Assembly (NCBI GenBank): GCA_018873225.1
Contig: JAEILZ010000009.1
Coordinates: 1,913,501-1,977,500, forward strand
Length of the DNA stretch: 64,000 nt
Source: [Phialemoniopsis] sp. UDSM-2020
Taxonomy: Eukaryota > Ascomycota > Sordariomycetes > Thyridiales > Thyridiaceae
Direction: 5' to 3'
Shown: positions 1-64,000 of the stretch, piece after piece
How the letters are laid out: the number at the start of each line of letters is the position of its first letter
Position numbering within the stretch: the stretch's first letter is position 1
Program-made: the position numbers and the translations under genes
The notes under the pieces: generated by a model
The model's input: only the letters and a program-made list of their open reading frames with translations
What the model was told of the DNA's origin: nothing
Databases searched by the model: none

Positions 1-763
1 AGTGTCTCTCCATGGCTTGTCGATCGATGTGATGTCTTGAACTGTCGGGACTGGACGCTCATCACCGTCATAGTTATTTCCTCCAGTCGGTCTTGGCTCA
101 GGATGCCAAAGTCTCCAGCCCTGGGACACCAGGTCTGCAACCTTGTTTACATCGAACAGAACGGTCTGAAACTGCAAGCCCACCCGGGTGCCAAGGGACG
201 AGATTGTCATGGCTCTGATCTCTTCCTTTGGACAGGCCACGTCGGCCGGCTTCCACATGAGCACGAATACCTGATCCTGGGCGCCTGTGTTGCCATCGGG
301 TCTCGGGTACTGCCTCGCGAGGAAGGCCAGTTCTCCTCGCTCGTTTTCAGCGAGACGGTAGCTGTACTTGCAACCCTTGCTTTCGTACTCCCTCCCCTTC
401 TCTTCGAAATACTTCAAGATGCGCATTTTGAACAAATACAAGTCTTCGCCTCTGTAAATCAAGTCCTCTGCCAAAGCTTGATAATGAGGTTCGGCTCGTG
501 GTGTCGAATCGTCAGCTTTCGCTCGATTGGGTATCTTTGACGAGATTGGCAGGACTAAGAAGTCATCGGGGACTCGTCTTGGAACGGTGTCCTCTTTTGG
601 GAGAGGCGTCGCAAGAGCTTTCTTCGACGAGACTGGGGTGAACTGGGAGTTGTTAGCCAGCAGTGGGATGAGAATTGATAGGATGGAAACTTGCGTAAGG
701 TACCCCTACTGCCAGAAGGGCGGCCTCTTCATCGCTCAGACCGGACTTGGCCGGCGCTGCCAT
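1..763 (-). CDS. Hypothetical protein, 3' end cut by window edge
   Basis: I do not recognise the family. Two exons are visible on the minus strand: 763-704 (20 codons) and 642 down to base 1, still open at the edge, giving at least 234 residues. The intron 703-643 has donor GTACCT, a CTAAC branch site and a CAG acceptor, and the phase is 0 on both sides. Without splicing the frame stops at 653. The N-terminus is rich in Ala, Ser and Glu. The rest looks like a soluble globular protein with alternating charged and aromatic patches (for example YRGEDLYLFKMRILKYFEEK). No signal peptide or membrane segment is seen. It is divergent from the half-helicase gene at 1320. The start ATG at 763 is the first in frame with the acidic stretch. 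The coding call is good; the function is unknown. Confidence 0.7.
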
Positions 764-1319
764 CTCACTTGGATGTCGGTGTGTTGTTTTGTGATAGACC
801 TTTGGTCGAGTTGAAACAGTGAAAGATAAGTTGAACAGTGAATTCAATCTGAGGGAACGATGAGACTCCAGTGGTTAAAGTTTCGTGGCGACTAGCAAGG
901 TCTCAACCCTAATTAGAAATTTAGAAGTAGTAGCCGTCGAGGAATGGGAGTGAGCCTTGCGTCAAGGCAGGAGGCTCTCCCTTAAGAATAGAGCAGGTAC
1001 GGCTGGCAATACGATTCGCACTGACCTGAATCCCAACTTAAAGTTCTCAGGAGCGCCCAACTCGCCCCCCCTCCTTTTGTCTCCTTCGAATGTCTTCTCC
1101 TTGACGCTCGCTTCTTCTTCTTCTTTCGTTCCCCTTTTCACGTCAAATTTGAAGATCAGGGGTGCTGTCTTGTCCCGGGAAGCCTCTTTATCACTGAAGC
1201 GACGAATTCGTCTGACGATCATCCCACTCGACCCTTCCTAGATCTTAACAACTACCTAGAACGCCTCAGCTTCCGTCTTCACTCTCTCCTCACTGAGTTT
1301 TCACATTCAGTCAGGCAGA
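764..1319. promoter_or_regulatory. Divergent promoter region
   Basis: This 556-base region lies between two divergent start codons. It holds a pyrimidine-rich run at about 1065-1140 (repeated CTTCTT), typical of the region just upstream of fungal transcription starts and pointing towards the plus-strand gene at 1320. Short open frames at 957-1241 show no family resemblance and are treated as leader. No helicase RecA1 remnant is readable in any frame here. Confidence 0.45.
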
Positions 1320-2946
1320 ATGACCTCTCAGTCCAACAACAGGCACTCCCACGGGAAAATCAATCACGTGGAGATTCACCACCTACAACATGCAACCCCC
1401 GATTTTCTCCGGGCTGCATTGACGGTCGTGACCAATATCCACCGCCAATTTCAAGACAAGGGCGATATCCTGGTTTTTCTCCCCGGCGAGAATGAAATCG
1501 AGCGGCTTTGTTCCCGATTGCGTACCAGTACCGCGGATCTGGATGTACTCCCTCTCTACTCGTTACTCGCCACTCAGGAGCAACTTCGTGTTTTCGAGCC
1601 TTCAGAGAAAAGAAGATGCATTGTCACGACGACCATGGCCGAGCAGGCGACCACGGTTGATGCACCCGCCCGCCAAGTGACACGAGTCATTTCCAATGTC
1701 AAATACGTCGTGGATTCGGGTCTCATCAGACTGAGCTACTACAATCCACGTGCGAAGTTGAACATGCTGCTCTTGACCCCTGTATCCAAGAAGCAGGCAA
1801 TCCTGCGGGCTGAACGGGCCGGATTTGCAGCTCCCGGACAGTGTTTTCGACTATATACCAGACAGTGCTTTGGGGAACTCGCCATGGAGGCCCTGCCCGA
1901 GTCACTCAGGGTTGATTTGACCAAAGATGTGCTGCGACTCAAAGACGAGGATTATCCGGACTTGACCGAATGCACCCATGCCGGTCCAGAAAATATCCTC
2001 AGAGCTCTTGGAGAGCTTCATGACTGGTGATTAATCATACTCTACTGTCTGCCTCTCAAATCACTTGGACTAACACAATTCAAGGGGATATATCGACAAC
2101 GAAAGCGTGATCACTGAGTCGGGCCACATTGCCGCCGACGAATCTTTTCCCGTTCGTCCCATTTGGTACCAAGCCCTGTTGGAAGCGGCAAAGTGTGATT
2201 GTTTGTCTGAGATGGTGTCAATCGCAGCTTTATGCAGTGTTCGCAAATCAATATTCGCCAGGCCCCATTTCCAGCGAATTGCGGCCGATCATGTTCGACA
2301 GCATTTCTCACACGCGCTTAGCGATCATATCTGCATGATGAACGCCTTCTTTGCCTTTTGCGGAGTTTTGAAAGAGATTCGCAAAGGATTGCACGTGAAC
2401 ATAAAAGACTGGTGTCAAGACCACTTCCTGAACCAGCAGGCTCTGAATGAAGCTCTGGAGATCGAGGAGCGAATCGAGGACTTTCTGCTGAGACGGTCAC
2501 TCATCAAGGCCCGCTCCACCCCGTTCCAATCGCCCGATTACGACACGAATATCCGAAAGGCTTTGGCGCGCGGCTTCTGCACGCAGACGGCATTTCACGA
2601 CGAAGGTGACGTGTACCGGACTGTCCATCGAGGAGATCACGCACTGCTCAGCAAGAACAGCGCTCTAGTTGGAGCCAACCACGAATGGGTCGTGTACCAT
2701 CGATTTCACCGAGGGAGCAAGCCGTACCTCGAGACGGTTACTGCTATCAAGCCGGAATGGCTGGTGGTGAGTTCCTTGCCAGTTCCTAGCCTACTATCCA
2801 ATCACACTAACACTCTATTCACCCAGGACCTCCCGTATTTCCAGGAGCAGCGCTGGTCACTGAAGAGAAACGACGTAAAAGTCGTGAAGCAGCAGGGAGC
2901 AAAGGCGTCACTGGACGAGGCGCGTAGGATCATGCAGTCTACTTGA
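1320..2946 (+). CDS. DEAH-helicase C-terminal-half protein (paralogue A)
   Basis: Exons 1320-2026, 2085-2766 and 2827-2946 join to 502 residues. From about residue 17 the protein aligns by eye with Prp43/DHX15 from just before RecA2: motif IV region GDILVFLPGENEIE (about 48-61), the motif V area, motif VI, then winged-helix, ratchet (HA2) and C-terminal OB-fold (NIRKALA, EWVVYHRF, IKPEWLV). The whole RecA1 domain, with Walker A and the DEAH box, is absent, and no remnant lies upstream. Motif VI, normally QRAGRAGR, reads ILRAERAGF, so the arginine finger is lost. Motif V is also disrupted and carries an insertion. It therefore cannot be an ATP-driven helicase as it stands. Intact frame, conserved splice sites and a well-preserved OB-fold argue against a pseudogene. 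A convergent paralogue lies 272 bases downstream. It may act as a scaffold or decoy for G-patch partners; that role is inference. Confidence 0.85.
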
Positions 2947-3218
2947 GAAAGGGGCTGCTCATGACTTGATAGTATTCCATCGCCAGAATTACTCTTGTTG
3001 GCTTTTACACTTGCTTCTTCCTTTCCTTTTCGAGATGTCTTCCTTTCAAATCACATAAAACTAGCTTCACGTAGTTGCACCCAGGAATCGAGACGAGTAC
3101 AATTGATTGATTAATGTCCGAACTTCATTGACGATTTAAGACTCACTACCATCCTCGGGCACGTGGAACTCGATTCTTCCATCCCCGTTCACAGACTTAT
3201 TTCAGCAGTCGACGATGC

Positions 3219-4840
3219 TTAAACCCTCTGCTTTGTATCCATGAAGGCTCGCTTTGCGAGCTCTGCCTTGGAGCCAGCCTTCGGGATCCAGTTCTCGTCG
3301 TTGAAGAAGGCCAGGTCCTGTGACAAAGTCAGCTATAAATCAACCCCCAGCAAGGTACAGCTTCACTTACGACGAGCCATTCCGGCATAATGGCGGTGAC
3401 AATGTCTAGGTATGACTTGCCACTCGAGGTAATGGAATCGTATACAATCCATTCCCACTGCGCAGAGGCGAGGGCACTGTCGGGCAGGATGAGGGCCTGC
3501 CAGTTGCCGGGGATTGTTCTGTACAAGTCGCCCTCTTCGCGGTACGCCACATTACTGTAGAAAGCCCGAGCCAGGGCTTTCCGGATGTTTCTCTCGTACT
3601 TGCGATGCCATGGCGACGTAGTACTAGGCTCCGGCAGTTCAAACCCCAGAACGACGATGAGCTGCTCCCGGACCTTCCAGACCTCCTGAAGAGCCTGGTT
3701 GTTGAGGAAATGGTCATGACACCATTGCTCCAGGTCACATTTTGCTTCGTCTCGAGTCAACCACCACCCGTGAAAGGCGTTGAGAAGACTGAGGTGGTCA
3801 CTCAGCGGACACGCGAAGTGCGCATGGGCGAGCTCGGCGACAGGCCTCTGACCAGAAGGCTTGGCAAAGATGCTAGACTTCGAATTGACAATCGCGGCAA
3901 TCGTAAGCATCTCGATACCGCATCCATGGTCAGCTGCGACGCAGATGGCCTGATACCACTTCGGGTGGATTGGGAAATCGGCGGCAACTCTGCCTCGTGC
4001 TGTGATATCTCCGCGGTGATCAACGTATTGCCTGTACAACCCAAGTTAATAATGATCGACAGAGTGTTTGATTGTAACATACCAGTCGTTCAATCTCTCG
4101 AGAGCACAGAGAATCTGATCTGGACCCGGGGGGATGGTGAAGTCGATGTTGAGTACATCACCATACCCATCGGCCTTGGACTGTAGGACAGCCGTTGTAA
4201 GGTCGTCTGTGAGTATCGACGGCTTGGTCGAAGGAGCCAACGAGGCAAAGGTTTCCTCGGTACAGAGCCTGAAACACATGCCGTCTCTGGTTCGACCGGC
4301 AAGGCTAGCTCGCTGATCTGCAGACGCCTTGGAGATCGGTCCGGAGTGTAGTAGCTTGACCCGCGCGCGTGGGTTGAAAGCCTTCTGTTTGGACAAGAGT
4401 GTATCGACGACATAGACAATGCTGTCAATCTGAACGATCGTCTCGGTGTTGTTGGTAGTGACAATGCACTTTCGACGGCCGCCAGATGCGAAGACGCGCT
4501 CCTGCTTGGCTTGGCTGAGTGATTCATAAAGCGGCAGGATCTCCAAGCCAGAAGTGTGTTGGGAAAGGAGGAGGCAAAACTCCTCAATTTCTTCTTCGCC
4601 AGGAAGGAAGAAGAGGATATCTCCAGCTGCTTTGTTCTCGTGGACGCCCTTGATCAAGCCAAGAGCATTGGCAAAGTAATCCGGGGCCTCGCCCGATTCT
4701 TTCGTGATGTACAAGATATCCACGTTATGAGCAACACCTTCCTCGGGCTTGACCTGGGAGGATTCCTCGACCTTGATCTTGGGGGATCCCTCGAGTTTGA
4801 TCCTGGGAGGCCCCTCGAGCTTGACCTTGGGGGAAGACAT
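3219..4840 (-). CDS. DEAH-helicase C-terminal-half protein (paralogue B)
   Basis: Exons 4840-4083, 4031-3371 and 3317-3219 give 505 residues. The architecture matches paralogue A: no RecA1, motif IV region GDILFFLPGEEEIE, then winged helix, ratchet and OB-fold ending in MPEWLV and DLAFF. Motif VI is closer to canonical here (QRASLAGR), and the motif V to VI stretch still resembles Prp43, but with no Walker A or DEAH domain ATP hydrolysis is not expected. Both introns fall where those of paralogue A do (inside the Trp codon of xxxDW, and after PEWLV), which shows common descent by duplication. The first 35 residues are unlike A: four Psi-K-x-E units (VKLE, IKLE, IKVE, VKPE) spaced 8-9 residues apart, each a match to the SUMO acceptor consensus. 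Start chosen at the first ATG, which directly precedes this block. Confidence 0.85.
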
Positions 4841-5274
4841 GATGATGGTGGCGATGATGTTGTTGTTGTTGGTGGTTGTGGTGATGGAAAGTCAGGATCG
4901 AAAGAAGGGGTTTCAACAGACCTGATTTTGGGTATTTCCTGCTTTGAATTTATGTGGGATTCGATTAGAAGAAAAGTTCACTTCAATCTCACTTACACTG
5001 AGCAGTGGCTACACGGCCTTCGCACAGGATGTAGAAGCCCAGCTCAGTGATATTTACGTGTCCCTGAGTGTATTAATTACTGACCAGAAGCTCTGGTTCC
5101 TGAGCAGCCTCAGAGTGCCCCATATAAGACATCAATGAGATTCCAAAACACACCCTAAATCATCTGTTCTCAGTGCTCACTAAAAATAGAGATGCTTGTT
5201 GGGGCAGTTTACCTCTGTGATTCAGTGGCCAACTCATTTTGATTCAAAATACCAACACATCACCACCACTACCC

Positions 5275-5298
5275 CAACAACAACAACAACAACAACAA
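5275..5298. repeat. (CAA)8 microsatellite
   Basis: Eight perfect CAA units lie in the leader region of the RRM-like gene, a common kind of unstructured 5' UTR repeat in filamentous fungi. Confidence 0.9.
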
Positions 5299-5362
5299 AC
5301 ACCATCACCGTCCCAACAACGGCAAAACCTGCCGTCACCACAAGAGCTCACAGTACGTCGCA

Positions 5363-5378
5363 GCGATGAGTATAAAAG
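5363..5378 (+). promoter_or_regulatory. PAC element and TATA-like box
   Basis: GCGATGAG at 5363-5370 is an exact match to the PAC element (polymerase A and C box) of ribosome-biogenesis genes. It is followed directly by TATAAAAG. It lies 43 bases upstream of the ATG at 5413. The PAC meaning is established for yeast and related ascomycetes; its use here is inferred. Confidence 0.5.
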
Positions 5379-5412
5379 AATCACAATCAGGAATCGCTAA
5401 CTTTCGATAGAG

Positions 5413-6706
5413 ATGCCTCCCAACGCATCCTTCGGCGCCGCCTCCCTGGCCTCGAAAGATGCGAAGCGCGTTGTTCACCTGGCCAATCTCCCCCTGTCCA
5501 AGGAGGCGATCGACATAATCGTCAGTAGTCACGTCAATGATGATGACTGCAAGTTCTTCTGGAACGGCGCTTCGGACGAGCCCCATGAGGGCTGGTGTGA
5601 GGTTGAGTTTGCCGACCACAGCTCTGCAGCCCGTGCAGTCTCCAACCTGCAGAGCCTGAAGATTGCTGGACGAGACTGTCGAGCTCGAATCTCGACACGC
5701 CAAGATGTACGTATCGACAAAGTGTAATCCATGACATGCTTGCTAATACAATATACAGCGACCCGTCTCAGTGCAGGCATCCCAGCCAGTCACATCCCAC
5801 GGTCCGGAGCAGCCTGAACCTGCTGCTGCGACATCCCAGTCTCATCAATACGCCAGCCCAGCCTACTTCCAGGACAATGCTGCGTTGCATAACACCTTCA
5901 CGCCGCGAGTATACATGTACAAGCAGGCACAGGCAAACACTCCAAGGACAGACATCGATGCACGCAGACTCCTCACGGCTAGTGTGCCCCAAGATTTCAC
6001 GATTCTTGCGGTACCCTTGGACAGAGTCTCACATTACGCAGCTGCTGAGGGATTTAGGTTGTGGGTTCACCCATTGAGTTTCGAGGTCCAAGGACATCCT
6101 GATTATGACAAACGCCAGTCGCCGCCGATCACCGACGGCAGGTCCATCGACGAGCCTCAGCAAGACTTGGTCTTTTACTTCAAGAAAGGGCTCAGCATAG
6201 TGAATCATCCCGACAATCTGGCAAAGGGATACACCCAGCTCGTCCCTGGCAAGGTGCTCGGCCAGGGAAAGGATGTACCAGATGTCGTCTCGTTCGCCAA
6301 AGAACACAAGCCGGCATCGGAGTTCTCGGACTTGCGCAGCGCGTCCTCCTGGGCTCATGCACCGGTCTACCCCCGTCCAGCGCGCACGACACTTGGCTGG
6401 GGCGAGTACGCCAAGTTCGACCACTGGCAGGCAAACGGTCGCCAGATCAAGGCTGACATGGTCGAGCGGAAGATCTGGCCGAAAGTGTCGCCCAAATCGT
6501 TCGGAATGGTCAATACCAGAACTGGCGAGAAGGAGGAGTTCGCCGTACCAGAATTCGAGACAACGGTGCGTCGCGAGCCTGTTTCTCTCTCCGACAAGCT
6601 CCACGGCAAGAAGGCAAGGAAGTCAGCCCTGTACGGGCCCCCGCAGGCTACACAAGGCCAGGATGGAAGTTCTCGCAGACCCAGCAAGGCGCCACGCCTG
6701 CACTGA
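5413..6706 (+). CDS. RRM-like RNA-binding protein, uncharacterised
   Basis: Exons 5413-5706 and 5759-6706 (intron donor GTACGT, acceptor ACAG) give 413 residues. Residues about 17-95 look like a single divergent RRM: an RNP2-like VVHLANLPL, a helix, an RNP1-like WCEVEF, then AARAVSNLQSLKIAGRDCRA as helix 2 and the last strand. The rest is a Gln/Pro/Ser linker and a 220-residue C-terminal region that I do not recognise, ending in a basic tail. No signal peptide or membrane segment is seen. The PAC element in its promoter suggests co-regulation with ribosome-biogenesis genes. It sits head-to-head with half-helicase B, so three RNA-related genes lie together at 1.3-6.7 kb. The coding call is firm; the RRM assignment is moderately sure and the biological role unknown. 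Confidence 0.75.
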
Positions 6707-7476
6707 TTGGTTCTTCCGCGGTCCGGCGAGAGCTGGATTCGAATATGTTGAGTTAGACCGGCGAGAGCTGTGTCTCTGTGAAACGATTAGCAGGCAGACG
6801 GCTGCCGCGTGTCTACTATGGGCTCTCTCAGGCCTTCGGCAATCAGGCATATGACAAGGAAAGCACATAACAGTCGGATTTAGCACCCAAGGGGTTGCAA
6901 GGGGTGCAGGACGTACCCAGAACCAAACTCAAGGCGATTCACTCTCCATCAGGGACATCGAAGGTAGAAGAAGTCTAGTAATGCCATTTGATCCCATACA
7001 GCAGAGGGTCCGTCTATGAAGTTTCTAATAACCCCTTCTTCCCAGCGGAAGAAGACCTGCAGAAAAAAGCCGAATTAAACAATAACCAAGTAGTTATTGA
7101 CAGACAGTGATGTTTGCCTCCGACGCCGTAGAGTGAATGCCCCGCCGTAGAGTGAATGCCCTTTATACAATGTGCGCTTGGTAAAGAAACCAATGATGTT
7201 CCTGGTTCGTCCTCCTCCCGTTCCGTTGGTCAAATATACACTCCAAAGAAAAAAAATACATTATGTGTGATGACCGGTCCCGAACTCCGCTGCGTCGGGG
7301 TTCTTGTTCTTCGTAAAGCAAGAAGACCCGCCGTAAGATTTTGAGTCGGGTCTTTCCGTTTTATGCGTTTTGTACGAGCGTCGATCGATGGATCGTATGC
7401 TTCCCAAATAGTCCGGGCCCCACTTTTCATCTTCACAGACTTGAAATAACCTGCTTTTCCCCCTCTCTACAATTCT
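6707..7476. other. Convergent 3' intergenic region with a 19-base tandem duplication
   Basis: This 770-base tail-to-tail region lies between the RRM-like gene and the GT2 gene. The only structure I see is a perfect 19-base tandem duplication at 7124-7142 and 7143-7161 (unit begins CGCCGTAGAG). No gene is supported. Confidence 0.6.
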
Positions 7477-9952
7477 TTAGAAAATGAAGGAGACGACAAA
7501 GATGAGCACCGTGTAGGCCGTGGCGAAAGTATACTCGAATTCGAACCAGGCGGCCTGCCCGGCAAAGGCAATCTTCTTGCTCTTGCGCGTCGGGTGCGCC
7601 ACGTGCGTCTTGGTGTCGCGATCGAGCAGCTGCTCGCGCTCGGGCACGTCGGGCGGATCGATGGCGTACGAGATGGGCGTCCACAGCGAGCTGACAATGA
7701 ACAGGAACGTCAACGGCGGCCAGAAGGCGTGCGTGATGAGGCACAGGATGATATCGCGGGTGCCCGTCTGAGTGAAGAAGCAGCGGTACGACGTCAGGAC
7801 GACGGCCACGAGCGTCAGGTAGACAAACGCCATGTGGAAGCCGGCCATGCAGTTGACGAGAATAGCCCAGAGACGACGGACCATGTTCTTGCGGTGCACG
7901 GCGTCGCGCTCCATGAGCTTCGAGTCGAGCGAGCCGGTGGGCTTGAAGGCCTGGGCCTGGCCGCCGAGCCACTTGGGCAGGATGAAGGCGCGGACGATGC
8001 ACAGGGCGATGTAGGGCGACATCCAGAGCTGGTAGCGGGAGCCGCGCTGGCCGGTGTGGTAGCCGGCGGGGATGAAGAGGGCGAACTCGCAGAGGCGGTT
8101 GGCCATGGTGGCGGCGAAGCAGGCCCAGATGAGCCAGCGGAGCTGGTCCTCGTTGGCGTAGGCGACAAGGGGTTTGCCCATGATCAGGATGATGGGGATG
8201 GCGAAGAGCGAGACGGTCAGGAGCAGGGTGTACAGACTGAGCGAGGCGTACAGGAAGCCCGAGAAGCGCTGCGCGAACGTCATCTGGCGGACCTTGTCGC
8301 CCCACAGGCAGAAGTTGAGCTTGAAGGCGGTGTCGACGGTGCCGATGGCCCAGCGAGTGCGCTGCTTCAGGTGGCTGGCGAAGTCGTCGGGGACGGTGCC
8401 GAACTGGAGGGGCTCGTGGATGTAGGCCGTCTTCCAGCCCTTGCCAAGCATCATGGTCGAGGTCGCGACGTCTTCGGCCAGGGAGCCGAGGGGGAAGTTG
8501 CCTATCTCGTCGAGGGCCTCGCGACGCACGACATATCCGGATCCGGTACACCAGGCAACTCCGAGGGCGTCCTTGATGGGCTCAATGACGTGAACGAAGA
8601 AATCTAGACTCTGGGCGAGGGGGTCAGACGGCGGGGTGTTGTAGAAGAGCTGGGGAGGGCAGGCCAGCGCCATCTTGGGGTCGGCCATGAGATGGGGGAG
8701 GACGGCGCGGAGCCAGTGCTTCTCCGGAATCTGTTTCACTATTAGCAGACTGATACCTCGCGGAAGGCACCGATCGAGACTCACCATATCGGCGTCCAGA
8801 GCGGCCATGTACTGGCCGGCTCCACCCGGAAGAAGCAGCGACTGCTCGAGACCATAGTTGAGGTTACCGGCCTTGAAGTGGTGAGGCTGGCCGGGGACCT
8901 TGGTGCGGGCGAGGTAATACAGGTTGTGGTACATGGACACCGAGAGGTTGTTGACGGCCTCCTCCAGGGACTTGGACTTGGCATCATCGAGAAGCAAGAC
9001 GCGGAACCGGTCGCGCGGGTAGTCGAGGTCGCAGGCGGCACGGACGGTGTCGAGGATAACGTCGTCGTCCTCGCCGCAGCAGGTGATGAAGACGTCGATG
9101 GTGGGGACGTCGTAGCCAGTGAGACGAAGCTTGGCTCTCCTCCTCTTCTTGAGCGCCCACATGGTCCAGAAGTTGTGCATCATCGACGGGATGGCGACGG
9201 CGATCTCGACGGCGATGAAGATCCAGGCCGCGGCGTAGGTGGTGCCGTAGGCCGACTGGGCCCATATGACGCAGGCCACGCGGAGGGCGAGGTACAGCAG
9301 GTACAGCGTCATGTTGAGGAAGGTCAGGAGAGGGGTGAAGCGGAAGAGCTTCCGCCTCCAGCCCTTCCAGATGTCGGCGTCGTCCCGGTCGTGTAACCTG
9401 GCGATGCTGCCGGGCTTGACCCAGTCCTTGTCCAGCATCGGCGCCGGGCCGTTGGGAAGGAGCCCCGCCAAGCTGAGATGGCTCTGGTTCTATCGCATCT
9501 GTCAGCAAAATTCTTGTTTCTCGCACTGCTCATCATATCCTCACCATTGGGGTCTGTGGCCTCGAGTCAAAGTTGGGCCTGGAGTCAAACGACGACGAGT
9601 TCGTGTGGAGGAACGGAGCACCCGGCCGCGGACTCCTCAGCTGGGGCGGCGTGCTGGGACGAGAGTCGTAGCCATACTCGCCGAGGTAGAGCTGCGAGTT
9701 GGGTCGCGAGGCGACGGGAGACGGCCATCCCGGGGTGCCGTAGTCGTCGGAGGGCACCCGGGTGGGCCTGCCGGGCGACATGTACTCTTGGGGACTTCTC
9801 CTGCGGTAGCTGGAGCCGCTATCGCTGTCCGGGTGCTGGTACGGGTTGTGGTGAGGGCTGCTGGGCTGGTCATATTGGTGGTAATGTTGGGGTGGGCGCG
9901 GAAGGACGTCGATCTCGACCATCTCGCCATAATCCTCCTGCTGCCCCTTCAT
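7477..9952 (-). CDS. Cellulose-synthase-like GT2 glycosyltransferase (mixed-linkage glucan synthase type)
   Basis: Exons 9952-9545, 9489-8785 and 8730-7477 give 788 residues. Residues 1-135 are disordered, Pro/Ser/Tyr-rich and cytosolic, with repeated DSRP followed by TP sites. Two membrane segments follow, then the processive GT2 domain with the D,D,D,QxxRW signature: LLLDDAKS, AALDADM, a LAEDVATS acceptor-site Asp and QRTRW. Five to six C-terminal membrane segments follow. The closest fungal class I know is the CESA-like group containing Aspergillus CelA and Tft1 (beta-1,3;1,4-glucan synthase). The product is therefore probably a cell-wall beta-glucan made at the plasma membrane from UDP-glucose, not chitin. 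The second intron (8784-8731) is 54 bases with no stop, so it can be read through; family conservation (ADM joined to IPE) and GTGAGT/CAG support splicing. A GH12 gene is divergent from it across 1.9 kb. Confidence 0.88.
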
Positions 9953-11884
9953 CTTGGCGGCGTGGGTGGAAGGTGTCCCACGATCTATCGACGACAGTTC
10001 CTTCAGCAAGCGAGCGAGCGACTATTTTCGACAATGATAAGTGTGTTGGGCCGATAATATGGTTTCTGGTCCAAAAAGTCGCGGTGCCTGGATGGGGAAA
10101 AACGAATGTCTATGGTGAGCAAACGAGAGACGACACGGAGTCACTACGAAGAGAAACAACGTTGATGAGGAAAACAAACAGGCTCGAGTTTTGTTCAATG
10201 GGGAAGGAGAGATAGGACAGGGGATCAGATAATGTCTGTCTATCGAGAAAAAGCAGGAGCCTCCAAGTCCCAAGCAAGATCCATTCGCTCCGTACCGGGG
10301 CCTCCACCCAGCAAGCACAGCACAGTACGTGAGGTACTTGACTTCGTAAAGCCAGGTACCAGCAGACCACCGAGGTCTCCAGATGCATCACACTAATAAG
10401 AGCAGAGTCAGCCATCGACGGCCTATCCTAGCCGCCGATGAGAGAAGAGGGGATCGAAGGGGGGTGTGCGAAGAGGAATGGGACCCATATCGCCCACGCT
10501 GAGCCCCAAGGTGGCCTCCGTACGAGCCGAAGCGGATAGGCCTGCCAGAGTGTGTGACGTGATAACTCAGACAAAATTCATGACAGTGTTGGTTACGAGA
10601 CCACAAGAGGGCACACAATGGCTAGCTGGGGGGTGTGGCTATCTGCTTGCTCCTGTTCCTGCATCAAGCCCTTCTCGCTTCTCGAATGAGAACAGAGGCA
10701 GGGTCTGGCTGGCTGGTACCTGGGCTCGCATCCATAGTGACAGACCAGGTTCTGCTGCAGCTGGGTCCCCGTTGGTCTAGCGCTATCGTATGGAGCTCAA
10801 AGACGCTCAAAATGGGTGTGGAATTGTGACCGGGGGAGGCCCGCCAGCAAATCTCGCATTTGGGAGAGGGACTTGTTTGTTGGTCGGGCAAACCAGTTGG
10901 GGGGTGTGCGGTCAGCCAACAGCACATGCAATTTTGCATCAGTGATGAGTCGCAAAAACTGATAATCCCCTCGATGATTCATGGCAGGCAGCACAAAACT
11001 CTGCTTTGCTCCCCCAGCAAGCCACTCACCACTGCCAACTGCCACCTGGAGCAGCGTTTCCCAGGTCTCCGTTGGTATGCTGGGTTCTGTCTTGTTTTTT
11101 TCAGCTCCCGTCGTCGGATGTCTCGTCTTTTTTTGACCCTGGGGCGGATCCCCGTGCCCATAAAAAGCAACGCTAGTGCCGAGTCTATCACGAACCCGGT
11201 CTGCCGGTGTCTCTGGGCGTTGGTGGGCTCGAGGTGGGATCCCTGTCCACCGCGTATCGTGGCGGCCAGTCCGTCGCTTTGACCAGAAGCAAAACGGTTG
11301 CCACATTCCACTCAGAGGCTCCAAAACGAAGTCAGGGGGGTGCGGACCGAATGTGACCTAAGGAGAAGCCGTGGAAGCCTCTTTTCCTCACCATTTGCAA
11401 GGTAACGTTAGCGCGCCGCAGGTTGGCAGCAGCAGTGCTAGCGTCACTTGCAGATACGGGTCTTTCAGGCGCTGCAGTCCTCACTGTGTGGGTGTGTTCA
11501 GGTGAGGTGGTGGTGGGTGAGGGGAGAAAACTCAGACGGCGGGTACCTCTGTCAGCCAGCATGCACCAGGCACTGGCAGCGCTGGAGGTACCTGACTTGC
11601 AGGGACGGGGGGTGTGTTATCTGCAGTCCTCGCTGCACCAGGGCGAAAAAAGCACATCGCTCATGATCGCTCTTGACCATGTCAGGCCAATACCGATTTT
11701 GTACCGTGATGCGATACCATTCCTACCAGAGAACAAACGTCAAGCTTCTCACGATTGATTGATCCATCGTCACAGTCTTTGCTTTGGTGTATTGCGCGCG
11801 CACGAGATTTGACTGAGGTGCTTTCACCTCCATTCGCTTCAAACTTGCTTGTGTCTCTCGTTCCCCATCCCCAAGCTATCCGCC
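9953..11884. promoter_or_regulatory. 1.9 kb divergent promoter, GT2 / GH12
   Basis: This long region contains no convincing gene. ORFs in it are short, mutually overlapping and without family resemblance. It contains several GGTACCT-type motifs and pyrimidine/purine tracts near both starts. It may hold long leaders and shared control elements for the two beta-glucan-related genes. Confidence 0.45.
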
Positions 11885-13032
11885 ATGGGAGCTCTCAACT
11901 TCCGATGGCTCATCAACTTCGGGCTGCTGGCCCTGCCCATCGCCATCACGTTAGGAATCCTTTTCGGCATTCAGTCACATAGGGAGGCGACCGGTCAGCC
12001 GCCGATATTTACGCCCGAGCCCTCGGGTAAGCCCAAGGTAGACAACAACGGCATCACTGTCGAGAACAACTGCATGAAGGCATACGGTATCGAACCGCCC
12101 GCAAAGGGCCAAAAGTACATATGTGAGTATAGCTTCATGATAACCCAGGATCTTCTGTCGACGAGCGCATACTGATCCGGCTGCCGCAGTAAACCCCAAC
12201 CAGTGGGGTGTCGTGGACGGCGAGGGCGGCACCTTGTGTTTAAATGTGAGTTGCACCGGATCGCGATGGCCTCATCTGGCGGAGATTAACCACAGTCACT
12301 CTCGCAGGTCACAAGCCACAACAATGGAACATATGCTACCAACACGACGGCGCCCGAGTTCTACGTGTCGTGGGAGTTCCCCCAGAGGACGACCTCGCAG
12401 CCCGTGCACGCTTTCCCCAACATCAAGGTCGACGGCGGCGTGTTCCCCGCCAGCCTCGACACGCTGAAGCAGATCAACGTCGACCTGGAGTGGACATACG
12501 GCGTCGGCAACGGCTCCGTGACGACGACGGACCAGTCGGCGCTCGAGGGCATCTCGCTCAACTCCAACGTCGCCATCGATATGTTCTTGGATACGGACAA
12601 GACCACGGCCGAGGACAGCGCCAAAGCCGCCTTCGAGGTCATGGTGTGGTTCGCGGCGTTTGGGGCGGCCACTCAACCCCTCGGTCTGGCCAAAGGCATC
12701 GTCGCGACCAAGGTTTTGGACGGGACCACCTTGTGAGTTGCACTGCGGGCAAGCGAGTATTTCTCCTGACTAACACCGTACGCAGCAATCTCTATGTCGA
12801 CCAGAACGAGCAGAAGCAATGGGTCTTGACGTGGCTCGCGTCCACCGTGACCGAGAAATTCCACGGCGACATCTCGCCTCTGCTAGAAGACCTGCTGACC
12901 ATGGGCAAGACCAACTTCCCGACCAGCAGCGACTATCTGGGGTATCTGAGTTTGGGAACCGAGGCCTTCTCGGTGAGCGAGCCCGTCACGTTCGCCGTGC
13001 CCCAGCTGTCCATCGACGTCCGATCTTCATAG
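11885..13032 (+). CDS. Membrane-anchored GH12 endoglucanase-like protein
   Basis: Exons 11885-12122, 12190-12245, 12308-12732 and 12786-13032 join in frame to 321 residues. Residues about 8-29 form one hydrophobic segment with no clear cleavage site, preceded by a short Arg-containing N-terminus: a signal anchor (type II). The rest is a GH12 beta-jelly roll: YVSWEF, FPNIKV, LEWTYG, the nucleophile region AFEVMVWFAAFG (Glu about 208) and the acid/base region LSLGTEAF (Glu about 299). Both catalytic glutamates are present. GH12 enzymes cleave beta-1,4 or mixed beta-1,3;1,4 glucans and xyloglucan with retention. Most secreted fungal GH12s have a cleavable signal peptide and about 230-250 residues, so the anchor and spacer are unusual. 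Its neighbour is a GT2 glucan synthase, which suggests trimming of a wall glucan, in the way KORRIGAN works with plant cellulose synthase. That is inference. Confidence 0.85.
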
Positions 13033-15109
13033 CGGGTTGCTCCATTTACGCACTTCTTTTTCCTTCTGGGTAATCAGGTATATCACATAGACAGGGTCAC
13101 GATAGATACGACACATCAACATTCAGTAATACCAAGACATGTACAATTATGGAGTCCGGCTCCCACTACCGCAGAGAATTGCATCATCAGAGGGTCTGTG
13201 AAATTAAGAAGTTCGTCTCGAATGCCGGCTGCCACCCGGAGCACAAAGCAGCGCTGTGAACCTGCAGGCTGTTTCCAGCGCTGCCGAGGATGATGCGAGA
13301 AACATGAAGTACCTCCCCTCCCCTACAGGCCGTATTGCCAAACGCACACCCCCCCCCCGCTCGCCGCGCCGTCACAGGCTGGTACCTGGCCGAAGAACGG
13401 ATCAGCCCACAAGCAGAGACAGTGTGCACTAAAGCGACGCCCTCCTCTCCACTCCCCCACCTTTGCCAAGCAATACGAGCTACCATTTCTGGAAGTTTTT
13501 TCGACCTCGACTTTTTATCTCTGCGTCCCCCAAGGCATTACTGTTGATTGAGATGAAAAGCGGACTGCGCGGGCTGCGAAACGCTCCGTCTTGTTCACTG
13601 CCACAGCCCCTCTTTCGTCGGCCAACATTCTGGTATCTCGATCTGATCACGCAAAGATGGACATTCCTGTCCTCTGCTATGGGGCTCTTCTGTCTACCCG
13701 AGACCAGCGCCCATTCTTCCCCTTGGGGGGCTCTGTGACGTCAATTGCCCACTCTGCACATTGCTCGAGACGGTCGGCCGATGTTGATGCCCGCTGAACA
13801 TTTGCTCCGCGCTGGATCTCGCCGTGGGACCGATGACGCGGACGATATCCGGGCGCAGCAAATTCGAGGAGATTGAATACGGCTTACCAACGCTGACGAG
13901 CAATTTGTTTTTGTCTCCTCGGAACTGTGCGCTTCTCACGAGGCCGTATCTCCCCAGCAGACTGTTTGGTAGCTGTTTGGGGGCCATACGCGCGCGCACA
14001 GTCCAGCACGCGACTGACATGGGTGTTTCTGGCGAGCAACCGATAGTGCCCTGATCACCATCAGCTCCTCCATCATCAGCCAATTGTGCCCCCTGCACCG
14101 ACCCGGCGCGAGGCGAGGCTTTCCACGTCCAAGCTTCTGACGGGGTGCGGCCGGGATTTACGGTGCTGATATTGTGCTGACATGACAGCAATCTTGAACA
14201 TTAGGGGACTTTGCTGCAAGGGTGTTCACACACACCGGACATGGGCGATCGCTGGTGCCTACCACACCACATCTCTTGGCGCACACCACCCCCCTGACCC
14301 TAGGTACATGCTCAGAACCACATGGTGCTGCACAGATACGAGAGAACCAGGGGTGTGTGTGTGATTTTGCCCATCATGCGCTCACAGAGAGAAAGTCGTA
14401 TTGTAACCCTGACGCTGCAGCCAGGGTCACTTCTGTGCGCTGAACCTTACCGGTATTAACTTCCACCCAGTACCACGACCTGGCAGAGCTTGGGCGCGGA
14501 AAAGTCCCCGAAAAAACAGGGCATCCCTTGCCTACCGCGGGGGTCCTGGGTAGCAGTGAGAAGAAAATACGAAAGACTTTTTGCAAGCGCCATCTCCACC
14601 TCGGACTGGCCCCCAACTCATATCATATCAGAAGACGTGATCTCCGGGCGGCAGATGTGTGTTCCAACAACACAGCAAGTTTTTTCCCCAATACGCCGAG
14701 ATTGGCATTTCATGCTGTTTTTCTTTCTTTGCCAATCTTGAAACAAGAGGAGCACTCTCAAAAACCCACTCGCTCGGAAAGAAGAAGCAATAAGCAGACG
14801 AAAAAAGAAAATTCTAGCTGCACATCGCCACTAGTCAGGGGCGGACCTGCCGGGCGGCGGGTCGCGTCGTGCATCCGCCGGTTCGCTCGACGCCGGGCTG
14901 ATTGGGCTCCGGTCGTTTTAGGGGCTTGTTAGAGGGCTTCAGTGGGAGGACCTCACTGGACAATCCATGCTGAGCAAGCCCCAATATTGGTAGTGAGAGA
15001 TCCGGCTGTCCGTTGATAGCACCGATCAGTGGGTGGAGGAAATGACTTAGTTAGGTCTTTTCCTCAGGGGGCGGCGGCCTTTTGCCTTGTATCCAGTATG
15101 GATCGACAG

Positions 15110-15853
15110 CTACTTACTGTCTAAAAACTCTGTTGATCGATGGTGTACTTTTCTCGCAGTGCCAATGAGATTGAGCAGATGCGTAAACAGCCTTTGGGGG
15201 AGGGGCGTGTAGTTACGCAGGATGCACGTCTGTTTGACTGTGTGACACGCCAAAAGCTTATTGATACCCTGTCCCTGACACGCAAAGATTGCTGATTGAA
15301 TCGGCCGAGTGCCATTGGGGGTTTGACAGGTGAAGATGATATTGATGTACAATGACGACGAGAGGCACTGATTGGCAATGGCTGCCATGTTATCGGCTCG
15401 TTGGCCCTGGAGAGATATATGTGCAGCTTTGCCCCTTTTTGCTTGCCCCCTGACTACGGTACCTGACGTGCCTAGGTAGGTCTTGGGTAACCTCTCTGCA
15501 GACACTTCAATACATCGATTGATTGGTCTGCACCGGTAAAGCAACAACGCAAAATGTCGTCGCACGGTCGTGATACTGCACATGAGATAACGTCCCTCGC
15601 CGACTGCAGGGCATAACGTCGCAATTAGACACAGGATAACTGCAGGCTGTTCATTATTCAGAGATCTGCGGGATGTACCCCCAAACTTTAGAGACACGGG
15701 AGCGAATAAGGGGAGGCTGGCCACGCCTCTGTGATATCCCGAGTCATTGGCTGCCGCTGCACACATGTGAAAAGCCACAGCTCGCCCAAGCCACGCATTG
15801 CGTCTGCGCAGAAATGCTGGCGTCGTAACCCTGGCGATGAATACCCAGTGCAT
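15110..15853 (-). CDS. Doubtful 247-codon ORF
   Basis: An uninterrupted minus-strand frame starts with ATG and has no domain, signal or membrane segment I can recognise. Amino-acid composition is mixed (many Arg, Cys, Leu, Thr), without the G/C-ending codon preference seen in neighbouring genes. Its length is somewhat more than expected by chance in this spacer, so it is recorded as a possible orphan or chance ORF. Confidence 0.15.
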   Translation of the reverse strand: MHWVFIARVTTPAFLRRRNAWLGRAVAFHMCAAAANDSGYHRGVASLPLFAPVSLKFGGTSRRSLNNEQPAVILCLIATLCPAVGEGRYLMCSITTVRRHFALLLYRCRPINRCIEVSAERLPKTYLGTSGTVVRGQAKRGKAAHISLQGQRADNMAAIANQCLSSSLYINIIFTCQTPNGTRPIQSAIFACQGQGINKLLACHTVKQTCILRNYTPLPQRLFTHLLNLIGTARKVHHRSTEFLDSK

Positions 15854-16595
15854 GCAGCAAGTAGGCTCGGAGGCTGCAGCTAAAGACTATAGTCGACCTT
15901 GCTTGCTCGTTGTTTGGAACCGCCTGCGTAAAATGTGTTTCGACATGCACGCACATGCAATGGAAACAGCAGAATCGGCTTGTTACCTGTGATTGTACCT
16001 ACCTATCTGCTGCAGGACTTGCTTTTCGATCGATCTCGAAGGATTCGTAGTAGCCAGAGTTAGTTCTCGTTGACCAAGACACATGTCTCAGAAGGCTACC
16101 CCACGGGGAGGGGTTCCGGTGAGACTGCCGAGGGGTAGGACTTGAGATGGCATTGAATCGACACTTTGCAGTGCATGAATCAAGGGTTTCAATATTATGA
16201 AAATGTCTTTTCAAGACGTAGAGCCGTGCTGTCGTATTATCTGTAATTAAAGCATATCAAGATTATTTGCTGCAGAGTCCTTATTCTGTTGTGTTCAAGT
16301 CGTAAGAAACCTATTTCTTATGACTGGTAACACTGAGTAAGACTGTACATACACTTTAAGAGACAGATTCATGCAGACTTCTATCCACCTACATCTCAAC
16401 TTTCGTCAGAGCTACTCGCTATCGTGTTTGACTGTCTCTTATTAGGCTCGTGCAAGCAACAACGGGCAGGGGAGGGTTGGAAGTCTGTAGCAACCTTGGG
16501 TGTGCAGCTTGAAACTCCAAAATAACCATAGAATGACTTTTCTAATGCCCACTCTTCCCAAACGATTCAAAATCGAATCCGAGTGATCTGGTAAC

Positions 16596-16715
16596 CTCAT
16601 CGTCAACGAACATGTCGTTGGATGTCTTCAATGTGAGGCTTACATAAGGTGGGGTTCTTGCATCCGGACGTCGCTTCCTTATCGCACTATCTTATCGATA
16701 AGCCGCAAAAAATTT
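16596..16715 (+). promoter_or_regulatory. PAC-like and RRPE-like elements upstream of NOP2
   Basis: AAAAATTT at 16708-16715 matches the RRPE core, and CTCATCGT at 16596-16603 is one mismatch from the reverse PAC element. The pair is the classical signature of ribosome-biogenesis promoters in ascomycetes and fits the gene downstream. Confidence 0.45.
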
Positions 16716-16809
16716 GTGTCAATCGCAGGAGCATTGTGGGCATTCCTGCTATTTTGGAGGCTGCATCTCCAAAAGCTCCCAGCATTTGACACGCACAACC
16801 GCCGTCGCC

Positions 16810-18832
16810 ATGGGTCAAGGACGTCGCATGAAGAAGAAGCAGGGCCTGCCCGAGGCCCTGTCCGAAGAGCACTTTGCCAAGCTCAAGAGGAAAGCAGGCC
16901 TGCCCGTCGACGACGTGCCCGCCGCCAAAGCGCCCCAGGCCAAGAAGCGCAAGACCTCCAAGAAGCCCGAGCCGCCCGCAAAGAGCAATGGCAAGGCCAA
17001 GGCGAAGAAGCCCCAGCCGCCCTCTTCCGACGAGGAGATGGGCGACGACTCCGACCTGGACCTGCCGGCCGACGAGTTCTCCGACCTCGACGGCGAGGAG
17101 AAGCTGGGCGATGACTTCCTCGGGTCCGACGACGGCTCCGTGTACGACTCTGACCAGGAGACGGAGGGCAAGAAGGGACAATTCGTCTTTTCGGATGACG
17201 AGGATGACTCTGACAGGGAGGAGAAGCTGACGGCCGCCAACATCGAGGGTCTGTCAAGGAAGCTCGACCAGCAGCTCGAGGAGGAAGCTGCGGCGGCCGA
17301 GGCCGAGTTACAAGAGGCGGCGCTGCAGACAAACATTGCTGGGGATACTCTGGACGTGCTAGAAGACGAGGACGACGAGCTCGCATCCAAGAGTCAGTCG
17401 CTTCTTGCCCCCGACGTACAGCTGCTGCGCCAGCGGATAACGGACACGATACGGGTGCTCGACGACTTTTCGAAGCTGGCAGAGCCTGGGCGGTCAAGAG
17501 TCGACTACACCAACCAGCTGCTGAAGGATGTCTGCGCCTACTACGGCTACAGCGCCTACCTCGCCGAGAAGCTCTTCAACCTGTTCAGCCCCCGGGAGGC
17601 GTTTGCCTTCTTCGAGGCCAACGAGACGCCCCGCCCCGTCGTCATCCGCACCAATTCTCTCAGGACGCACAGGAGAGACCTCGCGCAGGCGCTGATCAAC
17701 CGCGGCGTCACGCTTGAGCCCGTTGGCAAGTGGAGCAAGGTCGGCCTGCAGATCTTTGAGTCTACGGTACCCCTCGGTGCCACGCCCGAGTACCTGGCCG
17801 GCCACTACATGATCCAGGCCGCCGCCTCGTTCCTGCCCGTTATGGCTCTGTCGCCGCAGCCCGAGGAGCGTGTGCTCGATATGGCCTCTGCCCCCGGTGG
17901 AAAGACGACCCACTGCGCGGCGCTCATGAAGAACACTGGTGTCATCTTTGCCAACGATTCCAACAAGGCCCGTGCCAAGGGTCTGATCGGCAACGTGCAC
18001 CGCCTGGGCGCGCGCAACGTCGTCGTCTGCAACTACGACGGTCGCGAGTTCCCCAAGGTCATCGGCGGCTTTGACAGGGTGCTGCTCGATGCCCCCTGCT
18101 CGGGAACCGGCGTTATCGCCAAGGACCCCAGCGTCAAGACGAACAAGGACGAGAAGGATTTCATGATGCTGCCTCACCTCCAGAAGCAGCTGTTGCTCTC
18201 TGCCATCGACTCGGTGAACCACGCCAGCAAGACGGGCGGCTACATTGTCTACTCTACCTGCAGTGTGACGGTTGAGGAGAAGTAAGTATTTCATTTCCGT
18301 GTTTCGTACCATGCCAACATGCTAATCCGTCACCCTTTACAGCGAGCAAGTCGTTGCCTACGCGCTCTCCCGACGTCCCAATGTCAAGCTGGTCGAGACC
18401 GGTCTGCCTTTCGGCAAGGAGGGCTTCACCAGCTTCATGGGCAAGAAGTTTGACCCCAGCCTCAAGCTCACCCGCCGCTTCTACCCGCACGCCCACAACA
18501 TTGACGGTTTCTTTGTCTCCAAGTTCAAGAAAGTCGGCCCCACGCCCGCCAACGCCGTCATGGCGTCGACCAAGGCCAATGGGTCCAGCGCCAACCTCTC
18601 GTCGGCGAGCGCGGCCGAGATCGTCGACAAGACGCCCATCTCGACCGACGGCGAGGAGAGCCAGGCCGGCGACGACTTTGGCGGCTTTGACGACAGCGAG
18701 GATCAGGAGTACATGGAGCGCGCGAGGAGGAATGCGATGCGCAGGAGAGGTCTGGATCCCAACGCGCTCAACAGGCCGAATGGCAAGGACAGCAAGAAGG
18801 GTGGCGAGGGCAAAAAGAAGGGCAAGAAATGA
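16810..18832 (+). CDS. NOP2: NOP2, 25S rRNA cytosine-C5 methyltransferase
   Basis: Exons 16810-18281 and 18343-18832 give 653 residues. The N-terminus (to about 210) is basic then strongly acidic (nucleolar Lys/Arg patches and Asp/Glu/Ser runs). The NOL1/NOP2/Sun methyltransferase core follows: PRPVVIRTNSLR, the SAM site LDMASAPGGKTTH, motif IV LDAPCSGTG with its Cys, and motif VI YSTCSVTVEEN with the catalytic Cys. The core ends in FYPHAHNIDGFF, and the C-terminal tail is Lys/Gly-rich. In yeast Nop2 methylates one cytosine of 25S rRNA and is needed for 60S subunit assembly in the nucleolus. The start MGQGRRMKKK matches the family's conserved beginning; upstream in-frame codons lack it. The intron interrupts VEEN in motif VI. 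Identification is near certain. Confidence 0.96.
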
Positions 18833-19732
18833 GATTGAGTGGTTCTGTTGGGGGCTTTTCGTACATCATTTTGCTTTAAAGTTTCGGGCATCCGGATCTA
18901 GTCAGCGGTTTTCCTTGCAAAAAGATCGTTGCGACGGCATTGCATCGGCGTGGTTCGTTCTATCTTGGGCTACAATACTACCAAAAAGATTTCGTATACC
19001 CAAACTCTGGGTTCTGGACTGTCCCTTTTCCTCGGTGAATGTGCTCTCGAGACACGCAATCTTGGTCACTCGGGAGTGGATGGATGATGTGCGTCTCCGG
19101 ACCTGAGATGTGAAGATCTTGTATCAGACACTCAGCATCTGCAGGAACCATCTCCTAACCAGGTTCGACACCCATCTGATGACTCTATGTTCGCAGGATA
19201 GCACATGGCATCGCCCTTTTAGCGGGCGTACACTGCTGGTGTACTACCTATCTTATCCGGAAAAGGCTACCGGGCATGGTGGAGCCGGTAAAGCCTTGAG
19301 GATTCCGGAACTACGGCCTAGCCGCCTAACCTTGTGCGTGTATGACTCCAGAATTTTGAACCCCTGCGGGGGCGGATTTGGGGAAGTCTCAGAGGCTGGA
19401 TAATGGTTACCGCACCCACACGCTTCACACTTCCGCGCAGCATTTACGCTGCTTGGGGGAAACATGATGGACAGCCAAGGCTGGTGCACTACCGGGGATT
19501 TTAGCATGGATTTTCTAAATTTGTCACATGTCGGGGCATCTTAGTTTTTGTCTATTTCTTTGATCTGGAGATATCCTACATGTTCAACAACGCTCTGACG
19601 GAGGATCTGGACATCGTACGAGACTACCTCTGAGCTCCACTTCTGCAGGGTCCCGAATAGCTTCAACGGAGCGCCAGGGTCTGGCGAGATCCACAGAGAC
19701 AAGCCCAGAGAGCTAGCGGGCGCTGGACGACA
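18833..19732. other. NOP2 3' region and bZIP promoter
   Basis: This 900-base region has no supported gene. Small ORFs at 19110-19403 lack any family features. It should contain the NOP2 terminator and the promoter of the bZIP gene. An in-frame TAG at 19658-19660 precedes the bZIP start, which supports the chosen ATG. Confidence 0.5.
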
Positions 19733-21160
19733 ATGACAAAACCCAATGGATCGCGGGCCGTTGCGTCGATGAGCCTCGAGGAAGTGTACCGGAAACGGGC
19801 CATCGATCGGGAGAACCAGAGGGCATTCAGGTGAGGCCTACCGCACCTCGGCAATAGACAGGATCTTCCTGCTCATGTGTGATACCTAGGTCACGGCAGA
19901 AGCGCCGCATCGACGAGCTGGAAGGCGAGAGAAACGACCTGAAGCAGCTCCTCGCCCTGGCCAACGAGCAGATTGAGCGGCTCAAGAGCACCAATGCCGA
20001 GCTGCTCGAGTCGATCCGGTCCGCGCAGGCCGTGCTCGGCCGCTTCGGCCCCGCCACCGCGGTGACTGATCCGCCGAGCATGGCCGACTTGGTGTCGCTG
20101 GAGCAGCAGTCGCCCGGTGTGCTGAACCAGGGGATAGTCTGCACCGACGACCGGGCCCAGCAGGAGCCCACGCCGCCGTACTCGGTCTCGGTGCAGGAGT
20201 TGACGGACAAGAACACGGCCGTGGTGGACCCGTCGACGGGCATCAGCTTTGACCTGTCGCAGCTCGATGAGCTCGACGCGTCGCTCCAGTTCTGGGACGA
20301 CGTCTCGTTTCACTGTAAGCCCTTCCTCCGCCATCCCTCGCACATCCTCTTGCTAAGTATCCCACTCAGCCGGCGGCGCCCTCGGCTCCAACGCCCTGAG
20401 CTTCGCCTTCCCCACGCCGACGATGCTAGACCATATCCAGGACGCCTCGATTCCGACGATGCTGCTCGACCAGCCGCAGCTGCCGGTATGGGAGCGTCTG
20501 CCCCTGCACGTCGAGCCGACGACCAAGCTCGACACGAGCCTGCTGCGCATCATCGAGTCCGGCCGCCGGCACATCGCCACCGTCGGCCAGCTTCCGGAAC
20601 TGACCGAGGACCCAGCCAACGGCGGCACCGCCTCGTCCTTCCCCAGCGTCGCGTCCCTGCTCAACCCGGGGGCCCCAGGCAACCAGAAGAACGCCATCGC
20701 GGCGGCCGTCGGCCACGACTGCAAGATCCTCGTCACGGCCAGGGGTCTGCCGGAGCGCATCGCCTTCATGTACAACATGTGCCGCCTGATCCGGTGGCTC
20801 ATCTCCCCGACGAAATTCAACTACGAGTCCCTGCCCGAGTTCATGCGGCCCGTCGAGTCGCAGCTGACGACGCCGCACCCCTTGTGGGTCGACCTGCTAG
20901 TGTGGCCGCGCGCGCGCGAGAGGGCCATCGCCGAGATGGACTGGTCGCAGTTTGAGCGGTTCAAGACCGAGTGTGCTATTAGTAACAACTGGGACCGCGA
21001 GATGTCGGAGATATTGCGCGCGAGCGAGGACAAGACGGAGCTGAGCCTGAGCCCGGAGTTTGAGAGGCACGTGCGGGACCTGCGCAACTGGACTGTGGGC
21101 AAGGAGACGGCGAAGCTGTTCCCTTGCTTTGACTGCTTGCCTACTGAGGTGCAGAGGTGA
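19733..21160 (+). CDS. bZIP transcription factor with DUF3425-type C-terminal domain
   Basis: Exons 19733-19830, 19890-20314 and 20370-21160 give 437 residues. The basic region spans intron 1: YRKRAIDRENQRAFRSRQKR, matching the fungal AP-1-like pattern NxxxQRxFR, followed by a leucine zipper with heptads at about residues 40-75 (ELEGERNDLKQLLALANEQI). The C-terminal half contains the conserved block of the DUF3425 family (LPVWERLPLHVEPTTKLD, then PHPLWVDLLVWPRARE near 330). These regulators are common in Sordariomycetes and often act in stress or secondary-metabolism control; the target here cannot be read. It is nuclear by inference. The start is the only in-frame ATG upstream of the basic region. 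Confidence 0.85.
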
Positions 21161-21501
21161 TCATCTTCGGAGCAGAGGAGGGGCTGGGCGAATGGCTCAA
21201 AATGGGCCTAGGCAGTTGAAGAGACCAGATCAGCGTGGTCAAATTAGGCCCGTCTTTGAAGTTGAAACTGACCCAGCTTCGAGTTTCATAAGGTTGAACT
21301 GTTCCACCAGATACGCGTCTGTGACCTCCCTCATCATTCGATGCTAAGTGTACACATATCATTAGCAGCTTGCAATAATTGCGGGCCGGGCTTCACATCA
21401 CCATGTCCAGGAATGGGTCGTTCGATACATTGGTCTCGGTACCCCGGACAAAACGTTCTCTTGCTCTTCTATCATAGTGTTAATGGCATAAAGATGACGC
21501 A
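21161..21501. other. Convergent 3' spacer
   Basis: This 341-base region lies between the bZIP stop and the stop of the minus-strand ULD protein. I see nothing else in it. Confidence 0.6.
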
Positions 21502-22929
21502 CTATCCGTGCTCACTTGGAGATACTGACTCGGTTATATTGATAAGTGTACAAATATCGAATGTGGCGGCGGAGAACCGAGCGTTTCTCACATTTTCTAC
21601 GGGAACCACGGTAACTCCATCGTCAGCATTCCCTTGACAGTGTCTTACACAGAGGTCTCGGGGTTTCTCTTGGTGCTCGTCAACCACTATCGAGTATGCC
21701 TGAGTAAAGAGCCAGAGACTTGTCGAGGGGGGTACTTTTTTGTTCGATAGGTCGAACCATAAACCACAAGTGCAGCTGAGTCTGTTAGCAGTCGGTACAT
21801 TGACAAATGGAGAAAGCATACTAACCATTGTCTCCCACCACATGCCATAGCTTTGCTGCCACTCGGTGCGCACAATGGCATGGGACACTCTTCATATGAC
21901 CGCCAATTTGGTGTGTTGACCAAGATGGCCATTATCAACGAGCACCCCGGTCTTAGCTGAGAAGTTTCAAGAATAACGGTGCCTCGATCTCTTGAGTCAA
22001 CGATTTCGTAGTTTCCAAAGGCGACTTGCCTGCCCAAAGGTCCGTCTTGAAAGTTGTGCTTGATAATAGCAGTGAGGAGCGAATAGTCATATTCCGATGG
22101 CACCGGGAACTTTCGACCCAAGGCGTCTTCGAATAAGATTGGATTCTGAAAGAATGTCCATCTTGTATCTGGAGAAGGTGTTTTTGAGATCCGAGTTGCA
22201 TGGAACGACCTTTGCAACTGCCGATTTGATGCACTAATAAAGTATCCTCAGTATCAGAACGTGCAAAAGTGTAGTTATTACACACTGAATCTCACCCAAC
22301 ATTTGTTTGATGAGTTGCAATGAGTCTTTCTGCTCATTGTTTAGGAAATTATGCACCTGTTCTAACACCGCCGAGTTTCTGGCTAAATTCTGATTCTGTG
22401 TGGCGACGCATGCTTGCACGAGGTCAAGTTGGCCTCCAATGCTCTGGAGGGAATTGGTGGTTTGCACTTGATTCGCCTGAACTGTTTCTGCTGCCAGCTG
22501 CATTCTTTGTATTCCGTGTTCAATAAGAAGGCCATTGATGATCTCAACGTGTAGGTTGAGATACGACTGTAATCTTTGTATGTCGTCTCTCTGTGCGAGC
22601 GGAAACTTGATCTTGTCGATGACCCCTTGAATTGACTTCGAGGTAGCTTGCGTGTCAAAGGATCTGCCATATTTGCGTATTTTTTCCAGAAAATCTTCGA
22701 GCGGGCGCCGACAGCTGAGTGTCGTGTACCTGAGATGTGTAAGGTCTGAGGAGGCGTTTGTCGAAGTCAGTCCGTCGACGCGATCAAGCACGGCCTGGAG
22801 GCATTCTAGCTCGCGGACGAGGTTCTGGTATTCGGTCTTGGAGCCTCCTGCTTCCTTAAGGGACGCGATGATCTCCAAAACCAGCTTGCCCACACCGAGG
22901 AAATCACCAACCGAGAATCCGAACGACAT
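21502..22929 (-). CDS. STAND-type N-terminal plus ubiquitin-like domain protein
   Basis: Exons 22929-22286, 22233-21826 and 21775-21502 join in frame to 441 residues. Residues 1-205 are the all-helical N-terminal module common in fungal NLR/STAND and related proteins (opens MSFGFSVGDFLGVGKLV; CRRPLEDFLEKIRKYG; a long amphipathic coiled segment). After a short linker comes a ubiquitin-like fold of the ULD type (ILFEDALGRKFPVPSEYDY to LRPGCSLIMAIL, about 237-315). The tail has clustered cysteines (CPMPLC, then CCTCGLWF), perhaps a small zinc ribbon. Such proteins form large expanded families in Pezizomycotina and are suspected of signalling or allorecognition roles; none is proven here. Without the two introns the frame breaks after LGEIQ. 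An exact copy of the catabolic-cluster element CGGCTCCGAG lies 48 bases upstream of its ATG. Confidence 0.75.
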
Positions 22930-23529
22930 TTGAGCAAAGTAATGGCGACGAGAGAGCAGAGGTGAACAGACAGAGTCGGCTCCGAGCCTACTTGACTTTT
23001 GGAGAGAGAAAATGGAATAGTCATGACGAGAAAGTGGCTGAATTCATGCCCAATCGCTTGCCATATGTGGTGCTACATCACCTTGGTTGTGATTGGGTGA
23101 CTGTTGAACGGCGAGGCTGACTGTTCGTTCCTTTTTTTGAGGCGCGTAGCCCAGACCGCTCCTGCCTCAAGTGAGGCACTCTCTGGAGCGGACCACGTGT
23201 GCCGTTGTCAGTGTGTCACCTTCCATCCCAAGCCAAGGATTAAGCTTAAATCTTGTGCCGCACTCAACTTCAACTTCTCGCACGCTTCACTCTGAGACTG
23301 AAAAGACACCATTGGACGATCACATTGCATGATGAAAGCATGAAAAGTTTCAAGGAGCACGGAGTGTAAATTAAAAAAGATCTAGTCTACTCCTTTCTAG
23401 GTGTTTTTCTAGGTTCTATAAGGCCCACAGATCTTTGAGATAATAGAAGCGAAAGGCTAAGAAAATAAGAGAAAAGTTTTCCGTGGCTCTCCTTTTTGTC
23501 CCTCTTCAAGTGGCAAGAGACGCGACCGC
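22930..23529. other. Spacer with ULD-gene promoter and 3' region of wall-protein gene
   Basis: This 600-base region contains the promoter of the ULD gene (minus strand) and the 3' flank of the Thr-rich gene. No ORF with support was seen. Confidence 0.5.
22977..22986 (+). promoter_or_regulatory. CGGCTCCGAG element (isolated copy)
   Basis: An exact match to the 10-base core found six times in the three promoters of the catabolic cluster at 40.7-56.2 kb. It lies 48 bases upstream of the ULD-protein ATG. It could be a real site or chance. Confidence 0.35.
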
Positions 23530-24654
23530 TTAGGCAGCGATGATCTCGAGCTCGGTGGTCGAGGAGCCGAGGACGAACTGGCCGGGGGTGCCAAGCTGGA
23601 GGGTGTTGACGCCGAAGATGGTGGCCCAGGTGCGGACAACGGTGGGAGAGTCGGACCAGGCGCAGGTCAGCTTGACGCCAGTGAAGCCACAGACGGCGGG
23701 GGTGTAGCCGGCCTTGCCGTTGAGCTTGGAGACGAAGACGGGGGCCTTGGAGTCACCGTTCTTGGCCTGGACGGGAGCAGTCAGGGAGCCAGAGACCTGG
23801 TTCAGCTGGCCGTTGGGGCCGAAGGAGAAGACGGCGGCCTCGCCGACGTTCTTGGTGAAGCCGAGGGTGCTCAGGACGGTGCCAACGGTGCCGCCGACCT
23901 GCTGGCTGACGAACTGGTTCTTGGTGGGGCCGTTGTTGGAGCGGAGGCGGAACTGGGCGGGGGCGACGACGGCGGTCTGGGTGGCGGTGACGGTGGCGTC
24001 GGTGGTGGTAGTGGTGGTGGACTCGATGCTGGTGCTGGTCGAGACGATGACCTCGGTGGAGACGGTGGTGGTCTCGGCGAAGGAGGCGGTGGTGGACTCG
24101 GTCACGGTGACGGTCGAGGTGGGGGTGGCGGCGGTGATGGTGGTCATGGAGACACCGACACACTCGCAGGCGGTGGAGTAGCGGGCGGCGCCGGAGCAGG
24201 CCGAGGCGTAGGCCGGGATGGTGGGGGCGGCATCCTCACGCTTGCGGAGGGCAGCGGTGACGATGGTCTGGGTGGTGGTCTCGGAGGCGGTCTCCTTGAC
24301 GACGGCGACGTCGGTCGAGAGGAGGGTGGTGGTGGTCAGGGTGGTCTCGGTGGCCGACTCGGTGGAGGTGACCGAGAAGCTCTCGGTGTTGGTGGCCGTG
24401 ACGGTGACGACGGCGGGGGTGACCGTGGTCCTCAGGAAGGCAGCGCAGTCGGCAGCACCATCGCGGGTGGTGTAAGACTTGCCGATGACAGCTGGAGCGG
24501 TTGGGTTAGTTCCCGTTGCAGATCATAAAACGGGGGGCGGCAGTTGTGGTAGAGACTTACCTCGGGCGCAGTTGTCACCACAGCCACGGGCGAAGATGGC
24601 GGGGAGGGAAGCGGACGCCAGGGCAGGGGCCAGGAGCATAAGAGTGGACTTCAT
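23530..24654 (-). CDS. Secreted Thr/Ser-rich cell-surface protein
   Basis: Exons 24654-24561 and 24491-23530 give 351 residues. A signal peptide is clear (MKSTLMLLAPALASASLPA). The mature part begins with Cys-containing sequence (RGCGDNC, DCAAFL), then two long Thr/Ser/Val tracts (about 50-110 and 150-200), separated by RKRE (a Kex2-type dibasic site) and a short Cys cluster (CSGAARYSTACECVG). The C-terminal 140 residues form a globular-looking domain with two cysteines and no GPI signal, ending ELEIIAA. The Thr/Ser tracts should be heavily O-mannosylated. It is probably a cell-wall or extracellular protein; no enzymatic motif is seen. It is divergent from the class III chitin synthase across 2.3 kb. 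Confidence 0.8.
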
Positions 24655-26987
24655 TGTGATGGAGTTGAAGATGGACTTTGAGGTCGGTCTTGATGTTGTG
24701 ATGAAGGACTGGTCTGCGAGTCTTGACTGGAGAGCTGGTGTTGAGCGTGGAGAGCAAGAGGTCTTTTCCTTCACACTGGAGGAAGATCAGAGGAGATTTT
24801 ATATCTCTCACGATGGTCCCGGACGGGGACGTGTTTGCCCACTTCACACGCGAGCAGAGGGTCCGTCAGGCCCCGTCGCCCACGAGGCGTCGTCTAGACT
24901 GGAAGCGCCGTCGTGCGTTGGCCATGCCGTTCAGCGCATGGTCAGCTCCCAAGAGGAGAGCTAGACGAAGCCACAAAGGTCGAAATGAGGCAGCTTGCGC
25001 GAGACTATTCGGATGGATTGGGACAACAAAGACGAGCCAGCATGAGGGCCCGGGAGCCTGGGAGCCGCCAAGCCATGGTGCGATGCGGTAGAAGCGAGTC
25101 TAGATCTCTGGGGCTCAGACGGCGAAGCAAGGGACAGCATGCGGAGCGTCAGAGAGCTTGGAGATGACATGGGGTTTAGGGCGAGCCTCTGGGGCCACTT
25201 TGGGGCTAGCGGCGCTATCCGGCGCTGAGCTGGCCCTTCAGCTCGGGACGATGGCGGGACCTGGCGGAGCCGGGCGAGGCCAAGCGCAGTCCGGAACTGG
25301 CCCTAGCGCCGTCAATAGCTTGTCAAACTATCGTTTTACAGCACAGCTCAACATCAAGCGAATGAGCAAAAAGGTTAAAAAAAAATTAAGATTGTTTGTT
25401 ACGCCCGAGCTTTGACGCCCATAAAGCATCACAAATTGGTGGCGTCTGAGCGGTTCCAGCCGATTCCTCATTGCTCAAAGCAGCAAACGAGCCGCTGCCA
25501 GCGTCCCCAGCCCTACGACTCACCTCGCGCAGGAGCCAATCCGGGCCTTGACAAAGCAAACCCAGCCCTCTTGGCAGAGCGGTAGTTGCCATGATGGCTT
25601 GCTCTTCCTTGATCCAGATCCTCGCCTACCCCTGAGCCGATCCCAACTCGCCATGCCTTTTGCGTTGTACATGTCTCTGGCTCAAACTTGGCATATTGGG
25701 CGACGGCGTCCACAGCTGAGAGCTCAGGCCAGCACCTTGTAAATCCCCAGCATCCCATTCGTCTCCTGTCAGTCGGGCTCTGCCGAAGGGGGTGTAGCAC
25801 TGGTCAGGTACGCAAGCCACTGCAGGTACCTTGCAGGACGAGTGATGAAATCAGGCCAAGCCACTGCAGCAGCCTAATAGTCCGTACGTAAAGGATATTG
25901 ATTTCCTCCGGAGCATTTTTTTTCTTCTTTCCCTCTCTGCAACTTCCTCACCTCTGACCCCAACAGGGAACATCCATGAATGCGAGACTGGAGTGACCTC
26001 GGCATTCACCTCCGCATCTCCACCGATCCCCTCAGAGAGATAACGCGATGAGAGTCTGGATGCCAAAGTTGAAAGCGGGATTTCTATTCTCGCTGTAGTA
26101 GCTCGCATCTTTTGCTCAAAATGGTGCCATGCTGCCCGTGTCGGGGCAGTATCTGCTTCTGGAAGCTACGCGTCGAAAAGATCGTGAAAATTCTGCCTTT
26201 TTCTCCAGCGCTATTTTCGGGCGTCCATAAGCTTAGATAGTGGGACAGTCCGTTCCGCTCGAATTGTGCTGCTGCTCAAAGTCGATGGCTGTGATGGGAA
26301 TTATGTTCTTTCTCCTACTTACACGGGGCGGGCATTCAGGCGCTTCCCATCTGGGTGATTCTGTTGGAGATCACAGAGAGACTGAGCAAGATTACCCGTA
26401 TAACAAACGGTAGATAACCACAGAGGGAGCATGTTTCAACAAGACAAAGGTAATCGCCAGGTGCCCATATCAGGCAAACAATTGATAGCAGTCCATGATG
26501 AATTATCCGTGATTCTAATTTTGGTCGCGTGTTAGTGGAGATAGCCGGATGATTAAAAGGTGGACCGTGCACTGTTACAGGGCTTATCTTATCGGGGCGG
26601 TGCTGACGCCGTTGCTGGAGCAACAACGGCAGGCGCCCGCCAACACCAACAAAGCAAGCGTCAACTTGGAGCCCCTCTGAGCGTGCATCTGACAGCATCA
26701 CAACTCCACCAACTTCTTGGGTTGCTCTTCTCTGCTGGCCTTGTGTATACTTTTGATCAAAAGACAGAGCATCAATTGCATCTCTTTGCGTGTTGTCCAG
26801 CGTCATTTGCAACATAGCAGCCAATCCTCATCTCATCCCAAAGCTTCCGGACAAGCTTTGACCTCATCAACATTCCAGTCCTCCAGCAGGACATACTGAT
26901 CTTCGCAGTGTCGCCGGCGCCCCGGTGTCTGGCCCCATCTACATTCCACGGCATCTCAAACACCTCAAGCTGTCCTGAACAAACAAA
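24655..26987. promoter_or_regulatory. 2.3 kb divergent promoter, wall protein / chitin synthase
   Basis: No gene is supported. A 13-base direct repeat (CAAGCCACTGCAG at 25813-25825 and 25857-25869) and an A-run at 25375-25385 are the only structures noted. CT-rich sequence precedes the chitin synthase start. ORFs here are short and overlap on both strands. Confidence 0.45.
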
Positions 26988-29900
26988 ATGGACCGTCCAG
27001 ACACTCCGTCGCGGCCTCCAGACTACTCTCTGCCATCCTACGACGATGAGCACGATACCCCGACGGGCAGCTCCAACAATCCCGCCGCCATCCGCCTCCT
27101 GACCTCGATGGATGAGCCCGTCTCAGAGCCTCGCCCGTATGTCAAGTTCCCTCCACCAGTTCTAGCTCCATCTCCTTTGTCCATCACCAGGCCGGCTCCC
27201 GCCTCGTCTCCGGTTGCGACGCCAGAGTATCTGTCGCAACTGAAGCAGGCCGAGGAGGGTAAGCCAAAGGCGCATACGCGCGTCAAGTTTGCGGATCTTC
27301 CTGCAGACTCGCCAGCACATCCAGAGCCAGTTGCTCAGCCAGTGAGGCGCAAAGCCATCCCATCTTCAGCTTCAGTTCCAACAACAGCTGTCAAGAGATC
27401 TCCTACAGTCAGACTGCAAAAGAAAAAGAAGCCCGATCATGTCATCGAGGCCGAGATTGTACACTCGCTACCAGTCATCCCGGAGGGACCATCACCCCGA
27501 AAGAGGTCGTTGAAGAAGTCTATCAGCGATCCCATGTCCAAAGGACCACAAGACAAAGTTCAGCCAGGCATCAGAAGCTCACACTCTCTCATCCACAGTA
27601 GCCGACCGAGGGGACGCTCCTACCAGCCGTCCGTCATCTCAGACCACTCTCGCACATCGTCCATCATGGACCCACCGAGCATGCCTCCACCAGACTCTTC
27701 CTACGCCTCATACCGCCCGCGCGGAGAGTCCATATCGCCGACTCGCCCCTGGACGCCCTCTCGGTCAGACTTTAGTCGGCCGCCTCCTTCCTCCGCCCAC
27801 TACGAGCCGTCCGACCTGAACGGCAGCCCACGCCCCGGCACTCCGTCATCCAGATACGGCGGTAGCCCCCGCCGGCCTCTGCCTCCAGCACCGCTCTTCT
27901 CTAACTCGGCAGCGCGGGCTTCGCAGGCTTCCCAGGCCACCTTTGCCGATGATGCGACCGTCTCCATTCCCCTCGAGGATGGTGACGACGTCTTTGGTCC
28001 TGCCAAGTCTGATGCAGGTCGTCACTCGTATGCTAGTGTCTCCGAGGCGACCCTCGAAGAGCAGGACGCAGCCGACGCCGATTTTCACGAGAAGGTCGCC
28101 CACTATGGGCCCGCCCCCGAGGGCCAGCAGGAGCGACGTGGTGTTCGCGCCCCACTGATGAGCCGAAAAGAGGTGACACTTATCAACGGTGAGCTCGTGC
28201 TCGAGTGCAAGATCCCGACCATCCTGTACAGCTTTCTGCCCCGCCGCGACGAGGTCGAGTTTACTCACATGCGCTACACTGCGGTGACGTGTGACCCGGA
28301 TGACTTTGTCGACCGCGGCTACAAGCTCCGACAGAACATTGGCCGCACGGCGCGCGAGACGGAACTGTTCATCTGCATTACCATGTACAACGAGGACGAG
28401 TTTGGGTTCACGCGCACCATGCACGCCGTCATGAAGAACATCTCTCACTTTTGCGCCCGCAACAAGTCACGAACGTGGGGTGAGTTCGGCTGGCAAAAGA
28501 TTGTCGTCTGCATTGTGTCCGACGGACGCGAGAAGATCCACCCACGCACCCTCGACGCGCTGGCCGCTATGGGCGTGTACCAGCACGGCATTGCCAAGAA
28601 CTACGTCAACCAAAAGGCCGTGCAAGCACATGTCTACGAATATACGACGCAGGTTTCGCTCGACTCGGATCTCAAGTTCAAGGGCGCCGAGAAGGGCATC
28701 GTGCCCTGCCAGATGATCTTTTGTCTCAAGGAGCGCAACCAGCGCAAGCTCAACTCGCATCGGTGGTTCTTCAACGCCTTTGGCAAGTCTCTCAACCCCA
28801 ACGTCTGCATTTTGCTTGATGTCGGCACGCGGCCCACTTCCAACTCGCTCTACCACCTCTGGAAGGCCTTTGACACCGACTCTAACGTAGCCGGTGCTTG
28901 TGGTGAGATCAAGGCGATGAAGGGCCGGTTCGGTGCCAACCTTTTGAACCCGCTGGTCGCGTCCCAGAACTTTGAGTACAAGATCTCCAACATTCTGGAC
29001 AAGCCGCTGGAGAGTGTCTTTGGCTACATTACTGTTCTTCCCGGTGCGTTGTCCGCCTACCGGTACCACGCGCTGCAGAACGACGAGACGGGCCACGGTC
29101 CCCTAAGCCAGTACTTCAAGGGAGAGACGCTACACGGTCAACATGCCGATGTGTTTACGGCAAACATGTACCTTGCCGAGGATCGTATTCTCTGCTGGGA
29201 GCTTGTCGCCAAGAGGAACGAGCGATGGGTCTTGAAATACGTCAAGGGCTGCAAGGGTGAAACCGATGTTCCTGGTATGTTGTTCCCCTACATAACATCT
29301 CTTGACATAACTTACTGACAGCATGTAGATACCGTCCCCGAGTTCATTTCGCAGCGCCGAAGATGGCTGAACGGAGCCTTCTTCGCTGCCGTCTACTCGC
29401 TGGTCCACTTCAAGCAGGTCTGGAACACCGACCACACCATCGCCCGCAAGATCCTGCTCCACATCGAGTTCCTCTACCAGTTTCTGCAGCTCCTGTTCAC
29501 CTTCTTCTCGCTCGCCAACTTCTACCTCGCCTTCTACTTTGTCGCTGGTGGTCTTGCTGACCCAATCGTTGATCCATTCCACGGTGGCGGCAAGTACATC
29601 TTCAACATTTTCCGCTACGTTCTCATCCTGCTCATCTCGACCCAATTCATACTGTCTCTCGGCAACCGGCCGCAAGGTGCCAAGAAGCTGTACCTCAGCA
29701 GTATGATCATCTACGGCATCATCATGGCTTATACGACCTTTGCTTGTATCTTCATCATCGTCCGGCAGTTGCTCAATAAGGATGACCCCAACGCCGCGAC
29801 TATGGGCAACAACGTCTTCACCAACCTCATCGTCTCGACCGTATCGACAGTCGGCCTGTACTTCCTCATGTCCTTTATGTACCTTGACCCGTGGCACATG

Positions 29901-30503
29901 TTCACCTCGTCGGCCCAGTACTTTATGCTGCTGCCGTCCTACATCTGCACGCTGCAGGTCTACGCGTTCTGCAACACGCACGACGTGACCTGGGGTACCA
30001 AGGGCGACAACGTCATGAAGACGGATCTTGGTGGAGCGGTCGGCAAGGGTTCTGGTTCCACGGTCGAGCTCGAGATGCCCTCGGAGCAGCTCGACATCGA
30101 CTCTGGGTACGACGAGGCGCTGCGCAACCTGCGGGACCGCGTCGAGGTACCCACGGCCGGGACGTCGGAAGCTCAAATGCAGGAGGACTACTACCGCAGC
30201 GTGCGCACGTACATGGTGGTGTCGTGGATGGTAGCTAACGCGACGCTCGCCATGGCCGTCAGCGAGGCCTACGGCGGCAGCAGTATCGGCGACAACTTCT
30301 ATCTCAGGTTCATCCTGTGGGCCGTCGCGTCGCTGGCACTGTTCCGCGCTATTGGTAGCACGACATTTGCCATTATCAACCTTGTCAATATGGTGGTCGA
30401 GGGCCGGGTGCGGCTGAGCTTGAAGATGCCCAAGTGGGCGGGCGGGTTTGGTGGGAAGGTCAGTGATACTCTGAGTAGTATTGGTAGTAGTGTGAGGAGT
30501 TGA
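26988..30503 (+). CDS. Class III chitin synthase with long disordered N-terminus
   Basis: Exons 26988-29274 and 29329-30503 give 1153 residues. Residues 1 to about 390 are disordered, rich in Pro, Ser and Arg. The catalytic region follows with the chitin synthase signatures: [69 protein letters not shown] and the QRRRW motif right after the intron ([12 protein letters not shown]), then about seven membrane segments. The retained segment [16 protein letters not shown] and the absence of a myosin or division-III extension place it in class III (Neurospora chs-1, Aspergillus chsB group), which is specific to filamentous fungi and needed for polar growth. It polymerises UDP-GlcNAc at the plasma membrane. 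Class III enzymes usually have about 900 residues; the extra length is N-terminal. Start chosen at an ATG in good context (CAAAATGG). Confidence 0.92.
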
Positions 30504-31009
30504 GGGGGAGGCGAAGGGAAGAAGAGGGTTGTTGTGATATCCACTTTGCGTTGTCTTTTTCTGGAAGAAGGAGAAGTTGTTGGGAGTTTTTGTTTTCGGG
30601 TTTCGTGGAATGAAGATCCCTTATTCGAGGGGGATTGGATTAATGATTTGTTGGATGATGGACATGAATGGAGGGTGAATACCTGGGATATGACAGAGAA
30701 GGAACATTCCTGGAAGATCTTGCTGTTGCTACAGACATAGATCATGACGGATGATGTCTTCTCTGAAATGGAAGAGATGGAGAGAGGGAAGGATGAAATG
30801 AAATGTCTGCGAAATGGGGTTTTATTGTACGAGGATATGAAATGAAAAGCATATTTGCTCCTGGACTGAAAACGAGTTGTGTCTACTCTAATCGACTCTG
30901 ACTTTGGCTGATGTTTGGACATGCGGCATTGATGATAAGATCTTCATTATTTCAAGGCTATATGCAATTCTTCTTTTTTCGTCATGGCATATCGTAGTCA
31001 AACAACTTC
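30504..31009. other. Convergent 3' spacer
   Basis: This 506-base tail-to-tail region lies between chitin synthase and the ABC ATPase gene. It has T/G-rich sequence after the chitin synthase stop. No gene is seen. Confidence 0.6.
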
Positions 31010-33103
31010 TCACGCCGCAATGCCGCCCCAGATCTCCCCCCACCGCCTCCGGTCCGTCCTCAGTGGGCCATCCAGGCGTCCGAACCGTGCCGGCTCACCG
31101 GAATTCGCCTCGGGCAGGCAGATCCACTCGCGCACGGCGTCAGGTACCTCCTCGCGGATGTGGCTGATGCACACGAGCGCCTGGTCCGCCGACAGACCCT
31201 TGACCTTGACCTTCCCGCTCTTGGACACCTCGCTCGGCACGACCGCGCCGCCGCAGAGGATCTCTTGCTCTTCTGACTCTCCTTCGGCAGAGAGGACGGT
31301 GGATGTGGACGGGCCAAAGGTCTTCTCCTCGCCGCAAGCTAGGAAGAGCATGCACTTGTCGCGCACGAGCTCGTCCATGCCGCTAAAGGCCTCGTCGAGG
31401 ACGACGACGTCGCAGCCCCTGACCACAGCGCGGACGAAGAGCAGGACGCGCTGGGCCGAGAAGGAGAGCTCGCCGAAGAGGTACTCGCTCGCCCAGGCGA
31501 GGTCGTTTGCTCCTCCTGTGGTGGAGCCGGACCTCGTGAGCGCCGGGTTGAGCTCGTGCTCGAACCAGCGCAGGCAGGCGTCTACTTTTGCGCGCGCGGC
31601 GGCGTCGAGCCTGGGCTTCGCGCGGAAGGTGTCGGCCCACGCGCTCTCGATGATCTGGCGCACCGTCAGGGAGCGGGGCATGTGCTGGTGCACCTCCGGG
31701 CTCGAGTGCCCGACGCGGGCCTGGATGTCCCAGAAGGTCAGGGGCTGCTCGCCGGAGCCGGGCTCGGGCAGGCGGCTGCGGCCGAAGAGGCGGATGGGCA
31801 GGGAGTAGGTCTGCGGGTGGTCGGAGCAGAGCAGCGAGACGACGGTGGTCTTGCCGGAGCCGTTGGGGCCGAAGACGCCCCAGCGCTCGCCGCGGCGGAC
31901 CGTCCAGAAGAGGCCCTTTTGCTCGGCGCCGTTGCGCCGCTGGGTCCAGTTGCCCAGGGCGATCTTGTCGCCGTAGCGGACCTGGCAGCCCTGCATTTCG
32001 ATGATGGGCTCGCCTGTGCTGGGAGCCGCCGCCTCTGAGGTCGGTCCTTTTGGTGCAGAAGCGGATGAGTTACCCGGCATGGCGACCTGCTCCGCCTCGG
32101 CGAACCCTTCGCCCTCGACGCCGGCCTGTGTGAGTACGCGGCCCATCTCGCCGAGCGCGTGCACGGGCATCGTCTCGTCCTCCACGATCCCGCCGCTCTT
32201 GACGCCCCGGACGTACCCCCTCAGACCATCCATGACCGTGTCCCGCGGCCCCATGGCGCCGACCTGGCAGTCGGTCCGTAGGTACATCAGGTGCGTGACC
32301 CACTCGGGCAGGGGGTCCTGCGGGCGGGCGCTCAGCACGAGGCGCGGGCTCGCGCGGTCGGCCATGCCGCGCAGCAGCGGGCTCAGCGAGGCGACGGTCG
32401 GCGGGTCGAGCCCCATGAAGGGCTCGTCGAGGAGCAGGACCTCGGGGCTCGTGAGCAGGGCGCGCGCGATGCGCGCCCTGCGCCCTTGCCCGTTGGACAG
32501 GAAGGACACGGGCAGGTCGAGAAGGGGCGCCAGGCGCAGGTCGCGCACGACGCGCTCCAGCAGGGCCGGGTCGATGCTGCCCTCGGCGGCGTCTTCGCCC
32601 TTGAGCGGATTCAGCTGCGTGTTGCCGAGCAAAAAGTCGCGCAGGCTAAAGTCGGTGATCTCGCGGCGCGACTCGTAGCGCGCGGCGAGGTAGGCCGAGG
32701 TCGCGGGGCCCAGGCCGCCCCCTCCAAAACGCTCGCCGTCGAAGCCGACGTACTGGATGGCGCGGGCGGCGCTCTTGAGGCGGTGCGGCACGGCGTCGGT
32801 GGCGAGGTAGGGGTAGGAGCGGGCCGTGGGCGGCAGGCAGATGTGCTGGCCGCGCAGGATTTGGAGGAATGTGGTCTTGCCGGCGAGCGAGGGGCCGACG
32901 ACGCACCAGTGCTGCGGCGGAGAGGAGGCCGAGGTCTCGGAGGCCAGGTCAAAGGTCAGGTCCGAGAAGAGCGGTGGGTTGGCGTGGCCGGCGGCATCGC
33001 TGGTGCTGGTGCTGATGCTGCTCGGGTGGTGTCTGTAGAAGGTGCCGTTGGCGATGCGCACGATTGGCGGCGCCCGCGAGAGGAGCCTCTGCGTGCGCTG
33101 CAT
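31010..33103 (-). CDS. Soluble twin-ATPase ABC protein (ModF/PhrA-like)
   Basis: A single exon encodes 697 residues. Two ABC ATPase domains are seen and no membrane segments. Domain 1: Walker A GPSLAGKTT (second Gly replaced by Ala), signature FLSNGQ, Walker B LLLDEPFMGLD. Domain 2: Walker A GPNGSGKTT, a degenerate signature SFSAQ, Walker B VVVLDEAFSGMD, and a switch His in CISHIREEVP. It resembles bacterial ModF / photorepair protein PhrA and yeast YDR061W, whose roles are not settled; transport is unlikely without membrane domains. The two ATP sites probably differ in activity. Start taken at the ATG at 33103. The gene is very GC-rich, giving long antisense ORFs that are not genes. It is convergent with chitin synthase and divergent from UMP1. 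Confidence 0.85.
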   Translation of the reverse strand: MQRTQRLLSRAPPIVRIANGTFYRHHPSSISTSTSDAAGHANPPLFSDLTFDLASETSASSPPQHWCVVGPSLAGKTTFLQILRGQHICLPPTARSYPYLATDAVPHRLKSAARAIQYVGFDGERFGGGGLGPATSAYLAARYESRREITDFSLRDFLLGNTQLNPLKGEDAAEGSIDPALLERVVRDLRLAPLLDLPVSFLSNGQGRRARIARALLTSPEVLLLDEPFMGLDPPTVASLSPLLRGMADRASPRLVLSARPQDPLPEWVTHLMYLRTDCQVGAMGPRDTVMDGLRGYVRGVKSGGIVEDETMPVHALGEMGRVLTQAGVEGEGFAEAEQVAMPGNSSASAPKGPTSEAAAPSTGEPIIEMQGCQVRYGDKIALGNWTQRRNGAEQKGLFWTVRRGERWGVFGPNGSGKTTVVSLLCSDHPQTYSLPIRLFGRSRLPEPGSGEQPLTFWDIQARVGHSSPEVHQHMPRSLTVRQIIESAWADTFRAKPRLDAAARAKVDACLRWFEHELNPALTRSGSTTGGANDLAWASEYLFGELSFSAQRVLLFVRAVVRGCDVVVLDEAFSGMDELVRDKCMLFLACGEEKTFGPSTSTVLSAEGESEEQEILCGGAVVPSEVSKSGKVKVKGLSADQALVCISHIREEVPDAVREWICLPEANSGEPARFGRLDGPLRTDRRRWGEIWGGIAA

Positions 33104-33620
33104 TTCTGATGCCAATTGGGGACACAGGAGACGGAAATGAAATCAATTGGGACCTCCTCGGTCCTTCATCCCTATATTATAAATCTATGAGTCAAACAGC
33201 ATCAGGATGTTTGCACGAAGCTCACTTGAGAGTCTGGTTCACTTAAATGCAGGCCAGGGCAAAGAGTGAGGTCAACCGGGGAGGTAGGATCGGCGATAAG
33301 CGCGGACTGACGCTAGCGTCCCCGGATAGACCTGATTGGGACTAGCGGCTTGACGCAAAGCAGGTACGGCGGTACTTTGCCTGCCTTACCTGAACGCGAG
33401 GCCAATGTGCAGCCTGCCTGAGCAACAGCTGGCGAAGCTCCAAACAGCATCCATCAAACACCAGAGAACCTCCATCAACCAACACCCAGCACACACATCG
33501 TCGTCACCACCTTTTTCAGGTCGAAGTTCACTGCGATACGAACCTGAAGATCTGCATCTCACCTTTATCGACCCATTTCCATCAGCAAGAGGACGTCCAT
33601 CCCCCCAAACCAAAGCCAAA
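33104..33620. promoter_or_regulatory. Divergent promoter, ABC ATPase / UMP1
   Basis: This 517-base region contains the promoters of both genes. The C/A-rich stretch at 33450-33615 is probably the UMP1 leader. No proteasome PACE element (GGTGGCAAA) was seen. Confidence 0.45.
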
Positions 33621-34186
33621 ATGGTAAGATCCTCGATCCATCGTCACCATCACCATCGCCGCCCACGATCCCTCCCTTCCTCCCCTCCCCCAACCTCAAT
33701 ATCTCCTACGTACAACCAGCTAACCACCGCCCCCCGACAACACAGTCCCTCCGCATCGTCCCTCAAGAGGCCCAGGCCTCCTCCTACTCCCACATCCGCC
33801 CCTCCCAGAAACCCGCGCCCTCCGCGCCCGGCCTGCACGACACCCTGCGCGCGGGCGTCGGCCCCTCCGCCGTCAGCTCGGACGTGCAGTCCGCACACCC
33901 GCTCGAGGCCCGCCTGCGCGCCTGGGAGGCGACGCAGCAGTCCCTGCGCATGGAGTCGCTGCGCCGCACGTTCGGCATCGCCGAGCCCGTGCGCCGCGGC
34001 ATGGAGCTCAAGATCGCGCGCGAGGGCGAGTGGAAGCCCGCCGCGCTGGGCGGGTCTTCCGGCGTGCACGAGGACATTCTGAAGGGCAGGGAGGCGGTCA
34101 TCGAGTGGGAGGACGTTTTCACGGGCGAGGAGCAGAGGGCTAGTGTCGGTGTGCACGACGAGATGGAGAGGAAGGTGCGGATGTGA
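33621..34186 (+). CDS. UMP1: UMP1, 20S proteasome maturation factor
   Basis: Exon 1 is only the ATG (33621-33623). A 122-base intron (GTAAGA to ACACAG) follows, then exon 2 at 33746-34186, giving 147 residues. The sequence starts M-SLRIVPQ and shows the family landmarks GLHDTLR, HPLEARLRAWEATQQ, RRTFGIAEPVRRGMELKI, VHEDIL, IEWEDVF and HDEMERKVRM at the end. Ump1/POMP helps half-proteasomes dimerise and is the first substrate degraded by the finished 20S particle. The intron after the start codon explains why the frame upstream of about residue 46 is not in an obvious ORF. Length fits the family (about 140-150). Very strong identification. Confidence 0.94.
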
Positions 34187-35089
34187 GGTGGTTGGTCATC
34201 AGAGAGGGTGGATTAGCAAGACGGGGTTGATGTGAAATAAGAGCGGCTGGAGAGGATCATGGGCGAGGATACAGACACTCAGACATGGTGAGGGCTGAAT
34301 CGCCGCAGTGCGCCGTACGATAGACTGGAATTGTACAATATCTATCATCAGCCGGACAAATACAGGCAAACTACCCAAACAGCGTTCTTCTCGTCATATG
34401 CATGCTGTGAAAGTAGGGTATCACGGATACAGATCACACATAGCACAGTTCGTTGATGCCCAAAAATGACTTGCTTTCTATCCAGCTATGATTGGGGGGT
34501 AGCTAAAACAACCTATCCTTTATCTCTCATCTCCGCACAGGCTCTCCTTTTGTATGAAGCACGGATGATACGACTCCAGCGTGTCCGTGAGAAGGAGACA
34601 GGAGCGAGTAAAAGGACAAGCTCTTTCTTCCCCAAGAATGAATTACACATATTTGCAGCAAAATGATACGCCGTAGTCCCGACCCTGTCTGTTCATGGTG
34701 TATGACGAACCGTCCCCAGGAACCATTTCGTAGACGAATATATAGACAAATGCAGGAATGGATGGATGGTTTGGTGGTGTATATGTGAAAGGTGTGGGGG
34801 ATTTTGCACCAAGAGATGACCACTTCCATGATAGAAGTGGTGGGTAGATCCGTCTTGTCCCTGTCCCTCTCACCCTCATTTCGTCATTCGATTTGAGAGA
34901 AATGCTTCGCCATCCAGACAATAAAAGTATTGGCTGGTATCGGCTCCGGGAAGGGGTTGATAAATATTTCTCTCGCTGAATAAGCGGTCCGTAACGGCCA
35001 TTCGGACCTTCTTTCCCGCACCATGTGCGCGTCTCTGATGGACCCCAATGAGCAAGGCCCCGAGTGGCGGCCAAAGGATGATATTGCAA
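34187..35089. other. Convergent 3' spacer
   Basis: This 903-base region lies between UMP1 and the ubiquitin-fold gene. Short overlapping ORFs only; I see nothing supported. The length suggests long 3' UTRs. Confidence 0.5.
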
Positions 35090-35952
35090 TCATAATATAA
35101 CACAGCAGTTGCTCGAGCCGTCGCGGCTCCTCCCCTCGCGGCCGCCGCTCTTGCCCTTGGCCGCCTCGTCCTCCTCCATCATCTCGGCAGGCCGTACCGA
35201 CATGTGGACGACGTTGGGCGACTCGGCGGAAAACTGGTACTCTGAGTCAAAAGATTAGTAAATTTGCTCAAACAGCAGCATGGCTCCACTGCCAGTAGAA
35301 ACCAAAAGAAGAAAAAGAACTCACTCTTGAGCTGCTCCTTGTCGTCGAGCAGTTTGCCAAAGTGTATCAGCCGGATGCTGCTGGGGCTCGCGGGTTTGGC
35401 CTCCCATTCCGTCCTCCACTCCCTGAGGATCAGCTCCTTGAGCTTGTACACCGAGATGCTAAAGGGGTCCTTGCGGCCCTCGTCGTTGGTCTCGGGAATG
35501 TCGACGCTGCGCTTGGTCAGGTACCGCTCGTCGATCTTGTAGGGGTGCCGCGCGCCCGTCGGCAGCAGCAGCGTGATGTTGCAGACGGGGCCGTCCGACG
35601 GCGAGGCGCCGGTGGCGTTGTCGTCTGTCCTGGTTATCGACAGCGAGTCCTTCTTGGGCTCAGCTTCCGCAGCGGCCTCGGCCTCCGTCTTCTCCTCGGC
35701 CGGCGTCTCCTTTTCCTTGCCCTTTAATGACGCTGCCGACGACGGCTCGTCCGCGGCAGCAGACGCAACGCCTGCGGTGTGCTCGTCCTTGGCGGGCGTG
35801 GCGGGCGCGTCGCCGTCCATCTTCTTCATCTCGACGGCGTCATTGGGCTGCTGCAGCGACTCCTGCTTCTGTTCCGGTGCGTCCGACGGCGCGGGCGGCG
35901 CGGTGGCGTCGGCGGCGGCTGCGGGCGACGTGGTCTTCTCCGGTTCCGCCAT
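35090..35952 (-). CDS. Membrane-anchored ubiquitin-fold (UBL3/MUB-type) protein with CAAX box
   Basis: Exons 35952-35325 and 35241-35090 give 259 residues. Residues 1-120 are disordered, Ala/Glu/Lys-rich and acidic. Residues about 122-225 are a ubiquitin fold of the Rad60-SLD2/MUB kind: VCNITLLLPTGARHPYKIDE, KLKELILREW, SIRLIHFGKLLDDKEQLK, VVHMSVRP. The protein ends SSNCCVIL: a CAAX box (CVIL) with an adjacent Cys, so prenylation plus palmitoylation and attachment to the cytosolic face of a membrane are expected. There is no C-terminal GlyGly, so it is not conjugated. Plant MUBs recruit E2 enzymes to the plasma membrane, and animal UBL3 sorts cargo into extracellular vesicles. The long acidic extension is unlike the roughly 115-residue plant and animal proteins. 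The CAAX is only seen after splicing the 83-base intron. Confidence 0.85.
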
Positions 35953-38900
35953 GTTTCCGCGTTAGACGGTTGGTAAACGGTTTCCCTCCTGCGCGGTTCG
36001 GGGGTCCGAGAGGGCTGCTGCGGCAGGCAGGCAGGCGGTCGGTGGGAGAGGGAAGGGTTGGTTGTTTGGGGCCTCGGACGACGCCAATCGGTTTCCGATG
36101 ATGCCGAGACTTTTTTGTCTGAGATAACCAGAGAAAATGCGGCGCACGGGATCTCTTTTTCCTTCTCACACTCAAACACAAGCACACGCACAGCGAACAA
36201 AAGGAATGCGACGATGCCAAGGATATGGAGAGGGTGGTGGAGGGAGATAGGGGAGGAGGAGAAAAGAGAATTGTCGGAAGGCGGAAGAAGAAACTGGAAT
36301 CCGGGGATAGCAAGGGTATGAAGTGGAAAGAATGCGGAGTCGGGGGCGGTGGTGGTGGTTAGGAAGAGAATGGTTGAAGAAGCCGCACCAGAACCAGGCC
36401 AGAAGGACGCTTTGCGAGATTGAGCAAGCAGAGCGAGAGGAGAAGCAGACAGACACAAGGCCCCAATTTGTCCCACCCCCGATTCAGATGGGCTTGCCAA
36501 GCAGGAATTGGCTGGCTGGTGGAGATCAATGGGATGGAGAGCCCGAGAGAGGAGAGAGGCACGGCCAAAAAACCAAGCAAATTGTGGAGAGACTTCAGCG
36601 AACAAGCGTTGCTTTTTTGCCTGGGCAAAGCACTGAGCAGTCTTTTCCAGTGGTGGTCGCTGTTTTCGCCGCTGCCGGTTCTTGAGATCCCCGCCTGTCC
36701 CGGTCTCCTGGATGTCAGCACCCAAATGTACCTCTGCCGATTGATCAATTAGATGTAATTCCGATCAATGGCCTTCCTCTATTCTAACAATGCTGCCAGC
36801 GAAAAGAGGATACAAAGCGCATTCACACTTGTACATGAGTGTCCCCCGACAAAGCCAGCCCAGGTCGATTGATAGCGACTTGGCAAAAACACCCGCAGTT
36901 TGAAAAGGGGGCGGCCGCAGTACCTACATTGGGCACATGGGGAACCAAACGGCGAAACCAAGGCACACGGGTCTATGACACAGCACCAGACACACAACGA
37001 GGATAAACGGCTCGTTAGCGATCCGGAGAATGGTGCATGCCCAAAAAGCATGGTTTCTGGGGGGCGAGATTTTGGGCTGAACTAAGAAGGGTGGAGGGCA
37101 CCACTAGCGCACCCCCTGTTTGGTGATGTTAGGGCCTTAGCGGTCTTGTCGTCCCGGACAAGCGTCTTGGTTCGTCGCAATGCTATCTTTCTTGCTCTTT
37201 CTTGGCTTTTGATTGTCTGCTGGGCTAGCTGCTGCTATCGCTGCAGAAGCAACATGTCAGCAGACCGGTTCGTCTGTCATTTGCTGGTTGATAGACTCCT
37301 CCTCTTTTTGTGGCAGTGTTTGACCAGCCCTGCTCTTGAGACAAGGAGGCGAGAAAGCCAGCGACGCAGTGCAACATCGGATAGGTGAAGCAAGCAGAGC
37401 ACAAGGAGGATAAAGGCTTAACAAACGGAGCTCTCCCGGTACTTTGAACCCACTACAACAAACACCAGTGCTTACTGTATTTTTACGCTCGCATGATGGA
37501 CTTTATTTTTACTCTCTGTAGACCATGTGGACCGCCACCTTTCTCTACCAAATCTGGGGGATAGGAAGATGGCTGATTGATCAAGGTTATCTTAGCGAGA
37601 GCCATTTTCCCTACGTTGCCCGACTGTGCCTCGGATCAACCACCGTCGACTGACTCGTTCATGTCTGATAGCGAACATGTGCTTCTGTATGCTACCAGGT
37701 CAATTGGACGTCATGATTGCGATCACCCAGGCTTGCGACATGGCTTCCCTTCGCAGTTTCCTCGTCGAATGCTCGGGGTCCCACGCGCGGCAGCACGGCG
37801 CTCCGTCATTTCCGGCAGGCCCTCTGTGTCGTCCACCACCGCATCATGCGATATGCTCCCGCTTCCGGTCAATTATCGCCCGTGATCATGAAGTCTGGTC
37901 CAAACCATCATGCAATTGGCGAATGATAGCTTCGCGCTGATTAATCCCATGACCTGTAGACGCAAGCCGGAAATGCCACTGTACCCGCCAGATCCCTTTT
38001 GGTGGCTTAGTCATCCACTATCGCGATCTTGTACCACCAGGGTGCCTGCCCTTTTGTTGCCCCAGATGAGGAAGAACCCGGCGTTGAAGCTAGAATGTCT
38101 TGTTGGATTTTGACGTCTCAACCAGTCTGATGCTGTCGGCGCGTCGATCGCCGGCTTTGTGCGTGCGAATCACATATCAGTGTCAGTATCCGACGGTTTG
38201 TCCTGAGCTGCATCGCGCACTGCAGATCGCGCCTGCTGTGCGCGGCAATTTTTGGTTTGTATCGCGGCTTGCCGTTAGCTTCTCACGTAGTACAAGATTT
38301 CTGCTGCGTCTAGCGATGCGGCTCTGTTGTTCGGGATGTTGCGAGAGCCTCGCGCGTTTATCCGGAGCCACCGAGAGTACTCATCGACTTACTATCAAAC
38401 ACCTTACCACACGAGGCCATGGGCTTCCATCAGAAACGAGACATAAACTTGGGATCAACAATGAAAAACATTCAATTTCATTCAATATTCGGTTCCAACA
38501 CATGCTGCTCCCTTGTGAATCAAATGGAACGGCTGCGTGCGTATCCGTATGTTGAATGCCGATCGTCTAGCAAGGCAAGTAATAGCTTCCACATCGAACG
38601 AAGTGAATGAAGTTTTGAGATCTGATCCCAATCACGTAGAAACAAGAAGCAAGGGTAGGAAACATCTTCTTTGACGGCATTGCAGTGAAGTACCACATCC
38701 TGTCCATTGAGCGTGGGGAAGATCCTTGACTGATAATCGCAGCTGAATGGAACAGCGAATGCCAAGGCTCTGCAGATCTACGTCACAGCTCGAGTCGACA
38801 TAGATGCCCAAAACCGCCATATTCACGTCCATCACCATACTTCAGTCCCGTCGGACAAGCGATTGTGATCTCGACACTTGAATCACGGCTACTCGCATGA

Positions 38901-39597
38901 CACCGACTCACTAGCTTGTTTGCCTGCAAATTCACTTTTCACCTCACTTTTACTTCACTCTGTGTTGTTGCCCCCAGGCGCACGAACCCCGCGCCCTGAT
39001 CAGCATTCACCTCGTATTTGCATCTGCCTTTCGACGAATCAGTGCCGCTCTGCCAATATTTAACCTACGTCGTCCTCTTGTTGTCCAGATTCTCTCCTCT
39101 TTCCCATCTCAAAACATCATCATCTCCAACCTTGCCTCATCAGCATCTCTCACATCAGCAATCATCTCGCCATACCACAAATTCTCTGGTAAGTCCTACC
39201 TACAAGCATCAGACCCTGACCACATCACCGCTTCATTCATCTATCTGCTTCGTCCGTGGCACCGTCTTTCTGCATTTTCATTTGCCTTGCCTGGTTGTCG
39301 CGTCGTCAGATATAGTCTGTGCTGCGAGCCAACGCGTCGTGACACGTCGTCCAGACTACACGAGGGCAACACGCAACAACACTTCGACCTCGCCCTCGCC
39401 AGCCTGGTCTTTAGTGTCTGCCCTTTATTTTCTCTCCTCACCCCAACTATCCCATCTTGAAATCTCCTTCCTACTTCTCATCACTTGCACCTCACAAGCA
39501 TCCAAATCAACCCTGATCTCACATCACTAACATCGACAAACAACTCAGCTCTACTCTACCACAACCATCAACCATCACCAACTTGCATATCGCAACC
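35953..39597. other. 3.6 kb gene-poor region
   Basis: No gene is supported. The first 450 bases (36160-36400) are purine-rich on the plus strand (CT-rich on minus), fitting the leader/promoter of the ubiquitin-fold gene. The last 500 bases (39080-39597) are C/A/T-rich with repeated CATCA and look like a long leader of the GPI-protein gene; GTAAGT at 39191 could be a 5' UTR intron donor. ORFs between (for example 38100-38555 plus) have no family features. Confidence 0.45.
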
Positions 39598-40417
39598 ATG
39601 ACTATCAAGGTCCTCCTCTTCGCCATCATGGCGCTTCTCTGCGGCCTCGTTGCCGCCGCCGGTGATGCCTTTGGCATCCCCACCCGTATCCCCGAGTACA
39701 AGGGCGAGGAGGCTTCGTAAGTTTTCCCCTCTATATTACCCCATCAAAGTCTTCGCACTAACAAATCTCTCCAGTCCTACCACCGCTACCTTTACTACCA
39801 CCTACACTCAGGTTTCTTTCATCTTCACCGGCGCCCCTGACACTCTAACCGTCTACTCCACTGTCCCCGTCACCGTCACCGAGGTTGAGACCCGCACCTT
39901 CTGGCCCAAGGAGCTCGCCGGCCGCGATGATGGTCATTACACCGACGGCGTCTATGACTGCTCAGTCCCCGCCACCCCGGCCGTCACCGCGCCCGAGGTC
40001 CGCACCCCGAACACCGAGCCGACCACAACCACCTTTGCCGTCCTGCTACCGCCCCAGAGCAGCTTCCACGTCAGCATGCCCCCGATGCTATCCGGCCCGC
40101 CGTTCGACCCCCTCACCGCCTCCACCACCATGGAGACGAGCCGCACCGCGACTACGAACGTCGGTACCACGGACACCGAGACCACCATCCTGAGCACCAT
40201 CGGCTCGGGCACCACCACCGGCGTCGAGTCCACCGCCACCGGCACTGAGTCCACCAGCGTCGGCACCGAGACCGCCACCACCGGTACTGCTACCGGCACT
40301 GGCACCTCCGGCACGCAGACCCCGTCTGCCCCGCCCGCCAGCGGTGCCGGCAAGTCCGATGTTACCAAGCTCGGCATCGTTGGCGCCGGCCTGCTGGCCT
40401 TCTTCATAGCGATCTAG
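39598..40417 (+). CDS. GPI-anchored Ser/Thr-rich cell-wall protein
   Basis: Exons 39598-39716 and 39775-40417 give 253 residues. The N-terminus is a signal peptide (MTIKVLLFAIMALLCGLVAA). A Thr-rich segment (TTATFTTTYTQVSFIF, VPVTVTEVETRTFWP) and a Pro/Thr segment with a single Cys follow. From about 165 there is a long Thr/Gly/Ser/Glu tract of short repeats (TGTESTS, TGTATGTGT). The C-terminus has small residues (SGAGKSD) as probable omega region, then a hydrophobic tail (LGIVGAGLLAFFIAI), the GPI addition pattern. It is expected to be O-glycosylated and linked to the plasma membrane or wall glucan. No enzymatic domain. The start follows a C/A-rich leader and has good context. Confidence 0.85.
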
Positions 40418-40704
40418 ATCCCTTTGCAAGGCTGGAGCGGCGTGGCATTCTGAGAGGGTTTCATCACTCGGAACCTGACATCCATGTACGCAAGGCAGAT
40501 TCTTACAAAGAAGCTATTCGATTGGCTTCTTGTCTTGTACTTTTTATTAGAGAGGGATTACTACACAAAAATGGGCACTTGCCCTGGGGTTGGAGTTACG
40601 GAAAAACTTCAACGATACGGATACGGGTACGGAATTGAGAGATTACATTGACATGTTTACTGCCTCTTGCTTTCCTGTGACTGAGTGAAACTGTGCTGAT
40701 CTTT

Positions 40705-42345
40705 CTAGTCTGCCTTGTTGTAAGTGATTGTCTTCAGTACCAAATACTCCTTGACACCATATTTTGAGCCTTCGAGACCGTATCCCGACTCCTTGACACC
40801 GCCAAACGGACTGGCAGCATCGGCAACGATAGGGGTGTTCACTCCTACCATCCCTAGTTCCAGCTTTGAGGCTACTCGCTGAATGCATCGAGTATTGTTC
40901 GACCATATGTACCCGGCCAGACCCACATCCACCGAGTTGACCCTTTCCACCAGCTCATCCTCTGTTTCAAAAGGGAAAATGACAGCAACCGGTCCAAACA
41001 GCTCCTCTCGTGCAATTCGCATATCCTGCGTGGCGCCAGTAATGAGCGTCGGCGCGTAAAACGACCCAGGCCCCTTGATCATCCCGCCTCCAACAACATG
41101 CGCCCCCTTTTCCCTAGCCTCGCACACCCACTCGTCGAGCCTAGCCACCGCCTCCTCGTGTATCAGCGGCCCATGCGTCGTACCCTCGTCGAACCCGTTG
41201 CCGACCTTGAACGTCGTCCGCACGGCCTCGCCGAGCCGCCGCACAAACTCGTCGTACACCGCCTCGTGTACAAAGAACCGGTTCGCGCACACGCACGTCT
41301 GCCCGGACCCGCGGAACTTGCACACCACCGCGCCCGCGACGGCGGCGCCGAGGTCCGCGTCCGCGAAGACGACGAAGGGCGCGTTGCCGCCGAGCTCGAG
41401 GGAGAGCCTTTTCAGTGTCGAAGCGGACTGCTGCGCGAGGAGCTTGCCGACGCGCGTCGAGCCTGTGAAGGAGACCTTTTTCACGGCCGGGTGGGTCGTC
41501 AGGACTTTGCCTACTGTGGGTGTGTTGTCGTTGGACGCGGTGACGACGTTGAACACACCCCCGGGGAAGCCGGCGCGCTCGCTGAGTTTGGCTAGGGCGA
41601 GGGCTGTCAGGGGCGTCTCGGCGGCGACTTTGCAGGCTACTGTGCAGCCTGCTGCGAGGGCGGCGGCGGCTTTGCGGGTGACCATCGCCGCGGGGAAGTT
41701 CCATCTGCATTCCCCATTCAGTTCATCAACAAGCATCAAACTACTGAGAAAACTCCCACTTACGGCGTGATCAGCGCACAGACCCCGATGGGCTCCGGGT
41801 ACGTCACGATCTGCTTGGTCCCGCACGACGAAGGGATGGAGTCGCCGTAGACCCGCGGCGCCTCCTCGCTGAACCACTCGATGAGCGAGGCGGCGAACTT
41901 GACCTCGCCCAGCGCCTCGGCAAGCGGCTTACCGTTCTCCCAGGTGATCAGGGCGCCGAGGTCTTCGCTGTTCTCGATGACAAGGTCGTACCACTTGCGC
42001 AGGAGCTTGGAGCGCTGTCGGCCCGAGAGTTGCCTGTACTCGGCTAGAGCTGAGCTCGCGGCCTCGATGGCTGCTGCCGTGTCTAATTCGTCAAAGTCTG
42101 GACATTCGGCGATTTTCTGGCCGGTGGCTGGGTCTGGCATGAGATTAATTCATGTGTCCACGTAGGTACGGGCGACTGCCATTTACCATATACGTCGAAA
42201 AGTCTGCCAGACTGTGCCTTACTCCACGTCCCTGCTATATAGCATACTCCTGACTTGAGCAGGGATGGATCTTGAAGCTACTCGCAAGTTAGGTACATGG
42301 TCACCGGAGCATTGAAAATCATGAGCAACCCACCTGTGGTGCCAT
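40705..42345 (-). CDS. Succinate-semialdehyde dehydrogenase (aldehyde dehydrogenase family)
   Basis: Four exons, 42345-42334 (12 bases, MAPQ), 42277-42187, 42133-41764 and 41704-40705, join in frame to 490 residues. Landmarks: DPATGQKI, TWENGKPLAEA, IGVCALITPWNFPAAM, FTGSTRVGK, LSLELGGNAPF with the general-base Glu, GQTCVCANR with the catalytic Cys and the second Cys typical of SSADH, EELFGPV, and SPFGGVKESGYG. This combination is characteristic of NAD(P)-dependent succinate-semialdehyde dehydrogenase (GabD/Uga2), the last step of GABA breakdown to succinate; glutarate semialdehyde is a possible alternative substrate. The tiny first exon was placed because the frame upstream of exon 2 is closed by TAG while MAPQ-LQDPSLL matches the family's start. 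It is divergent from the FMN oxidase and shares a promoter with four CGG-N2-CCG elements. Confidence 0.88.
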
Positions 42346-42978
42346 TTCCTCCCGACGGTCAGCTTTACAAACTTGCTCAAAGTATCACTTGCTTCACTGC
42401 GAATACTGACTTATCACAGCTCAGGAATATCATCTATATACAGACGATGCCTGTCTCAGCAACCTTTGTCGCATACCTCGGGTCAGTGGGGCCGCTCTCT
42501 CGATGCGGGCCCTCGACGACGTGTAAGTCGGCTCCGAGCACAGCTCGAATCCTTACAATGCATCATTCGCTTGTCATTCCTCAAGCTAGCATATGGGATC
42601 ACTTCAAGATGGTCCGTACTGACACTATTTCCGGTGTAGAACATGTCATGTGGCGTAGAGTGGATTAGGCGGTACCGTTCAGCATCGCTTCGGAGCCGAC
42701 AGACGGTTCCGGACCATGCGCACCAGGAAACGCGGATCCATACCCCGAGTTGAGCATGCCGTATCTATCAACGACCCATATCGGCGGAGTCTAGTCATCG
42801 GGTCCGGAAGAACGTGCTCACCAACGAAGCCGTGACCGAATCCACATACCCGAAACAAGCCTGCGACATCAGGGGACTGCACACAGGCTGCGAAAAAGGA
42901 CTTGAATGTACAAGACTGTATGGGAAGACCATAGATCTAAGTCAGTCGTAGATTTACATTGTACGGACGCTACACGAC
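42346..42978. promoter_or_regulatory. Divergent promoter SSADH / FMN oxidase with CGG-N2-CCG sites
   Basis: Sites seen: CGGCTCCGAG at 42529-42538; CGGAGCCG at 42691-42698 (same motif on the other strand); CGGTTCCG at 42704-42711; CGGGTCCG at 42799-42806. All are CGG-N2-CCG inverted repeats, a shape bound by Zn2Cys6 dimers. A GATA-type site (TTATCA) lies near 42410, the kind bound by the nitrogen regulator AreA/Nit2. The assignment to the cluster regulator at 50003 is inferred. Confidence 0.7.
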
Positions 42979-44222
42979 ATGCCGTCATCGAGCGGCGAAA
43001 CTCAGGCTGAGCCCATCAATGTCGCCGAGATACGGGAGATCGCCAGGTCCAAGTTGAGCTCACCAGTTTGGGCGTACTACACTACCGGCGCAGACGAGGA
43101 GCATACTTTGAAACGAAACAGCTCGATATACGAAAAGTATGTGACCCCTTGGCCTTTGCCCTTTTCTCTCCCGCCAATGCTAAGCTTGACACTAGACTTC
43201 TTATCCGGCCCAGGATCCTGGTCGATGTCAGCAATGTAGACACAAGAACGACGATCTTCGGCAAGCGCTATGATATACCAATTGCCATTGCGCCCAGCGC
43301 CTATCAGAAGCTTGTGGCAACGGGTGGAGAGGTAGACCTTACCCGAGCCAGCCATGTACTTGGGACAAACTTCATCCTCTCGTCCAATGCGACGACATCC
43401 CTCGAGGATGTCATGAAGGCTCTGCCGCAACGAGACCCAGCTTACCCGAGCCCCTGGTTTCAGCTCTACTTTCTGCGTTCCCGTGAAGCTACGGCGAATC
43501 TCATTCGCCGGGCTGAAAAAGCCGGCTACGAGGCACTGGTCCTCACCGTCGACACTGTAGTCCTGGGGAACAGATACCACGAGCGGAGAACACCGTTGAC
43601 ACTCCCAGAGGGCTTGAAGATGGCGAATCAAGACAGCATCAAGGCCGGTGGCATCTCCAAGGGGCGGCTGCTGCTCAACGCCAGGACAGCAGCGGAGGCA
43701 AAGAAAATCATGGACGAGCATGGTGACCTCATCGTTGACGCTAGCCTGACTTGGGACGAAACGATACCATGGCTTCGCTCACAAACCAAGATGAAGATCA
43801 TCCTCAAGGGGATCATGGTAGCAGAAGACGCTGTGAAGGCCGTTGGATCTGGTGTAGACGGCATCATTGTGTCGAATCACGGAGGGCGGCAACTAGACGG
43901 CGTTCCCTCGACCCTTGAAGTTCTGCCAGAGATCGTCGAGGCTGTCAAGGGTAGGATTCCTGTCATGTTTGACGGAGGCATCTCGAGAGGTAGTGATGTC
44001 TTCAAAGCCCTTGCCTTGGGTGCCGATTTGTGCGTCATCGGAAGGTCAGCGCTCTGGGGCCTGGCATACGACGGTCAAAAGGGGGTTGAGATGGTCTTGA
44101 ACATATTGGAGAGGGAGTTGACACGTACGATGGCGTTGGCCGGGGCGAGGTCAGTTCAACATATCTCCAAGGACATGCTTGGGATAGTCAGGGCCGACGG
44201 CTTTGGGATTGCAAAGCTGTGA
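42979..44222 (+). CDS. FMN-dependent alpha-hydroxyacid oxidase/dehydrogenase
   Basis: Exons 42979-43136 and 43196-44222 give 394 residues, a TIM-barrel flavoenzyme of the lactate oxidase / glycolate oxidase / cytochrome-b2 core family. Visible signatures: VWAYYTTGADEEHTL near the N-terminus (substrate Tyr), IAIAPSAYQKL, WFQLYF, a Lys in IILKGI, SNHGGRQLDG with the catalytic His and substrate Arg, and DGGISRGSDVFKALALGA for FMN phosphate. It oxidises an L-2-hydroxyacid to the 2-oxoacid, with oxygen or another acceptor; the exact substrate cannot be read. There is no cytochrome b5 domain. The last residues (AKL) resemble a peroxisomal PTS1, which would fit an H2O2-forming oxidase. It shares the SSADH promoter, so it is probably part of the same pathway. 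Confidence 0.87.
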
Positions 44223-44387
44223 CAATGTGTTTCGCTTGTCAGTCGTAATACGAAGGGCTTTACAACTTGTGCATGAGATCCTGAATGAATGAGTGAAGAA
44301 GTAATCTCTCCAGGGTTATCCCATGGCCTTACACATGGCAGGGTCAGATGTCTTGATATTGTCTATATATATTTATGCTGTTTGGGA

Positions 44388-45203
44388 CTACGCAAAGCCG
44401 TGCTTCTTGTTGTATTCGTCTGCCACCTCTCGCGTGATCTTGACGATCTCCACACAGCCAGGAGAGTCGCTGTGGCAACATATCGAGGTCTTATTGCCGT
44501 TGATTGGCAGATCAACGACCTCTCCCGTCTCGGCAATGACCTTGTCTTCGTGAAACTGCGACCTGACGCGCTCCCTTACAACCTTGGGATCCCACGGCGT
44601 CTTCTTCCTGTCGATAAAGAGCATGCCCTCCTTGGTGTACTTGACGTCGGCAAAGTACTCCGCCCAGAACTCCAGACCGGCCTCACGCGCCGCAATCTCC
44701 ATGTTTGTGCCCGCGAGACCAAAGACCGGCACTCCACGGGGAACACCGGCCCAGACGGCGCGGGCCACGTCGAGGTTGCGGATCATCATGCCGTACAGAA
44801 TGCCGTGGGGTTTAACATGATTCATCTTCATACCGTGCAGGTCGAGGAAGCCCTGCAAAGCGCTGATTTGATAGACCATATTTGCTGTGTGCTCCTCGAG
44901 CGACAGGGTGATCTCCCTACGCCCGAACCCCTGCACATCTGGCAGACCGGGGTGCGCGCCAACCTTGATGTTCGCTTTTTTGCAGAGCTCCACCGTCTTG
45001 GCCATGATCAAGGGGTCGCCAGCACTGGGAGGAGTCAGTGTTTTGTTCCTTCACGCGGTGATCTTGAAGACTTACTGGAAACCGCAGGCCACATTCGCAA
45101 AGTCGATGAGCGGAATCAACTCCTCGTCCGGACCGCAAACATAGTTGCCGTAGCCCTCGCCGAGGTCCACGTTGATGTACGCCTTTTGCCTTGGGGGAGC
45201 CAT
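44388..45203 (-). CDS. LamB/YcsF family protein (PxpA-like lactamase subunit)
   Basis: Exons 45203-45076 and 45024-44388 give 254 residues. Family landmarks: [24 protein letters not shown] (spanning the intron), [27 protein letters not shown] and a C-terminal CCHSDSPG. LamB/YcsF is PxpA of the bacterial ATP-dependent 5-oxoprolinase PxpABC, where it acts with KipI (PxpB) and KipA (PxpC) to open a lactam ring. Here the divergent partner carries KipA and KipI domains fused to biotin carboxylase and BCCP, so the complete bacterial gene set is present in two genes. It is probably cytosolic. The start is the ATG directly before the conserved first strand. Lactam opening is inferred from family and context. 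Confidence 0.9.
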
Positions 45204-45657
45204 TTTTGGGATGTTACGGTCTTTTCGATGCCTGTTTGAGATCCTGGAATCTGATAGTACTGTGATGAAGAAGCGGTTTTAGTCGTAATCTCGATCTAAG
45301 GAAGGATAACAACATGCAGTGGCCTCGGAGCCGACATCTCGAGCTAGTGAGCAGCTGAACCCCTAGTGTTGATGCCAACCCCATACTTTGCCAAACTGGG
45401 GGTTATCTTGAACAGGGGAGAAAGAGGGGAAGAGGGGCCCGCTAGAGACGGCTCCGAGATAGCGTCAGGTGTGTGTCTTGTCGGAGCCGTTGATCGGCGT
45501 TTGCTCAGGGGACTTGCATACGGCAATTCGCTTGACGTACGTCAGTCATTGGGGGAAGGGGGGTCAAGAAATATATCCCCATGAGGGGATGTGATTATCC
45601 CACTATCTGCATGTCGTGAGACGCGTCGAAGCAAGTCGCGACATCACTTGTCTCAAG
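45204..45657. promoter_or_regulatory. Divergent promoter PxpA-like / BC-KipA-KipI-BCCP with CGG-N2-CCG sites
   Basis: Sites seen: CTCGGAGCCG at 45324-45333 (reverse of CGGCTCCGAG), CGGCTCCGAG at 45449-45458, and CGGAGCCG at 45482-45489. GATA-type sites TTATCT (near 45403) and CTATCT (near 45603) are also present. Three copies in 454 bases are far more than chance. The most likely binder is the Zn2Cys6 protein encoded at 50003 (inference). Confidence 0.7.
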
Positions 45658-48600
45658 ATGAAGAACCTCCATACAGTCCTCATTTCGAATCGCGGAGAGA
45701 TTGCATGCCGGCTGATAAAAGCTGCAAGGTCAGTAGCTGATAAGGTGCAGGTGAGATGTCAAGCATTATGCCGAGCTAACACGCGATGCGGAGAACAGTA
45801 AGCTGGGGATCCGCACCATTGCCATCTACACGCCTCTCGACAGCAATTCACTACATGTGCTTGCGGCGAGCGAGGCCGTCGAGTTGAAAGGTGAAGCCAA
45901 GTCTGCGTACTTGGATGGGTGAGTGGCCAGCCCGACTTATTGCAGACCTCGACTGACACGGACCTCGCCAGCGACCAGATTATCGACATCGCAAAGCGGG
46001 GTGGCGCCCAGGCCATCATCCCGGGCTATGGCTTCCTCTCCGAAAACTCGGCCTTTGCCCGGGCCGTAGCAGAAGCAGGGCTGGTCTTTGTAGGGCCTTC
46101 TCCCGAAGCCATCGACTCGTTTGGTCTCAAGCACACGGCCAGGACGCTCGCGGTACAAGCTGGAGTACCGGTCGTCCCGGGCTCGCAGGAGTTGCTCGAT
46201 AACGAGGACGATGCTGCCAGCACTGCCGCGTCCCTCGGCTACCCGGTCATGCTCAAGGCAACGGCCGGCGGTGGCGGCATGGGCCTGCTCATCTGCGCCG
46301 ATGAGGCAGAGGTCCGCAGCAACTTTAGAACGGTGCAATCGCGCGGCGCCTCGCTCTTCAAACACGCCGGAGTCTTCTTGGAACGTTACTATCCCAACAG
46401 CCATCATATCGAAGTCCAGGTCTTTGGCAATGGGCTGGGAAAGGCCATTAGCGTCGGCGAGCGCGAGTGCTCGATCCAGCGGAGACACCAGAAAGTCATC
46501 GAGGAGTGCCCTAGCCCATTCGTCGTAGCGTATCCCAAACTTCGCGAAGACCTGACGAGCTGTGCGGTGCGCCTTTCGGAAAGCATCAACTACTCCTCGG
46601 CGGGTACAATTGAGTACCTGGTCGACGATAAGACTGGCGACTTCTTCTTCCTCGAGATGAACACGCGTCTGCAGGTTGAGCACGGCATCACCGAACTCTG
46701 CTACGACGTGGACCTCGTGGAGTTGATGTATCTGCAAGCAGACCAGCAACTCGGCGGGTCAGGAGGTATATCTGCACATGAGCTTTCCACACTACAAGCA
46801 CGCTGCATGGAGCCAAAGGGGTATGCAATTGAAGCTCGAGTGTACGCCGAGAATCCGGCAAAGGACTACGCACCGAGTCCTGGAGTGCTGCAAGAAGTCT
46901 CCTGGTACGAGAGCAAAGGCACACGAGTAGATACATGGGTACGCGCTGGCATGACTATCAGTCCAGACTACGATCCCCTCTTGGCCAAGGTCATGCACCA
47001 CGCGCCTACGAGAGAGGCGGCCATTGCCGGTCTGGAGGAAACGCTGTCGAAGAGTACCATCTGTGGGCCTCCAGTGAACATAGAGTTCCTCATTGCGATC
47101 CTGCAGGACCAGACCTTCCGGCAGGGAAACACGATCACCAAGTTCCTCAACACCTTTGCGTTTACTGCCACCGCTATCGACATAATCTCAGGGGGCTCGT
47201 ACACTCTCGTACAGGATTATCCAGGACGCCCGAGTGTTGGCCATGGATTCGGTCACTCTGGTCCCATGGATCCTATTGCACTCCAAGTTGCCAATCTGCT
47301 GGTTGGCAACGATGTCGGAGTCGAAGGCCTTGAGATCACACTGGACGGGCCAGATATGAGGTTCTTGGGCGACGCCATTGTAGCACTGTGCGGGCCCCCG
47401 GTCCCAACACATCTTGACGGCGCTGAAGTTTCGCAATGGACGCGCTTGCACGTCAAGGCTGGGCAGCGTCTCACCATCGGAAAGCTGCCTGCGCACTGCC
47501 GAGTGTACCTCGCAATATACGGAGGCTTTACCAATGTGGCTACGTGGTTCAACAGCAAGTCCACGAACCCTCTAGCTAGCATCGGCGGATACCAAGGACG
47601 ACCCTTGCGCGCGGGAGATTTTCTGCGGATCGTCGACGCCGACGAGTTGCCACCCTTCCAAGAGGCGTCGATCCCGACCCACCTCCTGCCGGCGTACACT
47701 GAAGACTGGGTCATCCGAACCATGAGCGGCCCCTATGAGACGGGGTACTTGACACCGGAGTTCATCGACACCTTTTACAACACATCCTGGGAAGTCAGTC
47801 ACAACGCGGCAAGAGGCGGCATTCGGCTCCTGGGCCCCCGTCCAGAATTCGCAAGGGCGAACGGAGGGGAAGGCGGCGCTCACCCGAGCAATGTTGTTGA
47901 GTACGGCTATCCCATTGGCGGCCTCAACTTCACCGGGGATCAGCCGGTCATTCTCCCCATGGACTGCCCTGATCTTGGAGGCTTCATATGCAACCTTACC
48001 GTCATCAAGGCAGACATGTGGAAGCTTGGTCAGCTTCGATCGGGCGACCGGGTCCGGTTCCAACGCGTGGATATTGACACAGCTGTCGAGCTGAGCCGCA
48101 AGAACCAGGCCTTTATACAACACCTGTCTACCTCCATCAAGTCGGGTTCCTGGAAAGATGCACTGCCATTTTATAACGCGTCAGTTCCAGAGTTCACCTC
48201 CAGCGAGCCAGTCGATGTGCTCAGGGTCATCGATTCCCGCCCAGGTAGGCCCAAGGTCACCTACCGAGGGGGAGCAGACACCTATGTCCTCGTCGAGTAC
48301 GGCACGGGCGACTTTGATCTCAACCTGACCTGCCGAGCGTCCCTGCTACAGGCAGCGCTTGAAAAGTCGCAAGATTCCGCCATCGTCAACATGGTCAGCT
48401 GCGCCAGTTCTTTGGCCATCTTTTACGACTCTCTTCAACTCTCAAGGCACGACCTACTAGCTAGGCTAGTCGAGATGGAGGAGGTTCTGAGTGGAACAGA
48501 GGAGTTCAAGATTCCCGTCCGGCGATTTAGACTGCCCGTCACTTTCACCCATCCTAGACTGACCGAGTGTGTCGAGAGGTACATGGCCACGCAGCGATCG

Positions 48601-49531
48601 ATCGCGGCCTACCTCCCCGATCCCGTCAAATTTGTGGCAGACAACAACGGCATGACGCCCGACGAGCTCAAGCAGACCATTCTCAAGTCGGAGTCGATCG
48701 TCTTTGCTGTTGGCTTTGTCATGGCCCTGCCAGTACTCATCCCAGCAGATCCTCGCCTGAGAATAGAGTCTCCGAAGATGAATCCGAGTCGCACATTCAC
48801 GCCTGAAGGCTGTCTCGCTACAGGAGGAAGCTCGTTCTCCATCTACGCGATCGATGGACCAGGAGGATACATGCCCATCGCCATGACCCTGCCTTGTCTT
48901 GACCTGCACGGATTCAAACGCGGGTTCAGCAAGACCCAACCTTGGCTGTACCGGCTACTCGACATGATCACGTTTTACGAAGTTTCCGAGGAGGAGTATG
49001 AAGCCAAGATGAAAGAATTTAGGCGTGGCGTATATGAATTTGAGGTCGAAGACACCACGTTTGATCTTGCGGCACACAACAAGCTCCTGCATGAGGCTGC
49101 GGATGACATACGTCAACTGAAGGAGTACCGTACACCGCACCGTGAAAAGGTGGCTGCTCAGGAGGCAGAGCTCCTCGAGAAGTGGCACGAGAGCAAGCAG
49201 ACGGCAGGCGTCTCAAAGAGTGATACCGAAGCATTGCTACAAGGTATGAAAGAACTCCTGTGAGACTTACACCCACGACGCTAACCTGCGTGAATCAGAC
49301 CCAAACATGGAAATTGTAGAAGCGCCGGTCAACGCCAATGTTTGGAAGGTTTTGGTCAAGGACGGTGACATTGTAGAAGCTGGACAGACCCTTATCATCC
49401 TTGAGGCCATGAAGATGGAGATCAATGTCAATGCCGACTCACGACTTGCTGGCAACAAGATTGAGCGAGTCTGGACAGTTCCTAGTGATAGTGTTCATAG
49501 CGGCCAGCCCTTGATAGCTATCAGAGCGTAA
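45658..49531 (+). CDS. Biotin carboxylase-KipA-KipI-BCCP fusion (urea-carboxylase-like, no amidase)
   Basis: Exons 45658-45728, 45799-45918, 45972-49243 and 49299-49531 join in frame to 1231 residues. Domain order: biotin carboxylase (about 1-450; SNRGEIACRL, GYGFLSEN, KATAGGGGMGLL, ERECSIQRRHQK, EMNTRLQVEH), AHS2/KipA (about 460-770; VQDYPGR, GHSGPMDPIAL, GGYQGRPLRAGD), AHS1/KipI (about 800-1110; CTHP-like block FTHPRLTECVERYMA, ATGGSSFSIYAI), and a C-terminal biotin carrier domain with EAMKMEI, biotin on Lys about 1193. This is the urea carboxylase layout of yeast Dur1,2 but without the N-terminal allophanate hydrolase. Beside a PxpA homologue and with SSADH and an aminotransferase co-regulated, a carboxylating, ATP-dependent lactam hydrolase is more likely than urea use. 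That is inference; urea or guanidine carboxylation is the alternative. Confidence 0.9.
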
Positions 49532-50002
49532 TTCAGTGAATACACTCGTTTGAGAAGTTATTGATGAGAACCCCCATTTCGAAAGTCTTTGGAATGAGCA
49601 AAGAACCGCAAGACTTAATGATCAAGTGTGATAACGTATGAATGGACTCTTGTGTTTGAAGAGCAACAGTCGATTTACCGATCAAAGACTGCCGAGCCCC
49701 TTATCTGGAAACGCCGAATATCGCCGTTAGTGGCCAAGATGCGTAAGATACCCCGCTGGCCGATCTGAGCTGGGCGCAGACTAGTGGACTCAGGTGATTT
49801 GATATGCTGTTTTAGGTGCCTATCTGGTAACATTGGGGACGCCTAGACGCTTGTGGACCTGTCGAGTGGGTTTATATGACTTGCTTCCCCTCTTCAACCT
49901 CTTGGCTTGCTACGTAACCTCCACCCTCACCCCGACTTGCTGTCAGCTTGGGTGTTTGTTGTGACAACTTCATCACCAGCTGTCCAAATAAGCACAAGCA
50001 CA
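49532..50002. promoter_or_regulatory. Promoter of the Zn2Cys6 regulator
   Basis: This 471-base region holds the 3' flank of the fusion gene and the promoter of the regulator. GATA-type sites TTATCT (near 49700) and TATCT (near 49822) are present. No CGG-N2-CCG element is seen here, so the regulator does not appear to control itself through that motif. Confidence 0.5.
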
Positions 50003-52266
50003 ATGGAGAGACGTCGGCAACAACGCAAGGCGTGCGTCGTCTGTCGAAACAGAAAGGTCCGTTGCGATATCATGCAGTCGCAGAGCGGTACCTGTTCAGT
50101 ATGTGCTAGAGGTGGATTCACATGCGTGTAAGCTGAGGTACATTGTCAAGGGGAGACACATCGTCAAACTGACACCAAACTCTAAGGAGCCAGAAAGAAT
50201 GGGCGCCTGCAAGACGCGGGCGGCAGCAGTCCAGGAAGGATTCCCAGCGGGCATCAGATGTGCCATCGTCGGCCCAAGGAACCTCGGTCTCCGGACCCAG
50301 CCCGGCTTCAGTCTCGAATCCCGGACTAGAGCATGATGTCGACGGCGATGACACAACGGAAGGGACCGGCCCTCAGTATCTCGTCAAAGATCTAGCATCT
50401 GATGGCTCTGAGGAGCTTGCACGCACTGCACTGACGCGCTTCTTCAACGACCATGTAGACTCGGACTGGTACAACATTTTCGAAACCAGTGATCACTTTC
50501 GAATAGCGTACATTGGGACCCATACATCGAATCTCGCTCATTTACTCGGACTGCGCCACTTTCACCGCACGCTGGGATATCACCAGTCTCAATCGCCTCT
50601 TGCCCCACGCTTCCAGGGCGGACTGCAGAACGGGGCCGGCATTGATCTATGGGTGCCCTCTGGCTTCGAGGGCCCTGCTCAGACCTCGCCAGATAGCAGT
50701 GGTCCTGGAGTGCACCCTTCCCTCGAACGAAGTGCTATGTATCCTCAAGCCAATGCTTTCCTAGGAGACGCCCATATGGGACAACCCGACACAGCATACC
50801 AACCGCCCATCCACTACCCCTTTCCTCCGATCCGGCCTCTGAAACCGTGGAAACCGAGTTCGTCCGCGAGCTCACACTCAACCCAAGATCCTGCTCAGGA
50901 CCTCTGCATGTTTCCGGCCCACGAAGTTCGAAAAGCCCTGGTTATGGCCTATTTCAAGCACATTCATCCGTTATACCCCATCATGCCGATCTCCGTATTT
51001 CTCAGGCCGGATGGTGAGCTGCAAGAGAAGCCACCCCTCATGCTGTTTCAGGCCGTACTCCTGGCTGGTGCCCACGTCTGCATGCATCCCCTAGTTGCCA
51101 AGGACAGGTTGTTCGTCAAGAGCGTCCTGTTCAGACGGGCCAGCATGCTATTTCACCTGCGGCATGAAACGGCACGGCTGCAGATGGCTCAGGCGGCAGT
51201 GCTGTTCACTTGGCACATCAGCGACGGTGATACCGTTGCGAGTGGCCCCTGGTACTGGAACGGCATCGCCATGCGGATCGCTTGTGGTCTGGGTCTTCAC
51301 CGGGCAGACAAACACCTTCCTGTCCTTGACCGGATTGTCAACAAGCGCCTGTGGTGGTCCATCTTTATCGCCGAGGCTTTTTCGGCCCTCGAGACCGGGA
51401 GACCATGCTCGATTCAGCTCCAAGACTTTGACCAGGACATGCTCCGAGAGGACGACTTTGTCGATGAGCAGGACATATGTGTTTTTGACAGCGGGGAGAC
51501 AGTTCCTAGCCGGGACATGCTCGTTCGACATCACGTGTACATGGCCGAGCTCGCCATCATCATCTTGGACGTCCTCGAAGCCAACTCCCCTGCTTCCAAG
51601 CGGAAACCAGACATCACCAGCCTCAACAGCCGACTCGCAGTCTGGGCGTTGCGGTCCAACTGCTCTTCTGGCGCCCAGTCCGACGACTTTTACACGAATC
51701 ACCTCCGTATACACTACAATCTCGTCATAATGCATCTGAACCGCAGCATCGGGGGCCGGCCGATGACCGTGGGTAGAGATGTGTGCAGCATGGCATCCGA
51801 AACCATCCTGTCATCGCTCGACCGGATTGTCAAGATGGGCGAGATTCGGCGCTGCCACTTTAGCGTTCTCGGTGCCGTCACCGCCGCCGGGATCCAGCTG
51901 GTGCAGGACTTGAGGGGCGCCGTATTATCACAATCCTTTTTGAGTGCTCTGAACCTCTCGGAGCGCCTGACGCAGCTCATCACGCACGGCGACTCGCTGG
52001 CCGAGTACTGGCCCAATGCTGCGGCTGTAACCGCGGTTTTCAGGCAGCTCCAGCATGAGTACGAACAGCACATTTCGGCGGGCCTGAACCAGGCGCAGCC
52101 TTCGGACATCACCATCGAGTCGCCGGACTGGAATAGCCTGTTCACGTCGATCCATGTGCCGGCGTATGCGTCGCTCGCGGACCACGAGTGGCTGGGCACG
52201 GCGAACCTGACGGAGCTGTCGCAAGACTTGAGCGGGACTGTGAACAGTGCTGGACCGAGTGTGTGA
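50003..52266 (+). CDS. Zn2Cys6 fungal transcription factor (cluster regulator)
   Basis: Exons 50003-50127 and 50187-52266 give 734 residues. The binuclear cluster is exact: Cys at 11, 14, 21, 31, 34 and 41 (C-x2-C-x6-C-x9-C-x2-C-x6-C), opening MERRRQQRKACVVC. A basic linker follows (PARRGRQQSRK), then the fungal-specific transcription factor domain from about residue 260 (HPLYPIMPISVFLRP, AQAAVLFTWH, CGLGLHRAD, RLWWSIF, GRPCSIQLQDFDQ). It lies inside the catabolic cluster, between the fusion gene and the aminotransferase. I propose it binds the CGG-N2-CCG elements in the three divergent promoters, activating the pathway when the substrate is present. Start is the ATG five codons before the conserved basic residues; the intron just after the sixth Cys is typical of this class. 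Confidence 0.9.
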
Positions 52267-52402
52267 GGACTTACGAGTCTTGAGCAACTACAGTTTCGAC
52301 ATTCAGTTTATTCAAAAATATCGATAGTGGCAGACAGGTCTGCAGACAAGTATATATTCAGGCTACAGACTATGGCTCCATCTCCCGAGAGTCGGCCCGC
52401 AA

Positions 52403-53960
52403 TCACAAGCCTGAAGGGATCTCAGCCGTAGGCAGCTCCTCGAGTGCCTCAGCGATGATCGCTATGCCCTTTCGCAAGTCCGCCTCGGAGATGACCAAAG
52501 GAGGCGCGAACCGGATGGTGACGCCGTGGGTATGTTTGGTCTAGGAGTGTGTAAGCTTCTTTATATACCATGAAAAACGACGACAGCTTACCAAAAGACC
52601 TTTGCGGCCCATCAAGAGGCACAGATCCTTTGCCGTCCTGCCTTGCGCGGCAGCTTCATCAATGACGACCGCGTTTAGAAGCCCCTTTCCTCGGATGGTC
52701 TTGATGATCGGCGAATTGATCGCAGCCAGACCTTCGCGGAAGGTGTTGCCGAGCTTCTCGGCCTTGCGGACCAGGTCCTCCTCTTCCATGATCTCGAGAG
52801 CACGGATCGACACAGCGCAGCCAAGGGGACTGCCGCCGTAGGTTGAGCCGTGCGTACCGTGCTCCATGACTGACATAATCTCTGCACTTGTGAGCACGCA
52901 GCTCATGGGGTAGAGACCGCCCGACAGGGCCTTGCCCAGCGTCACAAGGTCGGGCTTCACGTTTGACCATTCAGAGCAGAGCATCCGGCCTGTGCGGCCC
53001 ATGCCGGCTTGGATCTCGTCGCAGATGAAGAGCACATTGTGTTTCTTGCACAAAGCGTGTACTTGGGCAAGATAGTCGTCGTCTGGCACTACGATGCCGG
53101 CCTCGCCCTGAATGGGCTCGCAGATGAAAGCGGCCGTCTTGGGTCCGTAATTCTCGAGGACCTCTTCCAGGTCCGCGATGTTGCTGTAACGGATAGGCTT
53201 GCCGGTGTCGGGGTTGTACGAAGTGATGTGAGGCAGAAGAGGTCCGTAGTTGTCTCTCGAGTTCGGATCTGTGGAGAGAGTGATGGGTATCGTCTGATAT
53301 GGCCCGTCAGTATCTACTTCGACACCATAGACACATTTACCGAGGGATACATACGGTGCGTCCATGGAAATTTCCTTGGGCGCCAAACACCCAGGCCTCA
53401 TTCTGAGAGACCCCTTTCGTCTTGTACGCCCACTTGCGACTTATTTTCACGGCGGTCTCGACAGCCTCGGCACCGGTGCACATGGGCAGCACCCTCTCAT
53501 AGCCAAAGACATCGGTAACCTTCTCCGCCCATTTGGGCAAGACATCGCTGTAGAACGCCCGAGAGCAGATGGTGAGCCGGGAAGCCTGCTCGGCCAGGAC
53601 CTTGACGAGGGCCGGATGGCAGTGCCCCTGGTTCACCACGCTGTATGCTGATAGGAAGTCGAGATACTGACGACCCTCCGGATCCCAGACATGGGCCCCC
53701 TCAGCACGAGAAAAGACGGTGGGAAGGGGTGCATAGATATCGGCTATGCGTTCTTTTTCAAGCTGGATTGCTGCAGCAGAGGATGGGGCATAGAATCTCG
53801 ACTTGGATGCAATAGAATACGCCCGGGTCTCTTCGGCGTGTGGAGCCATGGCTGTGCGCGGTGGGTAAGAGAACGTCTCCGAGGCCGGACGTGATGAGGT
53901 CAGGGCCAGGCGTCTTGCTGCGCGGTAATACGATACGATATGGACCCTTTGGTATCTCAT
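52403..53960 (-). CDS. Ornithine-type omega-aminotransferase
   Basis: Exons 53960-53355, 53293-52592 and 52540-52403 give 481 residues, a class III PLP aminotransferase. Landmarks: [85 protein letters not shown] with the PLP Lys, [26 protein letters not shown] and IRFAPPLV. The sequence is closest to ornithine aminotransferase (Car2/OAT), which makes glutamate semialdehyde; related enzymes use GABA or 5-aminovalerate. Residues 1-44 before MAPHAEE are Arg-rich without acids until Glu35, like a mitochondrial presequence, unusual since fungal Car2 is cytosolic. The alternative start is the ATG at 53849. It is divergent from the amino-acid permease across a promoter with four cluster elements, so a pathway-dedicated paralogue is likely. 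Confidence 0.87.
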
Positions 53961-54620
53961 CGAGATAGGGAACTTGAGCAAAGGGCTTGAGGGGACGCAG
54001 TTATATCAGTGGAATAGACTATTGCAGACAAGTCCGATAAGTGGATGAAGATATGATCAGCAATGCTACTTGTGACTAACTACGAGTTGCGACACAGACT
54101 GCAGGCCAGCAAGATCTATCTCATAGCCATCTGTGCCGAATAGAGTCATGGCCGTGTTGTTTCATTGTCGGCTCCGAGAGGAATCCTTGGCGTTGTCAAT
54201 CACCCATTCGAAGCTAGGGGTATCCTAGTCCGTGGCCCGGCTCCGAGATCAAGCAACTGGCGGTTCCGAGTGGCGATAGGCGCCAAATGACCTGGTTCCA
54301 CACCCTGATCCCGGTCCTTAACCTCTTGGATCCGCTCGTATCGGTGATCCAGCTTAGCCGGAGGCTTGATAGCTAGGTGAACGGCTCCGAGATACCAACA
54401 TGGCAGGCTACGACCCCGTGGGGAAGCAGAGGCAATGTGGACCATCAACGCTTATCTCCCAATACACCTTGTGCAGATGACGGCAGTGCCTGCACTCCTC
54501 GCACCCCTTTTGATATGCCGATATAAAGCTTCCTCCGACGGCCCTTTCATGCCGCTACGTGCTGTGTAACCGCAGCAATTTCCTCAGTATCATCATCCTA
54601 CCATATCTTCAGCTTCCAAG
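53961..54620. promoter_or_regulatory. Divergent promoter aminotransferase / permease with CGG-N2-CCG sites
   Basis: Sites seen: CGGCTCCGAG at 54169-54178, 54238-54247 and 54382-54391, and the variant CGGTTCCGAG at 54261-54270. GATA-type sites occur near 54036 (CGATAA), 54273 (CGATAG) and 54451 (TTATCT). The three exact cores lie in the same orientation. Confidence 0.7.
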
Positions 54621-56156
54621 ATGGCGATCGCTCAAGATACGCCGGCGCAAGACACGCCGTCGCAGCACTCCGGAGAGAAGCTGGCTTACACCAACGAAGG
54701 CAGCGTCTTGGCGGAGCGACCCACTCACGAAGGCATTGCTGAGGTGTTCAAGGAGGGCGAAGATGTCAACTTTCGCACGGTCGGTTGGATCTGGGCGACC
54801 ATGATCTTCCTCAAGAGTAAGTCTCTTGCTGCAAACGAGCTGGAACTAGGCTGACTCTTGTTCGCGTCTCAGTCATGTTCGCCACCGGTGTCCTGTCTAT
54901 CCCTGTTGCGCTGGCAGCTCTCGGTGCCTTTCCTGGCGCCGTCAATGTGATTGGGTGGTGCTTCGTCAACACATACGCCGCGGTGTTGATGGGAGACTTC
55001 CGGAACCGCCACTCTGGCTGTCACTCTGTGGCCGACATGGCCCAGATTGTTGGTGGTAAGATCCTGCGTGAGATCATTGGCGGCCTGTTCATCATCACCT
55101 GGGTGATGGTCGCTGGCTCTGGCATGGTTGGAGCAGCTACGGCTCTGAACGCTGTGTCCACTCATGCGCTTTGCACGAATTGGTTTCTTCTCATCGTCAC
55201 CGCTGTCATTATCGTGCTGGCCAGCATCCGCACTTTTGAGAACCTTGGCTGGCTGACTTGGGCCGGATTCTTTGCTACCTTTGTGGCCGTCTTCATCGTC
55301 GTGTATGTCCACCCCCTTTTCTATCATCTAAGATGGACCCCTGACTGACCCCTTCTTCAGTGTCGGTGTTACGCAGCTCGACCGGCCTGCTGCAGCTCCC
55401 CAGGAAGGCCCCTACGAGCTTGGATACGTCGTCATTGCGTCGCCGACCTTCATCGAGGGCATCAATGCAGTGACCGCCATCTTCGTGTCCAGTGCCGGTT
55501 CGACAGCCTTCCTCCCTGTCATCTCCGAGATGCGCGACCCCAGGCAGTACAAGAAGTCGCTCTTTGTCTGCATGGCCATCATCACCGCCTCATACCTCAC
55601 CTTCTCGATGGTAGTCTACCGCTGGTGCGGCATCTGGGTCGCATCGCCCTCGCTCAGCTCTGCGGGACCTCTGCTCAAGAAGGTGGCATACGGTATTGGC
55701 TTCGTCGGTCTGCTCGTCACCGGTGCGCTTTACGTACATATCGCAGCCAAGTACCTCTTTGTCCGCATCCTGCGCAACTCACAGCACCTCCAGAGCAACA
55801 CGTGGGTCCACTGGTCCGTCTGGTTCAGTTGCACCATCGGGCTTGGCGGAATTGCTCTGGCCATCGCCGGCGGTGTCCCCATCTTCAACTACCTCCTTTC
55901 TCTTGCAGCATCGATCGGCTTTGCGCCTCTCACGGTGATACTCCCTTCATACCTGTATATTTACGACTACAGCGAGTACCGCAAAGGCACGGCTCTTCAG
56001 CAGGCCAAGTACTGGTTTCACTGGTTCCTCTTTGTGCTCGGTGCCTTCTTGTCTATTGGGGGTCTATATGCTGTCGTCTCTGCTATTCGCGAAGCTTACG
56101 CCATGGGCACAATTGGCTCAGCGTTTAGCTGTGCTGACAACAGTGGATCTGTTTAG
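54621..56156 (+). CDS. Amino-acid permease, AAAP (AVT/Mtr-type) family
   Basis: Exons 54621-54816, 54873-55302 and 55361-56156 give 473 residues. After a 55-residue hydrophilic N-terminus there are about eleven membrane segments. The opening FRTVGWIWATMIFLKIMFATGVLSIP (split by intron 1) and FLPVISEMRDPRQYKKSL are typical of the fungal neutral/aromatic amino-acid permease branch (Neurospora mtr). It probably works as a proton symporter at the plasma membrane. The shared promoter with an aminotransferase suggests that it imports the pathway substrate or an amino acid derived from it (GABA, ornithine, a lactam); the substrate is not readable. All three exons join in phase. Confidence 0.88.
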
Positions 56157-56790
56157 GGCGAGAGTTGTGCATTTATTGGAACTTTATCCCGGTACTGTGT
56201 CAGTATGTGCTAGGACAAACATGTATCTTGCCACAAATGTTGTCTGTTTAGATAATTGCTAGTCTCAATGGATGAGAATATTGATCAGGGCGCCAATGTG
56301 ACTAGACTGAGTACACTCGATATAAATCACATTTTGACCCATAAAAGCACTCACCTTGAAGGAAGAGGCACGTGTTGATTCTTTAAAACATATCTAAGCT
56401 GGCAGGTCTCGGCACTTGGAAAACTTCCGATGCGTTGCAGCCGCCTTGCCGATATACTACCGCAACAGGTTCCCGGCTGAATGTAATCTTTGCCTCGCTC
56501 TTGGCACTTGTATTGCAACCCCAAAGCACATATCAGCGTGGGGATATTGCGGGGAATCCTGGTTGACGATGATCAGCCTATTGTACGTATGTGTGCTCCC
56601 CTGCCTCCGTCCAAACCGGGACGAATACCAGGAGGGAAGTGAGCATAGGAGCTCCGGTCTTGCGAGCGGTCCGGTAATAAGAGACTGACTTTCCCAACAT
56701 CTAAAAAATGATGTCTTTAAATGATGCCACCCAAATGGTTTAGCTATCGAGGCTCACATTAGCCCAGTCGTCGCTGATTGATCGTCGACA
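56157..56790. promoter_or_regulatory. Beta-xylosidase promoter with XlnR- and CreA-type motifs
   Basis: GGCTGA at 56475-56480, TCAGCC near 56573 and TTAGCC at 56759-56764 match the XlnR/Xyr1 consensus GGCTRA on either strand. GTGGGG and GCGGGG near 56537-56552 match the CreA site SYGGRG. All are short motifs, so chance matches are possible. No CGG-N2-CCG element is present, so this gene is outside the neighbouring regulon. Confidence 0.4.
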
Positions 56791-59114
56791 ATGCTGTTCC
56801 ACGCCATATGTCTCGCCGTGGCTGGGTTCTCACGCCCATCACGGGCCGGCGTGACGTATCCAGACTGCACAAATGGTCCTCTCAAGTCGAATCTTGTCTG
56901 CAACACCAGCGCAGCCCCCGAGGCGAGGGCGTCTGCCCTGGTAGCGGCAATGGCGAACAACGAGAAGCTTTCCAACCTGGTCAAGTGTGTCGTTCCTAGC
57001 CAGCGGTGTCACGTCCACTCCAGACTAACATCGACAGCAACTCACCCGGCGTCTCAAAGCTGGGCCTAGCCGCGTACCAGTGGTGGAACGAGGCCCTCCA
57101 CGGCGTCGCGCACAACAGGGGCATCACCTGGGGCGGCGCCTTCAACGCGGCGACGCAGTTCCCGCAGGCCATCACCTCGGGCGCCGCGTTCGACGACGAC
57201 CTCGTCGAGCAGATCGGCGCCGCCATCGGCACCGAGGCGCGCGCTTTCGCCAACGCCGGGCGCGCCCACCTCGACTTTTGGACGCCCGACGTCAACCCCT
57301 TCCGGGACCCGCGGTGGGGCCGGGGCCACGAGACCCCCGGCGAGGACCCGTTCCGCAACGCACGCTTCGCCGAGGCGTTTGTGCGCGGCATGCAGGGCAA
57401 CGCGTCGACGTACCGCGTCATCGCCACGGCGAAGCATTACCTCGCGTACGACTTTGAGGGCAGTGGGGGGACGACGCGGTTCAACTTTGACGCCAAGGTT
57501 ACGATGCAGGACGCCGTCGAGTACTACCTGCCGCCGTTCCGGTCTGCGGCGAGAGACGCCAAGGTCGGCAGCATTATGTGCTCGTACAACGCCGTGAACG
57601 GGGTGCCGGCGTGCGCGAACAAATATTTCATGGATGATATTCTGCGAAAGCACTGGGGGTGGACGGACCAGAATCAGTATGTGGTTAGTGACTGCGATGC
57701 CGTTTACTACCTAGGAAACGCCAATGGGGGCCACCGTTATAAGTCCAGCTACGCTGCTGCGATCGGAGCATCGATAGAAGCGGGCATGGACAACATCTGC
57801 ACTGCTGGGGCACAGGCTCCGGATCCGGCCTCAGCGTTCAACCAGAAGCAGTTCAGCCAGGCTGCGCTGGACAAGGCTATGGTGCGACAGTATCAGGGGC
57901 TAGTCAAGGCTGGGTACTTTGACGGGCCTAATGGCATGTATCGCAATCTCGGTGCGTCGGACGTCAACACAGCGAGTGCGCAGAAGCTGGCGCTCCGAGC
58001 CGCCGAGTCAGGGATCGTGCTGCTCAAGAACGACGGCTTGCTGCCGCTGTCACTCAGCGGCACCAAGCCCAATGTAGCCATGATCGGTTTCTGGGCGAAC
58101 AAGGCAGACTCGATGCTCGGTGGCTACAGCGGTTCGCCGCCGTTCAACCATGACCCAGTGACCGCGGCCAAGCAGATGGGTATCAATGTAAACTACGTTA
58201 CTGGGCCGTTGAATCAGGGAAGTGCCGACACTTCGGCGGCAGTTCGTGCTGCGCAGAGTGCGGACTACATCATCTACTTTGGCGGCATTGACAATACTGT
58301 CGAGAAGGAGAGTCAGGACCGGTCCTCCATCGCGTGGCCGGGCGGTCAGTTGTCCATGATACAGAAGCTGGCGGCGCTAGACAAGCCAGTCATCGTAGTC
58401 AAGCTCGGCACGCATCTGGACGACACACCCTTGCTGAGCTTACCCAATGTCAAGAGCATCTTATGGGCTGGGTATCCGGGGCAGGACGGCGGAACGGCTG
58501 TCATGAACATCTTCTCGGGTACCACAGCGCCAGCCGGGAGGTTGCCCATTACGATGTACCCGTCCAGCTACACAAACCAGGCGCCATTTACCAACATGGC
58601 CTTGCGACCATCAGGCTCTTATCCGGGCCGGACGTACAGGTGGTTTGACATGGCCGTGTTCCCATTCGGACACGGGTTGCACTACACCAACTTCACCGCT
58701 GCCTTCGACACGTTCCCCGAGACATTCTCTATTCAAGATTTGGTTGGGTCGTGCAAGGAGACATACCTCGACTTGTGTCCCTTCCAGTCCGTACCCGTCA
58801 AGATCAGCAACACGGGAACACGCGCATCCGACTACGTCGCACTGGGCTTTCTGTCCGGGAGTTACGGGCCAACGCCGTATCCGATCAAGACACTAGCTGC
58901 ATACAAACGCTTCTCCAATGTTGCTGCAGGTCAGACCAGTGCTGCATCGTTAACATGGAACTTGGGAAATCTCGCGCGCGTTGATGCCAACGGAAACACC
59001 GTGTTGTATCCTGGAAAGTACACAATCACGATTGACCAGCCAGCTATTGCCAACTTGACTTTCACATTGACAGGAACAGAGGCCGTGTTGGACAAGTGGC
59101 CTCAACCGAGTTGA
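56791..59114 (+). CDS. GH3 beta-xylosidase, secreted
   Basis: Exons 56791-56984 and 57038-59114 give 756 residues. Domain order is that of fungal GH3 exo-1,4-beta-xylosidases (XlnD/Bxl1): N-terminal (alpha/beta)8 barrel with YQWWNEALHGVA, TPDVNPFRDPRWGRG, ETPGEDP and the nucleophile loop YVVSDCDAV (Asp about 283), then the alpha/beta sandwich (GIVLLKNDGLLPL; DNTVEKESQDR, the acid/base area), and a C-terminal fibronectin-III-like domain. It releases xylose from xylo-oligosaccharides outside the cell. The N-terminus has only a short hydrophobic stretch (LFHAICLAVAGF) followed by SRPSRA, a weak but usable signal peptide. The size is slightly below the usual 780-800. No close link with the catabolic cluster upstream is apparent. 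Confidence 0.92.
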
Positions 59115-59206
59115 GAATGTAGCAGAGCATCATAGCATAACATTGGTCTATGAAATTATGTTTCCAGACTACCATCCGTGTCGCTCATGAAGTACACTTG
59201 ACATGC

Positions 59207-59830
59207 TTATTCCGTACAATAACAGCCTTGATCCTTCCGTCTAAGTAAATAACACCAGTAAAACAAGTCCGGTTCCGACTCCAACCTTTTCGGCATGGGT
59301 ATCTGGCCCAGCACGTCGACGCGCAGCGGAAAATCCGTGATATCAAACCGTGAGCCGGAGTAGCTGAGGCTCACCCAGACGCCGCCCTCAGCTAGATACT
59401 TCTTGACGCCCAACGCCATACGCACAACCATGCCCTCGCCGCCGCACGAGACGGCGTCGGCGGTGCTCTTGTCAATGACGAGGTCGAACTGTGCCTCCGG
59501 GTCCCGCAGGTCGAGCTGCGTGACGTCGTGGGTCAGGTACGTCATGCGCACGTCGCCGAAGCGGTGCTTCTCGAGCTCGCGCCCGCGCTCGGCGGCCAGC
59601 GGCTCGTAGTCGACGTTGGTCACATCGACGAAGCCTCGGGCGCGCAGGTGCGTGTGCAGGTCGCTCGTGCCGCCGCCTAGATGCAGCACGCGGGTTGTCG
59701 CCGGGTTATACTTGGAGAGAAGCGGGTCGAGGAGGCCGAGAAAGGTGGCCGAGGGGACAAGCCACTCAAAGGCCGACTCCCGCGTGAAGCGCTTCTGCCA
59801 GTAGCTCTGCTTTTCAAAGTCGGCGGGCAT
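59207..59830 (-). CDS. SAM-dependent methyltransferase, METTL13/EEF1AKMT4-like
   Basis: A single exon encodes 207 residues from the ATG at 59830. The frame stays open for 34 codons upstream but only with non-ATG starts. Landmarks: start MPADFEKQSYWQKRF, SAM-binding motif I VLHLGGGTSDL, the acidic loop NVDYEPLA, and motif IV FDLVIDKSTADAV, followed by a beta-strand region ending FYWCYLLRRK. This pattern (YWxxRF then DKxTxDA) is that of the small class I methyltransferases related to human METTL13 N-terminal domain and EEF1AKMT4, which methylate lysine of elongation factor 1A; yeast relatives are the Efm proteins. The substrate here is inferred from family only. Tail-to-tail with the beta-xylosidase, 92 bases apart. 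Confidence 0.82.
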   Translation of the reverse strand: MPADFEKQSYWQKRFTRESAFEWLVPSATFLGLLDPLLSKYNPATTRVLHLGGGTSDLHTHLRARGFVDVTNVDYEPLAAERGRELEKHRFGDVRMTYLTHDVTQLDLRDPEAQFDLVIDKSTADAVSCGGEGMVVRMALGVKKYLAEGGVWVSLSYSGSRFDITDFPLRVDVLGQIPMPKRLESEPDLFYWCYLLRRKDQGCYCTE

Positions 59831-60509
59831 GGTTTCATATACGACAGGGGACGAGACCGGAGCAGTGATATGACTGGGAAGACATTGCGAGATTCCTGTG
59901 GAAAGAAGGGGCTCAGATGGATTGTGAGCCACAAATGCGGTGGGTGTTGTCGTTCAAGGTTTAGAAATTTGTTGTGGACCGGCTTGTAAATCTTTTTGAC
60001 CATACCAAGCATTTTTGGACCCGATATTTGTCAACGGGCGTGGACGGAGTAGCCCAATTACGAGTCAGTCCCCAATCATAACTGGGGAAATCTGGTGATG
60101 TGGAGTTCCTACACTAACAAAGAGTAAACTCGAATGTCCAAATCGCTTGTCTGTGCTTGGCCTTGCTCGAAGTTGACAAATGCCAAGGCTGATGTCATTG
60201 CTCTCAAGTATGGTCTGACAAACACCCAAGAGTAGAGTCAGTATTGAGCGAGATCCTAGTCATAGGTTTTGTGCACCTATGTATTACTTTTAATAAGTGG
60301 GAAGAAGCCTTGTATCAACTTTGCTTGAGCCTCCTACAGTTTTTATAATTGTACATGGGCTGTTAAATGAGATTAATTTCATTTTCTCTTTATCACTGTA
60401 CTCTTTTTGACCTTTCCTCTCTGTTATTTTCTTCTTCTTTTCCTTCTCTTCTCCAGATGTTCCTCTTGGTATCAACATTCTACACCTTGAGACCCAATGA
60501 TCTGCGTGT
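59831..60509. other. Methyltransferase promoter and HET-gene 3' region
   Basis: This 679-base region lies upstream of the methyltransferase (minus strand) and downstream of the HET gene. T/C-rich sequence at 60370-60455. No supported gene. Confidence 0.5.
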
Positions 60510-62381
60510 CTACACAAGGCTGACTGTTCTGAGCTCGTGTTGAGTCTTTTGTTGCTGGTGTGCCCCTTCGAAAGAACGACGATAATTATCGAGCAGATCT
60601 GCAGGCAAGCTCACACCAATATGTTTCCAAGTCGAGGCTTGGCCAACAACCCGATAGTTGCCACCGTCAGGTCGGATCAGGAACGGAATGGAAATGCCTG
60701 GGAAAACGCACAGTGCATCTCCAGCTGCTGCCGTTGTCTGACTTCCATCGAGGATGCATGCTGTTCCATCCTGCAGGACAAAGTTGGAGCGACCAAACAT
60801 GCTTCGCTGCAAAGTTGGACTTCTGAGCATTCCATCTGCTCCTTCCAACTGCCCTGGAGTTCCAAAGCGAGAGCCAAGAGAGGATATTGGTTGGCCGTCC
60901 ACCATGCATGCATGGACCATCATGACTCTCTGCACTATTGACGGATCTTGGTCCAAGCGCTCTTCGGTGAATATGTCGGCAAGGTGAAACCGGAGCCACT
61001 CAACCATGACCTCCATACGTGTAACCTTCCTGGTTGCTGCAGCTGTCTTGATAATGGACTCATCGAAGCTCATGAGGGCTGACGGTGGTACGATGCCAGT
61101 CACCGAGTCCGGCTGCACAGGGCTGTATACAGACACACAATGCCCGAGCACAATTGTCGGCATTGTGAGAACTCGCCCATCATCAGAGAGCTTGAAGCAC
61201 TTTCCTGGACACGGGGTGATGTTGGCCCTTGCCATCCAGCTGTTTCGGAGATCAGGAATCCAAGAGGGAACTGTTGTCGCCAGGTGTCCCAATGTTCCCA
61301 GGTTCAACACACGGATATCTTGAGTCTGCTTGAGTACAAAGATAACAAATTCGTGGCATAAATCCTCAAATGGTTTGGTGTAGTCTGGAAGCAGTGCGCT
61401 GGGCAATGGATCACAAGCCAACAGGCCTAGGAGGGCATATAGCCGGTCATGCGGCACCGTTGCTTCTAATTCAGTCGTCTCGCTCAGTAGGATCATGATG
61501 TCGAGTGCGCATTGTTTCTGCTGATCATCTGAGGCCTTCGTCTCTTGTTCGTCATTTGTGCGTCTAGTTTCTAGCATCTCTTTGTAAACCAACTCAATTG
61601 CTTTGAACCTCACAGGGTTCTCCGCCATGAATGAGTATAGAAGCTGTCCATCATGTGACGGGTCCAGCATTCTCACCCACGCGTTGAAGAAGAGCTCATA
61701 GCCTAGCTCATACGGTCCGCAAAGCATAAGAGGTTGTTGTTGAGCCAGGACAGCTTCTTGAAGGATCCAGATGCGCCGAAACCAGGGCCTATGACCGATC
61801 GACTTTAGGGCCCGACGTACGCATTCCACTTCGTCAGCAGCTTGCGAACTAGAGTGCGCTGATTTCCTGAAGGCCTCGATACGGTTGTCTACTGTGAGGG
61901 AGTTGGCAGGATCTGTTGCTTCCCCGAACTGCTCCAGCTTCTCCGCCAGCTTCCGGATATTGTGGCCTTCTTCACCCTCTACCGGGCCCAGCCAAGCCAG
62001 TACGCGCTCACATCGACCGTAGATGTTGGACATGCGCGGGACCTGGATGGCCTTCTCGGCATGGTCTTCTTGGTTGATGCAGATAGCATCGACCCACAAG
62101 CTGCCGCCACTCCCCGAAAACCGACGCCGATACTCGTGAAGTGCATGGTAAAGATTAACCGTCACACTGAACGATTGACCGTTGATGAGGATGTCGCGTG
62201 GGTTTTCCCTTGCGCCCCAGACGTAGGACAGCGCCCAGAAGGCGGGGTTGGTGCCTAACCTGACATGTCTGAGCTCAACAGAGATCAAGTCCGTGTCGCC
62301 AGGCTTCACTTTGAGCAAGCGTATTTGATCAAGCTCCAGGGGTTGATAGAGGCTAGGTGTCGAGGATCGAGGTTCCGTCAT
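60510..62381 (-). CDS. HET-domain (heterokaryon incompatibility) protein
   Basis: A single exon encodes 623 residues from the ATG at 62381; the 27 codons before it are open but lack an ATG. The HET domain covers about residues 45-230: WALSYVWG, LWVDAICINQ, MSNIYGRCERVLAWLG and WFRRIWILQE, the three conserved blocks of the family. The rest matches the usual C-terminal half (DRLYALLGLL; LLPDYTKPFEDL; VPSWIPDL; a C-terminal hydrophilic tail). HET proteins act as effectors of allorecognition cell death when paired with an incompatible allele; Pezizomycotina encode dozens, most uncharacterised. No NACHT, ankyrin or WD repeat is attached. No partner gene (for example a het-s or het-c type) is recognisable beside it. 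Confidence 0.9.
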   Translation of the reverse strand: MTEPRSSTPSLYQPLELDQIRLLKVKPGDTDLISVELRHVRLGTNPAFWALSYVWGARENPRDILINGQSFSVTVNLYHALHEYRRRFSGSGGSLWVDAICINQEDHAEKAIQVPRMSNIYGRCERVLAWLGPVEGEEGHNIRKLAEKLEQFGEATDPANSLTVDNRIEAFRKSAHSSSQAADEVECVRRALKSIGHRPWFRRIWILQEAVLAQQQPLMLCGPYELGYELFFNAWVRMLDPSHDGQLLYSFMAENPVRFKAIELVYKEMLETRRTNDEQETKASDDQQKQCALDIMILLSETTELEATVPHDRLYALLGLLACDPLPSALLPDYTKPFEDLCHEFVIFVLKQTQDIRVLNLGTLGHLATTVPSWIPDLRNSWMARANITPCPGKCFKLSDDGRVLTMPTIVLGHCVSVYSPVQPDSVTGIVPPSALMSFDESIIKTAAATRKVTRMEVMVEWLRFHLADIFTEERLDQDPSIVQRVMMVHACMVDGQPISSLGSRFGTPGQLEGADGMLRSPTLQRSMFGRSNFVLQDGTACILDGSQTTAAAGDALCVFPGISIPFLIRPDGGNYRVVGQASTWKHIGVSLPADLLDNYRRSFEGAHQQQKTQHELRTVSLV

Positions 62382-62681
62382 GGTACAGTGGGTTGGTTTC
62401 AGTGGTGCAGATGGGTCGGAGTTGGTAGAGCTGATGAGATCTCGCTTTTGACGGTCAGGCACAAACTGATAAGATAAGCTCTATGTCTTGCTTATACAAC
62501 CCAAAGACACAACGCACAAGTTTCCTTGACAATAGTATTCGTTGTTTAACTTGGCTTACCGACTACTAGAATGTGTGCGTTCCTGCAAGAACTTTGCGAT
62601 AAATCTTCCGCCTACAGACTGGATGAATGTTACAGACACGGGACCCGCCTCAACGTTATATTTCCCATAGCAACTCTCGTT
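62382..62681. other. Spacer, HET promoter
   Basis: This 300-base region contains the promoter of the HET gene and the 3' flank of the orphan protein. I see nothing else. Confidence 0.5.
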
Positions 62682-63327
62682 TCAAAGACCTTGCGTGACA
62701 AGAGCCAAGGCAACACCGCCAAAAATCGTGCCCCAAGCCCACCTCGAGAGATCCAGACGAGGAGCACCGCTCTTGAGGCCCTTCCTGAGATTGTCATAAT
62801 CGATCCATTCACAACGAGCTCCGTATTCCTGCAATGTTGAGTTCCTCTTCTCGGTCTCATTCAACTTCTCATACCTGTCCATCGCAATTTTGGATATGCA
62901 GCTATCATAGCTCCTGGCTAACGTCTCGTTGGAAGTGTAACACCAGCTGGTAGCGCAGTTGTACTCAGCGTGATACATCGTAATCCATTCGCCCTTGCCG
63001 GAGTCTTGTTTGGGGCAGCACTGTTTGAGGGCGTCGGCCTCCTGACCGAAGCTACCGTCGATAAAAGCCGGGTGGCCATCCTCGGTGAAGGACTCACTGC
63101 CTGTGCGGAAGCCCCCGATCGTAAGGCAGACTATCGATATGTTCAAGTCGGGGCTAGGACGTCCGCAGGCCGTCCGGTCTCTTGACCAGAAGTATTGATA
63201 ATGCTAGAGAGTTTGAATTGGTGTCAGATCCACACGCCTACAGCGCGAGAAGCTCCATGCCAGGGACTCAACATACCGTTAGATAGCCAAGATCAGAGGT
63301 GACATTTGGTTGAAAGATCTCGCCCAT
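62682..63327 (-). CDS. Orphan protein with Cys pairs and hydrophobic C-terminus; 5' end uncertain
   Basis: I do not recognise the family. Exons 63327-63277 and 63203-62682 (intron donor GTATGT, acceptor CTCTAG, phase 0) give 190 residues. The middle has Cys in CCPKQ, YNCATSWCYTS, SYDSC and ARCEW, and several N-glycosylation sequons (NVT, NET twice, NST), which suggest a luminal or extracellular chain. The C-terminus (WGTIFGGVALALVTQGL) is hydrophobic and ends without a basic tail, so it may be a membrane or GPI-type signal. No signal peptide follows the chosen ATG, so a further exon upstream may be missing. It is oriented like the HET gene, 300 bases before it. Confidence 0.5.
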
Positions 63328-64000
63328 TTTGTTGAAGTACTGGATGGTCGATCGAGCGTGAGCGTGGAATGTTGGCAGAAGTCATAAAAGGATGCAGGAA
63401 AGGGCATTGGGATGTGAGAAGCGCTGGACGGCTCCAAGGTATTTCAGCTCATCAGCTGAAGGCCGCCTCGTTCGTGATCCCCAGCGTTCCTGAGCCTTGA
63501 AAGTGACGTAGGGCAAGACTTGAATCGGGCTAGGTGTGCTCGCCTCGCCTGGCCATGTGCTCGTGCCATGCTCCATTCAGGTTAGCAAACTGGTCGTGAG
63601 CTGACTTTTGTGGATCTGTTCGCTGTCAGGCGGCTCTCCGCCTTGGTTCCCCGGTCCGCCCCGGCCAAGCTAAGACCTATCAAGCACCTAGCCCACGCCA
63701 CAACGGGGTAACTGACAGAGCTACCCATCGTCTTTTTAACCTGACCTGACATTGGCACTGCACCGAATCTATTTCTGGAGAAGTCAAAGTGATTCCATCT
63801 CATTACTAGCGGGATTCATTTTCCTGAACTACCTAACAGTATGTGCTTTAGCCATATCTTGGCTGAGATAGGGAGAACCTAGCCCAAAGTGCATATACTA
63901 ATGAGTAATCGTTGTGCTTGGCAAATTGCTATGTTATCCCAATCTCGTGATTTTCGCTTCCACAACTGAGGCGGGTCCTTCACGGTTTCTTTTTCGTGAA
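63328..64000. other. Right-edge region
   Basis: This 673-base region has no gene I can support. The minus-strand ORF at 63382-63576 and that at 63582-63803 lack family features. It may contain the promoter or further 5' exons of the orphan gene. Confidence 0.4.

Follow-up and report, generated by a model that had tools for sequence, protein, structure and literature searches.

A putative lactam catabolic cluster of [Phialemoniopsis] sp. UDSM-2020 with one dense CGG-N2-CCG element in three divergent promoters and a linked AmdR-like regulator

The use of lactams and omega-amino acids by fungi is known mainly from Aspergillus nidulans, in which AmdR is unlinked to lamA and lamB. According to PMC8016842, A. 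nidulans AmdR/IntA regulates amdS, gatA, gabA, lamA and lamB. The cluster described here lies in a window of 64,000 nucleotides (the whole stretch of DNA that was analysed) and resembles this regulon by its AmdR-like Zn2Cys6 regulator, its lam-type genes, its aminotransferase and a predicted function in omega-amino acid and lactam catabolism. It differs in that the regulator adjoins LamA, an ornithine-type aminotransferase is present, and the cluster also comprises a hydroxyacid oxidase and an AAAP permease, whereas no amidase domain was detected by Pfam in any of the seven proteins, LamA included. In addition, CCAAT is not enriched in the three promoters (2 copies versus about 3 expected), whereas activation by AmdR requires, by the title of a paper cited in PMC3998117, the CCAAT complex AnCF.

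The cluster can also be compared with the bacterial 5-oxoprolinase PxpABC, the cluster LamB passing a PxpA subfamily model. The carboxyltransferase domains of LamA are those held by bacterial PxpB and PxpC, but LamA is a single protein which additionally contains biotin carboxylase and biotinyl domains; it is a full-length relative of 3va7 (carboxylase KLLA0E08119p) and of a part of the urea amidolyase 5i8i. CGGnnCCG also forms part of the published motif of Sef1, a zinc-cluster regulator in Lachancea kluyveri and Candida albicans, but according to PMC8557406 this motif is the longer CGGnnCCGnnnnCGG and the targets are TCA-cycle or iron-uptake genes. The Sef1 site was the only one with CGGnnCCG found in the open-licence literature, where all listed matches to the motif letters were unrelated by title and no lam cluster with a linked regulator was seen among the papers listed.

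The gene models (Table 1) were spliced by eye from the genomic letters, with no transcripts behind them, and the domains were assigned by Pfam. These models bear out the original prediction of six metabolic genes in three head-to-head pairs together with a Zn2Cys6 gene. The LamB protein gave 267.4 bits with PF03746 and 234.5 bits with the PxpA subfamily model NF003814 (cut-off 226), and stayed under the cut-offs of the other four listed PxpA models. The aminotransferase passed the ornithine aminotransferase equivalog TIGR01885 (628.7 bits, cut-off 378.4) and, in the alignment to the solved ornithine aminotransferase 1gbn, has kept the residues which we take to be ornithine-binding. For the dehydrogenase, the best NCBIfam model was the SSADH model TIGR01780, with 618.2 bits below the cut-off of 646.35, and the enzyme is therefore named SSADH-type only. 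The C-terminal AKL of the oxidase predicts a peroxisomal location, and a PTS1-like end was present in 109 of the 120 listed oxidase homologues. Concerning the regulator, its N-terminal CVVCRNRKVRCDIMQSQSGTCSVCARGGFTC fits CX2CX6CX5-12CX2CX6-8C, and the scores for PF00172 (26.1 bits, cut-off 21) and PF04082, Fungal_trans (74 bits, cut-off 23), were both above threshold.

Table 1. Genes and intergenic regions of the cluster, in positions of the window
Feature	Position	Strand	Description
SSADH-type aldehyde dehydrogenase	40705..42345	-	490 aa, 4 exons; PF00171
Divergent promoter P1	42346..42978	.	CGGN2CCG at 42529, 42670, 42691, 42704, 42799
FMN-dependent 2-hydroxyacid oxidase	42979..44222	+	388 aa; PF01070; C-terminal AKL
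LamB/YcsF, 5-oxoprolinase subunit PxpA type	44388..45203	-	254 aa; PF03746
Divergent promoter P2	45204..45657	.	CGGN2CCG at 45326, 45449, 45482
LamA	45658..49531	+	1231 aa; biotin carboxylase + CT_A_B + CT_C_D + biotinyl domain
Regulator upstream region	49532..50002	.	without CGGN2CCG
Zn2Cys6 + Fungal_trans regulator, AmdR-like	50003..52266	+	734 aa
Ornithine--oxo-acid aminotransferase type	52403..53960	-	481 aa
Divergent promoter P3	53961..54620	.	CGGN2CCG at 54169, 54238, 54261, 54382
AAAP-family amino-acid permease	54621..56156	+	473 aa; PF01490

The 10-mer CGGCTCCGAG was found seven times in the window (22977, 42529, 45324 on the minus strand, 45449, 54169, 54238 and 54382), and six of these copies lie inside the three divergent promoters, which sum to 1,747 bp; this recount is identical to the number first reported. 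The seventh copy (22977) is located about 50 nt upstream of the minus-strand ATG of a reading frame. The expectation had been put at 0.12 per 64 kb; calculated from the 231 copies in the genome of 44,176,824 bp it rises to 0.33, though far below 7, and 100 dinucleotide shuffles of the window gave a mean of 0.29 and a largest value of 2. Apart from CAA repeats, CGGCTCCGAG was the only 10-mer present at least six times within 12 kb of the window. As for CGGNNCCG, 49 copies were counted in the window against 22.5 expected, and 12 in the three promoters combined (5 + 3 + 4), where the density in the remainder of the window predicts 1.04 per 1,747 bp (Poisson P about 1e-9). The CGG-N2-CCG counts announced for the second and third promoters (three and four) were found again, but the first promoter contains five sites and not four.

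When every k-mer was counted, the words of at least 10 bases common to all three promoters were solely overlapping forms of the motif, the longest having 12 bases. The original prediction treated CGG-N2-CCG as the full code; this is not supported, the spacer and the 3' flank being constrained as well across the promoter sites, and the element is better written CGG(C/T)TCCGA(G). A spacing of two is short for the inverted CGG triplets of the Zn2Cys6 family. Between any two promoters the longest exact match was always the motif itself, with 12 to 14 bases. Block copying of the promoters was thus rejected, no exact match exceeding 14 bases, and the lack of a comparable exact match outside the motif indicates that each promoter retained or acquired its sites separately. 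The cluster borders lack the motif, as had been proposed: no CGGNNCCG is present between 55001 and 57215 on the right or between 35941 and 40261 on the left, and the two copies of the left flank (40261 and 40342) are both in an open frame. The three promoters also contain 12 HGATAR versus about 4 expected, a surplus which suggests an additional level of general nitrogen control.

At the scale of the genome, an enrichment of CGGCTCCGAG was rejected, the 231 copies being close to the 211 of the reversed control. Nevertheless, none of the 219 places listed out of 231 showed a density of the exact CGGCTCCGAG comparable to that of the cluster, and on this evidence the dense arrangement is not equally common elsewhere. 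The listed places include a single further pair less than 1.1 kb apart (C1:934257 and 935276, on contig C1). It belongs to a stretch of 2 kb, a possible further target (C1:933289-935286), with three CGGCTCCGA, two being the exact 10-mer and the relaxed copy standing at C1:933289; one of the three is outside open frames of at least 150 aa and two are inside. The copies at C11:1832379 and C4:58618 both fall in class-III aminotransferase matches, at an identical offset (257), and would there be read as Gly-Ser-Glu; some of the copies in the genome count are therefore coding. For the four other LamB loci and the regulator's three nearest paralogues, 70 kb of surrounding DNA contained no CGGYTCCGA; about two are expected there at window background, so that only dense sites are excluded. 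The paralogous lam loci were rejected as further targets, no CGGYTCCGA being present at any of those covered; CGGNNCCG itself occurs there 0 to 5 times per 10 kb. A second ornithine-type aminotransferase had no CGGNNCCG in the 1.5 kb covering its 5' end and upstream region.

Relatives of the regulator were then compared with those of LamA, both scored from candidate lists of capped length. Among 102 regulator matches, 21 are on contigs of a size identical to that of the contig of a LamA match (120 listed), two of these shared-size contigs being shorter than 7 kb. In Fusarium flagelliforme, one gene model comprises both LamA (80% identity) and the regulator (73%), and in Cosmosporella the two carry neighbouring gene numbers. 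One gene model of Aspergillus nanangensis joins an SSADH-type dehydrogenase to the regulator; this dehydrogenase is 55% identical to the window enzyme and 57% to its paralogue on C5, so it is no closer to that of the window. The oxidase shares contig size with 1 of the 102 regulator matches and 1 of the 120 listed LamA matches. In a midpoint-rooted tree of the listed matches to one query, all 21 LamA-associated regulators and the F. flagelliforme model group with the window regulator in one clade (support 0.88), from which the three nearest paralogues of the genome and the sole AMDR-named protein kept (P0095) are excluded. P0095 gives nearly the same score with the window regulator (240 bits) as with two paralogues (239 and 231 bits). 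As judged from contig sizes and gene models, these data show the clade of the regulator to be associated with LamA in other fungi, and because of this gene linkage the connection of the regulator to the cluster is newly supported.

We consider, with a probability of about two in three, that the linked AmdR-like Zn2Cys6 regulator binds CGG(C/T)TCCGA(G) and that, in presence of a predicted lactam or amino-acid inducer, the six genes would be turned on together; what we infer is that the regulator binds, that it activates and does not repress, and which inducer and pathway are involved. The permease would take up the substrate, and LamA/LamB would carry out the ATP- and biotin-dependent opening of a lactam ring (5-oxoproline, or a gamma or delta lactam). 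The cluster aminotransferase would then transaminate the resulting omega-amino acid, or ornithine, the SSADH-type enzyme would oxidise the semialdehyde, and the peroxisomal oxidase could form a branch for an L-2-hydroxy acid. On the element, the inducer-responsive regulator would activate the three divergent pairs jointly. Its own upstream region, scanned for CGGN2CCG, contains no site, and a switch lacking autoregulation is predicted. This absence is one reason why the earlier claim that a regulon is defined by sequence alone is not supported; a catabolic cluster with one dense element common to three divergent promoters is supported by the counts and the gene content. We take the cluster to be a relative of the A. 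nidulans AmdR-lam regulon that is self-contained, its regulator lying next to lamA. Against this reading stand the siteless upstream region of the regulator, the three relaxed copies in 2 kb on C1, the short spacing of two, the longer published Sef1 site, the presence of CGGNNCCG at the paralogous loci and the rarity of oxidase linkage in other genomes.

An unlinked regulator could read the element while the linked one acts at other sites; one of the AmdR-like paralogues on C4, C10 and C11 would be a candidate, as would some other Zn2Cys6 protein. The siteless promoter of the linked regulator, the paralogues at 29-33% identity in the genome, the second place on C1 with its three relaxed copies and the control of lam genes by AmdR in A. 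nidulans (PMC8016842) are in agreement with this. However, a trans regulator is expected to leave dense sites elsewhere, and C1 apart none was seen among the 219 of 231 places; moreover the other LamB loci are without CGGYTCCGA and the C4, C10 and C11 paralogues fall outside the LamA-associated clade, which makes such a reader unlikely. We regard as improbable that the element serves three pairs whose six proteins do not form one pathway, two or more functions being placed under one regulator. In other genomes the oxidase is seldom linked to either LamA or the regulator, and its part in lactam breakdown is unclear, but the same exact 10-mer is present in all three promoters and, the motif apart, no two of them share an exact match of similar length. 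Chance, or a compositional artefact of a GC-rich region, is very improbable and, as far as counts go, already refuted. The 10-mer was chosen after viewing the data, and about half a million 10-mers are possible, but at the genome rate 6 copies in 1,747 bp correspond to a Poisson tail of 8e-16. Corrected for every 10-mer and every 15 kb stretch of the genome, this value remains near 1e-6, and the shuffles preserved dinucleotide content.

The proposed control of the cluster by its linked regulator could be extended, tentatively and with more doubt than confidence, to other species. Across filamentous ascomycetes, an undescribed AmdR-like clade may travel with LamA and run self-contained lactam/omega-amino acid regulons via a near-palindromic CGG-N2-CCG, in a manner which replaces or predates the unlinked AmdR control of the lam genes known in A. 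nidulans. According to PMC3998117, the conservation of AmdR in filamentous ascomycetes is particularly poor. Being linked to lamA and having a candidate site defined by sequence, the regulator described here would permit a direct test of nitrogen-regulon rewiring, and a likely binding site is supplied for an uncharacterised Zn2Cys6 clade. The candidate pathway, with LamA/LamB, an ornithine-type aminotransferase and a peroxisomal-type oxidase, has a substrate that could be found by growth tests.

The window is C11:1913501-1977500, C11 being one of the 11 contigs of the 44.18 Mb genome; a filamentous ascomycete is indicated by the introns and by the relatives of the proteins. Gene models were spliced by eye and their domains were assigned by Pfam, which revealed seven genes within 40705-56156, the six metabolic ones being arranged as three head-to-head pairs. 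The small first exon of the aldehyde dehydrogenase model places its start at 42345, so that the first divergent promoter, P1, covers 42346-42978. The original prediction had set the cluster borders between a GPI-protein gene on the left and a beta-xylosidase on the right, and these borders are well set.

Cluster genes, divergent promoters and further LamB/YcsF loci (window positions unless a contig is named)
Feature	Position	Strand	Arrangement
Aldehyde dehydrogenase		-	paired with oxidase
P1	42346-42978		divergent promoter
FMN-dependent hydroxyacid oxidase	42979-44222	+	paired with aldehyde dehydrogenase
LamB/YcsF	44388-45203	-	paired with LamA
P2	45204-45657		divergent promoter
LamA	45658-49531	+	paired with LamB
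Regulator	50003-52266	+	downstream of LamA, same strand
Ornithine-type aminotransferase		-	paired with AAAP permease
P3	53961-54620		divergent promoter
AAAP permease		+	paired with ornithine-type aminotransferase
Further LamB/YcsF locus	C6:956080
Further LamB/YcsF locus	C4:940821
Further LamB/YcsF locus	C5:1830920
Further LamB/YcsF locus	C6:4270528

The CGGN2CCG element CGGNNCCG occurs 12 times in the 1,747 bp of the three promoters (five in P1, three in P2 and four in P3) against 37 copies in the remaining 62,253 bp of the window, an excess of about 12-fold. The promoter code proposed in the original prediction is real and locally dense. Six of the seven window copies of the exact 10-mer CGGCTCCGAG and 9 of the 11 copies of CGGYTCCGA lie within the promoters. 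A k-mer count was also carried out without preset motif. Among words found in all three promoters with at least four copies summed, CGGCTCCGAG and the relaxed form CGGCTCCGA (eight of nine window copies in promoters) were the top words at their lengths, and CGGCTCCGAG was the sole 10-mer besides CAA repeats with at least six copies inside 12 kb. When no threshold was applied, every word of at least 10 bases common to the three promoters was an overlapping form of the motif, with a maximum of 12 bases, and the longest exact match of each promoter pair (12-14 bases) was the motif as well. With the 12 sites aligned in one orientation, the first spacer base is C in eight and T in three, the second is T in 11, and the element is directly followed by A in nine sites and then by G in seven. 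These base counts give the code CGG(C/T)TCCGA(G), in which both the spacer and the 3' flank of an inverted CGG pair are constrained. The seventh CGGCTCCGAG copy, at 22977, is located about 50 nt upstream of the minus-strand ATG of a reading frame; this lone copy is compatible with background. HGATAR sites were also observed in the three promoters (12 versus about 4 expected at the window rate), and the roughly 4-fold excess of such sites in P2 and P3 suggests control by a GATA nitrogen regulator. CCAAT and CreA-type sites showed no enrichment in the three promoters.

The genome-wide count proposed with the original prediction gave 116 and 115 copies of CGGCTCCGAG on the two strands, near the 97 and 114 of the reversed control, and the 10-mer is thus not enriched overall in the genome. 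At this genome rate, the promoters would hold their six copies with a Poisson tail probability of 8e-16. Listed by next base, the copies amount to 67+52+112=231, of which 219 were shown with their places, and one known unlisted copy was added. In this set of 219 of the 231 copies, plus one, the adjacent pairs at most 3 kb apart are the four of the cluster and C1:934257/935276. The latter lies in the sole rival place of the same set, C1:933289-935286, where three CGGCTCCGA are found in 2 kb, two of them exact CGGCTCCGAG and the third a relaxed copy; one is outside and two are inside open frames of at least 150 aa. It follows from this place that copies of the relaxed motif can group outside the cluster as well, a point against the regulon reading. 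The CGGCTCCGAG copies at C11:1832379 and C4:58618 lie at the same offset inside class-III aminotransferase matches, where they would encode Gly-Ser-Glu.

As a control, 10-kb stretches at the four other LamB loci and at the three nearest regulator paralogues were analyzed. Clear LamA paralogues lie near two of these four LamB loci, and a third presents a LamA-like start at the stretch edge and a 56% identical aldehyde dehydrogenase; judging by reading frames alone, some of the loci seem to be near amidase-like or transporter genes. No CGGYTCCGA could be detected in the LamB and regulator-paralogue stretches, but as about two are expected in 70 kb at the window background, this control rules out dense sites only. 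CGGNNCCG occurs 0-5 times per stretch at the same loci, and is absent from a 1.5 kb stretch that includes the 5' end of the genome's second ornithine-type aminotransferase (61-69% identity) and its upstream sequence.

The regulator combines a canonical Zn2Cys6 cluster with a Fungal_trans domain. Acetamidase regulatory protein is the name given to several of its 102 homologues and cutinase transcription factor 1 that given to others, names which we take as automatic annotation. Its three closest paralogues in the genome share 29-33% identity over the best stretch. In Fusarium flagelliforme, the 1,913 aa protein P0223 joins LamA (80% identity) and then the regulator (73%) in a single gene model, and P0026 of Aspergillus nanangensis similarly joins an SSADH-type dehydrogenase and then the regulator; both fusions resemble annotation errors, from which the gene order can be read. 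Furthermore, 21 of the 102 regulator matches are on contigs sized identically to the contig of a LamA match (120 listed of 613). Four of these contigs are below 60 kb and two below 7 kb, a shared size indicating for large contigs the same contig only and not adjacency. In Cosmosporella, the gene numbers of regulator and LamA adjoin. In a tree of 105 sequences, a single clade of 87 (support 0.88) unites the window's regulator with P0223 and all 21 matches that share a contig size with LamA, and leaves outside the genome's three paralogues and the AMDR-named P0095. Elsewhere, linkage of the oxidase to the other cluster genes is rare, which also counts against the regulon reading. Judged by protein identity, conservation is uneven across the cluster: the oxidase is 80% identical to a F. 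flagelliforme protein that one source names Oxidase FUB9, and the regulator 44% identical to P0003, its best named match of good coverage apart from the 73% in the fused P0223.

LamB passes a PxpA (5-oxoprolinase) model and the aminotransferase the ornithine aminotransferase equivalog, and the aldehyde dehydrogenase is SSADH-type but scores under the SSADH cut-off. LamA presents a full-length likeness to the carboxylase part of urea amidolyase, and Pfam detected no amidase domain in it. These enzyme types fit the predicted catabolism of lactams or omega-amino acids. The C-terminal AKL of the oxidase is shared by 81 of its 120 listed homologues (109 have a PTS1-like end), and on the basis of this end a peroxisomal location is predicted.

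CGG triplets are the target of Zn2Cys6 proteins, and the linked regulator would bind the element common to the three promoters and would co-activate the six genes on a lactam or amino-acid signal. It is likely that regulator and motif are linked in this way; the absence of sites from the regulator's own promoter counts against it. In A. nidulans, as described in PMC8016842, amdS, gatA, gabA, lamA and lamB are under the control of AmdR/IntA. The system of the window would be of the same general type, but its cluster carries the regulator beside lamA. The cluster is best read as a predicted new form of the AmdR-lam-type regulon.
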